From contig DLST01000006.1 of assembly GCA_002500745.1 (NCBI GenBank), forward strand, positions 88,095-152,094: DNA of 64,000 nucleotides. Direction: 5' to 3'. This stretch comes from Sphingobacterium sp. UBA7855 (GTDB taxonomy: Bacteria > Bacteroidota > Bacteroidia > Sphingobacteriales > Sphingobacteriaceae). A program made the position numbers and the translations under genes. Under the pieces are notes generated by a model. That model made no database searches, was not told where the DNA came from, and worked only from the letters and a program-made list of their open reading frames with translations. Of the stretch, positions 1 to 64,000 are shown piece by piece. Numbering within the stretch: position 1 is the stretch's first letter; every line of letters begins with the position of its first letter.

Positions 1-1
1 C

Positions 2-511
2 GAGGCCTTTTTTGAAGTGACGAAAGATAGCGCACGACCTTTCAAAGTGCTGAGTAAAGGACAGGAAATTGAGGTGCTCGGGACTGCCTTTAACGTCAAT
101 GCTTATCCCGATAATACAGCGATTAAAACGACTTTAGTCAATGGGAAGGTTAAATTATCGAACGATAAACGATATTCAGAAGCAATATACCTGCTGCCAG
201 GCCAGCAATCGACCAATACCAATAACGGAAAAATACAGCTCGCAAATGTGGATACAGCACCTTTTACCGCCTGGAAAGAAGGTTTGTTTTATTTTGACGA
301 AACACCGCTTGCGGATGCACTACAGCAGATTGGTCGCTGGTATAATGTTGAAGTGAAGTACAAAGGCGAGGTACCGCAAACACATTTCTATGGTCGTATA
401 AAACGAAGCAAGCCACTTCGCGACGTACTTGACGTATTGGAAGAAGGTGGGTTGCGTTTTGAGCTGAGCAAAAGCGATGAAAAGAATATCCTATATGTTA
501 GACCGTTGTAA
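2..511 (+). CDS. FecR-family anti-sigma factor, C-terminal part (5' end outside window)
   Basis: The frame is open from base 2 and starts with the EAFFEV motif typical of the FecR periplasmic domain, so the gene begins upstream of the window; the GTG at 17 is internal and not the start. About 165 residues remain. They contain the end of the FecR domain and a C-terminal DUF4974-type domain (FYFDETPLADAL, then Y-N-V-E-V, then F-Y-G-R-I). FecR proteins of this kind are inner-membrane anti-sigma factors that receive a signal from the STN domain of a TonB-dependent transporter and release an ECF sigma factor. The next gene encodes exactly such an STN-bearing SusC, so the pair probably controls PUL1. 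The sigma gene is expected just left of the window but is not seen. Confidence 0.9.
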   Translation, partial: EAFFEVTKDSARPFKVLSKGQEIEVLGTAFNVNAYPDNTAIKTTLVNGKVKLSNDKRYSEAIYLLPGQQSTNTNNGKIQLANVDTAPFTAWKEGLFYFDETPLADALQQIGRWYNVEVKYKGEVPQTHFYGRIKRSKPLRDVLDVLEEGGLRFELSKSDEKNILYVRPL

Positions 512-590
512 TTAAAACCCTAAATAAAGATGAAAAAAGAAATGATCATGGATTCCACTTAATCCGGAAAAGGGTATAAGCAAAACAAAA

Positions 591-616
591 AGGGCAGTGC
601 TGGGGGGCACTGCCTT
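591..616 (+). terminator. Hairpin between fecR and susC
   Basis: An 8-bp perfect inverted repeat (593-600 with 607-614, GGCAGTGC/GCACTGCC) around a 6-nt G-rich loop, extendable by a G-T and an A-T pair. The T-tract is weak. It probably ends the fecR transcript, separating regulator from structural genes. Confidence 0.6.
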
Positions 617-701
617 GAATTGGATGCATATACTTACAAGTGTTGCCCAAAGGCAAATTTTTGATAACCATTTATAAATAACATACAAACCGTACAAACA
701 T

Positions 702-3700
702 ATGATTTTTTATCCATTTGTTAGGCTACACCCGTGGAGTTTAACTTTACGAAGTATACTGATTATGAAATTGATCGTACTCATTTCTTTACTGACCGCG
801 ATGCAGCTGTTTGCGGAGGGAAATGCGCAGACCATAAACCTAACCGCTAAGCATGTTACCTTAAATCAGGTGATGCGCGATATCCAAAAACAGAGTGGTG
901 TTAATTTTTTCTTAACTGGCAAGTCATTGGCTCAGGCACGTTTGTCAGTCAATATACAGCATGCCAAATTGGAAGATGCATTAAATGCTATCGTAGCACC
1001 TTTGGATCTGGAGTGGATCAAAAAAGATGAGGTGATCGTGATAAAACCCAAAAGAAATCCGCCAAATACCGAACGCAAAGAAGTCCTGCAGCGGAGCATT
1101 GCTGGTAAAGTTGTTAATGGCAAAGGACAAGCCCTGGTAGGAACAACCATTACAGTGAAGGGAGCTAATATTTCCACGGTCACGGACCAGGATGGAAGGT
1201 TTACAATTCAGTTACCGGCGGCAAATGGCACTTTGGTATTTTCAAACGTCGGCTATCAACGTTTGGAAAAAAGTGTCACTGGAAATGATGAATTAGCCAT
1301 TGTACTTCAGGAGGAGGTAAGTGGTCTGGATGAGGTGGTTGTCGTAGGATATGGAAGCCAGAAACGCGCAAATGTAATTGGTGCCGTATCAACCGTGAAC
1401 GGAAGTTCGGTAGAGAATAGGTCAACCTCCACACTTAGTTCTTCACTGGCTGGACTCGCGGCGGGCGTTAACGTACAGGCCACAACGGGAAAACCAGGTG
1501 CAGACGGTGCTAGTATACTGATTCGTGGAAAGGGAACTTTAAACAATACGTCCCCCTTGGTTGTGATCGATGGTATTGTCGGATCTATGGATGCCGTTAA
1601 TCCCAACGATGTGGAATCAATTTCGATTTTAAAAGATGCGGCAACAGCAGCGATCTATGGATCTTTGGGGTCGAATGGCGTTATTTTAATTACGACAAAA
1701 AAGGGAGCCAAGGGAAAAAATAATGTGTCTTATACAGGCATGGTTTCGATGTTGCGCCCCAATAATGTACCCGAATTTATTACCGATTACGCACAACATA
1801 TGCGCCTTGTTAATGAAGGCTTCAAAAATTTAGGGCAAGCGGCTGTTTATACTGATGCAACAATCAACCTCTGGGAAGAAGCGAAGAAAAATCCAACAGG
1901 ATTAACTGAATTTGGTATTCCAAATGAAGTCGCATATCCAAATACCAATTGGGGTGATGTGCTTTTTGGACAACGCAAACTTTTACAAAATCATAATCTT
2001 TCTCTAAATGGCGGCAGCGAACAGACGCAATACCTCTTTTCAGTGGGCTATTTCAACAATCCGGGGACGATGCCCGAAACAGGAGCAGACAAGATACGTC
2101 TGCGTATTAACTTACAGTCTAAAGTTGCCAAGTTTTTAACTGTGGGTACCCAGACCTTTGGCGATATGCAGAATTTGAGCGTCGCCGATGTGGTCACAGC
2201 ATATTCTTATCTGACCCAAACTGTACCTGGAGTTTATCCTTTTTACAACGGGGTCTATGGTTTCCCGGCTGCTGCCGAAGAATCGGCTACCGCAAACAAT
2301 GCCTTGGCTTTTCTAAATGGAATGGGTGGAAAGAACCAGGTCAATCGATTCAATACCACAATATTTGCGAAGTTAAATCTCATGAAAGGCTTGGAGTTTG
2401 AATCAAGGGTAAATTATAATCATGCCTATACCGAAACGAATTCGCATCAGGTGCCTTATGAAAAATGGAATTTTGCAACCAACAAATTAAGTACGGCAGC
2501 GCTATCTGCGGGACAAATAACTACCCAGTATGGGTTAACCAAGAGCTACAATGTGATCGTTGATAATGTATTACGTTATTCAGGATCTTTTGGTAAACAC
2601 GATGTGGGCGGCATCTTGGGGTATAATGAACAGTATTTTAACCAATATAATATCGGGGCGGCCAAACTTGGGCTTGTGCATCCAGACCTGACAACATTTA
2701 ATTCGGCGACGACAATGAGTTCCATTACGGGTGATGAGCTTGACTACGGGTTGCGGTCCTTTTTTGGTCGCGCAAATTATGCTTACGCTAATAAATACCT
2801 TGCGGAAGCGGTGGTACGGTACGATGGATCATCTCGATTTGGAACCGCCAAACGCTGGGGGCTCTTTCCTGCATTCTCTGCGGGATGGCGTATTTCGGAA
2901 GAATCTTTTATGAGCCCACTTAAATCTTTTGTGAATGACTTGCGAATAAGGGCATCGTGGGGGAAAACCGGAAATAATGCCTCTCCGGGTAATTACGATC
3001 ATCTTCCCTCGTATGGTACGGTAAACTATTCATTCAATAATCAGGCTGTTCGTGGTTTGGCACAGACTAAACTAGGAAACGATCTTTTACACTGGGAAAC
3101 GACCACAACAACAAATGTAGGTTTTACAGCCACGGCATTGAAAAATAAATTAACAGTCGAATTTGATGCCTACCGTGCTTATACCGATGGAATCCTATAT
3201 GTTCCGACCATTCCAGCCACAACTGGAACCGCTACAGCGGCAACGATGAATATTGCCGAAGTTAGCAAGCGGGGGATTGAATTGACGCTGGGATACCAAG
3301 ATAAAATCAACGGTTTTAACTATGGAATATCGGCCAACTTCGCCTATAATACCAATCGGGTAGAAAAATATAAAGGAGCATTGTCGGAGGGCTATGTAAC
3401 GGATGCGGCAGGTAATCGTGTTTACCAGTCCAATATCGGTATGGTTTCCAATGGTGTCAACCAGCGTATTTTAGAAGGGCATGAAATCAATGAATTTTAC
3501 TTGTACAATGTATACCGAGGTTCGGGAAGCCATTTTTTAGCGGATGGTTCTGTCGATAAAAATGGAGGGCCGCGCGACGGTATGATCCGGACGGAACAGG
3601 ATATGGAATGGTTGAAGGCTATGGTCGCTGCTGGCTATTCATTTCAGCCTGCCGATGGCATAGACCCTACCAAGATATGGTATGGTGACTTGATTTATTC

Positions 3701-4268
3701 GGATATGAACGATGATGGTATCTACGGGAACGTTTATGACCAAAAGTTTATGGGCAAAAGAGAAACTCCTGCATTCAATTATGGCCTCAGTATCAACATG
3801 GCCTATAAAGGATTCGATGCATCCATGATTTGGTCTGCTTCTTCGGGTATGTCGTATTACTGGAATGAACTCTATCTCAATTCATCCATCGTTGCGCAGG
3901 GAAAATCGGTACCGGCATTGGTCGCAAATGACCATTACTATTATAATGCCGCAAATCCTTCCGATCCCAACAACCGGATAGCTGGTTATTATCCACGCTT
4001 AAAAGGAGTCACAGATGCACAGAATGGACGTAACAGTGATTATTATTTGTATAACGCTTCTTTTGTGAAACTACGTAACCTACAATTGGGGTATTCGCTT
4101 CCAGAAAGCTTAGCCAACCGGCTATCAATTGCAAAACTACGGATCTATTTAGCGGGTGAAAACTTGCTGACATTTACGAAATATCCTGGTTTAGATCCTG
4201 AGATAGGTTCGACAACAAATTACCCTTCAATGCGGCAATATTCACTGGGTTTGAATCTTACTTTTTAA
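702..4268 (+). CDS. SusC/RagA TonB-dependent transporter with N-terminal STN domain (PUL1)
   Basis: Outer-membrane active importer of oligosaccharides that works with the SusD encoded next. 1188 residues from 702; an internal ATG at 765 begins directly at the hydrophobic signal sequence (MKLIVLISLLTA) and may be the true start, although N-terminal extensions like this one are common in the family. Order of domains: STN (about 50-105), carboxypeptidase-regulatory-like Ig fold (about 132-205), TonB plug beginning near the VVVVGYG motif, then the 22-strand barrel ending in a C-terminal Phe. An STN domain is the contact used for FecR/ECF sigma signalling, which matches the FecR gene upstream. The susD start lies 5 bp after the stop. 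Confidence 0.95.
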   Translation: MIFYPFVRLHPWSLTLRSILIMKLIVLISLLTAMQLFAEGNAQTINLTAKHVTLNQVMRDIQKQSGVNFFLTGKSLAQARLSVNIQHAKLEDALNAIVAPLDLEWIKKDEVIVIKPKRNPPNTERKEVLQRSIAGKVVNGKGQALVGTTITVKGANISTVTDQDGRFTIQLPAANGTLVFSNVGYQRLEKSVTGNDELAIVLQEEVSGLDEVVVVGYGSQKRANVIGAVSTVNGSSVENRSTSTLSSSLAGLAAGVNVQATTGKPGADGASILIRGKGTLNNTSPLVVIDGIVGSMDAVNPNDVESISILKDAATAAIYGSLGSNGVILITTKKGAKGKNNVSYTGMVSMLRPNNVPEFITDYAQHMRLVNEGFKNLGQAAVYTDATINLWEEAKKNPTGLTEFGIPNEVAYPNTNWGDVLFGQRKLLQNHNLSLNGGSEQTQYLFSVGYFNNPGTMPETGADKIRLRINLQSKVAKFLTVGTQTFGDMQNLSVADVVTAYSYLTQTVPGVYPFYNGVYGFPAAAEESATANNALAFLNGMGGKNQVNRFNTTIFAKLNLMKGLEFESRVNYNHAYTETNSHQVPYEKWNFATNKLSTAALSAGQITTQYGLTKSYNVIVDNVLRYSGSFGKHDVGGILGYNEQYFNQYNIGAAKLGLVHPDLTTFNSATTMSSITGDELDYGLRSFFGRANYAYANKYLAEAVVRYDGSSRFGTAKRWGLFPAFSAGWRISEESFMSPLKSFVNDLRIRASWGKTGNNASPGNYDHLPSYGTVNYSFNNQAVRGLAQTKLGNDLLHWETTTTTNVGFTATALKNKLTVEFDAYRAYTDGILYVPTIPATTGTATAATMNIAEVSKRGIELTLGYQDKINGFNYGISANFAYNTNRVEKYKGALSEGYVTDAAGNRVYQSNIGMVSNGVNQRILEGHEINEFYLYNVYRGSGSHFLADGSVDKNGGPRDGMIRTEQDMEWLKAMVAAGYSFQPADGIDPTKIWYGDLIYSDMNDDGIYGNVYDQKFMGKRETPAFNYGLSINMAYKGFDASMIWSASSGMSYYWNELYLNSSIVAQGKSVPALVANDHYYYNAANPSDPNNRIAGYYPRLKGVTDAQNGRNSDYYLYNASFVKLRNLQLGYSLPESLANRLSIAKLRIYLAGENLLTFTKYPGLDPEIGSTTNYPSMRQYSLGLNLTF

Positions 4269-4273
4269 TTCGG

Positions 4274-6046
4274 ATGACAATGAAAATGATGAAAAAAATA
4301 ATAGCAATTGTATTGCTAACAAGTATATTGGGTTGCAAAAAAGATCTTTTGGATACTTCCCCCTATTCATCGGTCTCCACCGCAACGATGTGGACAACCG
4401 ACAATTTAACTGATTTAGGGATTGCGGGGATCTATAGTTCCTTTCGACTCTTAATGGGGCATAGCGGACTGATCTCACCTTATGAACTTTATCAGTTTGA
4501 CCGTTTCTCCTATACTGGGCAGGCACGTTTTGATGAACCCTTATTGACCGGTACCATCACCGCCGGTGATCCCTTATTTGTGAATGTTTGGAAGATTCAA
4601 TATGAAGGTATCCAACGTGCAAACGATGCCTTAAAGAATATTCCCCTAAAATCGCCTTCTACAGCGGAAAAAAAAGCGAAATATATTGCGGAAGCTAAAT
4701 TTCTACGTGCTTACTTTTATTTTCGGCTCAATCAGCTCTACAAAGGGGTTCCCATCTACCTTGAGCCGTTTACTGCAGCCGAGGCCATCAAAGGACGTAG
4801 TTCGGAAGATGATGTCTGGAATCAAATCCTGGCAGACTTGAACGATTGTATCGCAGAAACTAATTTTCCGGATCGTTATCCTGCAGGGAATGCGAATTAT
4901 GGACATGCAACAAAGGCGGCAGCTTATGCCTTACGGGGTAAAGTTTATCTCTATCGAAAAGATTGGACAAAGGCTTCGGCAGATTTTCAAAAAGTAAAAG
5001 ATGCTGGCCACACACTTTTTGGAGATTATAAAGCTTTGTTTAAAGAAGCTAATGAACAGTGTCCTGAGATGATTTTTTCTATTCAGCATCGGAGTGAGTC
5101 AGGCTATGGAAATAATATGCAATTGTTTTGTGGTTGGCCCTCGGTTTATTCGCGTGGCTGGAATTATTACATGCCTTCGCCACATTTGGTCGATCTCTAT
5201 GAAAATAACGATGGTTCTAAGTTTGAATGGGATAAAATTATTCCCGGATACAGCGGTCTAACCGAAAATGAAAGGGAGGTGTTTTTTCTGCGCAACAATC
5301 TCACGGAGGCCGAGAAAACTGCAGCAGCGTTGAGAGGTGCAAAGATGAGTCTTTATCTACCGCAAGGCAATGAGGAGCGTATAAAAAAAGCCTATGAAAA
5401 TCGTGATCCCCGTTTGCAGGCCAATGTCGTGACGCCTTATTCGACTTTTAGGGGTGCCTATAATTTTACGAATGTTGAAAGTCTTCAATTTATGCGCTGG
5501 CCATTTCGCGGGCAGGCGCAGGTAGACGGCGATATTCAGAGTGATACACAGATCAATTTTTTCTATTTCTATCGAAAATTTGTCGCTGAAGGAGTCAATG
5601 AGATTGTGGATCGCAATTATGGTCCTATCGATTTTCCGATTTTCCGCTATGCTGATATTTTATTGATGTGGGCCGAGGCCTTGAATGAAGAAGGTAAATT
5701 AAATGAAGCAATAGCAAAAGTTAACGAAGTTCGTCAGCGTGCGGGAGTAGCACTTTTAAATTCCAATGCTGCAACTGCCGTTGGCGGGAAGGAGGACTTA
5801 CGCCTACGTATTCGTAATGAACGTCGGGTTGAGTTCCCGAATGAAGGGATCAATTACTTTGACGAATTGCGCTGGGGAACCTGGAAAGAGAAGGTGTTTC
5901 AAGCAGGCAATGGACGTAAGCAGGTTTGGGGGACAAATGTTGGGAATTATAGCTATAAGGGTGACTTTTTGAACGTATGGCCTATCCCGACCTCAGAAAT
6001 ACAGATGAACGTAAACCTGGTGCAGAACCCAGGTTGGATCGATTAG
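4274..6046 (+). CDS. SusD/RagB-family glycan-binding lipoprotein (PUL1)
   Basis: Surface lipoprotein lid of the SusCD complex that binds the glycan. 590 residues; the signal peptide ends in a lipobox (TSILGC) with the lipidated Cys near residue 21. Four Met codons lie within the first six residues, so the exact start (4274-4289) is uncertain. The helical TPR-like SusD fold is indicated by the AEAKFLRAYFYFRL block (about 140), the RYADILLMWAEALNE block near 460, the RRVEFPNEGINYFDELRW block near 520 and the C-terminal NLVQNPGW signature. It sits 5 bp after susC and 15 bp before the GH88-GH29 gene, so the genes are co-transcribed. Confidence 0.95.
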   Translation: MTMKMMKKIIAIVLLTSILGCKKDLLDTSPYSSVSTATMWTTDNLTDLGIAGIYSSFRLLMGHSGLISPYELYQFDRFSYTGQARFDEPLLTGTITAGDPLFVNVWKIQYEGIQRANDALKNIPLKSPSTAEKKAKYIAEAKFLRAYFYFRLNQLYKGVPIYLEPFTAAEAIKGRSSEDDVWNQILADLNDCIAETNFPDRYPAGNANYGHATKAAAYALRGKVYLYRKDWTKASADFQKVKDAGHTLFGDYKALFKEANEQCPEMIFSIQHRSESGYGNNMQLFCGWPSVYSRGWNYYMPSPHLVDLYENNDGSKFEWDKIIPGYSGLTENEREVFFLRNNLTEAEKTAAALRGAKMSLYLPQGNEERIKKAYENRDPRLQANVVTPYSTFRGAYNFTNVESLQFMRWPFRGQAQVDGDIQSDTQINFFYFYRKFVAEGVNEIVDRNYGPIDFPIFRYADILLMWAEALNEEGKLNEAIAKVNEVRQRAGVALLNSNAATAVGGKEDLRLRIRNERRVEFPNEGINYFDELRWGTWKEKVFQAGNGRKQVWGTNVGNYSYKGDFLNVWPIPTSEIQMNVNLVQNPGWID

Positions 6047-6061
6047 TTTTATGGATATAAA

Positions 6062-8716
6062 ATGAACTTAAACATGATTTTTTTTAGATATAGCCTATAC
6101 TTTATTTATTTTTTGAGTTTTTTTTATCCTTTTTTTCTACGTGCGGATACAAGCGATATGGTAAAAAAGGGATTTGATTTGGCCCAGCGGCAGTACGCTT
6201 TGTTGTATGACGATCATAGCGATCTGCGTAAGTATCCACGATCGGCAGATCCGACGGGAAAAACAACTTTTACAGATATCCGGGACTGGACGGGTGGTTT
6301 TTGGCCAGGCTGCCTTTGGTATGTCTTTGAGTATACCGGCAAGGATCAATGGCGGGACGCTGCACTAAAATGGACGAATTCATTACGCCAAAATCAATAT
6401 AATACGCAGCACCATGATATTGGTTTCGTGATGAACTGTAGTTATGGAAATGCCTATCGGTTAACTGGTGATACTACATTCAAATCAATTTTAATCCAGA
6501 GCGCCAAATCGCTATTGACACGTTTCAATCCGAAGGTTGGTGCAATTAAGTCTTGGGATACCTTTTCCTCTTGGGATGGTAAACATACGTATGAATTCCC
6601 TGTCATTATCGACAACATGATGAATTTGGAACTTCTTTTTTTAGCTTCCAAATTATCCGGGGATTCTGTTTATCGTAATGCCGCTATTCGACACGCCGAA
6701 ATGACGCTGAAAAATCAATATCGCGCAGATTACAGTTCTTATCATGTGGTTACCTATGACCCCAATACCGGTGCTGTATTGAGCCGGGAAACGGCACAGG
6801 GTTTTTCGGACAATTCCGCTTGGGCTAGAGGGCAAGCCTGGGGATTGTATGGGTTTGTTGTGATGTACCGTGAAACAAAGGACCCTAAGTTTTTACAGGC
6901 TGCGCTAAAAATGGCTGAGTTTTATATAAAGCATCCGCGCCTGCCTCAAGATAAGGTGCCACAATGGGACTTCGATGTAAATCAAGCGGGATTTGTCCCA
7001 AACTGGAATTATCGTAAAGCAGATTTTGAGACTATTCCACGGGATGCGTCGGCAGCGGCCGTCACTGCTTCGGCATTGCTGGAACTGGTTGACTACATGG
7101 GAACTGGACAGCAACAGGAATATTTGGATGTCGCCGAAGCGATCTTGCGCTCATTGGGTTCACCGCAGTACTCCAGTGCGGTTGGAGCAAACGGTTTGTT
7201 TGTGCTGAAACATAGTGTAGGCAGTATTCCGCATCAAGGGGAGATTGACGTCCCGCTAGTGTATGCAGATTATTATTATCTAGAAGCATTGATGCGCTGG
7301 AACAAGCGAAACCATCAGCTTACACAATTGATGAACGAATGGGGGGAGATGAATAGACAGAAGGCAAAGGCATTAAAAGATTTTCAGCAGCAGAAATTTG
7401 GTCTATTTATCCATTGGGGGCTGTATGCTATTCCGGCAGGGATATGGAATGGGCAAAAAATGGAAGATTTGGGTAGCCCGAGTGTTGCTGAATGGATTCA
7501 ACTGGTTGCAAAAATTCCTCGGTCTACTTATGCAAAATTGGCGGATCAATTCTCCCCGCAATCTTTTGATGCCGATAAAATTGTTAAAATGGCCAAGGAC
7601 GCAGGGATGAAGTATCTTGTTGTGACGAGCAAACATCACGACGGATTTGCCCTCTATGGTTCAGCGGTTAGTTCATTCAATAGCAAGCAGGCTACGCCCT
7701 TTAAACGCGATATCATTCAGGAACTTTATGATGCTTGTCTTCGGCACAAACTCGATTTTGGTATCTATTATTCACAGAATATCGACTGGCGGGATGGTAG
7801 CGACGGGCAATATGCGGTAACAAAGGCACAGCATGATCTTGTTCATGCCAAAACCGATGCTTTTGGTGCCAATCTTTGGGATCCCAGCGAAAATTCTTTC
7901 GCTTCGTATCTCAACGAAAAAGCAATTCCTCAGGTAAAGGAAATTTTGACGCGGTTTAAACAGTTGAAATATATCTGGTTTGATATGCCGGGATTGATGA
8001 CTGCAGAACAGAGCTTTCGATTCTATAAAACTGTGTATGATTGTAATCCACGTGTTATTGTCTCCGAGCGAATTGGCAATGGTATGGGCGATTATGCCAT
8101 TCCTGGAGATAATCGGATTCCTGACTCTTCTGAGCGTTTTACCAGGCCTTGGGAAGCCATTGGAACATTCAACCATTCCTGGGGCTATAAATCTTATGAC
8201 CACGATTGGAAAAATGTGGATGAATTAAGGTATTGGCTCCTTGAAATTGTCAGTAAAGGAGGAAATTATATGCTTAATATTGGTCCAGATGCACAAGGAA
8301 ATGTAGCCACACCGGTAAAGAAAAATCTTGCTATCTTAGGGAAATGGTTGCGGTTCAATGCCGAAGCGGTTTATGGGACATCGCCCTGGACCATCGCGCA
8401 TGAGGGACCAACAACAGTTCGGATAACAGATACCGAACAACGGGAAAGGGAAGGATTTAAAGTATCATTTACAGCCTTGGATTTTTGGTTTACTCAGAAG
8501 AATGATTTTGTATATGCGATGGCTCTTGTAGTACCCAAAGATGGAATCGTTAAGGTACAGTCCCTGAACCAGAATAAGGCTAAAGTGAAATCAGTGGAAA
8601 TTCTAGGGTTTGGTCAAATCGATTTCCAGCAGGATAACCATGGATTGCAATTGAAATTACCCAAGAAGATACAAAACAGTAGCTTGGGCTATGCGCTAAA
8701 AATAAAACTAGGCTAA
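6062..8716 (+). CDS. Secreted GH88-GH29 fusion: unsaturated uronyl hydrolase plus alpha-L-fucosidase
   Basis: One uninterrupted frame of 884 residues with two catalytic modules. Residues about 30-410 match GH88 unsaturated glucuronyl hydrolases: the two family aspartates are visible as HHDIGF (Asp119) and IDNMMN (Asp184), and the DNSAWARGQAWGLYG block follows. Residues about 430-800 match GH29 alpha-L-fucosidase: FGLFIHWGLYAIPAG, SKHHDGFALY, the nucleophile context IWFDMPG (Asp641), and SKGGNYMLNIGPD. A C-terminal beta domain follows. The N-terminus is strongly hydrophobic and should direct export. GH88 enzymes remove 4,5-unsaturated uronic acids left by lyases and GH29 removes fucose, so the protein would trim an oligosaccharide carrying both. 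The linker is only 20-30 residues. No polysaccharide lyase is present nearby, so the exact substrate is unknown. Confidence 0.88.
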   Translation: MNLNMIFFRYSLYFIYFLSFFYPFFLRADTSDMVKKGFDLAQRQYALLYDDHSDLRKYPRSADPTGKTTFTDIRDWTGGFWPGCLWYVFEYTGKDQWRDAALKWTNSLRQNQYNTQHHDIGFVMNCSYGNAYRLTGDTTFKSILIQSAKSLLTRFNPKVGAIKSWDTFSSWDGKHTYEFPVIIDNMMNLELLFLASKLSGDSVYRNAAIRHAEMTLKNQYRADYSSYHVVTYDPNTGAVLSRETAQGFSDNSAWARGQAWGLYGFVVMYRETKDPKFLQAALKMAEFYIKHPRLPQDKVPQWDFDVNQAGFVPNWNYRKADFETIPRDASAAAVTASALLELVDYMGTGQQQEYLDVAEAILRSLGSPQYSSAVGANGLFVLKHSVGSIPHQGEIDVPLVYADYYYLEALMRWNKRNHQLTQLMNEWGEMNRQKAKALKDFQQQKFGLFIHWGLYAIPAGIWNGQKMEDLGSPSVAEWIQLVAKIPRSTYAKLADQFSPQSFDADKIVKMAKDAGMKYLVVTSKHHDGFALYGSAVSSFNSKQATPFKRDIIQELYDACLRHKLDFGIYYSQNIDWRDGSDGQYAVTKAQHDLVHAKTDAFGANLWDPSENSFASYLNEKAIPQVKEILTRFKQLKYIWFDMPGLMTAEQSFRFYKTVYDCNPRVIVSERIGNGMGDYAIPGDNRIPDSSERFTRPWEAIGTFNHSWGYKSYDHDWKNVDELRYWLLEIVSKGGNYMLNIGPDAQGNVATPVKKNLAILGKWLRFNAEAVYGTSPWTIAHEGPTTVRITDTEQREREGFKVSFTALDFWFTQKNDFVYAMALVVPKDGIVKVQSLNQNKAKVKSVEILGFGQIDFQQDNHGLQLKLPKKIQNSSLGYALKIKLG

Positions 8717-8745
8717 TCCAGCTATTAGCTTTATCAATTATAACG

Positions 8746-9711
8746 ATGTTGAATCTATTATTAAAAACAAAAAAAATACGCTTTTTGCCAATTTTCCTCT
8801 GCTTTAGTATATGGTATGGACAAGCTATTGGGCAGAAAAAAACGGATAGTTTTGGCTGGGGGGATGCACAGAAAGTACTTTTTTTAGGCAATAGTATTAC
8901 TTACGCGGGGCAATATGTCGCTATGACAGAAAGTCTATTCCTAAGCAGTCACCCGAAAAGGAAACCTCAGTTTATTAATTCGGGCTTACCAAGTGAGACC
9001 GTTTCTGGACTCAGTGAACCGAATCATGCCGATGGAAAATTTCCACGCCCCTGTCTATTTGATCGACTGGACAATGTGCTCGATAAAATAAAACCTGAGG
9101 TTGTTTTTGTTTGTTACGGTATGAATGACGGTATTTATCTCCCTTTTGATGCTATCCGTTTTGAAGCCTATAAAAATGGAATTATCCGTTTGCACAAACG
9201 TTTGGTCGATCGGGGCGTCAAGCGCATCCTATGGATGACACCCCCGGTACATGATGATCCGCAGCTTCGGCTCAATGGCTACAATAAAGTATTGGATCGC
9301 TATGCCGAATGGCTTATCGGCTATGCCAAAATGCATTCCTGGGAAATCATAGACCTCCATTTTCCCATGCGTCGTTACTTGGAAGCTAAGATCGGGAAAG
9401 ACGCTCAGTTTAAACTGGCCGCAGATGGGGTGCACCCCGGAGAGTTGGGGCATTGGCTAATGGCTAAGGAAATAGTACAGCACCTGATGCCTGATTTCCC
9501 GATTGAAAGCACATGGGATGACAATTTGCACAATCAACCAAAACTTCGCCAGTTATATACGCTTGTTTTGAAAAGGCAGACGATGATGAAAGACGCATGG
9601 CTAACCTATACAGGTCATAAACGACCTGGACTATCCAAGGGAATTCCAGTAGAAGATGCAAGCAAAGCATATGCTGCTATTCAAGATGAAATAAAAATGT
9701 TGGGTTTCTGA
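8746..9711 (+). CDS. Secreted SGNH/GDSL-family hydrolase, probable carbohydrate esterase
   Basis: 321 residues with an N-terminal signal peptide ending near the IGQ at about residue 28. SGNH blocks are visible: block I FLGNSITY with the nucleophile Ser50 (GNS in place of GDS), block II around GLPSETVSG, block III YGMNDGI, and block V DGVHP giving Asp227 and His230. Members in PULs usually remove acetyl or other acyl groups from glycans. It lies 29 bp after the GH88-GH29 gene and 53 bp before the next GH29, so a role in de-acylating the PUL1 glycan ahead of the hydrolases is a reasonable inference. The ester removed cannot be told from sequence. Confidence 0.85.
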   Translation: MLNLLLKTKKIRFLPIFLCFSIWYGQAIGQKKTDSFGWGDAQKVLFLGNSITYAGQYVAMTESLFLSSHPKRKPQFINSGLPSETVSGLSEPNHADGKFPRPCLFDRLDNVLDKIKPEVVFVCYGMNDGIYLPFDAIRFEAYKNGIIRLHKRLVDRGVKRILWMTPPVHDDPQLRLNGYNKVLDRYAEWLIGYAKMHSWEIIDLHFPMRRYLEAKIGKDAQFKLAADGVHPGELGHWLMAKEIVQHLMPDFPIESTWDDNLHNQPKLRQLYTLVLKRQTMMKDAWLTYTGHKRPGLSKGIPVEDASKAYAAIQDEIKMLGF

Positions 9712-9764
9712 TTTGCGATAGCTTGCGATCCGAATAAATGAACTTTTATGTATAAATCTATATC

Positions 9765-11606
9765 ATGATCAAAATCAATTTTTTTAAGTGGAAGTGTGTA
9801 GCAGCAGTGGGAATGTTGCTGTGCATGACCGATGTTGCTATTTCACAGACAAAATCACCACCTTATGAAGGTGTTGCCGGTTGGCAGGAGACGCAAGATA
9901 AACGCATGGAATGGTTTAAAGAGGCCCGTTTTGGACTATTTATCCATTGGGGATTGTACAGTGCAGCAGGTGGTTCTTTTGAAGGGAAACAATATCCACA
10001 GCATTATGCCGAATGGATACAAACCTGGGGGAAAATTCCCAGTAAGCACTATGTTGAAGTACTGAAACCAAAATTTACTTTAGGTTCTTTTGATCCACAA
10101 TCCTGGGCACGCCTTGCAAAAAAAACTGGAATGAAGTATATGGTACTGACCTCCCGACACCACGAAGGCTTTAGCCTGTTCAATAGTCAACAGCCTTATG
10201 CCTTGAAAAATGATGTTACGGGTACGGCAAATTTATCGCCGAAAGGAAGAGATCTTTATCGCGAAATTATGGATGCTTTCCGTCAGGAGGGAATGAAAGT
10301 AGGAGCTTATTATTCGCTCCTGGATTGGCAACATCCCGATTCTTATGAAGCTTTTCAGCTGAACCCGAATGTGAATAAGCATCAGCCAGATCATGAACGT
10401 TACAAAGCCTATCTCTATGGGCAAATCAAGGAACTTGCACAAAACTATGGGCGGCTGGACATGCTGTGGCCCGATTTCAGCAGCAAACAGCATGAGGGCG
10501 AAGCCTGGGGGACAAAGCATATCTTGACAGATCTGATCAAATGGCAGCCCAATATTATTATCAATAATCGATTTTGGAACGGACTCGAAAATAAGAACGG
10601 AGATATCGGAACTCCCGAAAAATATATTCCACCAACAGATTTGCCAGGCATGTACTGGGAGGTAAGCCATACTATGAATGAAAGTTATGGCTATAGCGCC
10701 CATGATCAAAATTGGAAAAGTTTTCCCAAGATCATGCAATTATTTGTGGAAACGGTGAGTAAAGGGGGCAATTTCCTGTTAAATGTTGGACCCGATGGTG
10801 ACGGAGCCATTCCTGAACCTGCGGTGCGGATTATGGAGCAAATCGGGGATTGGATGAAGGTCAATGGCGAATCTATTTACGGTACCACCGCGAGCCCTTT
10901 TCAGGCCTTGGATTGGGGGTATTGTACCCAAAAAAATGGGAAGCTGTATCTGCATGTTTTTGATCGTCCGGCCGATGGAAAAATAAATCTGCCTATCAAA
11001 AATAAAGTGACGGCTGTCTACGCCCTAGCTTCACCTACAATGAAGTTAAAATCCACTTTAGAAAACGGAAGACCAGCAATTCCTGTTGATATCTTCGACA
11101 GTAAGAAGGGACCGAAGGTTATTGTGGTCGAAATCCAGGGAAAACCAATTGTTGAGGAAAGCCTGACCCAAACACAGGCAGATGGACGCATCGTGATGAA
11201 CGCAAATAATGCAAAATTACAGGAAGGAAAGGGATTAAAAATTATTGGTGCACATACCCATGATCCGAACCGTCCGAACGCCATCGGTCAATGGAAAGAC
11301 CTTGCGGATAAAGTTTTTTGGGATATCAAAATTCAAAAACCAGGGAAGTATCGTGTGTTCGTCAATTATCTGGCGAATAGCAAGCAGCACGGAAAGATTG
11401 TGCTCTCGATGCTCGGACAGCAGCTCCCGTGGACATTCGTAGCTGAAAAAGAAGCTAAATTTAAGGAAGTGGCCATGGGAACCATTGAGGTATCCCAGCA
11501 AGTAATTGGTGAGCCCAGTACGAAGGTGATTTTGCAGGCTACAGCCATCGAAGGCGATACTTTGCCAGAGATTGCTTCGATTACTTTGGTTCCTATACAA
11601 GAATAA
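9765..11606 (+). CDS. Secreted GH29 alpha-L-fucosidase (second copy in PUL1)
   Basis: 613 residues with a signal peptide ending at about AISQ (28). The GH29 barrel starts with FGLFIHWGLYSAAGG and includes TSRHHEGFSLF, YYSLLDW, the nucleophile context LDMLWPDF (Asp237) and SKGGNFLLNVGPDGDG. Residues about 480-613 form an extra beta-sandwich, probably carbohydrate-binding, that the fucosidase half of the upstream fusion lacks. The two GH29 modules differ in sequence (WPDF against WFDM around the nucleophile), so they probably act on different fucosyl linkages instead of being a recent duplication. Confidence 0.92.
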   Translation: MIKINFFKWKCVAAVGMLLCMTDVAISQTKSPPYEGVAGWQETQDKRMEWFKEARFGLFIHWGLYSAAGGSFEGKQYPQHYAEWIQTWGKIPSKHYVEVLKPKFTLGSFDPQSWARLAKKTGMKYMVLTSRHHEGFSLFNSQQPYALKNDVTGTANLSPKGRDLYREIMDAFRQEGMKVGAYYSLLDWQHPDSYEAFQLNPNVNKHQPDHERYKAYLYGQIKELAQNYGRLDMLWPDFSSKQHEGEAWGTKHILTDLIKWQPNIIINNRFWNGLENKNGDIGTPEKYIPPTDLPGMYWEVSHTMNESYGYSAHDQNWKSFPKIMQLFVETVSKGGNFLLNVGPDGDGAIPEPAVRIMEQIGDWMKVNGESIYGTTASPFQALDWGYCTQKNGKLYLHVFDRPADGKINLPIKNKVTAVYALASPTMKLKSTLENGRPAIPVDIFDSKKGPKVIVVEIQGKPIVEESLTQTQADGRIVMNANNAKLQEGKGLKIIGAHTHDPNRPNAIGQWKDLADKVFWDIKIQKPGKYRVFVNYLANSKQHGKIVLSMLGQQLPWTFVAEKEAKFKEVAMGTIEVSQQVIGEPSTKVILQATAIEGDTLPEIASITLVPIQE

Positions 11607-11714
11607 ACTATCTTTAAGAAAACCTGAACAAATTATCCATACATAAACCATTTTGCCGTCAAGGAGTGAAGAAGTACTATAGGGACGTGCAGAAGAATAA
11701 ACTATCCATAAAGA

Positions 11715-12998
11715 ATGAAAAGAAGAGAATTTATAGCCAAGGGAATTGTATCCTCTTTGGCTTTTACAATTGTCCCGCGCGTTGTGTTGGGAGGCAATGG
11801 ATTTCTTGCACCAAGTGATCGTATCAATCTTGGGTTTATTGGTGTCGGAAAACAATCCTATACCTTGATGAATGGCCTCAATCGCTGCAAGGAAATTGCA
11901 AGTCTGGCTGCCTGTGATGTAGACCGTAATAAGTTGGCCGCATTTATTGCTGCGACAGCGAAAAAGCAAACGGAATTGTCAAAAGCACAGACTGAGATCA
12001 AGGCCTATCATCATTATCGGGAACTATTGGATCGGAAAGATATTGATGCTGTTGTCATTGCTACACCCGATCATTGGCATGCGCAGATTGCAGTTGATGC
12101 GGCTAAAGCTGGCAAAGATATTTATTGTGAGAAACCCCTTGCATTGACTATTGCCGAGGGTCGTGCCATGGTCGATGCAACCCGAAAATATAAACGTGTA
12201 TTTCAGACGGGCAGCATGCAGCGTTCTTCCTATAATTTTAGACAGGCGGCAGAACTGGTTCTCAATGGCTATATTGGCAAAATCAAGGAAATCAATGTTT
12301 CTGTGGGCGAACCGGTCAAACAATGTGACCTTCCCTCCATGCCAGCCCCCGATTATCTCGATTGGGATATGTGGGTAGGACCTTCACCATATCGGGGTTA
12401 TAATCCGATATTAAGCCCACCTTTAGAGGACGATAAATGGGCCTGGTGGCGCGGTTACCGTGATTTTGGTGGCGGTTACATCACCGATTGGGGAGCACAT
12501 ATGTTTGACATCGTACAATGGGCCTTGGGCATGGATGAATCGGGCCCTGTTCAGTTTAATCCACCCAAGGAAGCCAATAGCAATAGCGGGCTCTCGTTTA
12601 GCTATGCCAATGGCGTTCGGGTAAACCATGTGCAGTGGGGAGTACATAATGCGATCCAATTTATCGGTGAAAAAGGTAAGATTGAAGTAAGTCGGGAATT
12701 TATCCGCTCGAACCCGGAAAATTTGGCGAATCTTAAACTGACTTCTTCTGATCGTCGTTTGTATTATAGTGATAATCACTATCAGGACTGGGTTGATGCG
12801 ATTAAAAAAAGAAGTAAACCTATCTGTGATGTTGAAATAGGTCACCGGACGAGCTCAGTGTGCAATGCCATCAATATTGCGTATGAACTTCAAAAGGATT
12901 TAAAATGGAATCCACAAAAAGAACAGTTCGACAATGACTATGCTAATCTCATGCGCAGTCGCCCTTATCGCGGGGAATGGGATTTTAGAAAATTCTAG
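11715..12998 (+). CDS. Tat-exported Gfo/Idh/MocA-family oxidoreductase
   Basis: 427 residues. The N-terminus MKRREFIAKG followed by a hydrophobic stretch fits a twin-arginine signal, so the protein is probably exported with its NAD(P) cofactor bound. The Rossmann fold is shown by GFIGVGKQ (about 40-47) and TPDHWHAQIA, the family motif EKPLALT near residue 140, and a C-terminal half with GGGYITDWGAHMFDIV. It ends PUL1, 108 bp after the fucosidase and before a strong terminator. Related periplasmic enzymes of Bacteroidota oxidise sugars at C3 to give keto-glycosides that other enzymes then cleave; that function is possible here but not shown. It is not typical of GH109. Confidence 0.85.
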   Translation: MKRREFIAKGIVSSLAFTIVPRVVLGGNGFLAPSDRINLGFIGVGKQSYTLMNGLNRCKEIASLAACDVDRNKLAAFIAATAKKQTELSKAQTEIKAYHHYRELLDRKDIDAVVIATPDHWHAQIAVDAAKAGKDIYCEKPLALTIAEGRAMVDATRKYKRVFQTGSMQRSSYNFRQAAELVLNGYIGKIKEINVSVGEPVKQCDLPSMPAPDYLDWDMWVGPSPYRGYNPILSPPLEDDKWAWWRGYRDFGGGYITDWGAHMFDIVQWALGMDESGPVQFNPPKEANSNSGLSFSYANGVRVNHVQWGVHNAIQFIGEKGKIEVSREFIRSNPENLANLKLTSSDRRLYYSDNHYQDWVDAIKKRSKPICDVEIGHRTSSVCNAINIAYELQKDLKWNPQKEQFDNDYANLMRSRPYRGEWDFRKF

Positions 12999-13026
12999 TA
13001 AAGAAAATGAGCGATTAATTGTAAAT

Positions 13027-13055
13027 AGGCTTAGCATTTTTTGCTAAGCCTGTTT
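13027..13055 (+). terminator. Rho-independent terminator of PUL1
   Basis: A 10-bp perfect stem (13027-13036 with 13042-13051, AGGCTTAGCA/TGCTAAGCCT), a loop of five T and a following GTTTTG. It lies 28 bp after the oxidoreductase stop. Confidence 0.85.
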
Positions 13056-13589
13056 TGTTGATGGATTAATATTTCGAAGACAATGTAGACCTGTATTACT
13101 CCGTCTCGGGCGCAACATTTGCTAAGTACTTCATCCCAATTTTTTGATAAAATAGTGCGGAAAGTTTGGCATCTGCTTCGTACATTATTCGGATGCGAAA
13201 CAGATATGGTACTGCTATTGACCCGCTATTGACTAGACCCGGAACAGGAATTGGTCAACTTTCAATCGATAGCCGTAACCAGATTCTCCACAGGCGAAGG
13301 TGGTACGAACACAATAGGAAGACAACCCGAAGACAACATTAGTGCTATAGACAAAAAAGGCCATATAAAACACGTTTTTCTGTTAACGGAAAGCGGATGA
13401 AAGCGAGCTTATTGAAATGATTATTTACACGATTTGATCACTAGATCGCTTTTCTTATCGGGAGATAGAAAAAATATGGCCGCTGATTTAAAAGAGAGAG
13501 GACAAAAAGAAAATTTGCTATTCTGGATAGATAATTGCTTTATTTGTATCCAACAATTATTACATTCGAACAGCAAAAGTAATCTCGAT
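13056..13589. other. Non-coding stretch between PUL1 and lacI-like gene; possible decayed coding DNA
   Basis: No intact gene is visible. In the first 340 bases two plus-strand frames read like coding sequence but are broken by stops. One frame contains, after a stop near 13231, a run of about 52 codons including LDPEQELVNFQS and RFSTGEGGTNTIG and ending at a TGA near 13400. Another contains SGATFAKYFIPIF followed by two stops and a further open stretch. This may be a gene remnant. The last 190 bases are open in frame with the regulator gene but are probably its leader. Confidence 0.35.
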
Positions 13590-14600
13590 ATGTCGCAATT
13601 AACAATTATAGATTTGGCCAAAAAACTCGGCTTATCAAAATCGACCGTTTCCCGTGCATTTCGGGATAACGTGGACATTAATCCAGCGACAAAAGCTCGG
13701 ATTTTGGCTATGGCCGAAGAAATCGGTTTTTCGCCGAATGTTTATGCGAGTAGTCTAAAGGCAAATAAAAGTCTGACCATTGCGATTATTATTCCCGAAT
13801 TTGGCAATAAGTTTTTCTCGCAGGCCATCAAAGGAATTGAGGCTGTGGCGCGCTCCAAGGGCTATCATACCTTGATTTATGTGACGGATCATCAGGTGCA
13901 AAATGAAGCCTCAATCGTACGTTCACTGGCCAATGGACGGGTGGATGGCGTTATCATTTCGGCGTCGGGTGAGGGTAAGGACCATTCGCATTTACAACTT
14001 TTGGCGGAACGGGGAATACCGGTCATGTTTTTTGACCGTGCTTATGACGATTGGAAGGGGGGCTACATTACGGGTAATGACTTTGATTCGGCTTACCTGG
14101 CAACCAAACACCTGATCGATAATGCCTGTAAACGGATCGCTTATCTTGCAATCAATCCGAATGTCTCCATCGGTAAGGTGCGTAAAGATGGCTACGAAAA
14201 GGCGCTGCAGGAAGTGGGAATTCCGATCAGACCAGCGCTTATTTTGGATACGGTGAATGATGCTGATCAGAATATGAAAGATATTGCCGACTTGATCGAG
14301 CAGGAGAAACCCGATGCCATATTTGCTTCGGTAGAGCGTCTTGCTATTTCGAGTATACGGGTTGCCAAGCAGCTTGCAATTCGGATTCCTGAAGATCTTA
14401 AAATCATTTGTTTTTCTTGTTTGGATATCGCCGATCTGATTGACCCGGCACTGAGCGTAGTGAAACAACCAGCCTATGAAATGGGCCAATTAGTAACAAA
14501 ATACCTATTGGATAAGATGGAAGACCCTGAAAATAGTAAGTTTGCTAATTCGGTTTACCTTGATTCCCAGCTTATTTTTCAAAAATCTAGCCTGAAATAA
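13590..14600 (+). CDS. LacI/GalR-family transcriptional regulator of PUL2
   Basis: The frame is open from a TTG at 13434, but the helix-turn-helix that begins every LacI protein starts right after the ATG at 13590 (LTIIDLAKKLGLSKSTVSRAFRD), giving 336 residues, the normal family length. The hinge region and a periplasmic-binding-protein-like ligand domain follow (ANKSLTIAIIIPEFGNKFFS, GRVDGVIISASG, FDRAYDDW). It is encoded on the same strand just before the starch operon, and GGGAACNTTCCC palindromes lie between the two. It probably represses the operon, and perhaps itself, until a maltose-related ligand binds. The canonical Bacteroides starch regulator SusR is a different protein family. Confidence 0.9.
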   Translation: MSQLTIIDLAKKLGLSKSTVSRAFRDNVDINPATKARILAMAEEIGFSPNVYASSLKANKSLTIAIIIPEFGNKFFSQAIKGIEAVARSKGYHTLIYVTDHQVQNEASIVRSLANGRVDGVIISASGEGKDHSHLQLLAERGIPVMFFDRAYDDWKGGYITGNDFDSAYLATKHLIDNACKRIAYLAINPNVSIGKVRKDGYEKALQEVGIPIRPALILDTVNDADQNMKDIADLIEQEKPDAIFASVERLAISSIRVAKQLAIRIPEDLKIICFSCLDIADLIDPALSVVKQPAYEMGQLVTKYLLDKMEDPENSKFANSVYLDSQLIFQKSSLK

Positions 14601-14611
14601 GAAAAAAAATA

Positions 14612-14643
14612 TTTGTTTTTTGTAATCCCATTATTTAGCTTTG
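14612..14643 (+). promoter_or_regulatory. Predicted Bacteroidota-type promoter of PUL2
   Basis: A -33 element TTTG (14612-14615), a 20-bp spacer and a perfect -7 element TAGCTTTG (14636-14643, consensus TAnnTTTG). The start of transcription would fall inside the operator that begins at 14644, as expected for a repressed promoter. Confidence 0.6.
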
Positions 14644-14673
14644 AATACTTTCGGGAACATTCCCGAAAGTATT
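14644..14673. promoter_or_regulatory. Operator O1: 30-bp LacI-type palindrome
   Basis: Two perfect 14-bp arms (14644-14657 and 14660-14673) around a 2-bp centre; the core reads CGGGAACATTCCCG. This is the classic layout of a LacI/GalR operator, and it directly follows the -7 box. It could also fold as a hairpin at the end of the regulator transcript, but it has no following T-tract. Confidence 0.75.
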
Positions 14674-14750
14674 TAAATAATCAATTTGTATAAAATAATG
14701 GATAGGGAAATCCAGCAAATCGCCACAAACGATTTCTTTTTGCCTTGACT

Positions 14751-14766
14751 TCGGGAACGTTCCCAG
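14751..14766. promoter_or_regulatory. Operator O2: second GGGAACGTTCCC site
   Basis: A perfect 12-bp palindrome GGGAACGTTCCC at 14753-14764 with the same left flank (TTCGGG) as O1 and the canonical central CG. Its centre is 100 bp from the centre of O1. It lies 30 bp before the amylase start codon, in the transcribed leader, so it may act by looping or as a roadblock. Confidence 0.7.
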
Positions 14767-14795
14767 TGTCAGATTCCAAGTAAAGCTAATTATCG

Positions 14796-17384
14796 ATGGG
14801 GAAGCATATCTCTCGTTTAATAGGGTATCTCTGGGTGATTGTCCTATTATCATCATCATGTGCAAATAAGAAAGATATCGTGGATGTCGAACAACCTCCT
14901 GTTGTTGAACAGCAGGGATCCGGTTTGGTGAATCTTTCTGCTCCATTTATCTTTTGGGATAAGGAAATCACGTTGCAATTTGATCTTTCGAAAGGAAATG
15001 CGGCTTTAAAGGGAAGCACTACAGACCTGTACCTACACGCCGGATTGATTCCTGTCAATGGGAGCAGCTGGCAACATGTCGCGACAGATTGGTCTAAGAA
15101 TGACAATGCCTATAAACTTAAATTTGTTTCTGCTGGTTTATATTCATTCACATTTACCCCCTCCAAATTTTTTAACCTGACTAATGGCGGAGAATTTGGT
15201 CAGATGGCACTTTTAGTCCGCAATGGAGATGGGTCGCTGGTCCAACGCAACAAAAATAATTCAGATCTATTTCTTCCTCTTGTAACGAGCAATACGCAAG
15301 CCATTCGTTTTGTTTCGCCTACGCTGCAACCCACAGATCCAATGACCACTGAGCAGATGTACACCGTTGGCGATAACCTGAAGCTACAATTACAGGCAAC
15401 GCAGTCCGGAAAAATCAGTGTCTGGGACAATGGTATATTGCTGGCTGAATCTTCTGCTGCACTGTCTTTAGAAAAATCTGTTAGTCTACAAAGCAACGGC
15501 CTGCATGAGCTCGAAGCCCGCTTGGAAGCTGATGGCAAGGTATATTCCAGTAAAGTGGAGCTATTTGTAGAATCAAAAGCTACCATTGCTGCCCTCCCGA
15601 TAGGTATCAATCCAAACGGAACAACCATAAACAGGGAAAAAGGGGAGGTCAGTTTTGCGCTCACAGCACCACTGAAAAAAAGTGTATATCTGTTAGGTGG
15701 TTTTAACAACTATAAAGCATTACCAGCCTATGCGATGAGCCAGACTCCAGACGGCAAAACCTGGTGGGTAACGGTGTCGAATCTGGATTTCTCCAAAAAA
15801 CAGACTTATCAGTTTTTGGTGGATGGCCAATTGGCTATCGCTGACCCCTATGCTGAACTGATTCTTGATCCGCAGAATGATGCTGTACTTGGGCTTACAG
15901 CAGCGGCTGTACCCGCTTATCCCGCAGCTGCGCATGGTATTGTCGGCGTATTGGATCTTTCCACAAAGGCTTATACCTGGAAAACAACTGCTTTTAACAG
16001 ACCTGCTCAAGGTGATTTGGTGATCTATGAACTGTTGGTCCGCGATTTTGTCAGACAGCATCAATATACTACACTCAAGGATTCTTTGTCTTATTTAAAA
16101 AGGCTGGGTGTAAATGCCGTTGAGCTAATGCCTGTACAGGAATCGGAAGGGAATTCGACTTGGGGATATAATCCTTCATTCCACCGGGCATTGGATAAAT
16201 ATTACGGCTTGAAAAATGACCTGAAAGCTTATGTCGATGCCTGTCACGAAAATGGTATTGCCGTGATTTTGGACGTTGTTTTTAATCACGCATTTGGTCA
16301 GTCGCCGCTTGTACAGCTTTATATGGAGCAGGGCAACGTCGCTGTCAATAGTCCTTGGTTCAATACAGTTGCCAAGCATCCGTTTAATGTTGGCTTCGAC
16401 TTTAACCATGAAAGTAGTTATACACAGACTTTTGTTAAAGATGTCTTGACCTATTGGATGCAGGAATACAAGATCGATGGCTTCCGCTTTGACTTGTCTA
16501 AAGGCTTTACGCAGAAAAATTCAGGCACTTCAGAAAGTGATTTAAGCGCTTGGAATGCCTATGATGCTTCCCGTGTGGCGATCTTAAAGCAATACCAGCA
16601 GCATATTCGGAGCATCGATCCCTCGTGTTATATTATTCTCGAACATCTTGGCGGAGATCAGGAAGAGGCCGAACTTGCGCAATCGGGGATGTTGCTATGG
16701 AACAACATGAATGGGGTCTTCAATGAGGCGGCGATGGGCTGGAATGCCAACAACGGCTCGGATTTAGGCAGATTATTCCCTTCGGGCCACGGCATGACAC
16801 AACCCTCGTTTGTGTCTTATATGGAAAGCCATGACGAACAGCGGTTGCTGTTCAAATGCCTGAATTATGGCAATTCATCAGGTAGTTATAACATCAAGAA
16901 CCTCAGCACGGCATTAAAACGTATGGAACAGGTTGCAGTCTTTTTATTGGCTTCGCCCGGACCTAAGATGATCTGGCAGTTTGGTGAATACGGCTATGAT
17001 GTATCTATCGATGAAAATGGGCGCACAGGCGAAAAACCATTGTTGTGGAGTTATCTACAACAAGATGATCGCAAAAAGCTCTTTGAGACCTACGCCAAAC
17101 TTACACGTTTCAAAACCAAAAATAGCATTTTCCAAAACGGGACAATTATCACATCGGCTATGAAAGATGCCGTTAAATATTTTGTTCTCGAAAAGGAAGG
17201 ACAACAAGTAGGGGTACTTGGCAATTTTGGGGTAGAAAGTGTGGACTTTGCCTTGCCGGCAGCGTTGCAGGGGCAGTGGGTCGATAATTTTACGGGAAAA
17301 GAGCTCAATTGGTCAGGCCAGTCAAAATTGAGTCTCCTACCTGGGCAGTACCAATTGATAAGCAAAACAAAACTAAATAAATAA
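14796..17384 (+). CDS. Surface GH13 alpha-amylase-family lipoprotein (SusG-like role)
   Basis: 862 residues; the lipobox LLSSSC puts the lipidated Cys at about 22, so it is probably an outer-membrane lipoprotein. N-terminal Ig/DUF4961-like region (about 40-270), a CBM48-like segment (VYLLGGFNNYKALP, about 297), then the GH13 barrel. Visible GH13 regions: I DVVFNHA, II GFRFDLSKG (nucleophile Asp566), III IILEHLG (acid Glu616), IV ESHDEQ (Asp680). The C-terminal beta domain is short. It is the first gene after the operators and 11 bp before susC. In Bacteroides the surface amylase SusG ends the operon; here it opens it. Expected role: cutting starch at the surface for import by SusCD. Confidence 0.9.
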   Translation: MGKHISRLIGYLWVIVLLSSSCANKKDIVDVEQPPVVEQQGSGLVNLSAPFIFWDKEITLQFDLSKGNAALKGSTTDLYLHAGLIPVNGSSWQHVATDWSKNDNAYKLKFVSAGLYSFTFTPSKFFNLTNGGEFGQMALLVRNGDGSLVQRNKNNSDLFLPLVTSNTQAIRFVSPTLQPTDPMTTEQMYTVGDNLKLQLQATQSGKISVWDNGILLAESSAALSLEKSVSLQSNGLHELEARLEADGKVYSSKVELFVESKATIAALPIGINPNGTTINREKGEVSFALTAPLKKSVYLLGGFNNYKALPAYAMSQTPDGKTWWVTVSNLDFSKKQTYQFLVDGQLAIADPYAELILDPQNDAVLGLTAAAVPAYPAAAHGIVGVLDLSTKAYTWKTTAFNRPAQGDLVIYELLVRDFVRQHQYTTLKDSLSYLKRLGVNAVELMPVQESEGNSTWGYNPSFHRALDKYYGLKNDLKAYVDACHENGIAVILDVVFNHAFGQSPLVQLYMEQGNVAVNSPWFNTVAKHPFNVGFDFNHESSYTQTFVKDVLTYWMQEYKIDGFRFDLSKGFTQKNSGTSESDLSAWNAYDASRVAILKQYQQHIRSIDPSCYIILEHLGGDQEEAELAQSGMLLWNNMNGVFNEAAMGWNANNGSDLGRLFPSGHGMTQPSFVSYMESHDEQRLLFKCLNYGNSSGSYNIKNLSTALKRMEQVAVFLLASPGPKMIWQFGEYGYDVSIDENGRTGEKPLLWSYLQQDDRKKLFETYAKLTRFKTKNSIFQNGTIITSAMKDAVKYFVLEKEGQQVGVLGNFGVESVDFALPAALQGQWVDNFTGKELNWSGQSKLSLLPGQYQLISKTKLNK

Positions 17385-17395
17385 ACAGTTATTTT

Positions 17396-20365
17396 ATGAA
17401 CAAACAGCTATCACGTCCATTTTGGGCTCTGAGCATGCTACTCGGTGTAAGTGCTTCGGCATTTGCGCAACAGGCAACGCTAAAAGGGCGAGTAATGGAC
17501 CAGAAGGGGAGTTCCTTGGTTGGTGCTACACTGCGCTTCGAGGATATTCAAAAATCACTGTCTACCAATGCGAATGGGGATTTTAGCTTGGATAGACTAC
17601 AAACGGGGAAATTACGTCTGAAGGTAAGTATGGTCGGATATGCGACCCTGGATACCTTGATCCAGGTCGGCGATGGACAGCATCCGTTAAACCTTTACCT
17701 GAAATCCAATACCAGTGCACTGGAAGAGGTTGTGGTGATTGGTTATGGTACGCAAAAGAAAAGTGACCTGACGGGTTCAATCAGCACAGTATCTGCAAAA
17801 GATTTTCAAAAAGGACAGATCTCCTCGCCGGAGCAACTCATTATGGGGAAAGTTCCAGGCGTACAGATTACGACAAGTGGGGGGCAGCCAGGAGCAGCAA
17901 GCACCATACGTATCCGTACCGGAGCTTCATTGAACGCAAGTAACGATCCGTTAATTGTCGTAGATGGAATTCCATTGGCAGGTGGTTCTGTATCCGGGGT
18001 AGCAAACCCATTAAGTATGATTAATCCAAATGATATTGAGACATTTACAATCTTGAAAGATGCCAATGCAACAGCCATCTATGGTTCGCGAGCGTCGAAT
18101 GGGGTGATTTTGATCACGACAAAAAAAGGTAGCCGCTCCGGTACGCAGGTGAATTTTAGTACACAGAATTCATTGGCGACAGTCGCCAATAAAGTAAAGC
18201 TACTCAACGCCGATCAAATCCGTGATTATGTCAATACAAATGGCAGTGATGCCATGAAAAAACTGTTAGGAACAGCCAATACCGATTGGCAGGATGTGAT
18301 CTATGGCAATGCATTTACAACGGATAATAACGTTAATATTGCTTCGAAGGCAGGAAATATGCCATACCGTATTTCTGCGGGATATATGAACCAGGATGGG
18401 GTACTGAAAAATGATAACTTGAAGCGAACTACTGCTGCATTGGCTTTAACGCCAAAATTTTTGGACAATCACCTTTCTTTAGATGTGAATGTGCGTGGTA
18501 CCTGGTCAAAATCTAAATTCGCTACTCAGGATGCAATTGGTACAGCTATTCAGTTCGATCCCACCCAACCTGTGTATGTAGAGGATAAAAGTAGTTTTGG
18601 CGGGTACTACGAGTGGATTCAAGGGGGGAAGCCTAATCCCAATGCACCTCGCAACCCGTTAGCCTTGTTGGATTTACGCAAAGATAATGGCGATGTGTTT
18701 AGAAGTATCGGAAATGCAAAGGTGGATTATAGTTTTCATTTCCTGCCGGAGCTGCATGCCAACCTAAACGTCGGCTACGATTTGGCACGTTCCAAAGGCA
18801 ATACATTCACCCCAGCGATCGCTGCACGTAATTTTAATGAGGGTGGTGAAAGAACGCAATATAAAACCGATATCAACAATAAAACGCTGGAGTTTTATTT
18901 AAAGTATGATAAGGAATTACCTACAATCAAAAGTACGATAGACGCGACATTAGGCTATGGCTACTATAAAAATAGTAGCAAGGTTTACAATTTTAACCGT
19001 ACAAATGCGGATGGTGATAAGATCCTAAATGAACCTACTCGGCCTTTTGATAAGCCCGAAAATCTGTTGATCTCTTATTATGGCCGTCTGATTTATACCT
19101 ATGACAACCGCTATGTTCTGTCGGGAACCTTGCGGTCGGATGGTTCTTCCCGTTTTAGTCCGGATAACCGTTGGGGATATTTTCCTTCTGTTGGATTTAC
19201 CTGGCGGGCAAAGAACGAAGGCTTTTTAAAAGATATAGCTGCAGTATCCGAACTGAAGCTCCGTCTAAGTTATGGAAAAACCGGGCAGCAAGATGGCATC
19301 GCCAACTATTCTTATTTGCCTAATTATACCATCAGCGGCAACGAGTCGATGTATCGCTTTGGTGATGAATACTACTATTTAAATTCACCTGTGGCCTACG
19401 ATAAAGACATTCGTTGGGAAAATACAACAACCTATAATGCCGGAGTTGATTTTGGCTTTAGCAACAATCGGGTCTATGGTAGCGTGGATTATTATTCGAA
19501 AAAGACCAAAGACCTGCTCAGCACGATTCCCGTCCCTGTAGGCTCTAACTTTAGCAATTTCCTGTTGACCAACGTGGGTAACATGGAAAACCAGGGGCTG
19601 GAGTTTAATGTACACTTCGTCCCGCTAAAAACGGATAATTCGACCTTGGACATCGGTTTTAACCTAACTTATAATAAGAGTAAAGTAACCAATCTGACAC
19701 AGAGTGATGATCCGAACTTTATTGTAGAGACCGGTGGTATCCGTGGTGGTACAGGCGGAAATATCCAGGCGCATAAGGTTAATTTCATGCCAAACAGTTT
19801 CAATGTTTTCCAACAGGTATATGATGAACAAGGGCATCCTGTCGAAGGTGTCTATGTTGACCGTAATGGAGATGGCGTTATCAGCGATAACGATCGCTAT
19901 CTGTATAAATCACCGTTACCGAAATATCTTTTGGGTTTTACGGCGGCATACAGCTACAAAAAATGGTCGGCAACAACGGTATTGCGCGCAAATCTTGACA
20001 ATTATGTCTACGACAATGTTTCTTCTAATCTAGGTAGTGGTGCGAATGTCAGTGATCAGGCCGTATTGGTCATCAACAATGCACCGGTGGACTTTTTGAA
20101 CACCAATTTTTTGCTTAAACAGCTGCAGAGTGATTACTATATCAAGAATGCTTCGTTTTTGAAAATGGATAATGTGAATCTGAGTTACAATCTTGGAAAA
20201 TTTATCCGGAACAGTAATGCTTCGATGTCTATTTCTGCAACGGTACAGAATGTATTTACGATTACCAAGTATAAAGGGGTTGATCCGGAAATATCCAATG
20301 GTATAGATGACCGTTTCTATCCCAGACCGAGAACGTACGTGGTGGGTGTTAATGTGAGTTTTTAA
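17396..20365 (+). CDS. SusC-type TonB-dependent transporter (PUL2, starch)
   Basis: 989 residues without an STN domain: signal peptide to about 25 (SASAFAQ), carboxypeptidase-regulatory-like domain (about 27-105), plug beginning at VVVIGYGTQKK (about 115), then the beta barrel ending in Phe. Lack of the STN domain agrees with control by a LacI protein instead of FecR. It is followed by susD after 11 bp and lies between starch-acting enzymes, so its cargo is probably maltodextrin. Confidence 0.93.
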   Translation: MNKQLSRPFWALSMLLGVSASAFAQQATLKGRVMDQKGSSLVGATLRFEDIQKSLSTNANGDFSLDRLQTGKLRLKVSMVGYATLDTLIQVGDGQHPLNLYLKSNTSALEEVVVIGYGTQKKSDLTGSISTVSAKDFQKGQISSPEQLIMGKVPGVQITTSGGQPGAASTIRIRTGASLNASNDPLIVVDGIPLAGGSVSGVANPLSMINPNDIETFTILKDANATAIYGSRASNGVILITTKKGSRSGTQVNFSTQNSLATVANKVKLLNADQIRDYVNTNGSDAMKKLLGTANTDWQDVIYGNAFTTDNNVNIASKAGNMPYRISAGYMNQDGVLKNDNLKRTTAALALTPKFLDNHLSLDVNVRGTWSKSKFATQDAIGTAIQFDPTQPVYVEDKSSFGGYYEWIQGGKPNPNAPRNPLALLDLRKDNGDVFRSIGNAKVDYSFHFLPELHANLNVGYDLARSKGNTFTPAIAARNFNEGGERTQYKTDINNKTLEFYLKYDKELPTIKSTIDATLGYGYYKNSSKVYNFNRTNADGDKILNEPTRPFDKPENLLISYYGRLIYTYDNRYVLSGTLRSDGSSRFSPDNRWGYFPSVGFTWRAKNEGFLKDIAAVSELKLRLSYGKTGQQDGIANYSYLPNYTISGNESMYRFGDEYYYLNSPVAYDKDIRWENTTTYNAGVDFGFSNNRVYGSVDYYSKKTKDLLSTIPVPVGSNFSNFLLTNVGNMENQGLEFNVHFVPLKTDNSTLDIGFNLTYNKSKVTNLTQSDDPNFIVETGGIRGGTGGNIQAHKVNFMPNSFNVFQQVYDEQGHPVEGVYVDRNGDGVISDNDRYLYKSPLPKYLLGFTAAYSYKKWSATTVLRANLDNYVYDNVSSNLGSGANVSDQAVLVINNAPVDFLNTNFLLKQLQSDYYIKNASFLKMDNVNLSYNLGKFIRNSNASMSISATVQNVFTITKYKGVDPEISNGIDDRFYPRPRTYVVGVNVSF

Positions 20366-20376
20366 ACAATATAACG

Positions 20377-21972
20377 ATGAAAAAATTAAATAAATATATA
20401 GGCGCTTGCTTGCTTGCCGTCGCATTGAGCAGCTGCCACAAGGATTTGGACTTAAAACCGACCAACGATGTTACCGCAGATGTTGCTTATAAGGATTTTC
20501 AGGGGTACACCTCCTCTTTTGCCAGGTTATATGGATCTTTGACCCTCACCAGTACTTCAGGACCTAATAATTCCGATCTAGGTGGATTGGATGCCGGTAC
20601 ATCGGATTTTTTGCGTCTTTTTTGGAACGCACAAGAACTGACAACGGATGAAGCTGCTTGTGCATGGCTCAATGACCCGGGTATCAGTGGGTTAGATTAT
20701 CTGAATTTTGATGACAGTAATCCCATGCTGCGCGGCCTTTACACGCGTTGTGTTTATAGTGCAACGCTAGTCAATGAATTTTTAAGAGAAAGTACTGAAG
20801 CCAAATTGGCCGAGCGTGGTATTTCTGATGCCGATAAAAAAGAAATCGCTTATTATCGTGCCGAAGCAAGATTCTTACGTGCTTATAATTATTGGGTGCT
20901 GCTTGATTTATTTGGCAATCCACCATTTGTAACCGAAGAAACTCCTGTCGGAAAAGTATCGCCGCCTCAGATCAAACGACCTGAACTTTTTGCGTATGTA
21001 GAGAAAGAGCTGTTGGAAGTTGCAGGCCAGCTAAAAGGTGCCAAACAGAATGTATATGGTCGTGTCGATCAAGTTGCGGCATGGGGGCTGTTGGCTCGTT
21101 TATACCTCAACGCTGAAGTTTACCTGGGTGCCGGTAATAAGAAATATACCGAAGCAATTACATACGCAGAAAAAGTACTGAACTCGAGCTATAGTTTGGG
21201 GACAAATTATCGGGAGCTCTTTTACGCGGATAATGATGTGAACAACACCGAATTTATTTTCTATCTACCTTATGATGGAACCAAAACACAGAGCAAGGGT
21301 GGTACAACTTATCTGATCAATGCAGCTATTGATGCAACGATGGATCCCACTTCATTTGGTGTACCGGGCGGCGGTTGGGCCGGAAATCGGACACGCGACA
21401 ATATCGCAACGATTTTCGGAGACTACAGCGGAGCAACGGACAAGAGGGCAATGTTTCACTTAAATACGAGCGTTAAAATTGAAGATATCGCCGTCTATAA
21501 GCAAGGACTGGCGGTTACCAAATTCCGCAATGTGAACAAGGACGGAAAAACTGCTCCTCCGGCAGCTGAAGGTTTCGTTGCTTCGGTGGATTTCCCGTTG
21601 ATCCGTCTGGCAGAGATGAACTTGATCTATGCTGAGGCGACATTGCGTGGCGGCTCTGGCGGAAGCTTGGCCAAGGCGCTGGACTATGTCAATAAACTGC
21701 GTGTACGTGCTTATGGAAACAACAGTGGGAACTTAATGAATCTTTCTTTGGATGATATTCTCAATGAGCGTGTGAAAGAATTATACTGGGAAGGATTTAG
21801 ACGTTCGGATTTAATCCGCTATGGCAAATTTACGGGTGATAATTACCTCTGGCCTTTTAAAGGTGGTGTGCTTGCAGGTCAGGCAGTTGCCGGGTATAGG
21901 ACGCTGTTCCCACTTCCTGCTTCGGATATTATTGCGAACTCCAATCTTGTACAGAATCCAGGCTATAATTAA
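20377..21972 (+). CDS. SusD-family starch-binding lipoprotein (PUL2)
   Basis: 531 residues with lipobox VALSSC (Cys about 20). SusD landmarks: EARFLRAYNYWVLLDLFGNPP (about 165), IRLAEMNLIYAEA (about 410), LYWEGFRRSDLIRYGKF near 470 and the C-terminal NLVQNPGYN. Partner of the SusC encoded 11 bp upstream. After the TAA the same frame stays open for 53 further codons (21973-22131) with protein-like composition; see findings. Confidence 0.94.
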   Translation: MKKLNKYIGACLLAVALSSCHKDLDLKPTNDVTADVAYKDFQGYTSSFARLYGSLTLTSTSGPNNSDLGGLDAGTSDFLRLFWNAQELTTDEAACAWLNDPGISGLDYLNFDDSNPMLRGLYTRCVYSATLVNEFLRESTEAKLAERGISDADKKEIAYYRAEARFLRAYNYWVLLDLFGNPPFVTEETPVGKVSPPQIKRPELFAYVEKELLEVAGQLKGAKQNVYGRVDQVAAWGLLARLYLNAEVYLGAGNKKYTEAITYAEKVLNSSYSLGTNYRELFYADNDVNNTEFIFYLPYDGTKTQSKGGTTYLINAAIDATMDPTSFGVPGGGWAGNRTRDNIATIFGDYSGATDKRAMFHLNTSVKIEDIAVYKQGLAVTKFRNVNKDGKTAPPAAEGFVASVDFPLIRLAEMNLIYAEATLRGGSGGSLAKALDYVNKLRVRAYGNNSGNLMNLSLDDILNERVKELYWEGFRRSDLIRYGKFTGDNYLWPFKGGVLAGQAVAGYRTLFPLPASDIIANSNLVQNPGYN

Positions 21973-22138
21973 TCAGCATCAGACAGGAAGAACGACGAGT
22001 CTCTTCCGGTCAATGTAGCCTTACCTGTAATAAGACAATTGTTGACAGATGAAACCGGGCAATATCTATTGTTCGACGCATTGGCGAATGGTCAGTTACC
22101 CGGGCTTTCATCAGCTATTGAAAACAAAAATTAAACAG

Positions 22139-23158
22139 ATGAAAATTAGACACTATATCGGAATCATGCTGCTATTTATCGTGGCGTTCCAAAGTTGTAA
22201 AAAAGATGAGACGCGCGCTATATTGGCTAGCGGGGAGGACATAAAGCCGGCGACTTTAAGCCTCGATAAAACGAATGTAACCTTGTCAAAAGATAACGCA
22301 GAGGATACGGTACTGCACCTCAATATGATTCAGCCTGACTTTGGTTTTCAGGCTGCAGTGACCAATGTCCTTCAGTTTGGGCTTAAAGGTGACAATTTTA
22401 AAACTGTAAAGGAAGTGGTTATTCCTAGTGGTCGGAGCACCGTAGGTTTTACGGGTTATGAGCTGAATAGCTATTTACTTGCTTTGGGTGTGTCAACAGG
22501 GACCACTTCTGAATTTGACGTGCGCATAAAGTCAAGTATCAACGCTAAAATTACGGTGGTGTATTCTGCTTTAGCTGGTCTGAAGGCGATCCCCTTCGCT
22601 TCAACAAGTTATTTATATGCCATAGGGGCTTATGAGGACTGGGTTGAAGCCAATGCTGAATCGTTGATTTCGCCGACGAGTAATGGGATCTATACCGGTA
22701 TCATCAATTTTCCAGAAGAAAAATTGACCTTTAAACTGACTCCTGAGCGAAATTGGAGCAATTCATATGGAGAAACAGAGCCAGGTAAGATCGTTTACAA
22801 TGGTGGTCAAGACATCAAGGCTCCACGTGCCGGTAATCTCGAATTGGAAGTAAACACAACAGCTAACACGATTTCTTATAAAGACCATAGCTGGGGCATT
22901 ATTGGTAGCGCCACGCCTAAGGGCTGGGATGCCGATACGGATATGAAATTCGACAATGCCAATCAGGTATGGAAGCTCACAGTGAGCTTGACTGCAGGCG
23001 AGATCAAATTCCGTAAAAACCACGATTGGGGAACCAATTTTGGCGGGACTAATGGCACCTTGGCTGCTGGCGGTGCAAATATCGCCGTTGCCAATGCCGG
23101 TACCTATGATATTGTCGTGGATTTCAATGCAAATACATATACGTTGACGAAGAAATAA
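22139..23158 (+). CDS. SusE/SusF-like starch-binding outer-membrane lipoprotein
   Basis: The ATG at 22139 starts a lipoprotein signal (MKIRHYIGIMLLFIVAFQSC); the earlier ATG at 22049 would bury it. 339 residues: an N-terminal SusE-type Ig domain after the Cys, then two carbohydrate-binding repeats, about 190-240 (IGAYEDWVEA, FKLTPERNWSN) and about 245-339 (IIGSATPKGWDADTDM, FRKNHDWGTNFGG, ending VDFNANTYTLTKK). Family members hold starch at the cell surface. It is the only such gene here, while Bacteroides has both susE and susF. Confidence 0.88.
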   Translation: MKIRHYIGIMLLFIVAFQSCKKDETRAILASGEDIKPATLSLDKTNVTLSKDNAEDTVLHLNMIQPDFGFQAAVTNVLQFGLKGDNFKTVKEVVIPSGRSTVGFTGYELNSYLLALGVSTGTTSEFDVRIKSSINAKITVVYSALAGLKAIPFASTSYLYAIGAYEDWVEANAESLISPTSNGIYTGIINFPEEKLTFKLTPERNWSNSYGETEPGKIVYNGGQDIKAPRAGNLELEVNTTANTISYKDHSWGIIGSATPKGWDADTDMKFDNANQVWKLTVSLTAGEIKFRKNHDWGTNFGGTNGTLAAGGANIAVANAGTYDIVVDFNANTYTLTKK

Positions 23159-23164
23159 AAAACG

Positions 23165-25024
23165 ATGTTTAAACGAAATAAAAAGATTACCACAGTATTC
23201 GTGGCACTAACGGTGTTTGGATGGAGCCCCCTAATGGGGCAATCCATCCAACGCGTAGAACCTTTAAACTGGTGGGTAGGAATGGAAAATCCCACTTTGC
23301 AGCTTGTCGTCTATGGACCTCAGATAGGGAAAAGCGAGGTACAGGTGGAGGATAAAGGGATAGAACTTGTCAAAGTCAATCGCGTAGAAAATCCCAACTA
23401 CCTCTTTTTGGATGTCAAGGTGGCTGCTTCGGCCAAACCAGGATGGTCAACTTTTACCTTTAGCCAAGGAAAGAAAAAATTAACCTATCGTTATGAGTTG
23501 AAGCAGAGAAATCAAAAAATAAAAGCACAGGGTGTGAACAGTGCTGATTTGATCTACCTGATTATGCCCGATCGTTTTGCCAATGGAAACAAAGGAAATG
23601 ATCAGGTGAAAGGCATGTTGGATATGAGTTTAAACCGAGACTCGATGTATCTGCGTCATGGTGGTGATCTGGAAGGTATTATCGGAAAGCTGGATTACCT
23701 ACAAGATCTTGGGGTGACATCATTGTGGTTGACCCCTGTGTTGACCAATGACATGCCCCAGGCTTCATATCATGGTTATGCCAACACCGAAACCTATCAT
23801 ATTGATCCCCGTTTTGGTAGCAACGATACCTATGTCCAATTGGGTGAACAGCTGCATAAACGTCAGATGAAACTGATTTTTGATGTGGTGCCCAATCATA
23901 TTGGAAGTTATCATTGGACGGTAAAAGACAAGCCGATGGCTGACTGGCTCAATGAATGGCCTACCTATACGCAGACATCATACAAAGATCAGACAGTTTT
24001 TGATCCTTATGCCTCGGCAGATGACAAAAAGAAAATGGTCAAAGGCTGGTTTGTTCCCACAATGCCCGATATGAACGAACAAAACCCATACGTTCAAAAT
24101 TATCTGACCCAAAGCCATATCTGGTGGATAGAGACTGCGGCAATAGATGGATTCCGAATTGATACCTATCCGTACAATGATCTTGATTTTATGGCCAAAT
24201 GGACAGATCGCATTCTGCAGGAGTATCCAAAATTTACCTTTTTTGGTGAAACATGGGTACATGGTGTGGGGAACCAGGCCTATTTTCTGGGTGGAAAACG
24301 AGTTGGCCAGGAGGTCGATTCCAAGCTGATGGGTGTCACGGATTTTCAGCTTAATTATGCCATAGGTGATGCACTTAACCAAAAGACAGAATGGACCGCC
24401 GGAGCCAATAAATTATATTCAACCCTCGCTTCAGACTTTCTGTACCCACATCCCGAGCAAAATGTCCTTTTTTTGGATAACCACGATAAAGATCGTTTTT
24501 TCTCCGTTGTCGGTGAAAATGTGCAGAAATATAAATCGGCAATGGCTTGGCTTATGACAACAAGGGGCATCCCACAATTGTACTATGGGGCGGAAATTCT
24601 GATGAAGAATTTCTCCAATCCAGATGGCTTGTTACGGGAAGACTTTCAGGGTGGTTTCGCGGGTGATAAACTGAACAAGTTTACGGTAGAGGGAAGGACT
24701 AAAGCAGAGCAGGATATGTGGGCTTTTATTCAAACGCTAGCCAATTATCGTAAACAACATGCTGTATTACAAACCGGTAAAACGATGCAATATGTGCCCG
24801 AAGATGGCGTATATGTTTATTTCCGTTACAACGAAAAGCAAACTGTTATGGTCGTGATGAATTGCAATGATGTCGCGAAGGAACTTAAACTCGATCGCTT
24901 TAGGGAACGAAATAACCAGGTGAAGTCCTATTTCGATATTATTCAAAAGCAAGAGACCAATCCAGTTGACCATAGCTTGAAGTTGGACGCTTACGAGACT
25001 AAAGTGTTTGAGCTTAAGTTTTAA
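23165..25024 (+). CDS. susA: Periplasmic GH13 neopullulanase/cyclomaltodextrinase (SusA-like)
   Basis: 619 residues with a signal peptide ending near PLMGQ (26) and no lipobox, so periplasmic. N-terminal cyclomaltodextrinase Ig domain (about 28-125), GH13 barrel beginning at DLIYLIMPDRFANGN, and a C-terminal beta domain. Catalytic residues visible: DGFRIDTYPY (Asp333), FFGETWVHG (Glu362), LDNHDKDRF (Asp441), and region I FDVVPNHIG. It should cut imported maltodextrins to maltose and glucose. It lies 6 bp after the SusE-like gene. Confidence 0.92.
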   Translation: MFKRNKKITTVFVALTVFGWSPLMGQSIQRVEPLNWWVGMENPTLQLVVYGPQIGKSEVQVEDKGIELVKVNRVENPNYLFLDVKVAASAKPGWSTFTFSQGKKKLTYRYELKQRNQKIKAQGVNSADLIYLIMPDRFANGNKGNDQVKGMLDMSLNRDSMYLRHGGDLEGIIGKLDYLQDLGVTSLWLTPVLTNDMPQASYHGYANTETYHIDPRFGSNDTYVQLGEQLHKRQMKLIFDVVPNHIGSYHWTVKDKPMADWLNEWPTYTQTSYKDQTVFDPYASADDKKKMVKGWFVPTMPDMNEQNPYVQNYLTQSHIWWIETAAIDGFRIDTYPYNDLDFMAKWTDRILQEYPKFTFFGETWVHGVGNQAYFLGGKRVGQEVDSKLMGVTDFQLNYAIGDALNQKTEWTAGANKLYSTLASDFLYPHPEQNVLFLDNHDKDRFFSVVGENVQKYKSAMAWLMTTRGIPQLYYGAEILMKNFSNPDGLLREDFQGGFAGDKLNKFTVEGRTKAEQDMWAFIQTLANYRKQHAVLQTGKTMQYVPEDGVYVYFRYNEKQTVMVVMNCNDVAKELKLDRFRERNNQVKSYFDIIQKQETNPVDHSLKLDAYETKVFELKF

Positions 25025-25057
25025 CACAATTTAAAATTCTATAGAATTCATTTTTCG

Positions 25058-25705
25058 ATGATTAATTATAATACTGTAAAAGCCGTAATATTTGATTTGG
25101 ACGGTGTGTTGGTGGATACGGCGGTCTACCATTTTCAAGCCTGGCATAGATTGGCAGAAGGCTTGGGTTATTCGTTTTCTCTTGTTGACAACGAACAGCT
25201 GAAAGGGGTCAGTCGCATTGAATCCCTCGAGCTTATTTTAAAATGGGCGGGGGCGAAAATATCCGATGCTGAAAAAGCGGATTTGCTGTCACTTAAAAAC
25301 AAATGGTACTTGGAGCTGATTGAACAACTCAGCCCTGACCACTTGCTTTCAGGTAGTTTAGATCTATTAGAAAAACTCCAGAAAAAGGGGATTAAGATTG
25401 CATTGGGGTCAGCCAGCAAGAACGCGATGGGCATCCTTGAAAAAACGGGGATTATCAGCTATTTCGACGCATTGATTGATGGAAATGTGGTTCAACTGTC
25501 TAAACCTAATCCAGCAGTTTTCCTGAAGGGAGCTGAGGCTTTGGGAATTGAACCGGCATGCTGTCTCGTGCTGGAAGATGCTCAAGCCGGAATAGATGCG
25601 GCAAGGGCAGCCGGCATGCAGGTGATAGGGATTGGGCAGGCTGAACATCTTAACGGAGCAGATTTAGTGGTAGCCGATTTAGGAGCCTTAGTCGATAAAT
25701 TTTAG
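25058..25705 (+). CDS. pgmB: Beta-phosphoglucomutase
   Basis: 215 residues, HAD superfamily, cytoplasmic. Motif I FDLDGVLVDTAVYHFQAW supplies the nucleophile and acid/base aspartates; LKGVSRIESLELIL is the cap segment typical of beta-phosphoglucomutase; ALGSASKNA, KPNPAVFLKGAEALG and VLEDAQAGIDAARAAGM are motifs II-IV. It converts beta-glucose-1-phosphate to glucose-6-phosphate. The neighbouring GH65 phosphorylase makes that substrate, which supports the call strongly. Confidence 0.94.
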   Translation: MINYNTVKAVIFDLDGVLVDTAVYHFQAWHRLAEGLGYSFSLVDNEQLKGVSRIESLELILKWAGAKISDAEKADLLSLKNKWYLELIEQLSPDHLLSGSLDLLEKLQKKGIKIALGSASKNAMGILEKTGIISYFDALIDGNVVQLSKPNPAVFLKGAEALGIEPACCLVLEDAQAGIDAARAAGMQVIGIGQAEHLNGADLVVADLGALVDKF

Positions 25706-25805
25706 GAGCAATTCAAGTGATGGAAGCAAGGCGTAGATCATATTGGCAAAGAAGACCAGAATGATTGAGGCAGAGTATCCGTCGCGCATTGAAAAAAATA
25801 TAAAG

Positions 25806-28115
25806 ATGAAAACATATATCAAACATAACCCTTGGCAAATTATCGAAGACACCTTTCGTCCCGAACATAATGAATTTTCGGAAAGTATCTTCGCTATTGG
25901 TAATGGTCGGATGGGGCAGAGGGCTAATTTTGAAGAAGAATTCAGCGGGAAATCGTTACAGGGATCGTACCTAGCGGGTATTTATTATCCTGACAAAACA
26001 CGCGTGGGCTGGTGGAAAAATGGGTATCCCGAATATTTTGCCAAGGTCATCAATTCCATCGATTGGATAGGCCTAAATATTCTAGTAAATGGGCAGGTTC
26101 TCGACCTAAACAAAGTTGCGGTCAAATCTTTTGAACGTCGCCTGGATATGCAAAATGGGGTTTTATACCGCAGTTTTATCGTGGAAATGCCTGATGGCGC
26201 ACAGTTGAAGGTAGAAGCAAGCCGGATGTATCATCTGTTTGCTTCGGAAACAGCTTCATTACAGTACAATATACAGGCACTTTCCGGTCCGATTGCTTTG
26301 GAGGTCCGCTCGCATTTAAATGCTGAAGTTGTCAATCGAGACAGTAACTACGACGAGCAATTTTGGGAAAGCACAGCGCAGGGAAGAGATGGTGAAAATA
26401 CCTTTGTGGCGGCGCGTACCAAGAAAACTGGCTTTGAGGTGTACGCCCTGCTTACAACTACCGTGACAGGATCTACAGCCGTTGTCGAAGTGCAAGATAC
26501 GGTGACAAGTCGAGGCTGTATAGCAGAAATTTATAAGACCGAGCTAACCGAATCTCAAATTTGTAGCGTTGAAAAGCGAGTTTCCATTGTTACATCACAG
26601 AACCATGTGGCGGCAGAGCTAAAAGAGGCTGCTTCGGTCAATTTACAGCAGCTAAATGCACTGAGCTATGAGCAACTAAAGGAGAAACAGGCAACAACTT
26701 GGCAAGCGATCTGGGCAGAAAGTGATATTGAAATTAGTGGTGATGTCGCAGCACAGCAGGCAATACGCTACAATATTTTCCAGCTTAACCAGACTTATAC
26801 CGGCGAAGATGAGCGCCTCAATATTGGTCCTAAAGGTTTTACAGGTGAAAAATATGGGGGTGTCACCTATTGGGATACTGAAGCTTATTGTATTCCTTTT
26901 TACCTCGCAACACAATCTCCAAATATTGCGCGTAACTTGTTGATTTATCGTCATCAGCAATTGGATAAAGCCATCGAAAATGCCGCTAAACTTGGCTTTA
27001 CCAATGGAGCTGCACTTTATCCCATGGTGACGATTAATGGTGAGGAATGCCATAATGAATGGGAAATTACGTTTGAGGAAATTCATCGCAATGGAGCCAT
27101 TGCATTTGCGATCTATAACTATGTCCGTTACACCGGTGATCAGGATTACATCTGGTCGCACGGCTTGGAAGTCTTGGTTGCAATAAGCCGATTCTGGGCA
27201 CAGCGCGTTAATTGGAGCGCTGAGCGCCAGCAATATGTCATGTTGGGGGTGACGGGACCAAACGAGTATGAAAACAACGTAAACAACAACTGGTATACCA
27301 ATCGGATTGCTTCCTGGTGCCTAGAATATACACTGGACTGTTTAAACAAGCTGGCGCAGCTAAACTCCGACATTGCTGACGCATTAAAAACGAAGTTAGC
27401 CATAGGAGCGGAAGAACAGGGAAAATGGCAGCATATTATCGATAACATGTATTATCCTTTTGATGCGCAGCGCGGGGTGTTTCTCCAACAGGATGGTTTC
27501 CTCGACAAAGAGTTAATTCCTGTGGCCGAACTTGATCCGGCTCAACGACCGATCAACCAGCGTTGGAGCTGGGATAGGATTCTACGTTCCTGTTACATCA
27601 AGCAGGCCGACGTGCTGCAGGGCTTTTACTTTCTCGAAGACCAGTTTGATCTTGAGGCCTTAAGGCGACATTATGAATTCTATGAACCGTTTACGGTGCA
27701 TGAAAGCTCGCTTTCTCCTTGCGTCCATGCGATATTGGCTGCTAAGTTGAATAAACCAGAAAAAGCCTATGAATTCTATCTGCGGACCTCGCGTTTGGAT
27801 CTGGATGATTATAATAACGATACCGAAGACGGTTTACATATCACTTCCATGGCCGGTACCTGGATGACAATCGTAGAGGGCTTTGCAGGAATGCGGATTA
27901 AGGGAGGAAAACTGTATTTAAATCCGATGTTACCCAAAGAGTGGGAAGGGTATAAATTCCGTATCTTATTTCGCGGTGCGACCTTGTTGATCGCGGTACG
28001 GTCCGATGGATTTACGATCGAAAATGACAGTGACACTGCGGCCCATATCCAGACGGAGACAGAAGCTTTCATTCTGGCTGCACAAAGCAAAAAGCAGGTG
28101 TTTCAGGTTCGGTAA
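25806..28115 (+). CDS. GH65 maltose phosphorylase
   Basis: 769 residues from the ATG at 25806; the frame is open from a TTG at 25743, but homology begins at NPWQIIEDTFRPEHNEFSES. No signal peptide, so cytoplasmic. Family features: NEFSESIFAIGNGRMGQR, the catalytic-acid block GEECHNEWEITFEEIHRNG (about 412-430), the phosphate-site block VTGPNEYENNVNNNW, and HESSLSPCVHAILA. The CHNEWEITFEE block is characteristic of maltose-specific members. Reaction: maltose plus phosphate to glucose plus beta-glucose-1-phosphate, which feeds the pgmB product. Kojibiose or trehalose phosphorylase is a less likely alternative in this starch context. Confidence 0.9.
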   Translation: MKTYIKHNPWQIIEDTFRPEHNEFSESIFAIGNGRMGQRANFEEEFSGKSLQGSYLAGIYYPDKTRVGWWKNGYPEYFAKVINSIDWIGLNILVNGQVLDLNKVAVKSFERRLDMQNGVLYRSFIVEMPDGAQLKVEASRMYHLFASETASLQYNIQALSGPIALEVRSHLNAEVVNRDSNYDEQFWESTAQGRDGENTFVAARTKKTGFEVYALLTTTVTGSTAVVEVQDTVTSRGCIAEIYKTELTESQICSVEKRVSIVTSQNHVAAELKEAASVNLQQLNALSYEQLKEKQATTWQAIWAESDIEISGDVAAQQAIRYNIFQLNQTYTGEDERLNIGPKGFTGEKYGGVTYWDTEAYCIPFYLATQSPNIARNLLIYRHQQLDKAIENAAKLGFTNGAALYPMVTINGEECHNEWEITFEEIHRNGAIAFAIYNYVRYTGDQDYIWSHGLEVLVAISRFWAQRVNWSAERQQYVMLGVTGPNEYENNVNNNWYTNRIASWCLEYTLDCLNKLAQLNSDIADALKTKLAIGAEEQGKWQHIIDNMYYPFDAQRGVFLQQDGFLDKELIPVAELDPAQRPINQRWSWDRILRSCYIKQADVLQGFYFLEDQFDLEALRRHYEFYEPFTVHESSLSPCVHAILAAKLNKPEKAYEFYLRTSRLDLDDYNNDTEDGLHITSMAGTWMTIVEGFAGMRIKGGKLYLNPMLPKEWEGYKFRILFRGATLLIAVRSDGFTIENDSDTAAHIQTETEAFILAAQSKKQVFQVR

Positions 28116-28117
28116 GC

Positions 28118-28166
28118 CCCTGTTTTCAGCAGCGTAAGAACTGATCTTATGCTGCTGAAAATAGGG
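28118..28166 (+). terminator. Long intercistronic hairpin after the maltose phosphorylase gene
   Basis: A 21-bp stem (28118-28138 with 28146-28166, two G-T pairs) and a 7-nt loop, starting 3 bp after the stop codon. There is no T-tract, so it may act as a partial terminator or as a 3'-end stabiliser between the enzyme genes and the transporter gene. Confidence 0.6.
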
Positions 28167-28215
28167 ATTAAGTGATAATTAAATTGTATTTTGTCTTAAA
28201 TTTTGATAGCCTATT

Positions 28216-29541
28216 ATGGGAAATAAACCTGAATTAAGCATTAGCCAGGTCATCAATATGAGTTTTGGGTTTTTAGGCATACAAATGGGGTTTGCCTTAC
28301 AAAACGGCAATGCTTCCCGTATTCTACAGACATTTGGTGCTGATGTTGAACACCTGTCGCTGTTTTGGCTTGCGGCTCCGATTACGGGGATGATTGTGCA
28401 GCCAATTATCGGGCATTATAGCGATCGAACCTGGAATAAATTGGGGCGTCGTCGGCCTTATATTTTGGTGGGTGCACTGCTGACCACCATAACCCTGTTT
28501 TTGATGCCGAATGCAGCAGTATTTACCACATTGCTAGCACCACTTTGGATAGGAGCAGGACTATTAATGTTTATGGATGCTTCCATCAATGTGACAATGG
28601 AGCCCTTTAGAGCCTTAATTGGCGATAATCTACCGAGCAACCAACGTAGTCTTGGATTCTCCGTACAAACCTTTCTGATCGGTATTGGAGCCGTATTGGG
28701 ATCCTTACTTCCCTTTATACTGACAAAATATTTTCATGTACAGGGAACTTCCGAAGCTGGTCAGGTGCCAAACAATGTGATATATTCTTTTTACTTTGGT
28801 GGTTTTGTACTGCTTCTAACGGTGTTGTGGTCGGTGTTTAAAACGAAGGAATATACGCCACAGGAATTACAATCATTTTCCGATACCCTGGTGGTTGAAC
28901 AGGAGACAGCGCCAAAATTTGGTTTGCGCGCTATTGCCAGCGATATTGGTAAGATGCCATTGATCATGCGCCAACTCGGTTGGGTTCAATTCTTTTCCTG
29001 GTTTGCCCTTTTTATGATGTGGGTATATACAACTCCTGCGATTGCAGATTCGGTTTTTTACCTGCGGGAAGGGAATCGGCAGGATCTTTATATGGAGGCG
29101 GCCAATTGGGTGGGCGTGCTTTTTGGTATTTACAATGGGGTATCGGCTCTATATGCTTTGTTTATTCCGCGGATAGCCAAACAGCTCGGACGTGGAAAAA
29201 CGCATGCGCTCGGCTTGTCTATTGGCGGACTTTCGTTGATTTCATTGTTTTTGATTAAAGATGCTAATCTGCTGATTCTTCCCATGATCGGTATTGGTAT
29301 CGCTTGGGGAAGTATTTTAGCAATGCCGTATGCCATTTTAAGCGATCATTTGCCCGCTGGTAAAATGGGAGTTTATATGGGACTTTTCAATTTCTTCATT
29401 ACGTTGCCTCAGATTGTGTGTGGTTTTTTTGGCGGAATGATTATCAAATATTTTTTTCATAGCCAATCCATTTACGGCTTGTTGTTGGCAGGCATATTTA
29501 TGTTGCTGGCGGCATTCTTTGTTCCAAAGACTAAACGGTAA
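28216..29541 (+). CDS. MFS sugar transporter (GPH/SLC45-like), probable maltose:H+ symporter
   Basis: 441 residues with about 12 membrane segments. The loop 2-3 signature GHYSDRTWNKLGRRRPYILVGA resembles the sucrose/maltose symporters of the SLC45/GPH type. It is the last gene of PUL2 and follows the maltose phosphorylase by 100 bp. It should carry maltose made by the SusA-like enzyme across the inner membrane. Substrate is inferred from the neighbours. Confidence 0.88.
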   Translation: MGNKPELSISQVINMSFGFLGIQMGFALQNGNASRILQTFGADVEHLSLFWLAAPITGMIVQPIIGHYSDRTWNKLGRRRPYILVGALLTTITLFLMPNAAVFTTLLAPLWIGAGLLMFMDASINVTMEPFRALIGDNLPSNQRSLGFSVQTFLIGIGAVLGSLLPFILTKYFHVQGTSEAGQVPNNVIYSFYFGGFVLLLTVLWSVFKTKEYTPQELQSFSDTLVVEQETAPKFGLRAIASDIGKMPLIMRQLGWVQFFSWFALFMMWVYTTPAIADSVFYLREGNRQDLYMEAANWVGVLFGIYNGVSALYALFIPRIAKQLGRGKTHALGLSIGGLSLISLFLIKDANLLILPMIGIGIAWGSILAMPYAILSDHLPAGKMGVYMGLFNFFITLPQIVCGFFGGMIIKYFFHSQSIYGLLLAGIFMLLAAFFVPKTKR

Positions 29542-29548
29542 GGGCTTT

Positions 29549-29588
29549 ATCGTAGACGTAGTAAATAGAGCTTACGTCTACGATTTTC
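29549..29588 (+). terminator. Terminator after the MFS gene
   Basis: A 12-bp perfect stem (29549-29560 with 29573-29584, ATCGTAGACGTA/TACGTCTACGAT), a 12-nt loop and then TTTT. It lies between convergent genes and may serve both directions. Confidence 0.75.
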
Positions 29589-29764
29589 TGCACATTTGGC
29601 CCAGCTCTTACAGTTGGATTTTCATCATCCCCTTAAGTATACTAATTTGCTTTAGTTAGCACGACTCGCTTTTACACAGCGGGATAATTTCGTTCGATTT
29701 ACTAAAACTTGTGCGTATCAATTGCTGAAAAATGCACCATCATTTGCTGAACAAGTGTGCATTA

Positions 29765-32700
29765 CTAACTGTTTTCAATAATATAGCTGCTCGGCGACAT
29801 GCCATAATGCTTATTGAAGTCCCTGGAAAAATTGGATTGCACGGTGTAACCTACCATCGTTGATACTTGGGTAATGTTGTATTCTTTCTGGGTAAGCAGT
29901 TCTGCCGCTTTTTTTAATCGTGAAATATTGATCAATTCATTGGGCGTTAGGTCGGATAGCCCTTTAATTTTACGGTAAAGGGTTGGGCGGCTCATATGCA
30001 TGAGTTTGGCAAGTCCATCCACATTGAGGTCTATCACTGAAATATTTTCATAAATTACAGTATTGAGCTGGCTGATAAAGTCTTTGTCGGGTGCCGATAC
30101 ATTGATATCCATCAAGGTAGATCCGGAATAATTGGTCAAATAATTCTGGATAATCTTGCGGTTCTTGAGGATATTACGTATTTGTACCATGAGGAATTCG
30201 AGCGAGAAGGGTTTTTCTATGTAGGCATCAGCGCCATTTTTTAACCCTTGAATCTTTGCATCAAGCGCATTTTTTGCAGTCAAAAAAATCACGGGAATGT
30301 GACTGTACAGGATGTCGGTTTTAATGCGTCTGCATAGTGCAAGTCCATCCATGATCGGCATCATAATATCAGTCAGGACGAGTTGCACGTTCTCTTGGTC
30401 TAAAATTTCGAGCGCTTCAGCGCCATTACCAGCGCGTAAAATTGTGTAACTTGATTTTAATTCTTTATTGAGGTAGGCCAATATTTCTTTATTATCCTCG
30501 ACGAGCAGAATCACCGGCTTTTCTTCCTCCTGTTCATCTGATTTATCATTCAATACATGATCGTCGTTATCTTCCTGAAAAGATTTGATGTCGAGCGATT
30601 GTTCTTGAAAAATTGGGATCGATAGCAGGAATATATTGCGGTTTTCCTCCAGATGTACAAGGGATAAGTTTCCTTGGTGCAATTCGACCAAGGAGCGAGA
30701 TAAAGGAAGGCCAATTCCTGTTCCGGTATCTTTGTCGGATTCGTTTAGTCGATAAAAAGGCTCAAAAATTTTTTCTTTTTTCTCAAAGGGTATAAGCAGA
30801 CCATCATTTTGAAATTCAATATTGAACATAATGTCATCGCTATTGAATGGAAGCAGTTTGACGTAGACTTCGTGCTCTGCATATTTTATTGCATTGTGGA
30901 TGAGGTTTGTAAAAACTTTTCGAAGGGCCTCTTCATCTACGTAGGCTGTAAGACTGATACGTGGAAGACTTAGGTCGTAACGCAAATGTTTGTCTTTGGC
31001 GAGGTAATTGAAATCGTGAAATACCTCGGCCAAAAGGGTATTGATATCGGTTTTTGTAAAGATAAGGCTCATATTGTTTGTTTCTGCTTTTCTAAAATCC
31101 AGTAACTGATTGGTGAGGCGAATTAATCGCGTTGTATTTTTTTCGATCAGAGCAAGGTCCTGAGCCGTTTCCTGATCGGTGAATTTTTGATTATTTATTA
31201 TTTTCTCCAGGGGCATTTTGATTAAGGTGAGCGGGGTACGAATCTCATGAGCGAGGTTGGTAAAAAACTCCAACTTGAGCGTGTATATTTCCTGCTCTTT
31301 TTTCCGTTCGAAACTATCCATCTTTTGCGCATTATTAGCCTTTAAAAGCAGTAGATAATAGCGTAAACCGAGCAGGGTAATTGTTCCGAAAGTTAGAAAA
31401 TAGAGCACATATGCCCCGCGAGACAACCACCAGGGTGGCGAAACAACGATGCGTAGTTTTTTTTCCGCGGGATTCCAAACCCTATTATTGTTTGCACCTT
31501 TGAACTTAAACGTATAAGTGCCCGGAGGAAGTTTATTGTAATAGATTTTTTGATTGCCTGTAATATCGGTCCAGTCTTTATCGTAACCTTCCATAGTATA
31601 CCGATAGGCATTACTTTTTGGTGAAACAAAACTTAACGCTGCAATATTAAAGCTAATATTGGATCTATCGTAGGTCAGCTGGATTTCTTTTGCTGTGGAT
31701 ATGGATTCTTTTAGTATCCCATTTTCACGTACAGCTATGTTTGCGTTGTTGATTTGGATGCCACTAATGAATATCGGGGGGACAAAGTTATTCTTAATGG
31801 ATTTTGTAGGGTTGAAACTTACCATTCCTTTAATAGTTCCGAAATATAAAGTCCCGTCATTATCCTTAAAAGCTGAATTATAATTAAATTGATCCGCTGG
31901 AAGTCCATCTCTGGACGTATAAATGATCCTACGGGGGAGCCCTTCATCCAATCTGACCAGACCACCGCCAGTAGAAATCCAAATGCTTTTGTTGTCATCT
32001 TCCAGCACCTTGAATACTTGATTGGAAGGTAATCCCGATTCGGTCAGATAATTTTTAAATTGACCATCACGACGGTATTTTGAAAGGCCGCTTTCGGTAC
32101 AAAACCATAAGTTTTTTTTGCTGTCTTCAAATAGGCCATTGACATAATTATTGACGAGTGTATTTTTTTTGCCTTGTTCAGACCGTAACTGCTGAATTTT
32201 TCCCGAACTGCGGTTATAGCTATAGACACCACTTCCATAGGTGTTGATCCAGAGTATACCCCCTTCGTCTTCATAAACACCTTGTATCCAAGCAGTAATG
32301 GGAAGAAGGTCAAAACGGTCACGCGCTTTATTGTAGACATATAAAGCGCGATCGGTCCCTACAAATAGGTGGTTGTCTCGGGACTTATAGAGGCAAACGG
32401 CAAAGCTGCTTTGTAATGGTCCCTCACCAATACGGTCGTAATGCTTTTTTAATTTTCCTGTTCTTACGTCCAGAATGTCAATACCATGAGTGGTAGAACC
32501 TACCCAAAGATCGTTGTCGACGGTGGCCAACCCATGAACGTTATTATGTGTAATACTTCCCTGTTTGCCATTGGCAGCGAAGTGCTGAATCTGGTTTGTT
32601 TGCCCATCTATTTTATTTAGACCGCCATCTTCTGTTCCTATCCAGAAATTTCCATGACGATCTTTGGTGATATCGTGCACGATATTGCCTGATAGGTCGG

Positions 32701-33718
32701 ATGTTCCAAATCCGGACAAATACTTTTTGAAATTATTGAATTGGTTGCTGTACTGGTTAAAACCACCAAAATATGTCCCAAACCAAATATTGCCTTCCCG
32801 ATCGCGATAGAAATTTAAGACTGCATTGTCCGATATCGCAAATGGGTTGAGCAGATCTTTTTTAATGTGGTGGATCTGTCCTGTGTAAATATCATAGGTA
32901 TATATTCCAGTTTCTGTTCCGATCCAATATACGGATGCTGTCTGTTGAATAATGCAGTTTGCCTGGATAACTTTGTCAGGGTAATGGTTTGAAAATAAGT
33001 TTTTCAATGTCCCATTTTTGAAATCAAACAGATAGGCCGAATTGATTGTCCCAATCATCAGCAGCGAATCGTTGATTGCATAGACGGTTTTGGTATTTGC
33101 TAGCGCTCGTCGATCAATCTTTTTGAGATTGACATGGACAAATTTATTGGTGCTAAGCTGATATCTTTGTATCATACTGTTATCGTCTGCGATCCACAAT
33201 CCACCCCTCGTACTGCTGGTGATTGCTACCAGCGAAGTTTTGTTATGGTCAAATGTCGAAATTTCTTTTGTCGCGGAATTATAACGATAAAGTTTGCCAT
33301 TGGAAAGTAACCAGATAAATCCCGCATATTCGTGTAGGGCATTTACTTCGCCGATTGGAATACGCTTAAAAGGTTTGAAATTCTCTTTTATGGGATCGTA
33401 GCAGTAAGTGCCGCGAGTCGTTCCCACCCACAGGACACCTTTACTGTCGGTGAGCATGCTCAAGATAGAGGAGCTTCCAAGACTTGTCGAATCTGAAGCA
33501 TTGTGTCTAAATATCTTAAATTGATTACCATCGAAACGATTGAGGCCATTTCTAGTGCCGAGCCAGAGAAAGCCATGAATATCCTGTGTAATACATTTGA
33601 CGGAACTATTTGAGAGGCCTTCGTTGGTTTGATAATTTTTAAAATAGATGGATTGTGCCCGCCCATAGATACATGTTAGGAAGGTGTATAAAATTAATAT
33701 GGTGGTTATTCTTTTCAA
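29765..33718 (-). CDS. Hybrid two-component system (HTCS) sensor-regulator of PUL3
   Basis: 1317 residues, one-protein signalling system. Signal sequence to about 22; periplasmic two-component propeller repeats (about 24-690, many LWVGT/IWFGT-type repeats); Y_Y_Y domain (about 690-765); membrane segment about 770-795; histidine kinase with FFTNLAHEIRTPL (His824) and ATPase domain with FEPFYRL and GTGIGLPLS; receiver domain with LVLTDIMMP (Asp1117); C-terminal AraC-type DNA-binding domain (about 1215-1315). The start codon is TTG at 33718; no in-frame ATG lies near the signal sequence. It is divergent from the susC of PUL3, which it probably activates on binding an oligosaccharide in the periplasm. 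Confidence 0.95.
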   Translation of the reverse strand: MKRITTILILYTFLTCIYGRAQSIYFKNYQTNEGLSNSSVKCITQDIHGFLWLGTRNGLNRFDGNQFKIFRHNASDSTSLGSSSILSMLTDSKGVLWVGTTRGTYCYDPIKENFKPFKRIPIGEVNALHEYAGFIWLLSNGKLYRYNSATKEISTFDHNKTSLVAITSSTRGGLWIADDNSMIQRYQLSTNKFVHVNLKKIDRRALANTKTVYAINDSLLMIGTINSAYLFDFKNGTLKNLFSNHYPDKVIQANCIIQQTASVYWIGTETGIYTYDIYTGQIHHIKKDLLNPFAISDNAVLNFYRDREGNIWFGTYFGGFNQYSNQFNNFKKYLSGFGTSDLSGNIVHDITKDRHGNFWIGTEDGGLNKIDGQTNQIQHFAANGKQGSITHNNVHGLATVDNDLWVGSTTHGIDILDVRTGKLKKHYDRIGEGPLQSSFAVCLYKSRDNHLFVGTDRALYVYNKARDRFDLLPITAWIQGVYEDEGGILWINTYGSGVYSYNRSSGKIQQLRSEQGKKNTLVNNYVNGLFEDSKKNLWFCTESGLSKYRRDGQFKNYLTESGLPSNQVFKVLEDDNKSIWISTGGGLVRLDEGLPRRIIYTSRDGLPADQFNYNSAFKDNDGTLYFGTIKGMVSFNPTKSIKNNFVPPIFISGIQINNANIAVRENGILKESISTAKEIQLTYDRSNISFNIAALSFVSPKSNAYRYTMEGYDKDWTDITGNQKIYYNKLPPGTYTFKFKGANNNRVWNPAEKKLRIVVSPPWWLSRGAYVLYFLTFGTITLLGLRYYLLLLKANNAQKMDSFERKKEQEIYTLKLEFFTNLAHEIRTPLTLIKMPLEKIINNQKFTDQETAQDLALIEKNTTRLIRLTNQLLDFRKAETNNMSLIFTKTDINTLLAEVFHDFNYLAKDKHLRYDLSLPRISLTAYVDEEALRKVFTNLIHNAIKYAEHEVYVKLLPFNSDDIMFNIEFQNDGLLIPFEKKEKIFEPFYRLNESDKDTGTGIGLPLSRSLVELHQGNLSLVHLEENRNIFLLSIPIFQEQSLDIKSFQEDNDDHVLNDKSDEQEEEKPVILLVEDNKEILAYLNKELKSSYTILRAGNGAEALEILDQENVQLVLTDIMMPIMDGLALCRRIKTDILYSHIPVIFLTAKNALDAKIQGLKNGADAYIEKPFSLEFLMVQIRNILKNRKIIQNYLTNYSGSTLMDINVSAPDKDFISQLNTVIYENISVIDLNVDGLAKLMHMSRPTLYRKIKGLSDLTPNELINISRLKKAAELLTQKEYNITQVSTMVGYTVQSNFSRDFNKHYGMSPSSYIIENS

Positions 33719-34085
33719 AATTGATTACGTTCAACTAAAAATAGTCAATTAAAAACACAATAAAGCATTTTACTGATACGCTTTGATATAAATTTGAGAC
33801 GCTGTGATTGGACGAGCTACTGAGATTTGTGCATTTTTATATCAAGATAATAACCAGATATAAACGTATGTTGTGCCGAAGAATTATGACAGGTAGAGCC
33901 TGTGCCCCTACGCGAACCACTATTTCTACGATTTTGCCTTATAGACTCGCCGATGCAACAGTTAGCCAATTAAATGTTCATTTCCGATGAGCTTTAAAAT
34001 CTATCAATAACATTAAATCACTTAATATGAGCTGTGTATCATATATGCACAATATGAATCAATTAAACCACTAATTAAAAAGCGT
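33719..34085. other. Divergent control region between HTCS gene and PUL3 susC
   Basis: 367 bases, AT-rich, without a convincing gene. It should hold both promoters and the HTCS binding site, but I could not identify a clear repeat or consensus box. Confidence 0.4.
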
Positions 34086-37073
34086 ATGAAAAATAAACTA
34101 CTTGCACAGTGCGCAATGACACTTACATTTCTGCTTGTATCTTTTATTGCATTTGCCCAGACGAAAGTCTTGAAGGGGAAGGTTGTGGATGAAACACAAG
34201 GTCCGTTGGCAGGAGCTACAATCAAGGTAAAAGGAGGTACGGCGGCTACCACAACAGACACGGAAGGTTCATTTACATTGACTATCCCCAGTGAAGCTAA
34301 AACGCTGGAAGTATCTTTTATTGGATATACTTTAAAAGAAGTACCCATTGTGGGAAGCGATATCACGGTAGCGCTTGAACCTAGTGCGGGTCAGGGCTTA
34401 GATGAAGTCGTTGTAATCGGTTATGGTACTGCCCGTAAAAAAGACCTAACGGGGTCTATGGTCACTATTGGCGCCAAAAATTTTAATAAAGGTGTCATGA
34501 CAAGTCCTGATCAACTGATACAGGGCAAGACGCCTGGTGTGATGGTGATTAACAATACGGGGCAACCTGGTGGGGCAACGACAGTACGTATTCGAGGGAA
34601 TTCATCGATCCGGGCAAGCAACAATCCGTTATTTGTACTCGACGGTGTTCCCATGTCCGGCAATTCTCCGTTGCCTGAGGGTAGAGGAGGTTTTTCTTCC
34701 GATAGGGGAAATCCACTTAGTTACTTGAATCCTGGTGACATCGCCAGCATGGATATCCTTAAGGATGCTTCCGCGACGGCAATTTATGGTTCACGAGGTG
34801 CAAACGGGGTGATACTAATTACCACTAAGAAAGGAAAGGTTGGCTCTCCTGAAGTTTCTGTCGGAGCTTCTGCGGGTGTCTCGAGTATGCGGGAATATCC
34901 TGATGTATTGGATGCGGCCCGATTTAGAGAGGCCTTAAAATACTATACACCGAATGATGTAGCGAATGCTGACTTTGGAGGAAATGAAGATGCTTTCAGA
35001 GCAATTACCCGAAAAGCGATTACACAAAATTATTATGCTGATATTGCAGGGGGTACTGAGCATGGAAAATATCGTCTCTCGGGTGGATATTTAAACCAAA
35101 ACGGTATTATTCGCGGCTCACAACTGAAGAAATATACGGCCAACTTTACGGGCAATTTTCGCTTCTTAGAGAATAAGCGGTTGGGTGTAGATTTTAGTGC
35201 TTTCTTGACCCAGTTGGATAATCGGTATGCACCGATCAATGCGATGGTAGGTTCAGAAGGAAATGTGATCTCTCAGGCCTTACAATGGAATCCAACACTG
35301 CCGTTATATGATGATAAAGGTAACCTGACTTACGTTAGTCCGTCAACCCGAAACCCTTTAACAAGTATTGAAGCTTTTAAAGATGTGGCAACGACAAATA
35401 CGACCGTGATTAATATTGCTCCGTATTACAAAATCACAGATGATTTGGAGTACCGTTTTATCTATAGTGTGATGCGACAGCTAGGCAATCGCCAGGGGAT
35501 GTATCGTGCAGTTTTGATCGATCCTTCAAAGGTTAATGATGAAGAGGCCTTTATTTCCAATAATGGTGAAACCAATTTGCAGATGACACATATGTTGTCT
35601 TATAACAAACAAATTAACGAAAACTGGAATGTCAATGCCGTGGCCGGCTATGAATACCTTGATTTTAACTTCAATAATAATCTTTCTTATGGTAGTGGGT
35701 TCAAATATATCGGACTTGATTACTTCGATTATATTCAAAATTCGATGGTCGCTACACGCGGCATTGCATCATATAGAAGTCCCTCAAATCAGCTCCAATC
35801 GTTTTTCTTGCGTGGTGGGGTCAATTATTTGGATCGCTATTTATTGACTGCAACGGTACGTAAAGATGGTTCGACCAAATTTGGCGAGAACAATAAATAC
35901 GCTACTTTTCCATCCATTGCGATTGCATGGAACCTAGCGCAGGAAGATTTTTTGAAATCGACGAACATTTTCGATCAGCTAAAATTACGTTTGGGATGGG
36001 GGAAAACCGGTAACCAGGAGTTTCCTACCGGAGCTTCATTAAACCGGATTACCTTTGGTAATGGCGGAAGTGCAGGTCAAGTAAATTTCCAAAATAAAGA
36101 CTTGAAATGGGAAACATCGACAACGCTTAACGCAGGAGTTGATTTTTCCGTGTTGAAAGGTCGTTTATATGGTTCGATCGATTATTTTCACAAGAAAACA
36201 ACCGATGCGTTGTTTGAACAAACACTGGCAATGGATGGTCCAGCCGGACGTATATGGGTGAATTTAGACGGTGAGATTCTTAATAAAGGGGTTGAAATTG
36301 CATTGACAGGAACACTGTTGAAAAGTGAAAACTGGAATTGGGATGTAACAGGTAATGCAACATTTCTAAAAAATAGTGCAAGTGGACTTAAAGGTGATTA
36401 TGAGACAGGAGCATTGCGTGGACAGGGATTCTCCGGTGTATTGGGGCAACGCATGACGAATGGACAGCCTTTAAACGTGTGGTATTTAGCAGATTTTCAA
36501 GGTATTGATCCCGTGACAGGAACGAGCATGTACTTGGGGAAAGATGGAAGTGTCAGTACGGGCAATGACCCCGCTTCCAATAAATTCTATCGAAACAGTC
36601 CAAATCCAACAACGCTTTTAGGTATCTCTACAAATGTGAGCTATAAACAATTCTCATTGTCAGCCAATATGAATGGTGCACTAGGACATTATCTTTTTAA
36701 CAATACCGCAGCAACAGCACTGGGCTTAAGCAATTTGTCTGCTCGAAATATTGGGTCTACATTTTTTAATACTGCTATTAAGGAATCAATCTCAAATTCA
36801 GCAGCGCCTTCTACGCGTTTTCTGGAAAAAGGAGATTATTTGAAAATGGCTAATCTTACTTTGAGTTATCGTGTTGGTAATATAGGCAGCGCGCTTAAGA
36901 ATTTAAATGTATCGCTGACTGGACAGAATCTTTTCATTATCACGAAATATACAGGATTTGATCCCGAGGTGAATACGGATGGCTCAGTAAATGGAATTCC
37001 TTCATTAGGCATTGAATACTTGCCATATCCGCCAGCCAGAAATATACTTTTGGGAGTCAATTTTTCCTTATAA
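34086..37073 (+). CDS. SusC-type TonB-dependent transporter (PUL3)
   Basis: 995 residues: signal peptide to about 25 (VSFIAFAQ), carboxypeptidase-regulatory-like domain (KGKVVDETQGPLAGATIKVKG, about 30-105), plug starting at VVVIGYGTARKKDL, then the barrel. No STN domain, in keeping with HTCS control. It forms an importer with the SusD encoded 115 bp downstream. Substrate unknown, because the locus has no enzymes. Confidence 0.94.
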   Translation: MKNKLLAQCAMTLTFLLVSFIAFAQTKVLKGKVVDETQGPLAGATIKVKGGTAATTTDTEGSFTLTIPSEAKTLEVSFIGYTLKEVPIVGSDITVALEPSAGQGLDEVVVIGYGTARKKDLTGSMVTIGAKNFNKGVMTSPDQLIQGKTPGVMVINNTGQPGGATTVRIRGNSSIRASNNPLFVLDGVPMSGNSPLPEGRGGFSSDRGNPLSYLNPGDIASMDILKDASATAIYGSRGANGVILITTKKGKVGSPEVSVGASAGVSSMREYPDVLDAARFREALKYYTPNDVANADFGGNEDAFRAITRKAITQNYYADIAGGTEHGKYRLSGGYLNQNGIIRGSQLKKYTANFTGNFRFLENKRLGVDFSAFLTQLDNRYAPINAMVGSEGNVISQALQWNPTLPLYDDKGNLTYVSPSTRNPLTSIEAFKDVATTNTTVINIAPYYKITDDLEYRFIYSVMRQLGNRQGMYRAVLIDPSKVNDEEAFISNNGETNLQMTHMLSYNKQINENWNVNAVAGYEYLDFNFNNNLSYGSGFKYIGLDYFDYIQNSMVATRGIASYRSPSNQLQSFFLRGGVNYLDRYLLTATVRKDGSTKFGENNKYATFPSIAIAWNLAQEDFLKSTNIFDQLKLRLGWGKTGNQEFPTGASLNRITFGNGGSAGQVNFQNKDLKWETSTTLNAGVDFSVLKGRLYGSIDYFHKKTTDALFEQTLAMDGPAGRIWVNLDGEILNKGVEIALTGTLLKSENWNWDVTGNATFLKNSASGLKGDYETGALRGQGFSGVLGQRMTNGQPLNVWYLADFQGIDPVTGTSMYLGKDGSVSTGNDPASNKFYRNSPNPTTLLGISTNVSYKQFSLSANMNGALGHYLFNNTAATALGLSNLSARNIGSTFFNTAIKESISNSAAPSTRFLEKGDYLKMANLTLSYRVGNIGSALKNLNVSLTGQNLFIITKYTGFDPEVNTDGSVNGIPSLGIEYLPYPPARNILLGVNFSL

Positions 37074-37188
37074 ATGGATGGCGGATGAATCGTGACAAAT
37101 CAAAAGATGAAATTATCGAGATTTATTCAAGTGCATGTATAAATGAATATATTGATAGCTCATCAGGAATGTAAACAAATTTAGACAG

Positions 37189-38766
37189 ATGACAAAGATG
37201 AAATTAAAAACATTATTATATTTAGCAATAGTCGGTACAGTAGTGACGAGCACTTTTTCGTGTACCAAGCTGAAAGAAGAATTTAAAGGGGAGGCAGAGG
37301 AAGGTGCCTTGATTGAAGCGGGGGCTTTGTTAATCACCGCTTACAGTTCATTGAACACCCCTTATCAACAAGAGCAACGTTGGGTAATGCAGGAAATCTC
37401 AACTGATGCCGCGATGGCTCCAACACGCGGCGGTGACTGGGACGACAATGGAATGCACCGTGCCATTCACCTTCATTCTTGGAATGCAGATAATGGCTAT
37501 GTCAATAATACCTTTGTGGGGTTGAGTACAGCAGTTTTTAATGCTGGAAAGGTATTACGGAGCAATCCAAATGCGCAACAAGCCGCCGAGGCAAGGTTCA
37601 TTCGTGCACTTGCTATGTTTGACATCGTAGATTTATATGGTGTGGTACCTTTCCGCCAAGGAGCTTCTTTAGAAGATTTTAAGATAGCACCCGATGTATT
37701 ACAACCGCAAGATGTGATGGATTTTATGATAAAAGAGCTCAATGAAATCATAACAACCTTGCCTGCAGGGGAACTAAAAAGAGCGTATGTTGCAAATAAA
37801 AATGCAGCGAGAGTATTGTTGATGAAAATTTACTTGAATAAGGGGGCTTTTTTGAATAGGCAGAAGCCGACTTTTGATGCGGACGATATGAACAAAGTAA
37901 TAGCCTTGGCGAAGGAAATTACTGCGACAGGGCCATACAGCGTATCAGCAAAAGGCAAATATTTTGACAATTTTGCACCTGATAACGACGAAAAGTCCAC
38001 AGAAAATATTTTTACTTTGTACAATAAAAATGGAGACCGGGGTGGAAGTGTGGAACGCACTTGGAATACCATCGCGCATTATAACATGAATCCTAGTGGT
38101 TGGAACGGTTGGTGTACACTGTCCGATTATTATGATAAATTCGCTACAAAGGATGAGCGTAGGGGTCTTTATTATGAATATGCTGCGGATACAACGTCTA
38201 ATAGAAAAAAAGAATTTAAACGCCAAAATGTTGGTTTTTTTGCTGGGCAGCAATACAATTGGAGCACGAACAAACCTTTAATGGCAAGAAATCCTTCGAA
38301 TACTCCACTCTCTTTTACGCCTGAAGTAACCATTCGCACTTCAGGTAATACGCTGGAAACTGCGGGCATCCGTCCCATGAAATATGCTTACGATTATGCA
38401 TCCTCTGGACAAAAGAACAATGATTGGGTCGTGTATCGTTATGCGGATGTCTTGTTGATGCAAGCAGAGGCAATACTCCGAGGAGGTACAGGAACCGCTG
38501 CCGAAGCTCTTGCTTTAGTTAATGGAATTCGACTCAATCGTGGTGTAGATAATCTTACAGCAATGACGCTTGACAATCTGTTGGATGAACGCGCTCGCGA
38601 ATTATATTGGGAAGGGTGGAGAAGACAAGATTTGATCCGTTTTGGTAAGTATTTACTGGCCTGGCAGGAAAAGGCGGCTGACGCTGATCCAAAAACCCTA
38701 CTTTATCCGATTCCGAACTTGCAGCTTGCCGTGAATCCAAACTTGAAACAGAATCCAGGCTATTAA
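37189..38766 (+). CDS. SusD-family lipoprotein (PUL3)
   Basis: 525 residues; lipobox VTSTFSC with Cys at about 25. Start at 37189 or 37198, both ATG. SusD landmarks: EARFIRALAMFDIVDLYGVVPFRQG (about 130), YRYADVLLMQAEAILRG (about 418), RARELYWEGWRRQDLIRFGKY (about 465), and the C-terminal NPNLKQNPGY. It ends PUL3. Confidence 0.93.
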   Translation: MTKMKLKTLLYLAIVGTVVTSTFSCTKLKEEFKGEAEEGALIEAGALLITAYSSLNTPYQQEQRWVMQEISTDAAMAPTRGGDWDDNGMHRAIHLHSWNADNGYVNNTFVGLSTAVFNAGKVLRSNPNAQQAAEARFIRALAMFDIVDLYGVVPFRQGASLEDFKIAPDVLQPQDVMDFMIKELNEIITTLPAGELKRAYVANKNAARVLLMKIYLNKGAFLNRQKPTFDADDMNKVIALAKEITATGPYSVSAKGKYFDNFAPDNDEKSTENIFTLYNKNGDRGGSVERTWNTIAHYNMNPSGWNGWCTLSDYYDKFATKDERRGLYYEYAADTTSNRKKEFKRQNVGFFAGQQYNWSTNKPLMARNPSNTPLSFTPEVTIRTSGNTLETAGIRPMKYAYDYASSGQKNNDWVVYRYADVLLMQAEAILRGGTGTAAEALALVNGIRLNRGVDNLTAMTLDNLLDERARELYWEGWRRQDLIRFGKYLLAWQEKAADADPKTLLYPIPNLQLAVNPNLKQNPGY

Positions 38767-38785
38767 GCTGAAGGAACCGTTCGTG

Positions 38786-38815
38786 ACAAATAGGGTGGAT
38801 CCATCCTATTTGTTT
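38786..38815 (+). terminator. Hairpin after PUL3 susD
   Basis: A 12-bp stem (38786-38797 with 38802-38813, one G-T pair) and a GATC loop, followed by TT. First of two consecutive hairpins. Confidence 0.6.
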
Positions 38816-38825
38816 AACGGAATAA

Positions 38826-38871
38826 GGTATTTAGCTAATGCGAAAAACTCCAATCAGCTAAATACTTTTTT
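38826..38871 (+). terminator. Rho-independent terminator of PUL3
   Basis: A 10-bp perfect stem (38827-38836 with 38856-38865, GTATTTAGCT/AGCTAAATAC), a 19-nt loop and a run of six T. The stronger of the two terminators. Confidence 0.85.
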
Positions 38872-38961
38872 ATGATATGATTGAAAAGTATTACTGCTGT
38901 TGAATCTTCCAATCCGATTTGAGCGCAAAGGCGATGTTCATTAAAAGTAAAGGATAAAAAG

Positions 38962-39035
38962 TCGGGATGGCCGGATTTGAACCGACGACCTCCAGCACCC
39001 CATGCTGGCGCGATACCGGGCTACGCTACATCCCG
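38962..39035 (-). tRNA. tRNA-Pro (anticodon GGG)
   Basis: 74 nt on the minus strand. The 7-bp acceptor stem CGGGATG/CATCCCG pairs perfectly with discriminator A; the anticodon stem CCAGC/GCTGG encloses the loop ATGGGGT, with T33 and anticodon GGG; the T arm contains GGTTCAAATCC. CCA is not encoded, and a short T-run follows the gene directly. Confidence 0.95.
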
Positions 39036-39402
39036 AATTAATTCAAGAGGAAAGCCTTTTTTCAGGTGCCCTTATCTCGAATAATTTTGGTAGCGCTAAA
39101 GTAATAATTATTGAACAAAAATAAAATGTAAAATAAGAAAAAAGCGATTGAATTTGCAGTAGCACAATTTGTAATCTTTTTTTGAGATTGAGATATTGTA
39201 TCAAAGATCTAAATGCAGGCTTTGTCTTTGCTATAAGATGTAAACAGGTCCTTTTGGCAATTATAGGGCATGAAAAGGTGCTAGTGGGCGCAAATGCCTG
39301 GTGCATTTTACGGTAGGCAGTCTTCGAACTTTATATTAAATGATAAAACTATTTGTCGACAGTGTTGTTCTATAGATAGCTTTTAAACATTTAACATTTT
39401 AT
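39036..39402. other. Stretch between the tRNA and the J-domain gene
   Basis: AT-rich and apparently non-coding. It should contain the tRNA promoter on the minus strand, but no clear box was found. The 87-codon minus-strand frame here lacks protein-like composition. Confidence 0.4.
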
Positions 39403-39439
39403 ATAAACGCCCAATATCCATCGGATAGTGGGCGTTTAT
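39403..39439 (-). terminator. Terminator of the J-domain/KTSC gene
   Basis: An 11-bp perfect outer stem (39403-39413 with 39429-39439, ATAAACGCCCA/TGGGCGTTTAT) plus a 5-bp inner stem (TATCC/GGATA), 27 bp beyond the gene's stop on the minus strand. Confidence 0.7.
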
Positions 39440-39466
39440 CTTTGTATAGCTAGATGAAAACAGTTT

Positions 39467-39916
39467 TTAAGATACTGTTGCAGTCTTTAATACATTACGG
39501 TAAGGGTAAGAATGGAAGATGTGTCTACGGGCAAATCGACCTAAAGAATCTGCATTGACAAATTTAATATAATCGTTTCGCTGAACACCGAAATATTCAT
39601 ATTGGCTGCCGTCTTGAAAAGTGATAGTCAATATTTGTCCTTTCCAGTCAATATCCTGAATACCAGAATTGGTAATTGTTTCTGTGTAGATCGGCAATTG
39701 TTGCTCTAATGTTTCAGAACAGATGCTTACCAGAAAGTGGTAGGCTTCGATCATTGCAACACTTTTCTCCTCTGCAGCCAAACGACCTTCTTCATCATTG
39801 ACAAATTTATCTGGATGACATTCTTTCATGATTGTCCGGTAAGTAGATTTCAGGGTTTTGAGATCCACAGATTTATCTACGTTAAGTAACTTCCGGTAGT
39901 CGGCAATTTTTTTCAT
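39467..39916 (-). CDS. J-domain protein with C-terminal KTSC domain
   Basis: 149 residues. N-terminal J domain with the HPD motif (MKECHPDKF, about residues 31-39), the Hsp70-stimulating loop. The C-terminal part (about 88-145) matches the KTSC domain: FQDGSQYEYFGV, YIKFVNADSLGRFARR, SYPYR. KTSC domains occur alone or with nucleic-acid-related proteins, and their function is not settled. A -7 box TAACTTTG lies 5 bp before the ATG, so the mRNA may have no leader. Confidence 0.85.
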   Translation of the reverse strand: MKKIADYRKLLNVDKSVDLKTLKSTYRTIMKECHPDKFVNDEEGRLAAEEKSVAMIEAYHFLVSICSETLEQQLPIYTETITNSGIQDIDWKGQILTITFQDGSQYEYFGVQRNDYIKFVNADSLGRFARRHIFHSYPYRNVLKTATVS

Positions 39917-39921
39917 GGCGG

Positions 39922-39929
39922 CAAAGTTA
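39922..39929 (-). promoter_or_regulatory. -7 promoter box next to start codon (J-domain gene)
   Basis: TAACTTTG on the minus strand, a full match to TAnnTTTG, 5 bp before the ATG at 39916. No clear -33 TTG was found. Confidence 0.4.
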
Positions 39930-39972
39930 TGCTTAATAATCAGATTATTTGCTATAAGATAGGAAAAAAAAC

Positions 39973-40194
39973 TTATTTCTTCAATATAGTTTTTACATAA
40001 AGCTGCTCGACCTTATCCCTAGCCCAAGGTGTTTTTCTTAAAAAAGTTAACGAAGATTTGACACTCGGATTGTCATTGAAACATCGGATAGCTATGCGTT
40101 GACCGAGTTCTTCCCAGCCATAGTACGCTACTAAATATTCTATAATGGTGTCCAGTCTTTTACCGTGTAGTGGATTATTAATTTGTTCTTGCAT
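39973..40194 (-). CDS. VF530-family DNA-binding protein (DUF2132)
   Basis: 73 residues. The whole protein matches the VF530 family: [58 protein letters not shown]. The Vibrio member has a double-stranded-DNA-binding fold; the role in the cell is unknown. A TATCTTTA box lies 4 bp before the ATG. Confidence 0.9.
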
Positions 40195-40198
40195 GTCG

Positions 40199-40206
40199 TA
40201 AAGATA
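40199..40206 (-). promoter_or_regulatory. -7 promoter box next to start codon (VF530 gene)
   Basis: TATCTTTA on the minus strand, 7 of 8 matches to TAnnTTTG, 4 bp before the ATG at 40194. No clear -33 element at the usual distance. Confidence 0.35.
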
Positions 40207-40230
40207 ATAATCTTCAATTGATGGATCGTG

Positions 40231-40755
40231 CTAATTTTTACGATCAACGAGTTGTGCTGCCAGTTCCTTTAACGCAGTACGGAGTTGTTCATCCCAGATT
40301 TCTCCCGAATGGTCCAGTTTGCCCCTTACTCCTTTAATGAGCAGGTTTCTTTTTTCATCAATTTGAGCGCCTAATCCGCGCATGATATGTTGTAATTCGT
40401 CGTGTGCATGTTCACCTTGTGCAGCGGCAGTGATGATACTTATGGGCTTATTGTTGAAAACTGTGGTTGCTGCGCACCACTCAAGTAGATTTTTTAATCC
40501 ACTGGGGACACTGAAAATATATTCGGGACTGCTGATCAAAACAATATCTGCTTCTTGAATAATTTGACGTAATGCAATAATTTCAATAGGCGGATGGGAG
40601 CGGCTTTCTTCTGGATCAAAGGGCGGTAGTTCTTTCAAACGATCAAATAGCGTAAAATGGCTATCACCATTAATTTCTTGTTGAAGGTGCCTTATAATAT
40701 GATGGTTGGATGAGTGGGTATTAGCACTACCTACTATCGCAAAAATAGTTTTCAT
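40231..40755 (-). CDS. NAD(P)H-dependent FMN reductase-like flavoprotein
   Basis: 174 residues, flavodoxin-like fold: VGSANTHSSNHHIIRHL phosphate-binding loop near the N-terminus, ADIVLISSPEYIFSVPSGLKNLLEW (about 93-117) typical of the NADPH-dependent FMN/azo-reductase family, and ISIITAAAQGEHAHDEL. It probably reduces flavin or quinone-like substrates; the physiological substrate is unknown. It is transcribed toward the VF530 gene, 36 bp away. Confidence 0.85.
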   Translation of the reverse strand: MKTIFAIVGSANTHSSNHHIIRHLQQEINGDSHFTLFDRLKELPPFDPEESRSHPPIEIIALRQIIQEADIVLISSPEYIFSVPSGLKNLLEWCAATTVFNNKPISIITAAAQGEHAHDELQHIMRGLGAQIDEKRNLLIKGVRGKLDHSGEIWDEQLRTALKELAAQLVDRKN

Positions 40756-40987
40756 GTGAGTCTAAATCTAATCAACAGTTGTCTAAATCCGTTGTTTCTG
40801 TATTTTATATATATGCTGTATGAAGAAACTAAATTACAACATTCGATTCAAACGATTTACTTAATTCTCCGATTTGCTGTAATTTTTAGAAGGGTTTGTT
40901 TTTGACCCAAATTTGCGCAGTATGAAAAGCCGATCTGAGGTAAGATTTAGCAGGGATTTAAAGTATATAGAAGAAGGTGATTGAATT
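40756..40987. other. Upstream region of the flavoprotein gene
   Basis: AT-rich; it should contain the flavoprotein promoter on the minus strand. A near-match TAGATTTA lies about 7 bp before its start codon. The 63-codon plus-strand frame crossing it does not look like a protein. Confidence 0.35.
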
Positions 40988-41020
40988 AGAAAAAAAGGAT
41001 GGTGGACCAACACCATCCTT
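40988..41020 (-). terminator. Orphan rho-independent terminator, minus strand
   Basis: A 10-bp perfect stem (40995-41004 with 41011-41020, AAGGATGGTG/CACCATCCTT) and a 6-nt loop, followed on the minus strand by a run of T (A-run at 40990-40996 on the plus strand). No recognised gene on the minus strand ends here. Confidence 0.75.
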
Positions 41021-41086
41021 CATTGAAAAAATGATTAATCAAAAGCAACAACATACCCTATGTATTGCTTTATATTAATTTTAACC
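40990..41086 (-). ncRNA. Candidate small RNA or leaderless 17-residue peptide gene
   Basis: A predicted minus-strand promoter (41091-41122) and the orphan terminator (40988-41020) define a transcript of about 95 nt with no known gene. Inside it, positions 41035-41088 form an ATG-to-TAA frame of 17 codons (MVKINIKQYIGYVVAFD), whose ATG lies at the predicted transcription start. It could be a small regulatory RNA, a micro-protein, or both. No known RNA family was recognised. Confidence 0.4.
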
Positions 41087-41090
41087 ATCG

Positions 41091-41122
41091 CTAAAATAGG
41101 ATTTAAAATTGCTTATTGCAAA
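41091..41122 (-). promoter_or_regulatory. Predicted promoter of the candidate small RNA
   Basis: On the minus strand, TTTG (41122-41119), a 20-bp spacer and TATTTTAG (41098-41091), 7 of 8 matches to TAnnTTTG. Confidence 0.45.
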
Positions 41123-41323
41123 TGAGGAATGGGATAGCACATGTATTGTTGATGGAGTATCGCGTGATATTGCCACCCTTATCAATTTTCAGCATCCGCT
41201 ATAATGTCGTTTTGGAGATTTTTCGCAATATTTTAGAAAAAAATAAATTTATATTGCAACATTTTTAAATAGGCGTCGACTACCTAGAAGAAACATAAGA
41301 ATTCACAGTATTAATTTTAAAAC

Positions 41324-41881
41324 GTGCGAAATCAGCTTAGTGATAAAGATCTATTAGCGATGTGCCAAACGGGCAATGAGTCTGGGTTTTCGCAGCTTTA
41401 TCATCGGTATGCAAAAAAGATTTTTAACTCGATTTATCGGATTTTGGGCAATCAGGAGGAAAGTGAGGATGTTTTACAGGAGACTTTTGTTGACTTTTTT
41501 TCAAGATCAGACAAATGGCATAATGTTCTTAGTTTGGAAGCTTGGCTAAGAAGGATGGGGGTAAATAAGGCGATTTCGTTGTTGAGGAAAAATAAGCAGT
41601 ATTTTACGCCGGTGGATGATTTGGAAATTCAGGATAATGGCGATGACGAATTGCTGGAAAAGGAATGGCGCGAATGTCGTTTAACGGATTTGGAGCAGGC
41701 GATCGACCAGCTGACGGGGGTGCCCAAGATGGTCATTAATCTTTATCTGTTTGAAAATATGAGCCATGACGAAGTCGCGGAAGCATTGGGAATGACAGCA
41801 GTTGCCGTCCGTAGCCAATACCATCGCGCTAAAAAGAAAATTTACGAACAATTGAAGGAAAGATATAATTATGCGGGATAA
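41324..41881 (+). CDS. ECF-type RNA polymerase sigma factor
   Basis: 185 residues, GTG start. Region 2 is visible as ESGFSQLYHRYAKKIFNSIYRILGNQEESEDVLQE and onward (about 19-60), with the DVLQETF core-binding motif. Region 4 is MVINLYLFENMSHDEVAEALGM and onward (about 135-180), with the helix-turn-helix near VAVRSQYHRAKKKI. The downstream gene overlaps its end by 11 bp and encodes a membrane protein with the layout of an anti-sigma factor, so the pair probably forms an envelope-stress or surface-sensing switch. Confidence 0.92.
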   Translation: MRNQLSDKDLLAMCQTGNESGFSQLYHRYAKKIFNSIYRILGNQEESEDVLQETFVDFFSRSDKWHNVLSLEAWLRRMGVNKAISLLRKNKQYFTPVDDLEIQDNGDDELLEKEWRECRLTDLEQAIDQLTGVPKMVINLYLFENMSHDEVAEALGMTAVAVRSQYHRAKKKIYEQLKERYNYAG

Positions 41882-42692
41882 TTTAAAAGATTTTGTGAAC
41901 GCTAATCGAGAATCATTTGATCGGAGAGAACCTTCGGCTGATTTGTGGAATAAAATAAGGCCACAAGTAGTGCCGCCCGTTCAGGAAAGAAAGATTAAGC
42001 CTCTTTGGAAGTGGGCTAGTGTTGCTGCAGTGGTCTTTTTGGTAGGGACAGCGACTTTCATTGCTTTTGATCAGCATAATGGGATAGAAGTAGAAAAACG
42101 AATCGTTGCTGTACATCCTGATGCTGTTCGCGAAAATGAAAGCGATAAAAAGGCCGACAATGCAATAGTAGTAAGCGCTGATACCGATAACTCCCCCAAA
42201 TTGAATCCATCTATGGCGATAGCGGGTAGGCAAACTAGAAGAAAGCAGTCGGCACCAGCAAACGTGATGAACACTGGTTTCGGTAAAATGCAAGAAAAGA
42301 TTGATTACGTTGAGATGCTTCAGGATTCGAGTTCCGCAAGCGCACGGCTAAGTGCTGTCTTGGCATTGAAAGATGAAGGTAGGTTAGATCGGAATAGTTT
42401 AGGAGCATTAGAAAGGACTGCTGTATCGGATCAAAGCAGTAATGTGCGTATAGCTGCAATCGAAACGATATTAAGTAGACTAAGCCAAGAAGAGCGTCAG
42501 CAGAAAGTTCAGGACTTCTTTGTGGTGCAAAATGATCCCACATTGCAAATGGAGCTCATGCAAATGATGGTTCAGCAAGATGATTCTAAGATGAAAGCGA
42601 CAACAAAAGATAAACTAAATGAAATTGTGGAAGATCCATTTACGCTAAAATTTGTGAAGGAACAAGCATACGCGGTATTGTTGAATCAATAG
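41871..42692 (+). CDS. Probable transmembrane anti-sigma factor with periplasmic HEAT-like repeats
   Basis: 273 residues. Cytoplasmic N-terminus (about 1-55, LKDFVNANRESFDRREPSADLWNKI), one membrane helix (about 59-78, WASVAAVVFLVGTATFIAF), a polar linker, and a C-terminal domain (about 155-270) with HEAT-like repeats: SARLSAVLALKDEGRL, NVRIAAIETILSRL, PTLQMELMQMM. It overlaps the sigma gene by 11 bp, so the two are translationally coupled. No zinc-type ZAS motif was seen, so binding to the sigma factor is inferred from position and topology. Confidence 0.75.
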   Translation: MRDNLKDFVNANRESFDRREPSADLWNKIRPQVVPPVQERKIKPLWKWASVAAVVFLVGTATFIAFDQHNGIEVEKRIVAVHPDAVRENESDKKADNAIVVSADTDNSPKLNPSMAIAGRQTRRKQSAPANVMNTGFGKMQEKIDYVEMLQDSSSASARLSAVLALKDEGRLDRNSLGALERTAVSDQSSNVRIAAIETILSRLSQEERQQKVQDFFVVQNDPTLQMELMQMMVQQDDSKMKATTKDKLNEIVEDPFTLKFVKEQAYAVLLNQ

Positions 42693-42788
42693 AGGAATGG
42701 ATTCAAGAACGTCTACTTGTGTAGGCTCGCTTACGAAAACGTAGACCAGGTGACTTGGTTAATAATAATGAAGAAAAAATATATTGAG

Positions 42789-43715
42789 ATGAAAAAGTTA
42801 AGGATAATGATGATTGGTTTGACGCTTATTTTTGCAGGTGCATTACAGGCCCAGGTAAATGAAAGTGTGGAGGGAGCTGCTGTGCCGCCTCATCCTCCTA
42901 AAAAGGCTAGAGTGATTTCAGGCGTTGCTGTAAGTAATAGTAACAATTTTACATTCAATTCCGCCAGCTTAGGCCGTAGTAGCAGGCAAAGGAACTGGAA
43001 GGAAATTAAAGTGCCAAATTTAGGAAGTAAACTCCTGTTAAAGTTAGATAATGTTTATATCGAAGGGTATAAGGGGAAGGATGTGCTGATTACCGCTAAG
43101 GTTGAGGATAATGAAGAAAATGATCGTGCCAAAGGCCTACGTGTCGTTAATGGTTCTGGATTATCGGATAATTCGGGACTCGGAATGAATATCAAAACAG
43201 AAGGTGGAGTGACCGAAATAAGCATGGTTGGGATGCCCCTAGAAGATTCTATCCGAATCAAGATACCCATGGATCTACCGTTGACGATAAAAGGGGGGCG
43301 TGGTGCGATGTTCAATGCTGGAGTGATCGAATTGAAAGATATGCGGGCTGAAGTGGAAGTTTCCAATACGATGGGAAATGTGAATTTATTGAACGTAACG
43401 GGGCCAATCAATGTGAAGGTTGCCCAGGGAGATGTAACAGCCAAATTTGTTCAACCCGTCAAAGGGCCTATTTCTCTTGTCGCTGCAATGGGCGCTGTAG
43501 ATGTTGCTTTTCCCAAGAATTTTGGTGCAAATGTGGATGTAAAATCAGCAATGGGAAATATCTATGCCGCAGATGAATTCCAATTTGAAAAAAGCACTGA
43601 AGAGCCCCAGTCCACCCCTATGGGCAATGCCGTGAAAGGCAAAATGAATGGCGGTGGACAGGACGTGATTTTGAAAACATCCCTAGGGGATATTTATATC
43701 AGGACGCAGAAGTAA
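42789..43715 (+). CDS. Secreted DUF4097-family beta-repeat protein
   Basis: 308 residues from the ATG at 42789, which begins a clear signal peptide (MKKLRIMMIGLTLIFAGALQAQ); the frame opens earlier, at 42717. The body is a beta-helix-like repeat of DUF4097 type: KLDNVYIEGYKGKDVLITAKV, VEVSNTMGNVNLLNVTGPINV, ISLVAAMGAVDVAF, VDVKSAMGNIYAADEF and VILKTSLGDIYIRTQ. The recurring A-M/T-M/S-L-G-[DN]-[IV] turns mark each rung. It follows the sigma/anti-sigma pair by 96 bp and may belong to the same unit. Function unknown. Confidence 0.8.
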   Translation: MKKLRIMMIGLTLIFAGALQAQVNESVEGAAVPPHPPKKARVISGVAVSNSNNFTFNSASLGRSSRQRNWKEIKVPNLGSKLLLKLDNVYIEGYKGKDVLITAKVEDNEENDRAKGLRVVNGSGLSDNSGLGMNIKTEGGVTEISMVGMPLEDSIRIKIPMDLPLTIKGGRGAMFNAGVIELKDMRAEVEVSNTMGNVNLLNVTGPINVKVAQGDVTAKFVQPVKGPISLVAAMGAVDVAFPKNFGANVDVKSAMGNIYAADEFQFEKSTEEPQSTPMGNAVKGKMNGGGQDVILKTSLGDIYIRTQK

Positions 43716-43720
43716 ATAAA

Positions 43721-43753
43721 AGTAGCCTGTTATCTTTAGCAGGCTATTTTTTT
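43721..43753. terminator. Bidirectional terminator between convergent genes
   Basis: An 8-bp stem (43722-43729 with 43740-43747, one G-T pair) with a 10-nt loop, A-rich on the left and T7 on the right. The stop codon of the minus-strand methyltransferase lies inside the right arm. Confidence 0.8.
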
Positions 43754-44454
43754 AGTTCCATACGTACAAGGTACTGATCATTTTCATCTTCATATAGAAT
43801 TTGAACCACCCAGCCCATTTCGTGCGAAATTTTAATCAATAAATCCTGATCTAAATACAGCCATTTGAAGAGATCGCCTCGGGTGCCTTTGTATTCATAC
43901 TGGTATTGAATTTCCCCAAAATAGTGGGTCGGCTTTTTGATGTTGTAATCTTTATACAAATAACTGATATCGGATGAATCAAAAATTAGCTGCCCATTTT
44001 CCGTCAACAGTTCTTGACTATGGGTGAGTAGTTTTCGAAAGCCCTCCACATCTCCAGCAATACCGATTCCGTTCATCAACAGCAAAAGCGTATCGTACTT
44101 CTGCCCTTTAAATTTATAAAAGTCTTCACAGATAATATGTTGTACCCCGCGTTGCTGCATGATATGGCAAGCGGTTTGGGATTGTTCCAATGCATCCACT
44201 TGAAATCCCTTTTCTTGTAAATATAGACTATGGCTGCCTACTCCGGCGCCCACATCCAATACATGTCCATCACATAACGATAGACCAATGAATTCTAGCT
44301 CTGGAAAATCATCAGGTTCCCGAAAGAAAATCTCTACCGGCATTTCGTCTTTATCGCCATAGCTCGTATGGAGTATGAGGGGGAATTTTTCTTCTTGATG
44401 TACAAAGTAATCATCAAGCGCTTCACCGTATACGTCTCTATGCATGGTCATCAT
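43744..44454 (-). CDS. Class I SAM-dependent methyltransferase
   Basis: 236 residues from the ATG at 44454; the frame opens 3 bases earlier at a TTG. The SAM-binding motif I is VLDVGAGVGSHSLYLQEKGF (about 69-88), followed by the acidic residue in VDALEQSQ and the motif around YDTLLLLMNGIGIAG. The ATG shares one base with the pncB stop (TGATG), so translation is probably coupled to nicotinate phosphoribosyltransferase. Substrate unknown. Confidence 0.85.
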   Translation of the reverse strand: MMTMHRDVYGEALDDYFVHQEEKFPLILHTSYGDKDEMPVEIFFREPDDFPELEFIGLSLCDGHVLDVGAGVGSHSLYLQEKGFQVDALEQSQTACHIMQQRGVQHIICEDFYKFKGQKYDTLLLLMNGIGIAGDVEGFRKLLTHSQELLTENGQLIFDSSDISYLYKDYNIKKPTHYFGEIQYQYEYKGTRGDLFKWLYLDQDLLIKISHEMGWVVQILYEDENDQYLVRMELKK

Positions 44455-45626
44455 CAATCATTAATACTTTCTTTGCAATATAAAATATAAATGGAGTCTT
44501 CATCTCCTGTATGTTTCATCGGTTCGTCAGATAATTTGATGACGGGGCTCCATTGTTCATCCTCTGGCAAAGCGTCTGTCATCTTGATGACAATATTCAT
44601 TGGTTTAAGTCCTACATCATTCGTGAAATTGGTGCCAACACCAAAGGAATGTAAGATTTTACCCTCACAGTAGCTCGCAATTCTTTCGACTTTTTCATAA
44701 TCTAAGCCATCGGAAAATATAATGGTCTTTGAAAGCGGGTTGATACCATTTTTATTATAGTGTGCAATAACTTTATCTGTAAATTCAAGAGGATCTCCAC
44801 TATCATGTCGGACTCCATCAAATAATTTGGTTAACTTTTTATCGAATTGCTGAAAGAAGACTTCGGTTGTATAGGTGTCCGACAGCGCTATTCCGAGGTC
44901 GCCCCGATAGACATCAGACCAATGTTCAAGCCCCAGGAGGTTGGCCATTTTGTACCCATATTTAGCGGCATGAAACATAAACCATTCGTGGGCATGGGTA
45001 CCGATGGGCTTCGTTTCATATTTCATTGCGAAATAGACATTGCTGGTGCCAATAAATGTTTTTTCGCCATATTGCTTAAGTGTACGCACCACCAAATCAT
45101 GTACTTCATGCGAATGGCGTCTTCGTGTGCCAAAATCAGCAATGGTGATATGGAGCTTTTTATATTTTTCGATTTTATCTTTCGCTGTTGCGATTACGTC
45201 TGCGTCCGAGAAACGTTGTAAGCCCTGGGATTCATAAAAAAGTTCACAGATAAGAGACATCAAGGGAACTTCCCAGAGAATGGTGCGATACCAGTACCCT
45301 TCAATAATGACCTCTAGATCGGGGCCATCCTGAAATATTTTGACTTCTTCGGGATCGTAGCGGTAACCTTGAAGAAAGTCAAAATAGGTTGGGTCAATAT
45401 AAGGACAAGTTCTGGCAAAAAAAGTCTTTTCGGCTTTTGTTAGCTTCAAATTAGCCATTTCATTAACAGCTTGCTTTAAGAGGACGTCAAAACCATCGGG
45501 AAACTTGTGATGTCCCCGATTGATAAAATGATAACGAGCCTTGGCCTTTGGAAACAATTTCACTACAGCATGCTGCATTGTGAATTTATAGAAGTCATTA
45601 TCTAATATAGAGGTAAATGAAGCCAT
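44454..45626 (-). CDS. pncB: Nicotinate phosphoribosyltransferase
   Basis: 390 residues, full length for the bacterial family. Characteristic blocks: NDFYKFTMQHAVVKLFP at the N-terminus, FGTRRRHSHEVHDLVVRTL (about 170), FIGTSNVYFAMKYETKPIGTHAHEW with the family histidines, DVYRGDLGIALSDTY, GVRHDSGDPLEF and IIFSDGLDYEKVERI. It makes nicotinate mononucleotide from nicotinate and PRPP in the NAD salvage pathway. Cytoplasmic. Confidence 0.95.
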   Translation of the reverse strand: MASFTSILDNDFYKFTMQHAVVKLFPKAKARYHFINRGHHKFPDGFDVLLKQAVNEMANLKLTKAEKTFFARTCPYIDPTYFDFLQGYRYDPEEVKIFQDGPDLEVIIEGYWYRTILWEVPLMSLICELFYESQGLQRFSDADVIATAKDKIEKYKKLHITIADFGTRRRHSHEVHDLVVRTLKQYGEKTFIGTSNVYFAMKYETKPIGTHAHEWFMFHAAKYGYKMANLLGLEHWSDVYRGDLGIALSDTYTTEVFFQQFDKKLTKLFDGVRHDSGDPLEFTDKVIAHYNKNGINPLSKTIIFSDGLDYEKVERIASYCEGKILHSFGVGTNFTNDVGLKPMNIVIKMTDALPEDEQWSPVIKLSDEPMKHTGDEDSIYILYCKESIND

Positions 45627-45720
45627 CCTTATCGATCTGTTTTTTGTTTGAAGCGGTAAATTTACTAATTAACGTGAAATTGTGCGGATTGTTCATAATA
45701 ATTATAAAAGACAGGTAAGT

Positions 45721-45757
45721 AAAAGGCGGGTGAAATTTGTAATTTCATCCGCCTTTT
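45721..45757 (-). terminator. Terminator of the DUF6600-like gene
   Basis: A 17-bp stem (45721-45737 with 45741-45757, one G-T pair) with a 3-nt loop, ending in TTTT on the minus strand, 27 bp after the gene's stop. Confidence 0.8.
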
Positions 45758-45784
45758 ATGAATTAGCATGTTATTCGGTCATCA

Positions 45785-47263
45785 CTATCTTGTTCTTGAT
45801 CTTTCAGAACCCTGTGAAGAACGTCCTGAGCTACGCTCAACTGAGCTTCCAGAATTTCTTGATCGCGATACGGACGATGAATTATCTATATTGGATCTGC
45901 TTCTGGTGTTTTCATAACTTCGATTTTGAGACGGTTGAGCTGCTGGTTGAGACACTGGTTGGCTCGAACGCGTCCGGCTATCGGAATTTCGACTTTGCAC
46001 CGGCTGAGAAACTGGCTGGCTCGAACGTGTGCGGCTGCCATCATAATTTCCGTTCCGTTGTGGCGCTGTTGCAGGTTGAACTACGCGTTGCGGTACGGTC
46101 TCATTGGAATTGTTTTGCCTCCCTCTACTGGTAGATGTAGGGTTATTGTTGTTTGGAGCATCCGATTGCCGACCTGATCGCGTTCTAAAATCATAGTTAG
46201 GCGAATTAGGTTGTGTACCATTCGTATTTCTAATTGGAGTACCGTTGTCTCCGCCTCTACTGTTATTAATTGAACTGCTGCGGCTCGAGCCTGTACTGTT
46301 GGCATCGTTACGGGATCTTACAGAAGCATTACCACTTTTATCGATATATAACTCACGACTTCCCGATCTTGAATCGATGTTATCTCGATTGCTAATTACG
46401 CGGTTGGTACGATCTGATATTTCGCTATTGTTATTCCGTGTTCGGGTAGAGGCATCCACTACATTCGTTGGACGAGCAGATGAACGTGTATTACGATCTA
46501 CAGCCGGGCGGTACATACTGATTTCATTACTGCGATTGCTGCTACTACGAACAGATCCGGGTCTATCCGCATTTGCTATCCGATTGACTGTGACGCTTCG
46601 TCCTGTTGAGCGCTCGATGTCTGCTCTTCGCGGACCGCCAACATAATAGTTGTTATTAATGATCGTTGTATTGTTGATAACTGTGGTTCTGTTGTAAATA
46701 TTATTATAATTTCTGCGATTCACATAATACCTATCCATGTCCCTGCTCATGAAGTGGTTAACTCCCACAAATGTCCAGAAGTTTATTGGGATATTAACCG
46801 ATACATTCATGCTCATGCCTGGCCCCATGGGTGCCCAACCGTAATAGTCGTTACTTTGACGCCAATTTACCCATGCCGGCCCCCATTCATAGTCAGGAAC
46901 CCAGCCCCAACCATAACGATCGTTGTAGTTCCAACGGCCATAGTGAAATGGAGCCCAACCCCAATCGTAGTTGGATACCCAGGTATTTCCATAGTCTGTC
47001 ATTGTCCAATAACCATTGGTAGCATAAGGCTGGAAGTTTGGGCCGACATCCGGAATCCAGACATAACCGTAATTCGGATCATTGACCCATTGTCCGTAAG
47101 GGGATAGTTGATCATAGAACATTTGGAAAGATACTCCTGCATTGTTGTAATGATCATAATTAGTATATCCGCCACGCTGGGCCATTGAGGTCGCACAGCT
47201 TGAGAAAGAAGCAATACCAATGAACCCCAGTACCCAATATTTTATGTTGCCTAAATTTTTCAT
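45785..47263 (-). CDS. DUF6600-like lipoprotein with Trp/Tyr/Gly-rich head and Arg/Ser/Asn-rich tail
   Basis: 492 residues. Lipobox FSSC gives a lipidated Cys at about 23. Residues about 40-190 are rich in Trp, Tyr and Gly with repeated motifs (YGQWVNDPNYGYVWIP, WVSNYDWGWAPFHYGRW, GWGWVPDYEWGPAWVNW), matching the DUF6600/YXWGXW-type proteins of Bacteroidota. The remaining 300 residues are low-complexity, basic and rich in Arg, Ser, Asn and Gln, with short repeats of the form RTRSSQPVSQP. Likely disordered and surface-exposed. Function unknown; DNA or polyanion binding by the tail is possible. Confidence 0.75.
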   Translation of the reverse strand: MKNLGNIKYWVLGFIGIASFSSCATSMAQRGGYTNYDHYNNAGVSFQMFYDQLSPYGQWVNDPNYGYVWIPDVGPNFQPYATNGYWTMTDYGNTWVSNYDWGWAPFHYGRWNYNDRYGWGWVPDYEWGPAWVNWRQSNDYYGWAPMGPGMSMNVSVNIPINFWTFVGVNHFMSRDMDRYYVNRRNYNNIYNRTTVINNTTIINNNYYVGGPRRADIERSTGRSVTVNRIANADRPGSVRSSSNRSNEISMYRPAVDRNTRSSARPTNVVDASTRTRNNNSEISDRTNRVISNRDNIDSRSGSRELYIDKSGNASVRSRNDANSTGSSRSSSINNSRGGDNGTPIRNTNGTQPNSPNYDFRTRSGRQSDAPNNNNPTSTSRGRQNNSNETVPQRVVQPATAPQRNGNYDGSRTRSSQPVSQPVQSRNSDSRTRSSQPVSQPAAQPSQNRSYENTRSRSNIDNSSSVSRSRNSGSSVERSSGRSSQGSERSRTR

Positions 47264-47518
47264 TTCTGTAATAATTTAAAGTGTGACAAAACTCTATGCC
47301 GTAGTCTTTGTTATTATGACAGCATAACGAATAAAATGGTTTAATCGGTACATTGGAAATCTGATTATTTTTACGTGAAAGTCAAATTGATGATCTTTTT
47401 ACATAAACGACAATTTTAGATTCATATTTTTATTTACCTTTACCGCTCGAATTGCTACGTGTTTGTTCAGCATAAAACGTGTTTCAAAACACATTAATTT
47501 GAAATAGACATCATTTAA

Positions 47519-48277
47519 ATGGCTAAAAAACTTCAGACTTTTTTTCTAGAATTCGCAAACATTCATCGTTTTTTGCTACGGTTTTGGCGTGAATTAGTAA
47601 CTCCCCCGTATGAATTCAAAGAAATCGTCCGTCAGTGCTATGAAATAGGCTACAAATCTTTGCCTTTGATCAGTTTAACGGGATTTATTGTGGGATTTGT
47701 TTTTACAAAACAATCACGTCCTTCTTTAGAGGAATTTGGCGCAACTTCGATGTTGCCTTCTCTGATATCAATCGCTATTGTTCGTGCATTGGCACCATTA
47801 GTCACTGCTTTAATCGCTTCTGGAAAAGTAGGATCCCAAATTGGCGCGGAATTAAGTTCGATGAATGTTACAGAGCAAATCGATGCAATGGAAGTTTCAG
47901 GAACCAATCCCTATAAATATCTTATTGTAAGTAGAATTTTGGCTACAACGATTGGAATTCCTGTACTCTGTTTTTATGTAGCAGGTATAGGTCTTTTGGG
48001 GGGCTATCTCAGTATGATGAGTAAAGATGACCTGAGTTTTTTGAGCTTTTTTACACAAGTATTTGAGACGATAGCATTTAAAGATTTGGGTGCTATGGTT
48101 TTGCGTGCAGTTATATTTGGTTTTACCATCGGAGCTGTAAGTTGTTATTGTGGTTATTTTTCTTCTAAGGGTACGGAAGGCGTTGGTAAAGCTGCGAATG
48201 CGGCCGTTGTGGCTTCTATGTTCCTTGTGTTTATAGAGGAGATCATTATTGTTCAAATTTTATCGTTCTTCGGGTAG
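47519..48277 (+). CDS. mlaE: MlaE-family lipid ABC transporter permease
   Basis: 252 residues. Matches the MlaE permease family: PLISLTGFIVGFVFTKQSRPSLEEFG, LAPLVTALIASGKVGSQIGAELSSMNVTEQIDAMEVSGTNPYKYLIV (about 92-140, the family signature), and five or six membrane helices. First gene of an mlaE-mlaF-mlaD unit, 6 bp before the ATPase gene. Such systems move phospholipids between the inner and outer membranes. Confidence 0.93.
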   Translation: MAKKLQTFFLEFANIHRFLLRFWRELVTPPYEFKEIVRQCYEIGYKSLPLISLTGFIVGFVFTKQSRPSLEEFGATSMLPSLISIAIVRALAPLVTALIASGKVGSQIGAELSSMNVTEQIDAMEVSGTNPYKYLIVSRILATTIGIPVLCFYVAGIGLLGGYLSMMSKDDLSFLSFFTQVFETIAFKDLGAMVLRAVIFGFTIGAVSCYCGYFSSKGTEGVGKAANAAVVASMFLVFIEEIIIVQILSFFG

Positions 48278-48283
48278 TGCGCT

Positions 48284-49057
48284 ATGGAAAAGATTCAAAC
48301 AACTATTGACCATTCAAAGCCGGTCATTGAAATCAGGAATATCAGCAAGTCATTTGGTGATAATCATGTTTTACGGGGAGTCAATCTGGACTTATATAAA
48401 GAAGAAAATCTTGTTGTGCTGGGGCGTTCTGGGACTGGTAAATCTGTATTGATCAAATTAATAGCAGGTCTATTAAAACCAGACGAAGGTACGATCAATG
48501 TCCTTGGTAATTCGGTGACAGAACTAAATGATCGCGAATTGCGTGAACTGCGTTTAAGAATAGGGTTTTCTTTTCAGAATAGTGCACTTTATGATAGTAT
48601 GACCGTACGTGAAAATCTGGAGTTTCCTTTGGTTCGTAACAAGCGCAATTTGACGCGCTCAGAAATCGATCATGCTGTAGAGGAGGTACTGGATGGAGTA
48701 GGGTTATCCCAAGCTATTAATCAGATGCCTTCAGAGCTTTCTGGTGGACAGCGTAAGCGTATAGGTATTGCACGCACATTGATTCTTAGACCAGATATCA
48801 TGATGTACGATGAGCCTACAGCAGGACTAGATCCAATCACCTGTTTGGACATTAATGGATTGATTAATGAAGTTCAGGAAAGATATAAAACGGCATCGAT
48901 TATTATCACGCACGATTTAGCTTGTGCAAAAGAAGTGGGCAATCGTATTGTGATGTTGTTAGATGGTAAATTTGAAAGACAGGGATCTTTTGAAGAAATT
49001 TTTGATACAGATGACGTACGTGTAAAAGCGTTTTATAATTATAATTTTATTCTATAA
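48284..49057 (+). CDS. mlaF: MlaF-family ABC transporter ATPase
   Basis: 257 residues. Walker A GRSGTGKSVLIK (about 47-58), signature SELSGGQRKRIGIARTL (about 147-163), Walker B IMMYDEPTAGLDPIT, and the switch histidine in IIITHDLACAKEVG. The Arg-Lys-Arg after the signature is usual for MlaF. It drives the MlaE permease encoded just upstream. Confidence 0.94.
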   Translation: MEKIQTTIDHSKPVIEIRNISKSFGDNHVLRGVNLDLYKEENLVVLGRSGTGKSVLIKLIAGLLKPDEGTINVLGNSVTELNDRELRELRLRIGFSFQNSALYDSMTVRENLEFPLVRNKRNLTRSEIDHAVEEVLDGVGLSQAINQMPSELSGGQRKRIGIARTLILRPDIMMYDEPTAGLDPITCLDINGLINEVQERYKTASIIITHDLACAKEVGNRIVMLLDGKFERQGSFEEIFDTDDVRVKAFYNYNFIL

Positions 49058-49062
49058 TATAC

Positions 49063-50067
49063 ATGAGTAAGGCAGAAAATAAGAGAGCAATCATTGTCGG
49101 CGTTTTTGTTTTTTTAGGCGTATTAATTCTATTGGCAGGAATTTTTATTTTGGGCAGCCAACAAAAGAAATTTACCAAAAATATTGAGATTACGACATCA
49201 TTTCCTGACGTCGCTGGATTGAAAGTGGGAAGTAATGTGTGGTTTTCCGGAGTTAAGGTAGGGATCATTAAGAATATTCACTTTAAAAGTGTACAGGATG
49301 TTGAGGTCGTATTGACGATAGAGGAGAAATCTGCAGAATATATCCGCAAGGACGCCGTGACAAAATTAGGCTCGGATGGATTAATCGGTAATAAGATTGT
49401 GGTGATCTCTGGTGGCTCCCAGAATGCTCCAACAGTAGAGAGCGGTGACTTTTTGCGTTCTGCAAAGACTGCCGATATGGAAGCAATGATGGAAACTTTA
49501 CAGGTTAATAATGAAAACTTAGCAAAAATTACCACTGATTTCGTCGAAATATCAAGGGGATTGGCTGATGGTAAGGGAATGGTGGGTGCGATGTTGACCG
49601 ATACCTCCATGGTAAATACTTTACGCGCGACATTATTGTCCATCAGTGCTGCAATGAATAATGCAAATAAGGCTTCTGCAAATCTGGTTACCCTGACAAA
49701 TTCGCTAAATAGCAATAAGGGACTGATTCATGATTTGACGACTGATACCGCTATTTTCTCTAGTTTACGCCAATCTGCTGCACAATTACAAGGGGTTTCT
49801 CAGACAGCAAATGCATTGATCAATAATTTGAACAACGCTTCGGGCCGATTAAATGATAAAGATAATGCAGTGGGCGTTCTGTTGAATGATCCTGAATCGG
49901 CAAATCAAATCAAATCAGCGATTAATAACTTAAATTCGAGTACATCCAAGCTGGATGAAAATATGGAGGCGCTGCAGCATAATTTTTTACTGCGCGGTTT
50001 CTTCAAAAAGAAAGCGAAAGAAGATGCGAAAAAGGCTGAACTGCTTAAAGCAGATACAGCAAAGTAA
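49063..50067 (+). CDS. mlaD: MlaD/MCE-domain periplasmic lipid-binding protein
   Basis: 334 residues: cytoplasmic start, one membrane helix (about 9-30, IIVGVFVFLGVLILLAGIFIL), MCE domain (about 36-115, TSFPDVAGLKVGSNVWFSGVKVGIIKNI, TKLGSDGLIGNKIVVISGG), then a long helical region (about 140-310, coiled-coil-like, rich in Asn and Ala). The helices are expected to line a hydrophobic tunnel. It lies 5 bp after mlaF and ends the operon before a strong terminator. Confidence 0.93.
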   Translation: MSKAENKRAIIVGVFVFLGVLILLAGIFILGSQQKKFTKNIEITTSFPDVAGLKVGSNVWFSGVKVGIIKNIHFKSVQDVEVVLTIEEKSAEYIRKDAVTKLGSDGLIGNKIVVISGGSQNAPTVESGDFLRSAKTADMEAMMETLQVNNENLAKITTDFVEISRGLADGKGMVGAMLTDTSMVNTLRATLLSISAAMNNANKASANLVTLTNSLNSNKGLIHDLTTDTAIFSSLRQSAAQLQGVSQTANALINNLNNASGRLNDKDNAVGVLLNDPESANQIKSAINNLNSSTSKLDENMEALQHNFLLRGFFKKKAKEDAKKAELLKADTAK

Positions 50068-50086
50068 GTTGAATGATAGAACTATG

Positions 50087-50120
50087 AAAAGGCTGTACGA
50101 TTGCGTAGAGCCTTTTTTTT
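50087..50120 (+). terminator. Terminator of the mla operon
   Basis: Stem AAGGCT/AGCCTT extended by TACG/CGTA across a single G-G mismatch, a 4-nt loop, and a run of eight T. Confidence 0.85.
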
Positions 50121-50155
50121 AATCATATTGGGGGAGCCCGTTTAGAATTGAAAAA

Positions 50156-50857
50156 ATGAATCACACTGAAATTATAGACAAAGATGTTATTTACGAAGAC
50201 AATCATCTCATAGCGATAAATAAGAAGGCGGGTGATATTGTACAGATTGATGAAACGGGAGATATGTCGATGGAAGATATGGTGAAAGCTTATTTAAAGA
50301 AGAAATATGATAAACCAAATGAAGCTTTTGTTGGTGTTATTCATCGTTTAGATAGGCCGGTAAGTGGTATGATACTTTTCGCCAAAACGAGCAAGGCTCT
50401 TGAGCGGATGAACAAGTCTTTTCAGGATAGAGATGTGAAGAAAACTTATTTGGCAATAGTCAGACAGCGACCACGTAAAACCGAAGGGAAGCTTATTAAT
50501 TGGCTGATCAGAAATAGACAAACCCGGGTGACCAAGGCTTTTCCACGCGAGGTCAAGGGAGGAAGTTATGCCGAGTTAGACTATGCAGTGGTAGGCGAGT
50601 TGAATGGATTTTATTTGTTGCGCGTAGAGCCACTGACCGGTCGCACCCATCAGATTCGTGCCCAACTTGCTGCTATGGGCTGTCCTATTGTTGGTGATAA
50701 CAAGTATGGATATCCAAGAGGTAGTTCTTTGGGGAGCATTTGTTTACATTCACGTTCATTAGCGTTCAAGCATCCGATCAAGAAAGATAAGATGGAATTG
50801 GTTGCTTTATTGCCGAAAGATGGCTTTTGGGATAAATTTGAATCTTTGGCAGGGTAG
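50156..50857 (+). CDS. RluA-family RNA pseudouridine synthase
   Basis: 233 residues. Catalytic motif HRLDRPVSG with Asp66; further family blocks [38 protein letters not shown] (about 163-192) and [13 protein letters not shown]. No S4 domain, so closest in layout to short RluA/RluC/TruC-type enzymes that modify rRNA or tRNA uridines; the target cannot be told. Confidence 0.9.
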
Positions 50858-50872
50858 TGGTTAAAATTTCAG

Positions 50873-50880
50873 TATCTTTG
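50873..50880 (+). promoter_or_regulatory. -7 promoter box next to start codon
   Basis: TATCTTTG, a full match to TAnnTTTG, ending 4 bp before the ATG at 50885. A TTTG lies 24 bp upstream (50845-50848), slightly far for a -33 element. Transcription would begin at or next to the start codon. Confidence 0.5.
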
Positions 50881-50884
50881 TGCT

Positions 50885-51148
50885 ATGAAATGGTTTAGAT
50901 ATTTACTCCTGATAGTTACCTTAAGCTGCTCAGCTGCATCTGTTTCTTACGGGCAATGCGCGATGTGTACATTGAACGCTGAGAATTCCACGAAGGAAGG
51001 AAATATGCAAGGAAGGGGGCTAAATGATGGTATTTTATTTCTTTTGGTCATCCCTTATCTGGCGGCTGCAGGGCTAGGATATCTATGGTATAAAAAATAC
51101 CGCAAGAAGAATCCAGGTACAAAGAAGTTTTTAAACGAATTAAAATAG
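50885..51148 (+). CDS. Small exported membrane protein with CAMC motif
   Basis: 87 residues. Signal sequence to about 24, then C-A-M-C at the start of the mature protein, a short polar stretch (NAENSTKEGN), a membrane helix (about 50-69, ILFLLVIPYLAAAGLGYLWY) and a basic tail. Function not known. The Cys pair could bind metal or be redox-active. It lies 6 bp before the DUF983 gene and is probably co-transcribed with it. Confidence 0.75.
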   Translation: MKWFRYLLLIVTLSCSAASVSYGQCAMCTLNAENSTKEGNMQGRGLNDGILFLLVIPYLAAAGLGYLWYKKYRKKNPGTKKFLNELK

Positions 51149-51154
51149 ATTTTA

Positions 51155-51574
51155 ATGCCGACATCCAAATTCCATGCAATGATGCACTCCAAATGTCCGA
51201 AGTGTCATATTGGTGATGTATTTGTAGGAAAGGTATACAGCTTGCGCAAGCAGCATATGAATGATGTATGCCCCTATTGTGGCGTAAAGTACGAGGTTGA
51301 ACCCGGTTATTTTTATGCTGCAATGTATGTGAGCTATGCGATGTCAGTAGCCGAGATCGTCACTGTTTCTGTAGCTATAGCGATCTTAACAAGCAGCGAA
51401 TCTCCATGGTTCTATCTGATGGGCCTCGCGGTAACTATTTTGATCTTTGCCCCCTTTAATTTTAGGTATGCGCGTTTAATTTTACTTCATTTTTTAACGC
51501 CAAAAATTAGTTATGATCCACGCTATGAATTGGAGCAAGAGATACGTGAAAGGAATGCGAATAAACATGGTTAA
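51155..51574 (+). CDS. DUF983-family membrane protein
   Basis: 139 residues. Two zinc-ribbon-like Cys pairs (CPKCHIGD and CPYCGVKYEVEPGYFYAAMY) followed by two membrane helices (about 68-90 and 92-112) and a cytoplasmic tail. This layout defines DUF983. Function unknown. Confidence 0.85.
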   Translation: MPTSKFHAMMHSKCPKCHIGDVFVGKVYSLRKQHMNDVCPYCGVKYEVEPGYFYAAMYVSYAMSVAEIVTVSVAIAILTSSESPWFYLMGLAVTILIFAPFNFRYARLILLHFLTPKISYDPRYELEQEIRERNANKHG

Positions 51575-51600
51575 AGTGATAAATGATATTAACAAAAAAA

Positions 51601-51637
51601 AATAAAGGAGCTCTCAAGAGCTCCTTTATTTTTTTAA
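51601..51637. terminator. Bidirectional terminator
   Basis: A 13-bp perfect stem (51601-51613 with 51618-51630) and a TCAA loop, with an A-run to the left and a T-run to the right. Serves the convergent DUF983 and DUF4286 genes. Confidence 0.88.
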
Positions 51638-51916
51638 ATATTTCATCGTACTATCGAAAAGGAAAACTTTGTCTTTATATCCTTCCGCGATAAGCTGTTG
51701 CAATGGGATGAGATGTACTTGCTGAAAATCTCCGATATGTTCTTCCGTGGGGAGTACGACCTGAATACAGTAGGTCATCCCATCGTGTGGCGACTGAAGC
51801 ATTTCCAGAAAATGCACTTCGAATTTTTGGGATTGCACGATATTATCCTGAATCCATGAAACAACCTCCTCGTGGATTGTTTCTTCTGCTATGACAGAGA
51901 CATTGTATAAAAACAT
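51626..51916 (-). CDS. DUF4286-family protein
   Basis: 96 residues from the ATG at 51916; the frame opens at a TTG at 51922, but that base lies in a predicted -7 box (TATTTTTG, 51927-51920), so the ATG is preferred. Ferredoxin-like small protein: NVSVIAEETIHEEVVSWIQDN, FEVHFLEMLQSPHDGMTYCIQ, DKVFLFDSTMKYL. Matches DUF4286 of Bacteroidota. Function unknown. Confidence 0.85.
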   Translation of the reverse strand: MFLYNVSVIAEETIHEEVVSWIQDNIVQSQKFEVHFLEMLQSPHDGMTYCIQVVLPTEEHIGDFQQVHLIPLQQLIAEGYKDKVFLFDSTMKYLKK

Positions 51917-51919
51917 AGA

Positions 51920-51927
51920 CAAAAATA
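51920..51927 (-). promoter_or_regulatory. -7 promoter box next to start codon (DUF4286 gene)
   Basis: TATTTTTG on the minus strand, a full match to TAnnTTTG, 3 bp before the ATG at 51916. No -33 TTG at the expected distance. Confidence 0.35.
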
Positions 51928-52087
51928 CGCTATTTTTCTACGATAAAAAAGATTCTTAGCGCAGGAAGCGCGAGAAGTTTGAATATTAGATTTAATTGGT
52001 ATATCTTGTAAAAATAAGGTTGCATTGAATGAAAATTCGTATTTAATTGCAATATTTGGAATATATGATAAGGATGCATTTGGGATT

Positions 52088-53974
52088 ATGAGGATGAAAT
52101 TTTGGATAGGTTTACTTTTTTCTACCATGATCATGTTGGGGTGTCAACACCATAATGTTGAGCCTATTCCAATAAATCAATTTTTTTCTAAGCCTGAAAA
52201 ATCAAACTTTAAAATTTCTCCAAATGGTCGGTTTATAGCCTATATTGGTCTCGACAATCATTGCAAAAATATTTACTTGATAGATTTGATTCATCAGGAT
52301 AGCTCGAAACAGCTTACTTATCAAAATGATATTAATGTAAAATCTTTTGCATGGAACGATAACTCGAAAATTTCGTTTTTGACAGAGCAGTCCGCACAGG
52401 ATAGTTTACGTTTATATGCAGTGGATATCAATACAGAGAAAATTTGGCCATTGATCAAGCCGATCCGTGGTCGGTTTCGATGGATCCATACCATGACTAC
52501 CGGAGGTGATAGTTTTATAGGGGGGATGAATGATCGAGATTCTTCACTTTTTGATCTTTATCGGATTTATTTAGATGGTAGACCCCGGGAGTTGATTTTG
52601 CAAAACCCAGGAAATATGAGTTCTTGGGTGGTATCTAATGATGGGCAGGTAAGAGTAGCTGTAGCCAACGATTCTGTACAACAATCGGTACTATATCGAA
52701 GCTCCGATAACGAACCATTTAAGGAGATTATTCGCTGCGATGTTGAAAGTAGTTTTACACCATTGGGTTATAAGGATAATTCGAATGCTATCATTTATGC
52801 GTTATCTAATGTCAATCGCGATAAACTGGCTTTGATAAGCTATGATTTGGCAAATCAAAAAGAATTAGATGAACTTTTTAGCCACAAGGATGTTGACGTG
52901 AGCTCTGGGGGATATTTTACTGAACAGAATAAGCTGTTGTTTGTCAATTATAGTACCTCAAGGCAGCATAGACATTTTTTTGATGAGACTACCAAACAAA
53001 AGTACAACCAATTGGCAAAGCAGATTGATGGCTTTGAATATCAGGTATTGAGTACTGACAGTTCAGGTAATAAGATCATCATTAAAACCTACACCGATGT
53101 TAACCCCGGTGGTATTTACTTTTATGATTTTTCGACGCAAAAGTTGACAAAGTTAGCGGATAATAATTCTGATTTAAAAGATAAGGAGCTCTCTCCAAAC
53201 GAATATATCACGTATACCGCGAGAGACGGTATTCAGATCTCAGGTTATTTAACTTATCCTATACATTCTAATCGCAAAAACCTGCCGATGGTTGTCCTTC
53301 CTCATGATGGGCCTAACGGACGTGAAGTTTGGGGGTTCGATAATGAGGCTCAGTTTCTAGCGAACAGGGGCTATTTGGTTTTTCAAATGAACTATAGGGG
53401 ATCCACAGGTTTCGGTAAGAAGTTTTGGACTGCTGGATTTAAAGAATGGGGGGGGAAGATTCAGGACGATATTACTGACGGGGTGAAATGGTTAATTAAG
53501 GAGGGGATTGCTGATCGTGAACGTGTTGCTATCGTAGGGAAAGGTTTTGGAGGTTATTCGGCGCTGCACGCCGCTTGCTTCAATTCTGATTTATATAAAT
53601 GTGCCGTGTCTTATTCGGGTTATACCAATTTATTTACGTATTTCAGAGATATACCGCCCTATTTTAAATCGTATGTACAGAAAATGTATCAAATTGTTGG
53701 GAATCCAATACGGGAGGCTGAATTATTTAAAAACATATCACCGGTCTTTCATTCCGACAAAGTTAAAATACCGGTACTATTGGTACAAGGTGGAAAGGAT
53801 AGGTTTAGTTCGGTCACAGATGCAAATCAATTTGTACAGAAATTAAAGAATAATAACATTCCTGTGCAATACATCCTGAAAGAGGATGAAGATAGAACTT
53901 TTAAGCGTGATGAGAATGTCTTTGGTTATTATAATGAGTTGGAGCGATTTTTGGCGAAATATCTTGTGGACTAA
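52088..53974 (+). CDS. S9-peptidase-like lipoprotein lacking catalytic Ser and His (pseudo-peptidase)
   Basis: 628 residues from the ATG at 52088, which starts a lipoprotein signal (lipobox IMLGC); the frame is open from 52025. An N-terminal WD40/TolB-like beta-propeller (about 35-370) precedes an alpha/beta-hydrolase domain (about 385-628): LPMVVLPHDGPNGREVWGF, FLANRGYLVFQMNYRGSTGFGK, VAIVGKGFGGYSALHA. The nucleophile position of the usual G-x-S-Y-G-G-Y motif is Gly486 here, and the usual DEGHGF is DEDRTF, putting Arg603 at the His position. The Asp (QGGKD, Asp571) is kept. The protein should therefore lack peptidase activity. It lies 12 bp before a histidine kinase gene, suggesting a ligand-binding or sensing role. 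Confidence 0.85.
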   Translation: MRMKFWIGLLFSTMIMLGCQHHNVEPIPINQFFSKPEKSNFKISPNGRFIAYIGLDNHCKNIYLIDLIHQDSSKQLTYQNDINVKSFAWNDNSKISFLTEQSAQDSLRLYAVDINTEKIWPLIKPIRGRFRWIHTMTTGGDSFIGGMNDRDSSLFDLYRIYLDGRPRELILQNPGNMSSWVVSNDGQVRVAVANDSVQQSVLYRSSDNEPFKEIIRCDVESSFTPLGYKDNSNAIIYALSNVNRDKLALISYDLANQKELDELFSHKDVDVSSGGYFTEQNKLLFVNYSTSRQHRHFFDETTKQKYNQLAKQIDGFEYQVLSTDSSGNKIIIKTYTDVNPGGIYFYDFSTQKLTKLADNNSDLKDKELSPNEYITYTARDGIQISGYLTYPIHSNRKNLPMVVLPHDGPNGREVWGFDNEAQFLANRGYLVFQMNYRGSTGFGKKFWTAGFKEWGGKIQDDITDGVKWLIKEGIADRERVAIVGKGFGGYSALHAACFNSDLYKCAVSYSGYTNLFTYFRDIPPYFKSYVQKMYQIVGNPIREAELFKNISPVFHSDKVKIPVLLVQGGKDRFSSVTDANQFVQKLKNNNIPVQYILKEDEDRTFKRDENVFGYYNELERFLAKYLVD

Positions 53975-53986
53975 AGGCGGGCAATT

Positions 53987-55645
53987 ATGAAAGCAGAGAA
54001 ATATAGCTATCGAAAGAACTACGGATTATTGTTGATGTTTTTCATCGTAATCAGTGGCTTGTATATATTTGCCTTATTTCTTTCGCGTAGCTATACAGAA
54101 TCGCATATCAAAAATGAATTTACGAATAGAAAATCAGAGATATTTGATCAAACCTTAGTTCCTTTCAATGATTTTTTTCAAAATAGAATTCCTGAAGTCT
54201 CTTTTTATCAAGGTTTTTTGGACTCTGTTCAGGCGGGCAAATACGCTTATAGCATATTAAGTTCTTATCCGTTTGTCAGAGAGATTGGTTTTTTTGATTT
54301 ACAATTCAATAACGATCATAATTTAAATTATGGCTTTATCGTTAACAACCTCAGGATCCAACCAAAAACGATTACTTTTTTTACTGTTTCCAGATCTGGG
54401 CTGCATAAAAATACCATACGAGATCGCGGTCAAATGGGTTTACATTCTGAAGAGATCAATAATATTGGGGTAAAGTTGGCGACATATATTGACAAGTTGC
54501 AACCGAATGCCAAACTTTCTGATAAAGATATCTTAAAGGTTTTTTATACCATAAGACCTGGTCAGATTACCTATCTCAATATTCCGAGGGTCAACGATCT
54601 AATTGTTTATAAGTCAATTATGGAAGGTAATTTGGATCATACCGTTGGTTACGAGCAGGATATGTTTAATTTTCAGATTGATCCAATGTATCTGGAGGTT
54701 AAAAATAGCTATTCTAATCTTTATGAGAAAGTGGAGATCGTTCCTTTGGTAGGCGCGCCTATCACACCTGAAAATGACGAGATTTCAACCGAGATGCCCT
54801 TACCTGGAGCACTGGCCGACTATAAATTACTTTTTAGATCGAGCAAGAACTTTCTTTCCAAAGAAATAAATCGTAGTTTTTGGCCCGTATTAGGAGGCGT
54901 ATCGTTGATTTACATCATTTTAATTGCTATACTATATTTAATTTATAGAAATTTAGAAATTAACGGAAGACTTTTTAAATTGCAGTACGATTTCATCAAT
55001 AATCTTACCCACGAGTTTAAGACGCCAGTGAGTGTGATTAAGATTGCTGGAAATAACATCAAGAGTGCGCAGGTACTCTCTGATGAAGAACGTAAAATGT
55101 ATGGAAATATACTGGATCAGGAGGCAGATCGTTTAAATAACTTGATGAATAAGCTATTATCGTTTAGCCAGATCGAAAATAAAACGATAAAATTAAATAA
55201 AGAAGAAGTTGACTTGAAGATGTTTACGGAAAATCTAGTAGCTTCGTCAAGAATAAAATATTCAGATTTCAAGATTAGCACAAAAATTGATGTAAGGACA
55301 TCAATGCTTGCCGACCCGGTGTTGTTAAGCAGTGTGTTTCAAAATATGATTGATAATGCCTATAAATATTCTAAGGCGGGGCACAAAATACTAGATATTG
55401 CGATACAACAAAATAAGAAGAATTTTGTTATCACTTTTAAGGATGAAGGAATAGGAATAGAGAAGGCGGAGTTTAACAACATCTTCAAAAAGTTTTATAG
55501 AATAAAAAGTCAATATAATCAGCAAGGAAGTATTGGTTTGGGGTTGGCATTCTGTAAAGAGATTACTGAATTTATAGGCGGTGATATCACAGTAAAAAGC
55601 CAATTGGGACAGGGAACCACCTTTACCTTGGTATTTCCAGTTTAA
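53987..55645 (+). CDS. Membrane sensor histidine kinase
   Basis: 552 residues. First membrane helix about 13-33 (LLLMFFIVISGLYIFALFLS), a large periplasmic domain (about 34-302) with no family I recognise, a second helix about 303-325 (LGGVSLIYIILIAILYLIY), then HisKA with FINNLTHEFKTPVS (His342) and an ATPase domain with MIDNAYKYSK, DEGIGIE, F-K-K-F-Y-R and GLGLAFCKEI. It is 12 bp after the pseudo-peptidase gene and 102 bp before the response regulator gene, so the three probably work together. Confidence 0.93.
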   Translation: MKAEKYSYRKNYGLLLMFFIVISGLYIFALFLSRSYTESHIKNEFTNRKSEIFDQTLVPFNDFFQNRIPEVSFYQGFLDSVQAGKYAYSILSSYPFVREIGFFDLQFNNDHNLNYGFIVNNLRIQPKTITFFTVSRSGLHKNTIRDRGQMGLHSEEINNIGVKLATYIDKLQPNAKLSDKDILKVFYTIRPGQITYLNIPRVNDLIVYKSIMEGNLDHTVGYEQDMFNFQIDPMYLEVKNSYSNLYEKVEIVPLVGAPITPENDEISTEMPLPGALADYKLLFRSSKNFLSKEINRSFWPVLGGVSLIYIILIAILYLIYRNLEINGRLFKLQYDFINNLTHEFKTPVSVIKIAGNNIKSAQVLSDEERKMYGNILDQEADRLNNLMNKLLSFSQIENKTIKLNKEEVDLKMFTENLVASSRIKYSDFKISTKIDVRTSMLADPVLLSSVFQNMIDNAYKYSKAGHKILDIAIQQNKKNFVITFKDEGIGIEKAEFNNIFKKFYRIKSQYNQQGSIGLGLAFCKEITEFIGGDITVKSQLGQGTTFTLVFPV

Positions 55646-55747
55646 AAAATAAATTTAAATATGAAATATCCATGTTTAGAAAATATGAAAACTTATCGTT
55701 ATAAACTGGATATTCCGTAAGACATTTAAAAGACAAATTATTTACTT

Positions 55748-56446
55748 ATGAATAAAGACATCACTGTTGCTGTTATTGAAGATGATGAGAACTTACGGTT
55801 CTTGGTAAAACATCGATTGGAATCCGAAGGCTATCAGGTCATTCAAAGCGGAAATGGGAATGAAGCGGAAAGTTTGATTTTAGAAAAAAGGCCCGATGTT
55901 GTTTTACTGGACTGGATGCTTCCAGGAAAAGAAGGCAACGAGATCTGTGAAGATGTGCGCAAAGCGGGGTTTGAGAATATCATTATCATGATGACAGCTA
56001 AATCTCAAGATGTGGACAAAATTGAAGCGTACAGTTTTGGAGTGACTGATTACATCAGTAAGCCTTTCAATATGGATGTGCTTATCGCGATGATCGATAA
56101 CAAGGTGAAATTTTTCTTGCCGAAAAACAGTCCTGAAGTGTACAAGTTTGGTCAGACAGAACATCATCCGAATATTCATTCCTTGATACGTGACGGAAGG
56201 AAAGTTGAGTTGACTATTTTGGAAAACCGCATTCTACTTCATTTCCTACAGAATTTAGGGCGGGAGATTACACGTGAAGAATTAATGGAGGTTGTGTGGG
56301 GGTATAGCTCAAATGTCAACACGCGTACGTTAGACATGCATGTGGTTCGTTTACGAAAAAAAATTGAAACAAATCCGGACAAGCCACATTATCTACAGAC
56401 TGTGCGTGGACTTGGCTATAAATTTGTTGATGAAGAAGAGATTTGA
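55748..56446 (+). CDS. OmpR-family response regulator
   Basis: 232 residues. Receiver domain (about 4-118): acidic pair IEDDEN, phosphorylation site VVLLDWMLPGKEGN (Asp55), T in MMTA, K in ISKPF. C-terminal winged helix (about 135-230): LENRILLHFLQNLGREITREELMEVVWG, and the recognition helix TLDMHVVRLRKKI. Partner of the histidine kinase upstream. An 8-bp inverted repeat (55665-55672 with 55707-55714) in the gap before it may be a control site. Confidence 0.95.
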   Translation: MNKDITVAVIEDDENLRFLVKHRLESEGYQVIQSGNGNEAESLILEKRPDVVLLDWMLPGKEGNEICEDVRKAGFENIIIMMTAKSQDVDKIEAYSFGVTDYISKPFNMDVLIAMIDNKVKFFLPKNSPEVYKFGQTEHHPNIHSLIRDGRKVELTILENRILLHFLQNLGREITREELMEVVWGYSSNVNTRTLDMHVVRLRKKIETNPDKPHYLQTVRGLGYKFVDEEEI

Positions 56447-56466
56447 TTATAATTAGCGGGTAAGAG

Positions 56467-56497
56467 TTTGTTTTGTTAAAAACAATTATTATCTTCG
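56467..56497 (+). promoter_or_regulatory. Predicted greA promoter
   Basis: TTTG (56467-56470), a 19-bp spacer and TATCTTCG (56490-56497), 7 of 8 matches to TAnnTTTG. The transcript would begin just before the hairpin at 56507. Confidence 0.45.
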
Positions 56498-56506
56498 TAT
56501 AGATTC

Positions 56507-56556
56507 GAAACAAGACCATGTTTCCCGAAGAGGGAAATATGGTCTTGTTTCTTTTT
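56507..56556 (+). terminator. Strong terminator hairpin between the response regulator gene and greA
   Basis: A 20-bp stem (56507-56526 with 56532-56551, one G-T pair) with a 5-nt loop and a following T-run. It probably ends the pseudo-peptidase/kinase/regulator operon. It also lies just after a predicted greA promoter, so it could form the 5' end of the greA transcript. Confidence 0.85.
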
Positions 56557-56588
56557 CAAAAAGTATAAAATAAGAAAAAAATAAAATT

Positions 56589-57062
56589 ATGGCAGAAGTA
56601 ACTTATTTTACGGAAGAAGGATTGCGTAAGCTTAAAGAGGAATTGGCTTATCTGAAGACGGAAGGAAGATCAAAAATTGCCAATGCTATTGCAGAGGCAA
56701 GAGACAAGGGAGATTTGTCTGAAAATGCAGAGTATGATGCGGCTAAAGAGGCCCAGGGGCTTCATGAGGCTAAAATTGCCAATTTGGAGAACACATTGGC
56801 TACGGCACGTTTAATTGATGAGTCCAAATTGGATACATCTAAAGTTTTGGCCTTATCGATCGTTAAGATAAAGAACAAAAAGAATGGTGCTGAGATGACG
56901 TATCAATTGGTTGCAGAGTCAGAGGCAGATCTGAAGTCGGGTAAGATTTCTGTTAAATCTCCTATTGCCCAAGGTTTGTTGGGTAAATCTAAAGGCGATA
57001 CGGCTGTTATAGAAGTACCAGCGGGTAAAATTGAATTCGAAATCGTAGATATTTCAAGGTAA
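56589..57062 (+). CDS. greA: Transcription elongation factor GreA
   Basis: 157 residues, normal length. N-terminal coiled coil with YFTEEGLRKLKEELAYLK, the conserved loop ARDKGDLSENAEYDAAKEAQG (acidic tip D-L-S-E-N-A-E-Y), and the C-terminal FKBP-like part with ISVKSPIAQGLLGKSKGD and IEFEIVDI. It rescues backtracked RNA polymerase by transcript cleavage. Confidence 0.97.
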   Translation: MAEVTYFTEEGLRKLKEELAYLKTEGRSKIANAIAEARDKGDLSENAEYDAAKEAQGLHEAKIANLENTLATARLIDESKLDTSKVLALSIVKIKNKKNGAEMTYQLVAESEADLKSGKISVKSPIAQGLLGKSKGDTAVIEVPAGKIEFEIVDISR

Positions 57063-57123
57063 TTTATGTCGGTTATGTGCGGTATGCCATAACCGCACAT
57101 CTACAAATTAACTTTATATTAAG

Positions 57124-57156
57124 AAGGTCGTGATGTAGCAATCGCGACCTTTTTTG
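57124..57156 (+). terminator. Terminator of greA
   Basis: An 11-bp stem (57124-57134 with 57141-57151, one G-T pair), a 6-nt loop and a T-run. Confidence 0.8.
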
Positions 57157-57303
57157 TTTATATTTGTTGAACAGTGAAATTACAGGGTGTGAAAAAGTGG
57201 TAATAATATTTTTTAATCACCGACATACCAAGGTCTTAATAGATTTAAATCTGTTGTTTGCTGATTATTTTTTTAAAAAGATTTATTCCAAGATTAGAAT
57301 AAT

Positions 57304-57720
57304 ATGTCGACAATTTTTTCAAAAATCGTTTCTGGGGAGATCCCAGCTTACAAAGTAGCTGAGAGTAATGATTTTCTGGCTTTTTTAGATATCAGCCCGT
57401 TAGCTAAGGGACATGTACTAGTGATACCTAAAAAAGAGACAGATTACATTTTCGATATCGAAGATGACGAGTACATGGCGCTTTGGGTTTTTGCAAAAAT
57501 TGTTGCTCAAGGTATTAAAAAAGTAATACCATGTGTGAAAGTCGGTGTTGCTGTCGTCGGTTTAGAGGTCGCTCATGCACATATACATTTGGTTCCAATT
57601 AATAAAATTAGTGATTTAAACTTTGCTGGACCTAAATTGAGCTTAACTGAGGACGAACTCCATCAGATTGCGACCACTATTCGCGAGTCTATCGTGAGTA
57701 TAACTGCTCAAAATCAATAA
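57304..57720 (+). CDS. HIT-family nucleotide hydrolase/transferase
   Basis: 138 residues. N-terminal IFSKIVSGEIPAYKVAES and the histidine triad HAHIHL near residue 97, preceded by VGVAVVGLEVA. HIT proteins hydrolyse or transfer nucleoside phosphates (Hint-like phosphoramidases or dinucleoside hydrolases). The Hint-type fold is clear; the substrate is not. Confidence 0.93.
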   Translation: MSTIFSKIVSGEIPAYKVAESNDFLAFLDISPLAKGHVLVIPKKETDYIFDIEDDEYMALWVFAKIVAQGIKKVIPCVKVGVAVVGLEVAHAHIHLVPINKISDLNFAGPKLSLTEDELHQIATTIRESIVSITAQNQ

Positions 57721-57750
57721 TTGGAAAGATTATATTACACTTGATTTACG

Positions 57751-57778
57751 TTGGTTTTTTAGAAGAATGCTATATTTG
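57751..57778 (+). promoter_or_regulatory. Predicted promoter of the dedA-ppa-corC-rsmE group
   Basis: TTGG (57751-57754) and a perfect -7 box TATATTTG (57771-57778), spacer 16-17 bp. The leader before the DedA gene would be about 78 nt. Confidence 0.5.
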
Positions 57779-57862
57779 TACTTTATTTTTTCAAAACTGT
57801 ACAAAAACAAGCGTAGGATTTGTTCTAAATAATGAACGCAACATTGATTTTTACTAAAGGTT

Positions 57863-58513
57863 ATGCATGAACTTTTGTTGTCATTTCAACAATTATTGAA
57901 CCCAGAGGAACTGTTGAGTTCAGGAGGGTTTTATTTAGTTATCCTCATTGTATTTGCTGAGACTGGTCTGTTTTTTGGATTTTTTCTACCTGGCGACTAT
58001 TTACTATTTCTTGCTGGATTATTCTGTGCGCTGAATAAAATTGACGTGAATATATTCACGCTTTGTTTGGGCTTGTTTACCGCTGGGGTATTAGGTAATT
58101 TTACAGGATATTGGTTTGGCTATCGAGCGGGGCCAATGTTATTTAAGCGAAAAGATAGTTTCATTTTTAAGCGAAAATATGTGGTCATGGCTGAGGAGTT
58201 TTACCACAAATATGGTGGAACCGCTTTAATTATAGGAAGGTTTGTTCCAATAGTTCGTACTTTTGCGCCTATCTTTGCCGGGGTCGTAAAATTAGATTTT
58301 AAGAAATTTGTGCTATATAATGTTTCAGGGGCTGCCATTTGGGTGGTAGTTTTGACGCTTTCGGGTTATTTCCTAGGTATCGAATTCCCGGGTATTATAC
58401 ATTATGTAGAATATGTTATAGTTGGTATGATTGTAATTGCATTTTTGCCAATTGCCATAACGTTATTGAAAAAACGTATTAAGGATAAAAGAAACAAACA
58501 AAATATACAGTAA
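57863..58513 (+). CDS. DedA-family membrane protein
   Basis: 216 residues, several membrane helices. Family motifs: FAETGLFFGFFLPGDYLLFLAGLF (about 31-54), GNFTGYWFGYRAGPMLFKR, and GGTALIIGRFVPIVRTFAPIFAGV (about 118-141) with the conserved G-R-F-x-P-x-x-R-T. DedA proteins are linked to undecaprenyl-phosphate or phospholipid flipping and proton balance. Basic C-terminus. It lies 7 bp before ppa. Confidence 0.92.
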   Translation: MHELLLSFQQLLNPEELLSSGGFYLVILIVFAETGLFFGFFLPGDYLLFLAGLFCALNKIDVNIFTLCLGLFTAGVLGNFTGYWFGYRAGPMLFKRKDSFIFKRKYVVMAEEFYHKYGGTALIIGRFVPIVRTFAPIFAGVVKLDFKKFVLYNVSGAAIWVVVLTLSGYFLGIEFPGIIHYVEYVIVGMIVIAFLPIAITLLKKRIKDKRNKQNIQ

Positions 58514-58520
58514 ATAAAAA

Positions 58521-59063
58521 ATGAGTAAACAAAATCCTTGGCACATGGTTTCTCCAGGTGAGAATGTGCCAAATGCCGTAAATGCTATCATTGAGATTAC
58601 AAACGGATCCAAAGGAAAGTATGAATTAGACAAAGAAACTGGTTTGTTGCTTTTGGACAGAGTGATGAGTTCTTCTGTCGTTTATCCTGCCAATTATGGT
58701 TTTATCCCACAAACTTATTGCGATGACAAAGATCCATTGGATATTTTGGTCATCTGTTCAGTGGATATTTTGCCATTGACGTTAGTTGAGGCACAGGTTA
58801 TTGGCGTAATGAATATGGTCGATGGTGGCGAGCAAGATGATAAAATTATTGCGGTAGCTAAAAATGATCCTATTTTTAATTACATTAAAGATATTGATCA
58901 GTTACCTCCGCATACAATGAAAGAAATTGTACAATTTTTTGAGAGTTATAAAGCACTTGAAAAGAAGCATGTTGTTGTTGAGGGAGTGAAGGGACGTGAT
59001 GAAGCGCAAAGAATCTTGATTGAGGCTATCGAATTGTACAAAACAGAATTTGTTAATAAATAA
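58521..59063 (+). CDS. ppa: Inorganic pyrophosphatase (type I, soluble)
   Basis: 180 residues, usual for the bacterial hexameric enzyme. Signature DDKDPLDILVI (metal-binding aspartates), YPANYGFIPQTY, and DGGEQDDKIIAVAKNDP near residue 96. Hydrolyses pyrophosphate released in biosynthesis. Confidence 0.96.
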   Translation: MSKQNPWHMVSPGENVPNAVNAIIEITNGSKGKYELDKETGLLLLDRVMSSSVVYPANYGFIPQTYCDDKDPLDILVICSVDILPLTLVEAQVIGVMNMVDGGEQDDKIIAVAKNDPIFNYIKDIDQLPPHTMKEIVQFFESYKALEKKHVVVEGVKGRDEAQRILIEAIELYKTEFVNK

Positions 59064-59071
59064 CCCCCAGC

Positions 59072-60385
59072 ATGGCGCTCGATTTATTTTGGACATTGTT
59101 TTTAGTACTTGCAAACGGCTTTTTTGTTGCCGCAGAATTTGCTATAGTCAAGGTCCGAGTCTCCCAAATTGAAGTTCAGGCAAAAACAGGTAGCAAAGTT
59201 GCCACCATAGCCAAGAGTATAACAGAACATTTGGATGGTTATTTGGCCGCTACACAATTGGGTATTACACTCTCGTCATTAGCTTTGGGCTGGGTTGGCG
59301 AGGCTGTAATGACCCAAATTGTGCAGGGTGCATTGGGTTTTTTCGGTGTTGAATTGACTGGCTCGGTTGCTACCAATGCAGGACATGTATTGGCTTTTTC
59401 GATTATTACTGTATTACACATTGTATTTGGAGAACTTGCTCCTAAATCGATAGCGATTCAAAAACCTGTTGCAACAACGATGAAAATTGCGGTTCCACTG
59501 CAATTTTTCTACTTTATCTTTCGACCAATTATTTGGGTTTTAAATGGGTTTGCTAATTTCCTGTTAAAGATTTTGGGATTTGAGGTTACCAAAGGAGAAT
59601 CCGCCCACTCGTCGGAAGAATTACAGTATCTTTTAGATAAAGGTAAAGAGTCTGGTGCTTTGGATATTTCTGAGCACGAATTGATTAAAAACGTATTCGA
59701 TTTTAACGAACGTATCGTTAAGAATATTATGGTACCGCGTACGCGGATTGTGGCGGTGGAAGTAACTGCTGATGCTTCTGAACTGATCGAAACGATGACT
59801 GAAGAGGGGTATTCCCGTCTTCCAATCTATGATGATAATATTGACCAAATCGTGGGTATTGTTCATACAAAAGATATTCTACCGCTTTTAGCGAAAGGAA
59901 AAGAAGTTGTCATGAAAAATATTATGCGCAAACCCTATTTTATTCCTGAAACGAAGAAGATCAATGACTTGATGGCAGAATTTCAGCTGAAGCGGATTCA
60001 GTTGGCGATCGTATTGGATGAATTTGGTGGAACCGCTGGTATGGTTACATTGGAAGATATCGTAGAGGAATTGGTGGGTGAAATCCAGGATGAGTACGAT
60101 GAAGAAACACCAGTTGTGGAGCGTATTTCCGAAACAGAGTATATGGTGGATGCCGGAGCCAGTATTCACGATGTGAATGAGTTTCTTCCGATAGAGTTAC
60201 CTGAGAGTCAGGATTACGATACGATGTCTGGTCTTGTGAGCGAAATCTTCGATAAGATACCGGAAGTCGGTGAGCGGAAAGAAGAGTATGGGTACATATT
60301 CACCATCATTCGAAAAGCGCAGCAGAATATCGAATTTGTCAAATTGGAATTGGTCGAGTCTGCTGAGGATGATACCGAAGAATAA
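59072..60385 (+). CDS. CNNM/CorC-HlyC family membrane protein (hemolysin-like)
   Basis: 437 residues. N-terminal DUF21/CNNM transmembrane domain (about 1-190, GFFVAAEFAIVKVR, LAATQLGITLSSLALGWVGE), paired CBS domains (about 210-335, NIMVPRTRIVAVE, IVGIVHTKDILPLL, LDEFGGTAGMVTLEDIVEELVGEI), and a C-terminal CorC_HlyC domain (about 350-425). Members export or exchange Mg2+ and other divalent cations. It lies 8 bp after ppa. The EFGGTAGMVTLEDIVEE block is the family hallmark. Confidence 0.93.
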   Translation: MALDLFWTLFLVLANGFFVAAEFAIVKVRVSQIEVQAKTGSKVATIAKSITEHLDGYLAATQLGITLSSLALGWVGEAVMTQIVQGALGFFGVELTGSVATNAGHVLAFSIITVLHIVFGELAPKSIAIQKPVATTMKIAVPLQFFYFIFRPIIWVLNGFANFLLKILGFEVTKGESAHSSEELQYLLDKGKESGALDISEHELIKNVFDFNERIVKNIMVPRTRIVAVEVTADASELIETMTEEGYSRLPIYDDNIDQIVGIVHTKDILPLLAKGKEVVMKNIMRKPYFIPETKKINDLMAEFQLKRIQLAIVLDEFGGTAGMVTLEDIVEELVGEIQDEYDEETPVVERISETEYMVDAGASIHDVNEFLPIELPESQDYDTMSGLVSEIFDKIPEVGERKEEYGYIFTIIRKAQQNIEFVKLELVESAEDDTEE

Positions 60386-60402
60386 ATAGTAGCGAGTAGC
60401 AC

Positions 60403-61119
60403 ATGCAATTATTTTTTACACCGGATTTAAATCCTTCATCAGAAAATTTTATCTTGAGTGAGGAAGAAAGTAAACATGCGATTCGTGTGCTTCGTATGGA
60501 TGCTGGAGATCGTTTACATCTTATAGATGGTCGCGGAGGTTTGTACGAAGCTCAAATTATTGACCCACATCCTAAACGCACAGTTCTTACTATTTTAAGT
60601 GTGGAGGAGCACTTTCAACAGCCTCGCTACCATCTGCATATTGCGGTAGGGCCAACCAAGAATATTGATCGTATCGAATGGTTTTTAGAGAAGGCAACGG
60701 AGGTGGGTATTCAGGAAATCACACCCCTTATTTGCGAGCATTCTGAGCGAAAAGAGGTTAAATTAGATCGCTTAAACAAGGTTGTTGTTGCAGCGATGAA
60801 GCAATCTTTGAAGGCTTATCTTCCTAAACTTAATGCTGCTGTATCGTTTAAAGAGTTTTTGAAAAATAGTCCAAATGATGGTGTACAAAAAGCAATTGCA
60901 CATTGTGTGGATGGTGAAAAAAAGTATTTAAACCAGATTTTTGAGCCTGCCAAACACTATATTATCCTTATTGGTCCGGAAGGAGATTTTTCTGAAGGAG
61001 AAATTGAGTTGGCAATACAAATGGGTTTTCATCCCATATCCCTGGGAGAGGCGCGTTTAAGGACTGAAACCGCTGCTTTATCGGCTTGTATGGAAATTTC
61101 CCTGTTGAATAGGTCGTAG
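60403..61119 (+). CDS. rsmE: 16S rRNA (uracil(1498)-N3)-methyltransferase RsmE
   Basis: 238 residues. N-terminal PUA-like domain (SEEESKHAIRVLRMDAGDRLHLIDGRGGLYEA), then the SPOUT knot: AVGPTKNIDRIEWFLEKATEVGIQEITPLICEHSER and the SAM site ILIGPEGDFSEGEIELA with SLGEARLRTETAAL. It methylates U1498 of 16S rRNA. Confidence 0.95.
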   Translation: MQLFFTPDLNPSSENFILSEEESKHAIRVLRMDAGDRLHLIDGRGGLYEAQIIDPHPKRTVLTILSVEEHFQQPRYHLHIAVGPTKNIDRIEWFLEKATEVGIQEITPLICEHSERKEVKLDRLNKVVVAAMKQSLKAYLPKLNAAVSFKEFLKNSPNDGVQKAIAHCVDGEKKYLNQIFEPAKHYIILIGPEGDFSEGEIELAIQMGFHPISLGEARLRTETAALSACMEISLLNRS

Positions 61120-61202
61120 GGGAATAAAAGACGAGCCTAGCCCTATAAATGGGCTGTGACAGATCAGCAAAGCCGATTTAATGTTTATTAATAAACGTCA
61201 GT

Positions 61203-61679
61203 TTATTTTATCGGTTCAGCATCTACAATCTGAATTTCCGCATTTCCCTTCAGCGGATCCTTCGTAAAGATCATTTTCCCTTTTAATTTAATCGGATCTT
61301 CAGAGAATTTTATAGCATTGCCCTTTAATGTTACTTCGACCATAGGAGGGATTCCATTAGAGCCACAGAATTGACACTGCATAACCGGCAATACAGACAT
61401 CATAAAATTTTTATGATTACGGCCACTATGAAGCGGAACCATATAGCCGGGCAGTTCTACTATTTTATTTTCAAGGGCTTTAAGTTCTTTCGGATAGAAA
61501 GGAGTATACACTTTCTTTGCGCCATTGTACGTGACTTTGTAAGCCATTTTATCAATCGCTTCCCACGTTTTGTTCATCATGGGCGTGTGGTCGGGAACAT
61601 CCGGATTACTGCCAATCTGTGCCTGTAACTTTATGATGCCGAAGAATATGAAGAAGAGTGCAGTGATAAATTTTTTCAT
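61203..61679 (-). CDS. Exported DUF3299-like protein
   Basis: 158 residues; signal peptide to about 20 (FGIIKLQAQ). The middle GYMVPLHSGRNHKNFMMSVLP and the C-rich segment MQCQFCGSNGIPPMVEV (about 100-116) resemble the DUF3299 layout, in which a Cys-containing strand is followed by a Pro-rich turn. It lies 176 bp after the His-rich permease gene on the same strand. DUF3299 proteins elsewhere accompany ABC systems linked to zinc, which is recalled family knowledge and not shown here. Confidence 0.6.
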   Translation of the reverse strand: MKKFITALFFIFFGIIKLQAQIGSNPDVPDHTPMMNKTWEAIDKMAYKVTYNGAKKVYTPFYPKELKALENKIVELPGYMVPLHSGRNHKNFMMSVLPVMQCQFCGSNGIPPMVEVTLKGNAIKFSEDPIKLKGKMIFTKDPLKGNAEIQIVDAEPIK

Positions 61680-61699
61680 CTGTTTAATTTTTTCTTGTT

Positions 61700-61755
61700 G
61701 CGATGAAGCTATTCGATGTGTGTCGTTTGATGAATAAATCGAATAGCTTCATCGC
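61700..61755. repeat. 18-bp perfect inverted repeat
   Basis: Arms 61700-61717 and 61738-61755 are exact reverse complements around a 20-nt loop. It lies between the DUF3299-like gene and the permease gene, both on the minus strand. It is probably an intercistronic stem-loop; no T-tract follows. Confidence 0.8.
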
Positions 61756-61855
61756 GGTTAATATTACCTATATCGTATTCCGTTTTTTTAGTGCAATGCT
61801 GGGATTTACCAGCCATATACCCCTATTTTTACCATTAGTTCAATTGTCATTTATG

Positions 61856-63256
61856 TTATTTGTTGGACAAAGTACCGGCTATACTTGTCCGATACGCTTT
61901 CACAGCAGGAATTAACGCAGCTAGCACACCAATTAGACAAGCGACACACAAAAATACCAATTCTTTTGGATGTAGCCTAAAAGCTTCGATAAAGTCGGCA
62001 CTCTGGCTTGTTTGGTTGCTGATATAGTATAAGGCCAAATGTGCCAATAAAAGTCCCACCAATCCACCAATGATTGTTATTGTCAGACCTTCCAATAAAA
62101 CAATGTTGAATAATTTTCCTTTAGAGGCTCCGAGTGTACGCATAATGGCTAGATCATATTTACGTTGTTTCAACGCATTGTAGAGATTAATAAATACACT
62201 CAGGCCCGCAATGAGCATGATCACATACGCAAGAATAGCTAAAGAATCCATTCCTACTCCTAAGAGTGAAAACAAGCGCGTACTTTCCATCGCTGGAGAA
62301 GCAGCTTGCATATCCGTTTGTTGGTCGATCATTTTAGGTAATATGCCGATAGCTGCGGGAGATTGATATTTAATCAAAATTGCTGTTATTTCTAATCCAT
62401 TTTGCTTCACCATATCCGCGCCAATAGATTTTACAAACATACCTTCCTCATCGTGCTGACTTTGCTGACCGTGATCGTGGTCGTGATGATCTTTTCCGCT
62501 GGTATCTAATGGCTGGTTCGTTTGTTCTTCTAAATCTTCACCATGATGATGGAGGTGTGCTTTGACAGTTTCCTCCCTGTCTTCTTCGCGTTCACGCAGT
62601 TCTTTTTGTAGTAGGGTTTCTTCGTGATCATGTGCATGTGCGATTCCATGGACATCCCAGACACTTTCTAAGTTGGTTAATATCAGGTTATCAGTAACAT
62701 TGTTATTGTGCTTTAAAATGCCGACAATAGTAAAAGGATGTTCATCATGATGATGGCCATCTTTGCTCAAGCCGTGTGAACTATGGATTTGATCCCCGAT
62801 TTTCAGTTGCTGTTTTTTTGCGACCTGGTCACCAATGACTACTTCAAAATTATTTTTCCAAATGCGGCCTTCACGAATAGACGTTTCATAGATAGTTAGG
62901 AAAGAGGAATCGGTTCCAACGATGCGATGCCCTTTAAAGTTATCGCCCAGCGATAAGGGAACTGCTAGCTGCACAAGCGGATTTTGACGTAAAGGGTCCA
63001 GTTCGTCCAATGGGATGTTACCTGTTGGATTGTCGATGTGATAAACACTCGATAGGATCAATTGCAGCGGACTCCCTTTAGCGCCAACGACTAAATCAAT
63101 ATTTTTGCTGTTATTGTCAAGCTGCTTTTCAAAAGACTCTCCGGTAATTGATAGCACGGCAAGGATCGAAATTCCAAATGCCGTTAGCAAGATGCTTAGA
63201 AAGACCGAGCCAAACTGTCTACTTAAATTTTTCCAAACCAATTGTATCGTGTTCAT
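61856..63256 (-). CDS. FtsX/MacB-type ABC transporter permease with His-rich periplasmic loops
   Basis: 466 residues. First membrane helix about 17-38 (VFLSILLTAFGISILAVLSI), a large periplasmic domain (about 40-315) and three C-terminal helices (about 335-358, 385-410, 430-455) in FtsX arrangement, with AIMRTLGASKGKLFNIVLLEG before helix 3. The periplasmic part contains several His clusters: DGHHHDEH, HAHDHEE, HLHHHGEDLEE and KDHHDHDHGQQSQHDEEG. This strongly suggests binding of Zn, Ni, Co or Cu. MacB/LolC-like permeases do not carry such loops as a rule. It pairs with the ATPase encoded 46 bp upstream. Confidence 0.85.
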   Translation of the reverse strand: MNTIQLVWKNLSRQFGSVFLSILLTAFGISILAVLSITGESFEKQLDNNSKNIDLVVGAKGSPLQLILSSVYHIDNPTGNIPLDELDPLRQNPLVQLAVPLSLGDNFKGHRIVGTDSSFLTIYETSIREGRIWKNNFEVVIGDQVAKKQQLKIGDQIHSSHGLSKDGHHHDEHPFTIVGILKHNNNVTDNLILTNLESVWDVHGIAHAHDHEETLLQKELREREEDREETVKAHLHHHGEDLEEQTNQPLDTSGKDHHDHDHGQQSQHDEEGMFVKSIGADMVKQNGLEITAILIKYQSPAAIGILPKMIDQQTDMQAASPAMESTRLFSLLGVGMDSLAILAYVIMLIAGLSVFINLYNALKQRKYDLAIMRTLGASKGKLFNIVLLEGLTITIIGGLVGLLLAHLALYYISNQTSQSADFIEAFRLHPKELVFLCVACLIGVLAALIPAVKAYRTSIAGTLSNK

Positions 63257-63302
63257 AGCAAATTTTAATATCTAAAGGGTGACGCTTAAATAAAGTAAAA
63301 AA

Positions 63303-63944
63303 TTATTTTAAAAGGTACATTTTAGAGAATTGATCTTTTATTCTCTTGTCATGCGTAGTTATCAGTAGGGTCGATCCGGCAGTTTCAGCTATTGATAATA
63401 GAAGTTCTAATACCCTATGGGTATTGTTATCATCCAATGCAGCTGTCGGCTCATCCGCGATCAATAGGGCTGGTTTATTGATAATGCTGCGCGCTATAGC
63501 GGCACGTTGCAATTGTCCACGACTTAATTCGTTTGGATAGGCATTACTTTTTTGATCTAATTGCAGCTGTTTTAGGATGAGTTCAATAGCGCTTATATCT
63601 ACTTTTTTTCCGGCTAAAGATTGCGCCAATTTGATATTTTCAATTAATGTTAAATTTTTTAGGAGGTGAGCCTCTTGAAATATGAAACCAATATATTGGG
63701 ACCTAAATTGATCCAGTTTGCTGTTGGATAACAACGATAAATTTTGACTATATATGTTGACCTGCCCTGTTTCTGGTCGTGACAAACCGCCTAATATATT
63801 TAATAGTGTTGTTTTTCCAGAGCCTGAATCGCCTAACAATAATGTATGTTGCCCTTTTTCGATGTAAATATCTGGAAATTCAATTGGCGCTGAATTTGGA
63901 TACTGAAATGATAACTGTGTAGTCGATACGATTGGAGTGTTCAT
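63303..63944 (-). CDS. LolD/MacB-type ABC transporter ATPase
   Basis: 213 residues from the ATG at 63944; the frame extends to a TTG at 63971, but that codon overlaps the predicted -7 box, so it would not be transcribed. Walker A GDSGSGKTTLLN, signature ELSRGQLQRAAIARSI (R in place of the usual second G), Walker B ALLIADEPTAALD, and H-loop LLITTHDKRI. First gene of the minus-strand ABC operon with the His-rich permease and the DUF3299-like protein. Confidence 0.93.
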   Translation of the reverse strand: MNTPIVSTTQLSFQYPNSAPIEFPDIYIEKGQHTLLLGDSGSGKTTLLNILGGLSRPETGQVNIYSQNLSLLSNSKLDQFRSQYIGFIFQEAHLLKNLTLIENIKLAQSLAGKKVDISAIELILKQLQLDQKSNAYPNELSRGQLQRAAIARSIINKPALLIADEPTAALDDNNTHRVLELLLSIAETAGSTLLITTHDKRIKDQFSKMYLLK

Positions 63945-63968
63945 GGGAATCCGATATTGAAATATATT

Positions 63969-63999
63969 CAAACTTAGATAAATTGCTTTTTATATGCAA
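63969..63999 (-). promoter_or_regulatory. Predicted promoter of the His-rich ABC operon
   Basis: Minus strand: TTG (63999-63997), a 20-bp spacer and a perfect -7 box TAAGTTTG (63976-63969). Transcription should start near 63962, about 18 bp before the ATG at 63944. Confidence 0.55.
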
Positions 64000-64000
64000 T

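Follow-up and report, generated by a model that had tools for sequence, protein, structure and literature searches.

YycH and YycI are extracytoplasmic accessory proteins that act on the kinase WalK and are not known to be related to peptidase family S9, and LpqB, which has a propeller, modulates the kinase MtrB. The MtrAB-LpqB system of actinobacteria, in which the lipoprotein gene adjoins those of the regulator and the kinase, is called a three-component system in the available portion of a report that also describes no significant effect of lpqB overexpression on product titre (PMC10714768). In animals, the S9-fold proteins DPP6 and DPP10, in which Asp and Gly replace the catalytic Ser, serve Kv4 channels, as set out in the sections available from one study (PMC4350108), and the fly DPP10 has been described, in the accessible part of another, as an ancillary subunit as well as an active peptidase, two functions reported not to depend on each other as far as the complex is concerned (PMC4873792). 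For prokaryotes, the consulted part of a survey of prolyl oligopeptidases presents the triad as highly conserved in its subtypes (PMC4522959), and the listings from searches of open-access literature contained no S9 pseudo-enzyme beside a bacterial sensor kinase. Pseudo-enzymes as signalling subunits are already known from animals; the conserved pseudopeptidase described here, which lies in a bacterial signalling operon, is real. This lipoprotein of the S9 (prolyl-oligopeptidase) fold is likely to be catalytically dead and to serve as an accessory, third component for the two-component system whose genes follow immediately downstream.

The window, a stretch of 64,000 nucleotides from Sphingobacterium sp. 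UBA7855, encodes on its forward strand an S9-fold lipoprotein of 628 residues (52088..53974, +), in which a propeller (residues ~38-370) is followed by an alpha/beta-hydrolase domain (~371-626), the architecture of peptidase family S9. Translation is taken to start at the ATG at 52088, the mechanically called open reading frame being longer (TTG at 52025, 649 residues), and Cys19 of the lipobox MLGC, read from the sequence, is encoded at 52142..52144 (+). Residues 415-626 match the Pfam domain Peptidase_S9 (PF00326) with an E value of 1.5e-38, and the best match among solved sequences is the acylaminoacyl peptidase 5l8s. Where the family carries its catalytic Ser in the motif G-x-S-x-G-G, and 5l8s reads GGSYGGY, the window protein has Gly486 (codon GGT, 53543..53545, +) within GKGFGGY (residues 484-490); where 5l8s reads DEGHGF, the site of the catalytic His is occupied by Arg603 (53894..53896, +) within DEDRTF (residues 600-605), and the alignment is ungapped at both sites. 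The catalytic Asp, Asp571 (53798..53800, +) within GGKDRF, is the sole triad residue to be kept. The first-pass annotation had reported these three residues in a frame open for 628 codons, and both points are borne out by the translation and by alignment with 5l8s and other relatives. The window protein differs from 5l8s and related S9 enzymes in lacking the Ser and the His, in being a lipoprotein and in belonging to a signalling operon.

In DPP6 and DPP10, which are inactive homologues of the S9B group, as here, the Ser is replaced within an otherwise preserved fold of propeller and alpha/beta-hydrolase, and the GKGFGG elbow of the window protein comes close to the GKGYGG reported for DPP10 in the sections available (PMC4350108). 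The likeness would extend to an auxiliary role and, on the evidence of the accessible part of the fly study, to activity that certain lineages have given up and others retain (PMC4873792). It has its limits: in sequence, the window protein matches the DPP6 and DPP10 chains weakly (E values of 7.4e-05 and 3.3e-05), DPP10 keeps its His-759 where the window protein has Arg (PMC4350108, same sections), and the animal proteins cross the membrane once and associate with an ion channel, whereas the partner here would be a histidine kinase.

That candidate partner is encoded outside the coordinates of the lipoprotein gene, in an operon with a histidine kinase and a regulator that is the main clue to function and was absent from the first-pass annotation. 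The kinase gene (53987..55645, +; 552 residues, with the Pfam domains HisKA and HATPase_c) starts 12 bp after the lipoprotein stop codon, and is followed by a syntenic gene for an OmpR-type response regulator (55748..56446, +; 232 residues, Response_reg and Trans_reg_C by Pfam). The order lipoprotein-kinase-regulator, with all three genes codirectional, is found in orthologues from the 22 genus codes of the family that were examined (g1, g25-g31, g35-g48), so that the conserved adjacency expected of a three-component system is present; of the 137 linked copies other than the query, 134 have the aligned kinase start no more than 50 bp from the lipoprotein stop, and all 137 have it no more than 112 bp away. 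Such adjacency is no proof that lipoprotein and kinase function jointly. In a structural model of the kinase, long helices span residues 12-47 and 287-360, and their hydrophobic parts are judged, on sequence and model together, to be membrane-spanning; the ~240 residues between them (about 48-286; 54130-54850) gave no Pfam match. The Foldseek matches listed for the kinase, led by the WalK-YycH model 9a5d, covered the kinase core and yielded no recognised fold for the periplasmic region (rmsd of 34-45 A on whole superposition). The nearest signalling architecture is that of MtrAB-LpqB, whose gene order, mtrA-mtrB-lpqB in the available portion of its report (PMC10714768), is a different one, and a Pfam search with the window protein at 0.001 gave no match to the LpqB family. 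Neither kinase nor regulator reached a curated NCBIfam cut-off among the best 25 matches of each (of 79 and of 94). Membership in MtrAB was rejected, as the scores fell below the cut-offs for both MtrB (110.6 of 450 bits) and MtrA (183.6 of 300), and so was assignment to the RprXY two-component system of Bacteroidetes, the regulator scoring 118.9 bits against an RprY equivalog cut-off of 370. When the kinase was searched as a single query at 1e-30 in 119 genomes of the class, full-length matches were confined to the 4 that belong to the family, the rest being mainly matches to the kinase core.

Within Sphingobacterium the loss of the two catalytic residues is not confined to the window copy. 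An alignment of 121 proteins, comprising the query, its own database entry and otherwise nearest relatives only (the best 120 of 4758 matches, all Sphingobacterium where an organism name is given), covers the sites in all but one incomplete protein (P0019), and in these 120 proteins Gly and Asp are invariant (120 each), while the His site holds Arg in 75 and Lys in 45. Among the 36 genomes of the genus that were searched, 33 carry a full-length copy, one (G001) a frameshifted copy and two (G002 and G033) partial ones. The 34 genus loci examined, a set that excludes G001 and G002, show the triad-site states Gly-Asp-Arg (24), Gly-Asp-Lys (9) and Gly-Glu-Arg (1); in other words, Gly is found in 34 of 34, Arg in 25 and Lys in 9, and the Asp is kept in 33 and replaced by Glu in one. 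Four of the 11 comparisons with the window copy were usable, the remaining 7 being saturated, and gave dN/dS ratios of 0.022, 0.031, 0.028 and 0.028, which are rough since the usable dS values were high (1.1-1.6); two of 12 other pairs were usable, at 0.028 and 0.022. Synonymous change therefore far exceeds non-synonymous change, and the lipoprotein is under purifying selection. Public databases name close relatives that lack both Ser and His (P0009 among others) S9 family peptidase or prolyl tripeptidyl peptidase precursor, peptidase names that call for a warning to annotators.

The family as a whole presents a more varied picture. A lipoprotein match at 1e-40 was found in 141 of 151 genomes of the family-wide sample. 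From 209 loci with a match, together with the query, 182 proteins distinct from one another beyond residue 80 were retained, of which 139 are kinase-linked (one being the broken G001 copy) and 43 unlinked. Ser, Asp and His are all kept in each of the 43 unlinked copies. The 138 intact linked copies, on the other hand, retain both Ser and His in 23 cases, His alone in 4, Ser alone in 1 and neither in 110 (3 of these being gapped at the His column), and the disparity between 23 of 138 linked and 43 of 43 unlinked copies is marked (Fisher 4e-25, a value that ignores relatedness); the Asp is kept in 105 of 107 non-redundant kinase-linked copies. Some of the unlinked loci, such as L214 and L239, end soon after the gene (162 and 200 bp), so that a linked kinase is possible there, and these fall outside the linked clade in the tree. 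Among the matches listed, 80 loci come from named organisms: Sphingobacterium has Gly with Arg or Lys; all 11 named Pedobacter rows have Gly, and their His site holds Asn, Phe or another residue; Mucilaginibacter has Gly in most named rows, Arg in two and Ser in one; Arcticibacter has Gly at the Ser site; and Olivibacter sitiensis keeps the triad. The triad is present in every examined copy of the genus codes g29, g31, g36, g39 and g44-g48; in g40 and g41 some copies have it and others do not. On the strength of their residues, the 23 linked copies with a triad may still cut peptides. Full-triad homologues in the same gene context, which, according to the first-pass annotation, would show the window copy to be simply mutated, do therefore exist outside the genus, yet that conclusion does not follow from them, because the loss is shared by 34 of 34 genus loci and the Ser state has changed several times in the family.

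These repeated changes are apparent from the phylogeny. A protein tree was built, with the site columns left out, from 12 of the 43 unlinked copies and those 107 of the 138 linked copies that lie below 88% identity, and in it the linked copies form one clade (SH-aLRT 100); in a tree of all 181 proteins, the 138 linked copies likewise group together with none of the 43 unlinked copies inside (FastTree support 1.0). The first tree implies at least 8 changes at the Ser site and at least 7 at the His site, although it has a few long rows and leaves 36 of 116 inner branches open, and a kinase tree, which covers 105 of these 107 rows, gives 8 and 6 changes, respectively. A single clade of all 86 Ser-less rows is rejected with a p-AU of 1e-169, a figure to be taken loosely because the group was named after the tree had been seen. 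Parsimony counts of this type do not tell loss from regain; loss is nevertheless the natural direction of the Ser change, since all unlinked relatives have Ser. Change of the nucleophile is thus repeated, and was observed only within the kinase-linked clade. The excess of Ser-less copies with His (4) over His-less copies with Ser (1) suggests that the nucleophile was usually lost first. One copy, L215 of Mucilaginibacter aurantiaciroseus, carries a Ser at the nucleophile site that its relatives lack and has Thr in place of the His, and could represent a regain or an independent path.

A comparison of alignment columns among 34 of the 43 unlinked copies, 20 live and 82 dead ones found only 8 columns whose conservation is shared by live and dead linked copies and absent from the unlinked ones, and no clear docking face among them. 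Ten columns are fixed in live copies and relaxed in dead ones: 495, 573, 578, 602 and 603, which lie within 10 residues of a triad position in the sequence, and 112, 183, 525, 535 and 559, which do not, 112 and 183 belonging to the propeller. This pattern fits the giving up of cutting, without proving it.

A Cys aligns with that of the lipobox in 137 of 138 linked copies, as opposed to 15 of 43 unlinked ones. An acid-rich stretch after this Cys is a surface-export signal of Bacteroidetes, and at least two acidic residues at positions +2 to +6 occur in only 15 of 137 copies; the near-universal Cys and the rarity of acid-rich stretches make a periplasm-facing anchor likely. The lipid anchor would then hold the lipoprotein in the periplasm, where the cleft between propeller and hydrolase domain could bind a peptide or an envelope component and leave it uncut; the bound or free state of the lipoprotein would influence kinase activity through the large periplasmic region of the kinase, and the change would be passed on to the regulator. 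The lipoprotein, in short, probably aids the kinase-regulator switch in sensing and is unlikely to cut anything. The computed support for its role as a third component consists of the fold, the missing Ser and His, the signs of purifying selection, the conservation of the operon, the repeated change of the nucleophile and a one-way dependence between lipoprotein and kinase, and the best reading of these observations is that the accessory role can do without cleavage, which disappeared more than once, as in DPP6/DPP10. The proposal in the first-pass annotation that the protein was kept as a binding protein and not as an enzyme gains from the purifying selection and from the disappearance of the S9 nucleophile and general base, binding being the part that is still surmised. 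With somewhat less assurance, although we lean towards it, a broader history can be proposed, in which Sphingobacteriaceae captured an S9 peptidase as an extracytoplasmic third component and came to sense without cleavage, catalysis being lost independently several times, mostly nucleophile first and in parallel to animal DPP10, because the sensing role no longer needed cleavage. If this is true, the family forms a natural series from an active peptidase-sensor to a pure pseudopeptidase co-receptor. In any case, both live and dead orthologues of a single protein are available here in a shared gene context, and whether the sensor needs cleavage, binding or neither can be asked directly.

The one-way dependence emerged from searches for the kinase in the ten family genomes that gave no lipoprotein match, along with six more. 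In genus g34, whose reduced genomes measure 1.7-2.0 Mb, five of six genomes have a full-length kinase and no lipoprotein match at 1e-40, and no kinase was found in the sixth (G136, 83% complete); at the three g34 loci examined, L270, L272 and L273, kinase and regulator genes occur without a lipoprotein gene, the upstream gene being unrelated and on the opposite strand. The g34 kinase groups as sister with the one from L139 (100/99), a locus that keeps both lipoprotein and triad, and the lipoprotein was thus probably lost secondarily in g34. The complete genome G123 (g44) and the incomplete G067, G068 and G100 have no lipoprotein match and only kinase-core matches, so that lipoprotein and kinase may both be absent from them. 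Since the kinase persists alone in g34, the lipoprotein is not obligatory for it, and gives the impression of an optional addition.

The same genomes offer an argument for the most durable of the alternatives, namely that the lipoprotein is non-enzymatic, has a peptide-binding or envelope function of its own, and is merely co-transcribed with kinase and regulator. In addition to the survival of kinase and regulator without it in g34, the lipoprotein has a higher dN than the kinase in 22 of 23 pairs (0.034 versus 0.008 for L048). Mere co-transcription, however, sits poorly with a linkage maintained across 22 genus codes of the family, when the upstream DUF983 gene is missing beside several orthologues from the genus, and with the lack of any kinase-less copy of the lipoprotein clade among the 181 proteins in the tree, the unlinked, triad-keeping homologues all lying outside the clade. 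We regard an independent lipoprotein as unlikely, though it deserves more weight than the other alternatives.

Much less credible is the persistence of hydrolysis through a rearranged site, for instance by another nearby Ser acting with Asp571. Asp571 and the elbow region are indeed kept, and a Ser (Ser491) follows the elbow in most members of the genus; this residue, however, is not conserved across the family, being Ile in most named Pedobacter rows, and is placed by the structural model in the helix beyond the elbow. Ser491 is on these grounds rejected as a replacement for Gly486; a nearby Ser in that role was a finding that, for the first-pass annotation, would tell against its reading. 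Moreover, the His site holds Arg, Lys, Asn, Ala, Thr, Phe and other residues, and with such variation no general base is conserved there.

We give similarly little credence to a scheme of two modes within one signalling role, whereby triad-keeping genera destroy a signal peptide and dead genera bind or buffer the same signal. It draws on the 23 linked copies that keep Ser and His in the same operon and on the precedent of fly DPP10, ancillary subunit and active peptidase, but the reported independence of those two functions weakens the parallel (PMC4873792, accessible part), and the scheme refines the third-component explanation more than it competes with it. A mutated, decaying copy, for which the frameshifted gene of G001 might be cited, has a negligible chance of being correct in view of the full-length copies in 33 of 36 genus genomes, the Gly with Arg or Lys at 34 of 34 loci and the dN/dS of 0.02-0.03 where usable; the first-pass annotation, too, had held that the gene is not decaying.

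Two further features of the region are of note. Three loci (L065, L066 and L069) have a second match to inorganic pyrophosphatase, in tandem, downstream of the operon. Within the frame of the window lipoprotein, a run of eight G (53448-53455), which encodes part of Trp454-Gly-Gly and is the only run of eight or more G or C in the window, is missing from the corresponding codons of all 18 relatives compared. The G001 copy, from the nearest genome among those searched, is frameshifted at this poly-G tract, and the tract could be a slippage hotspot, a site of phase variation or a sequencing error.
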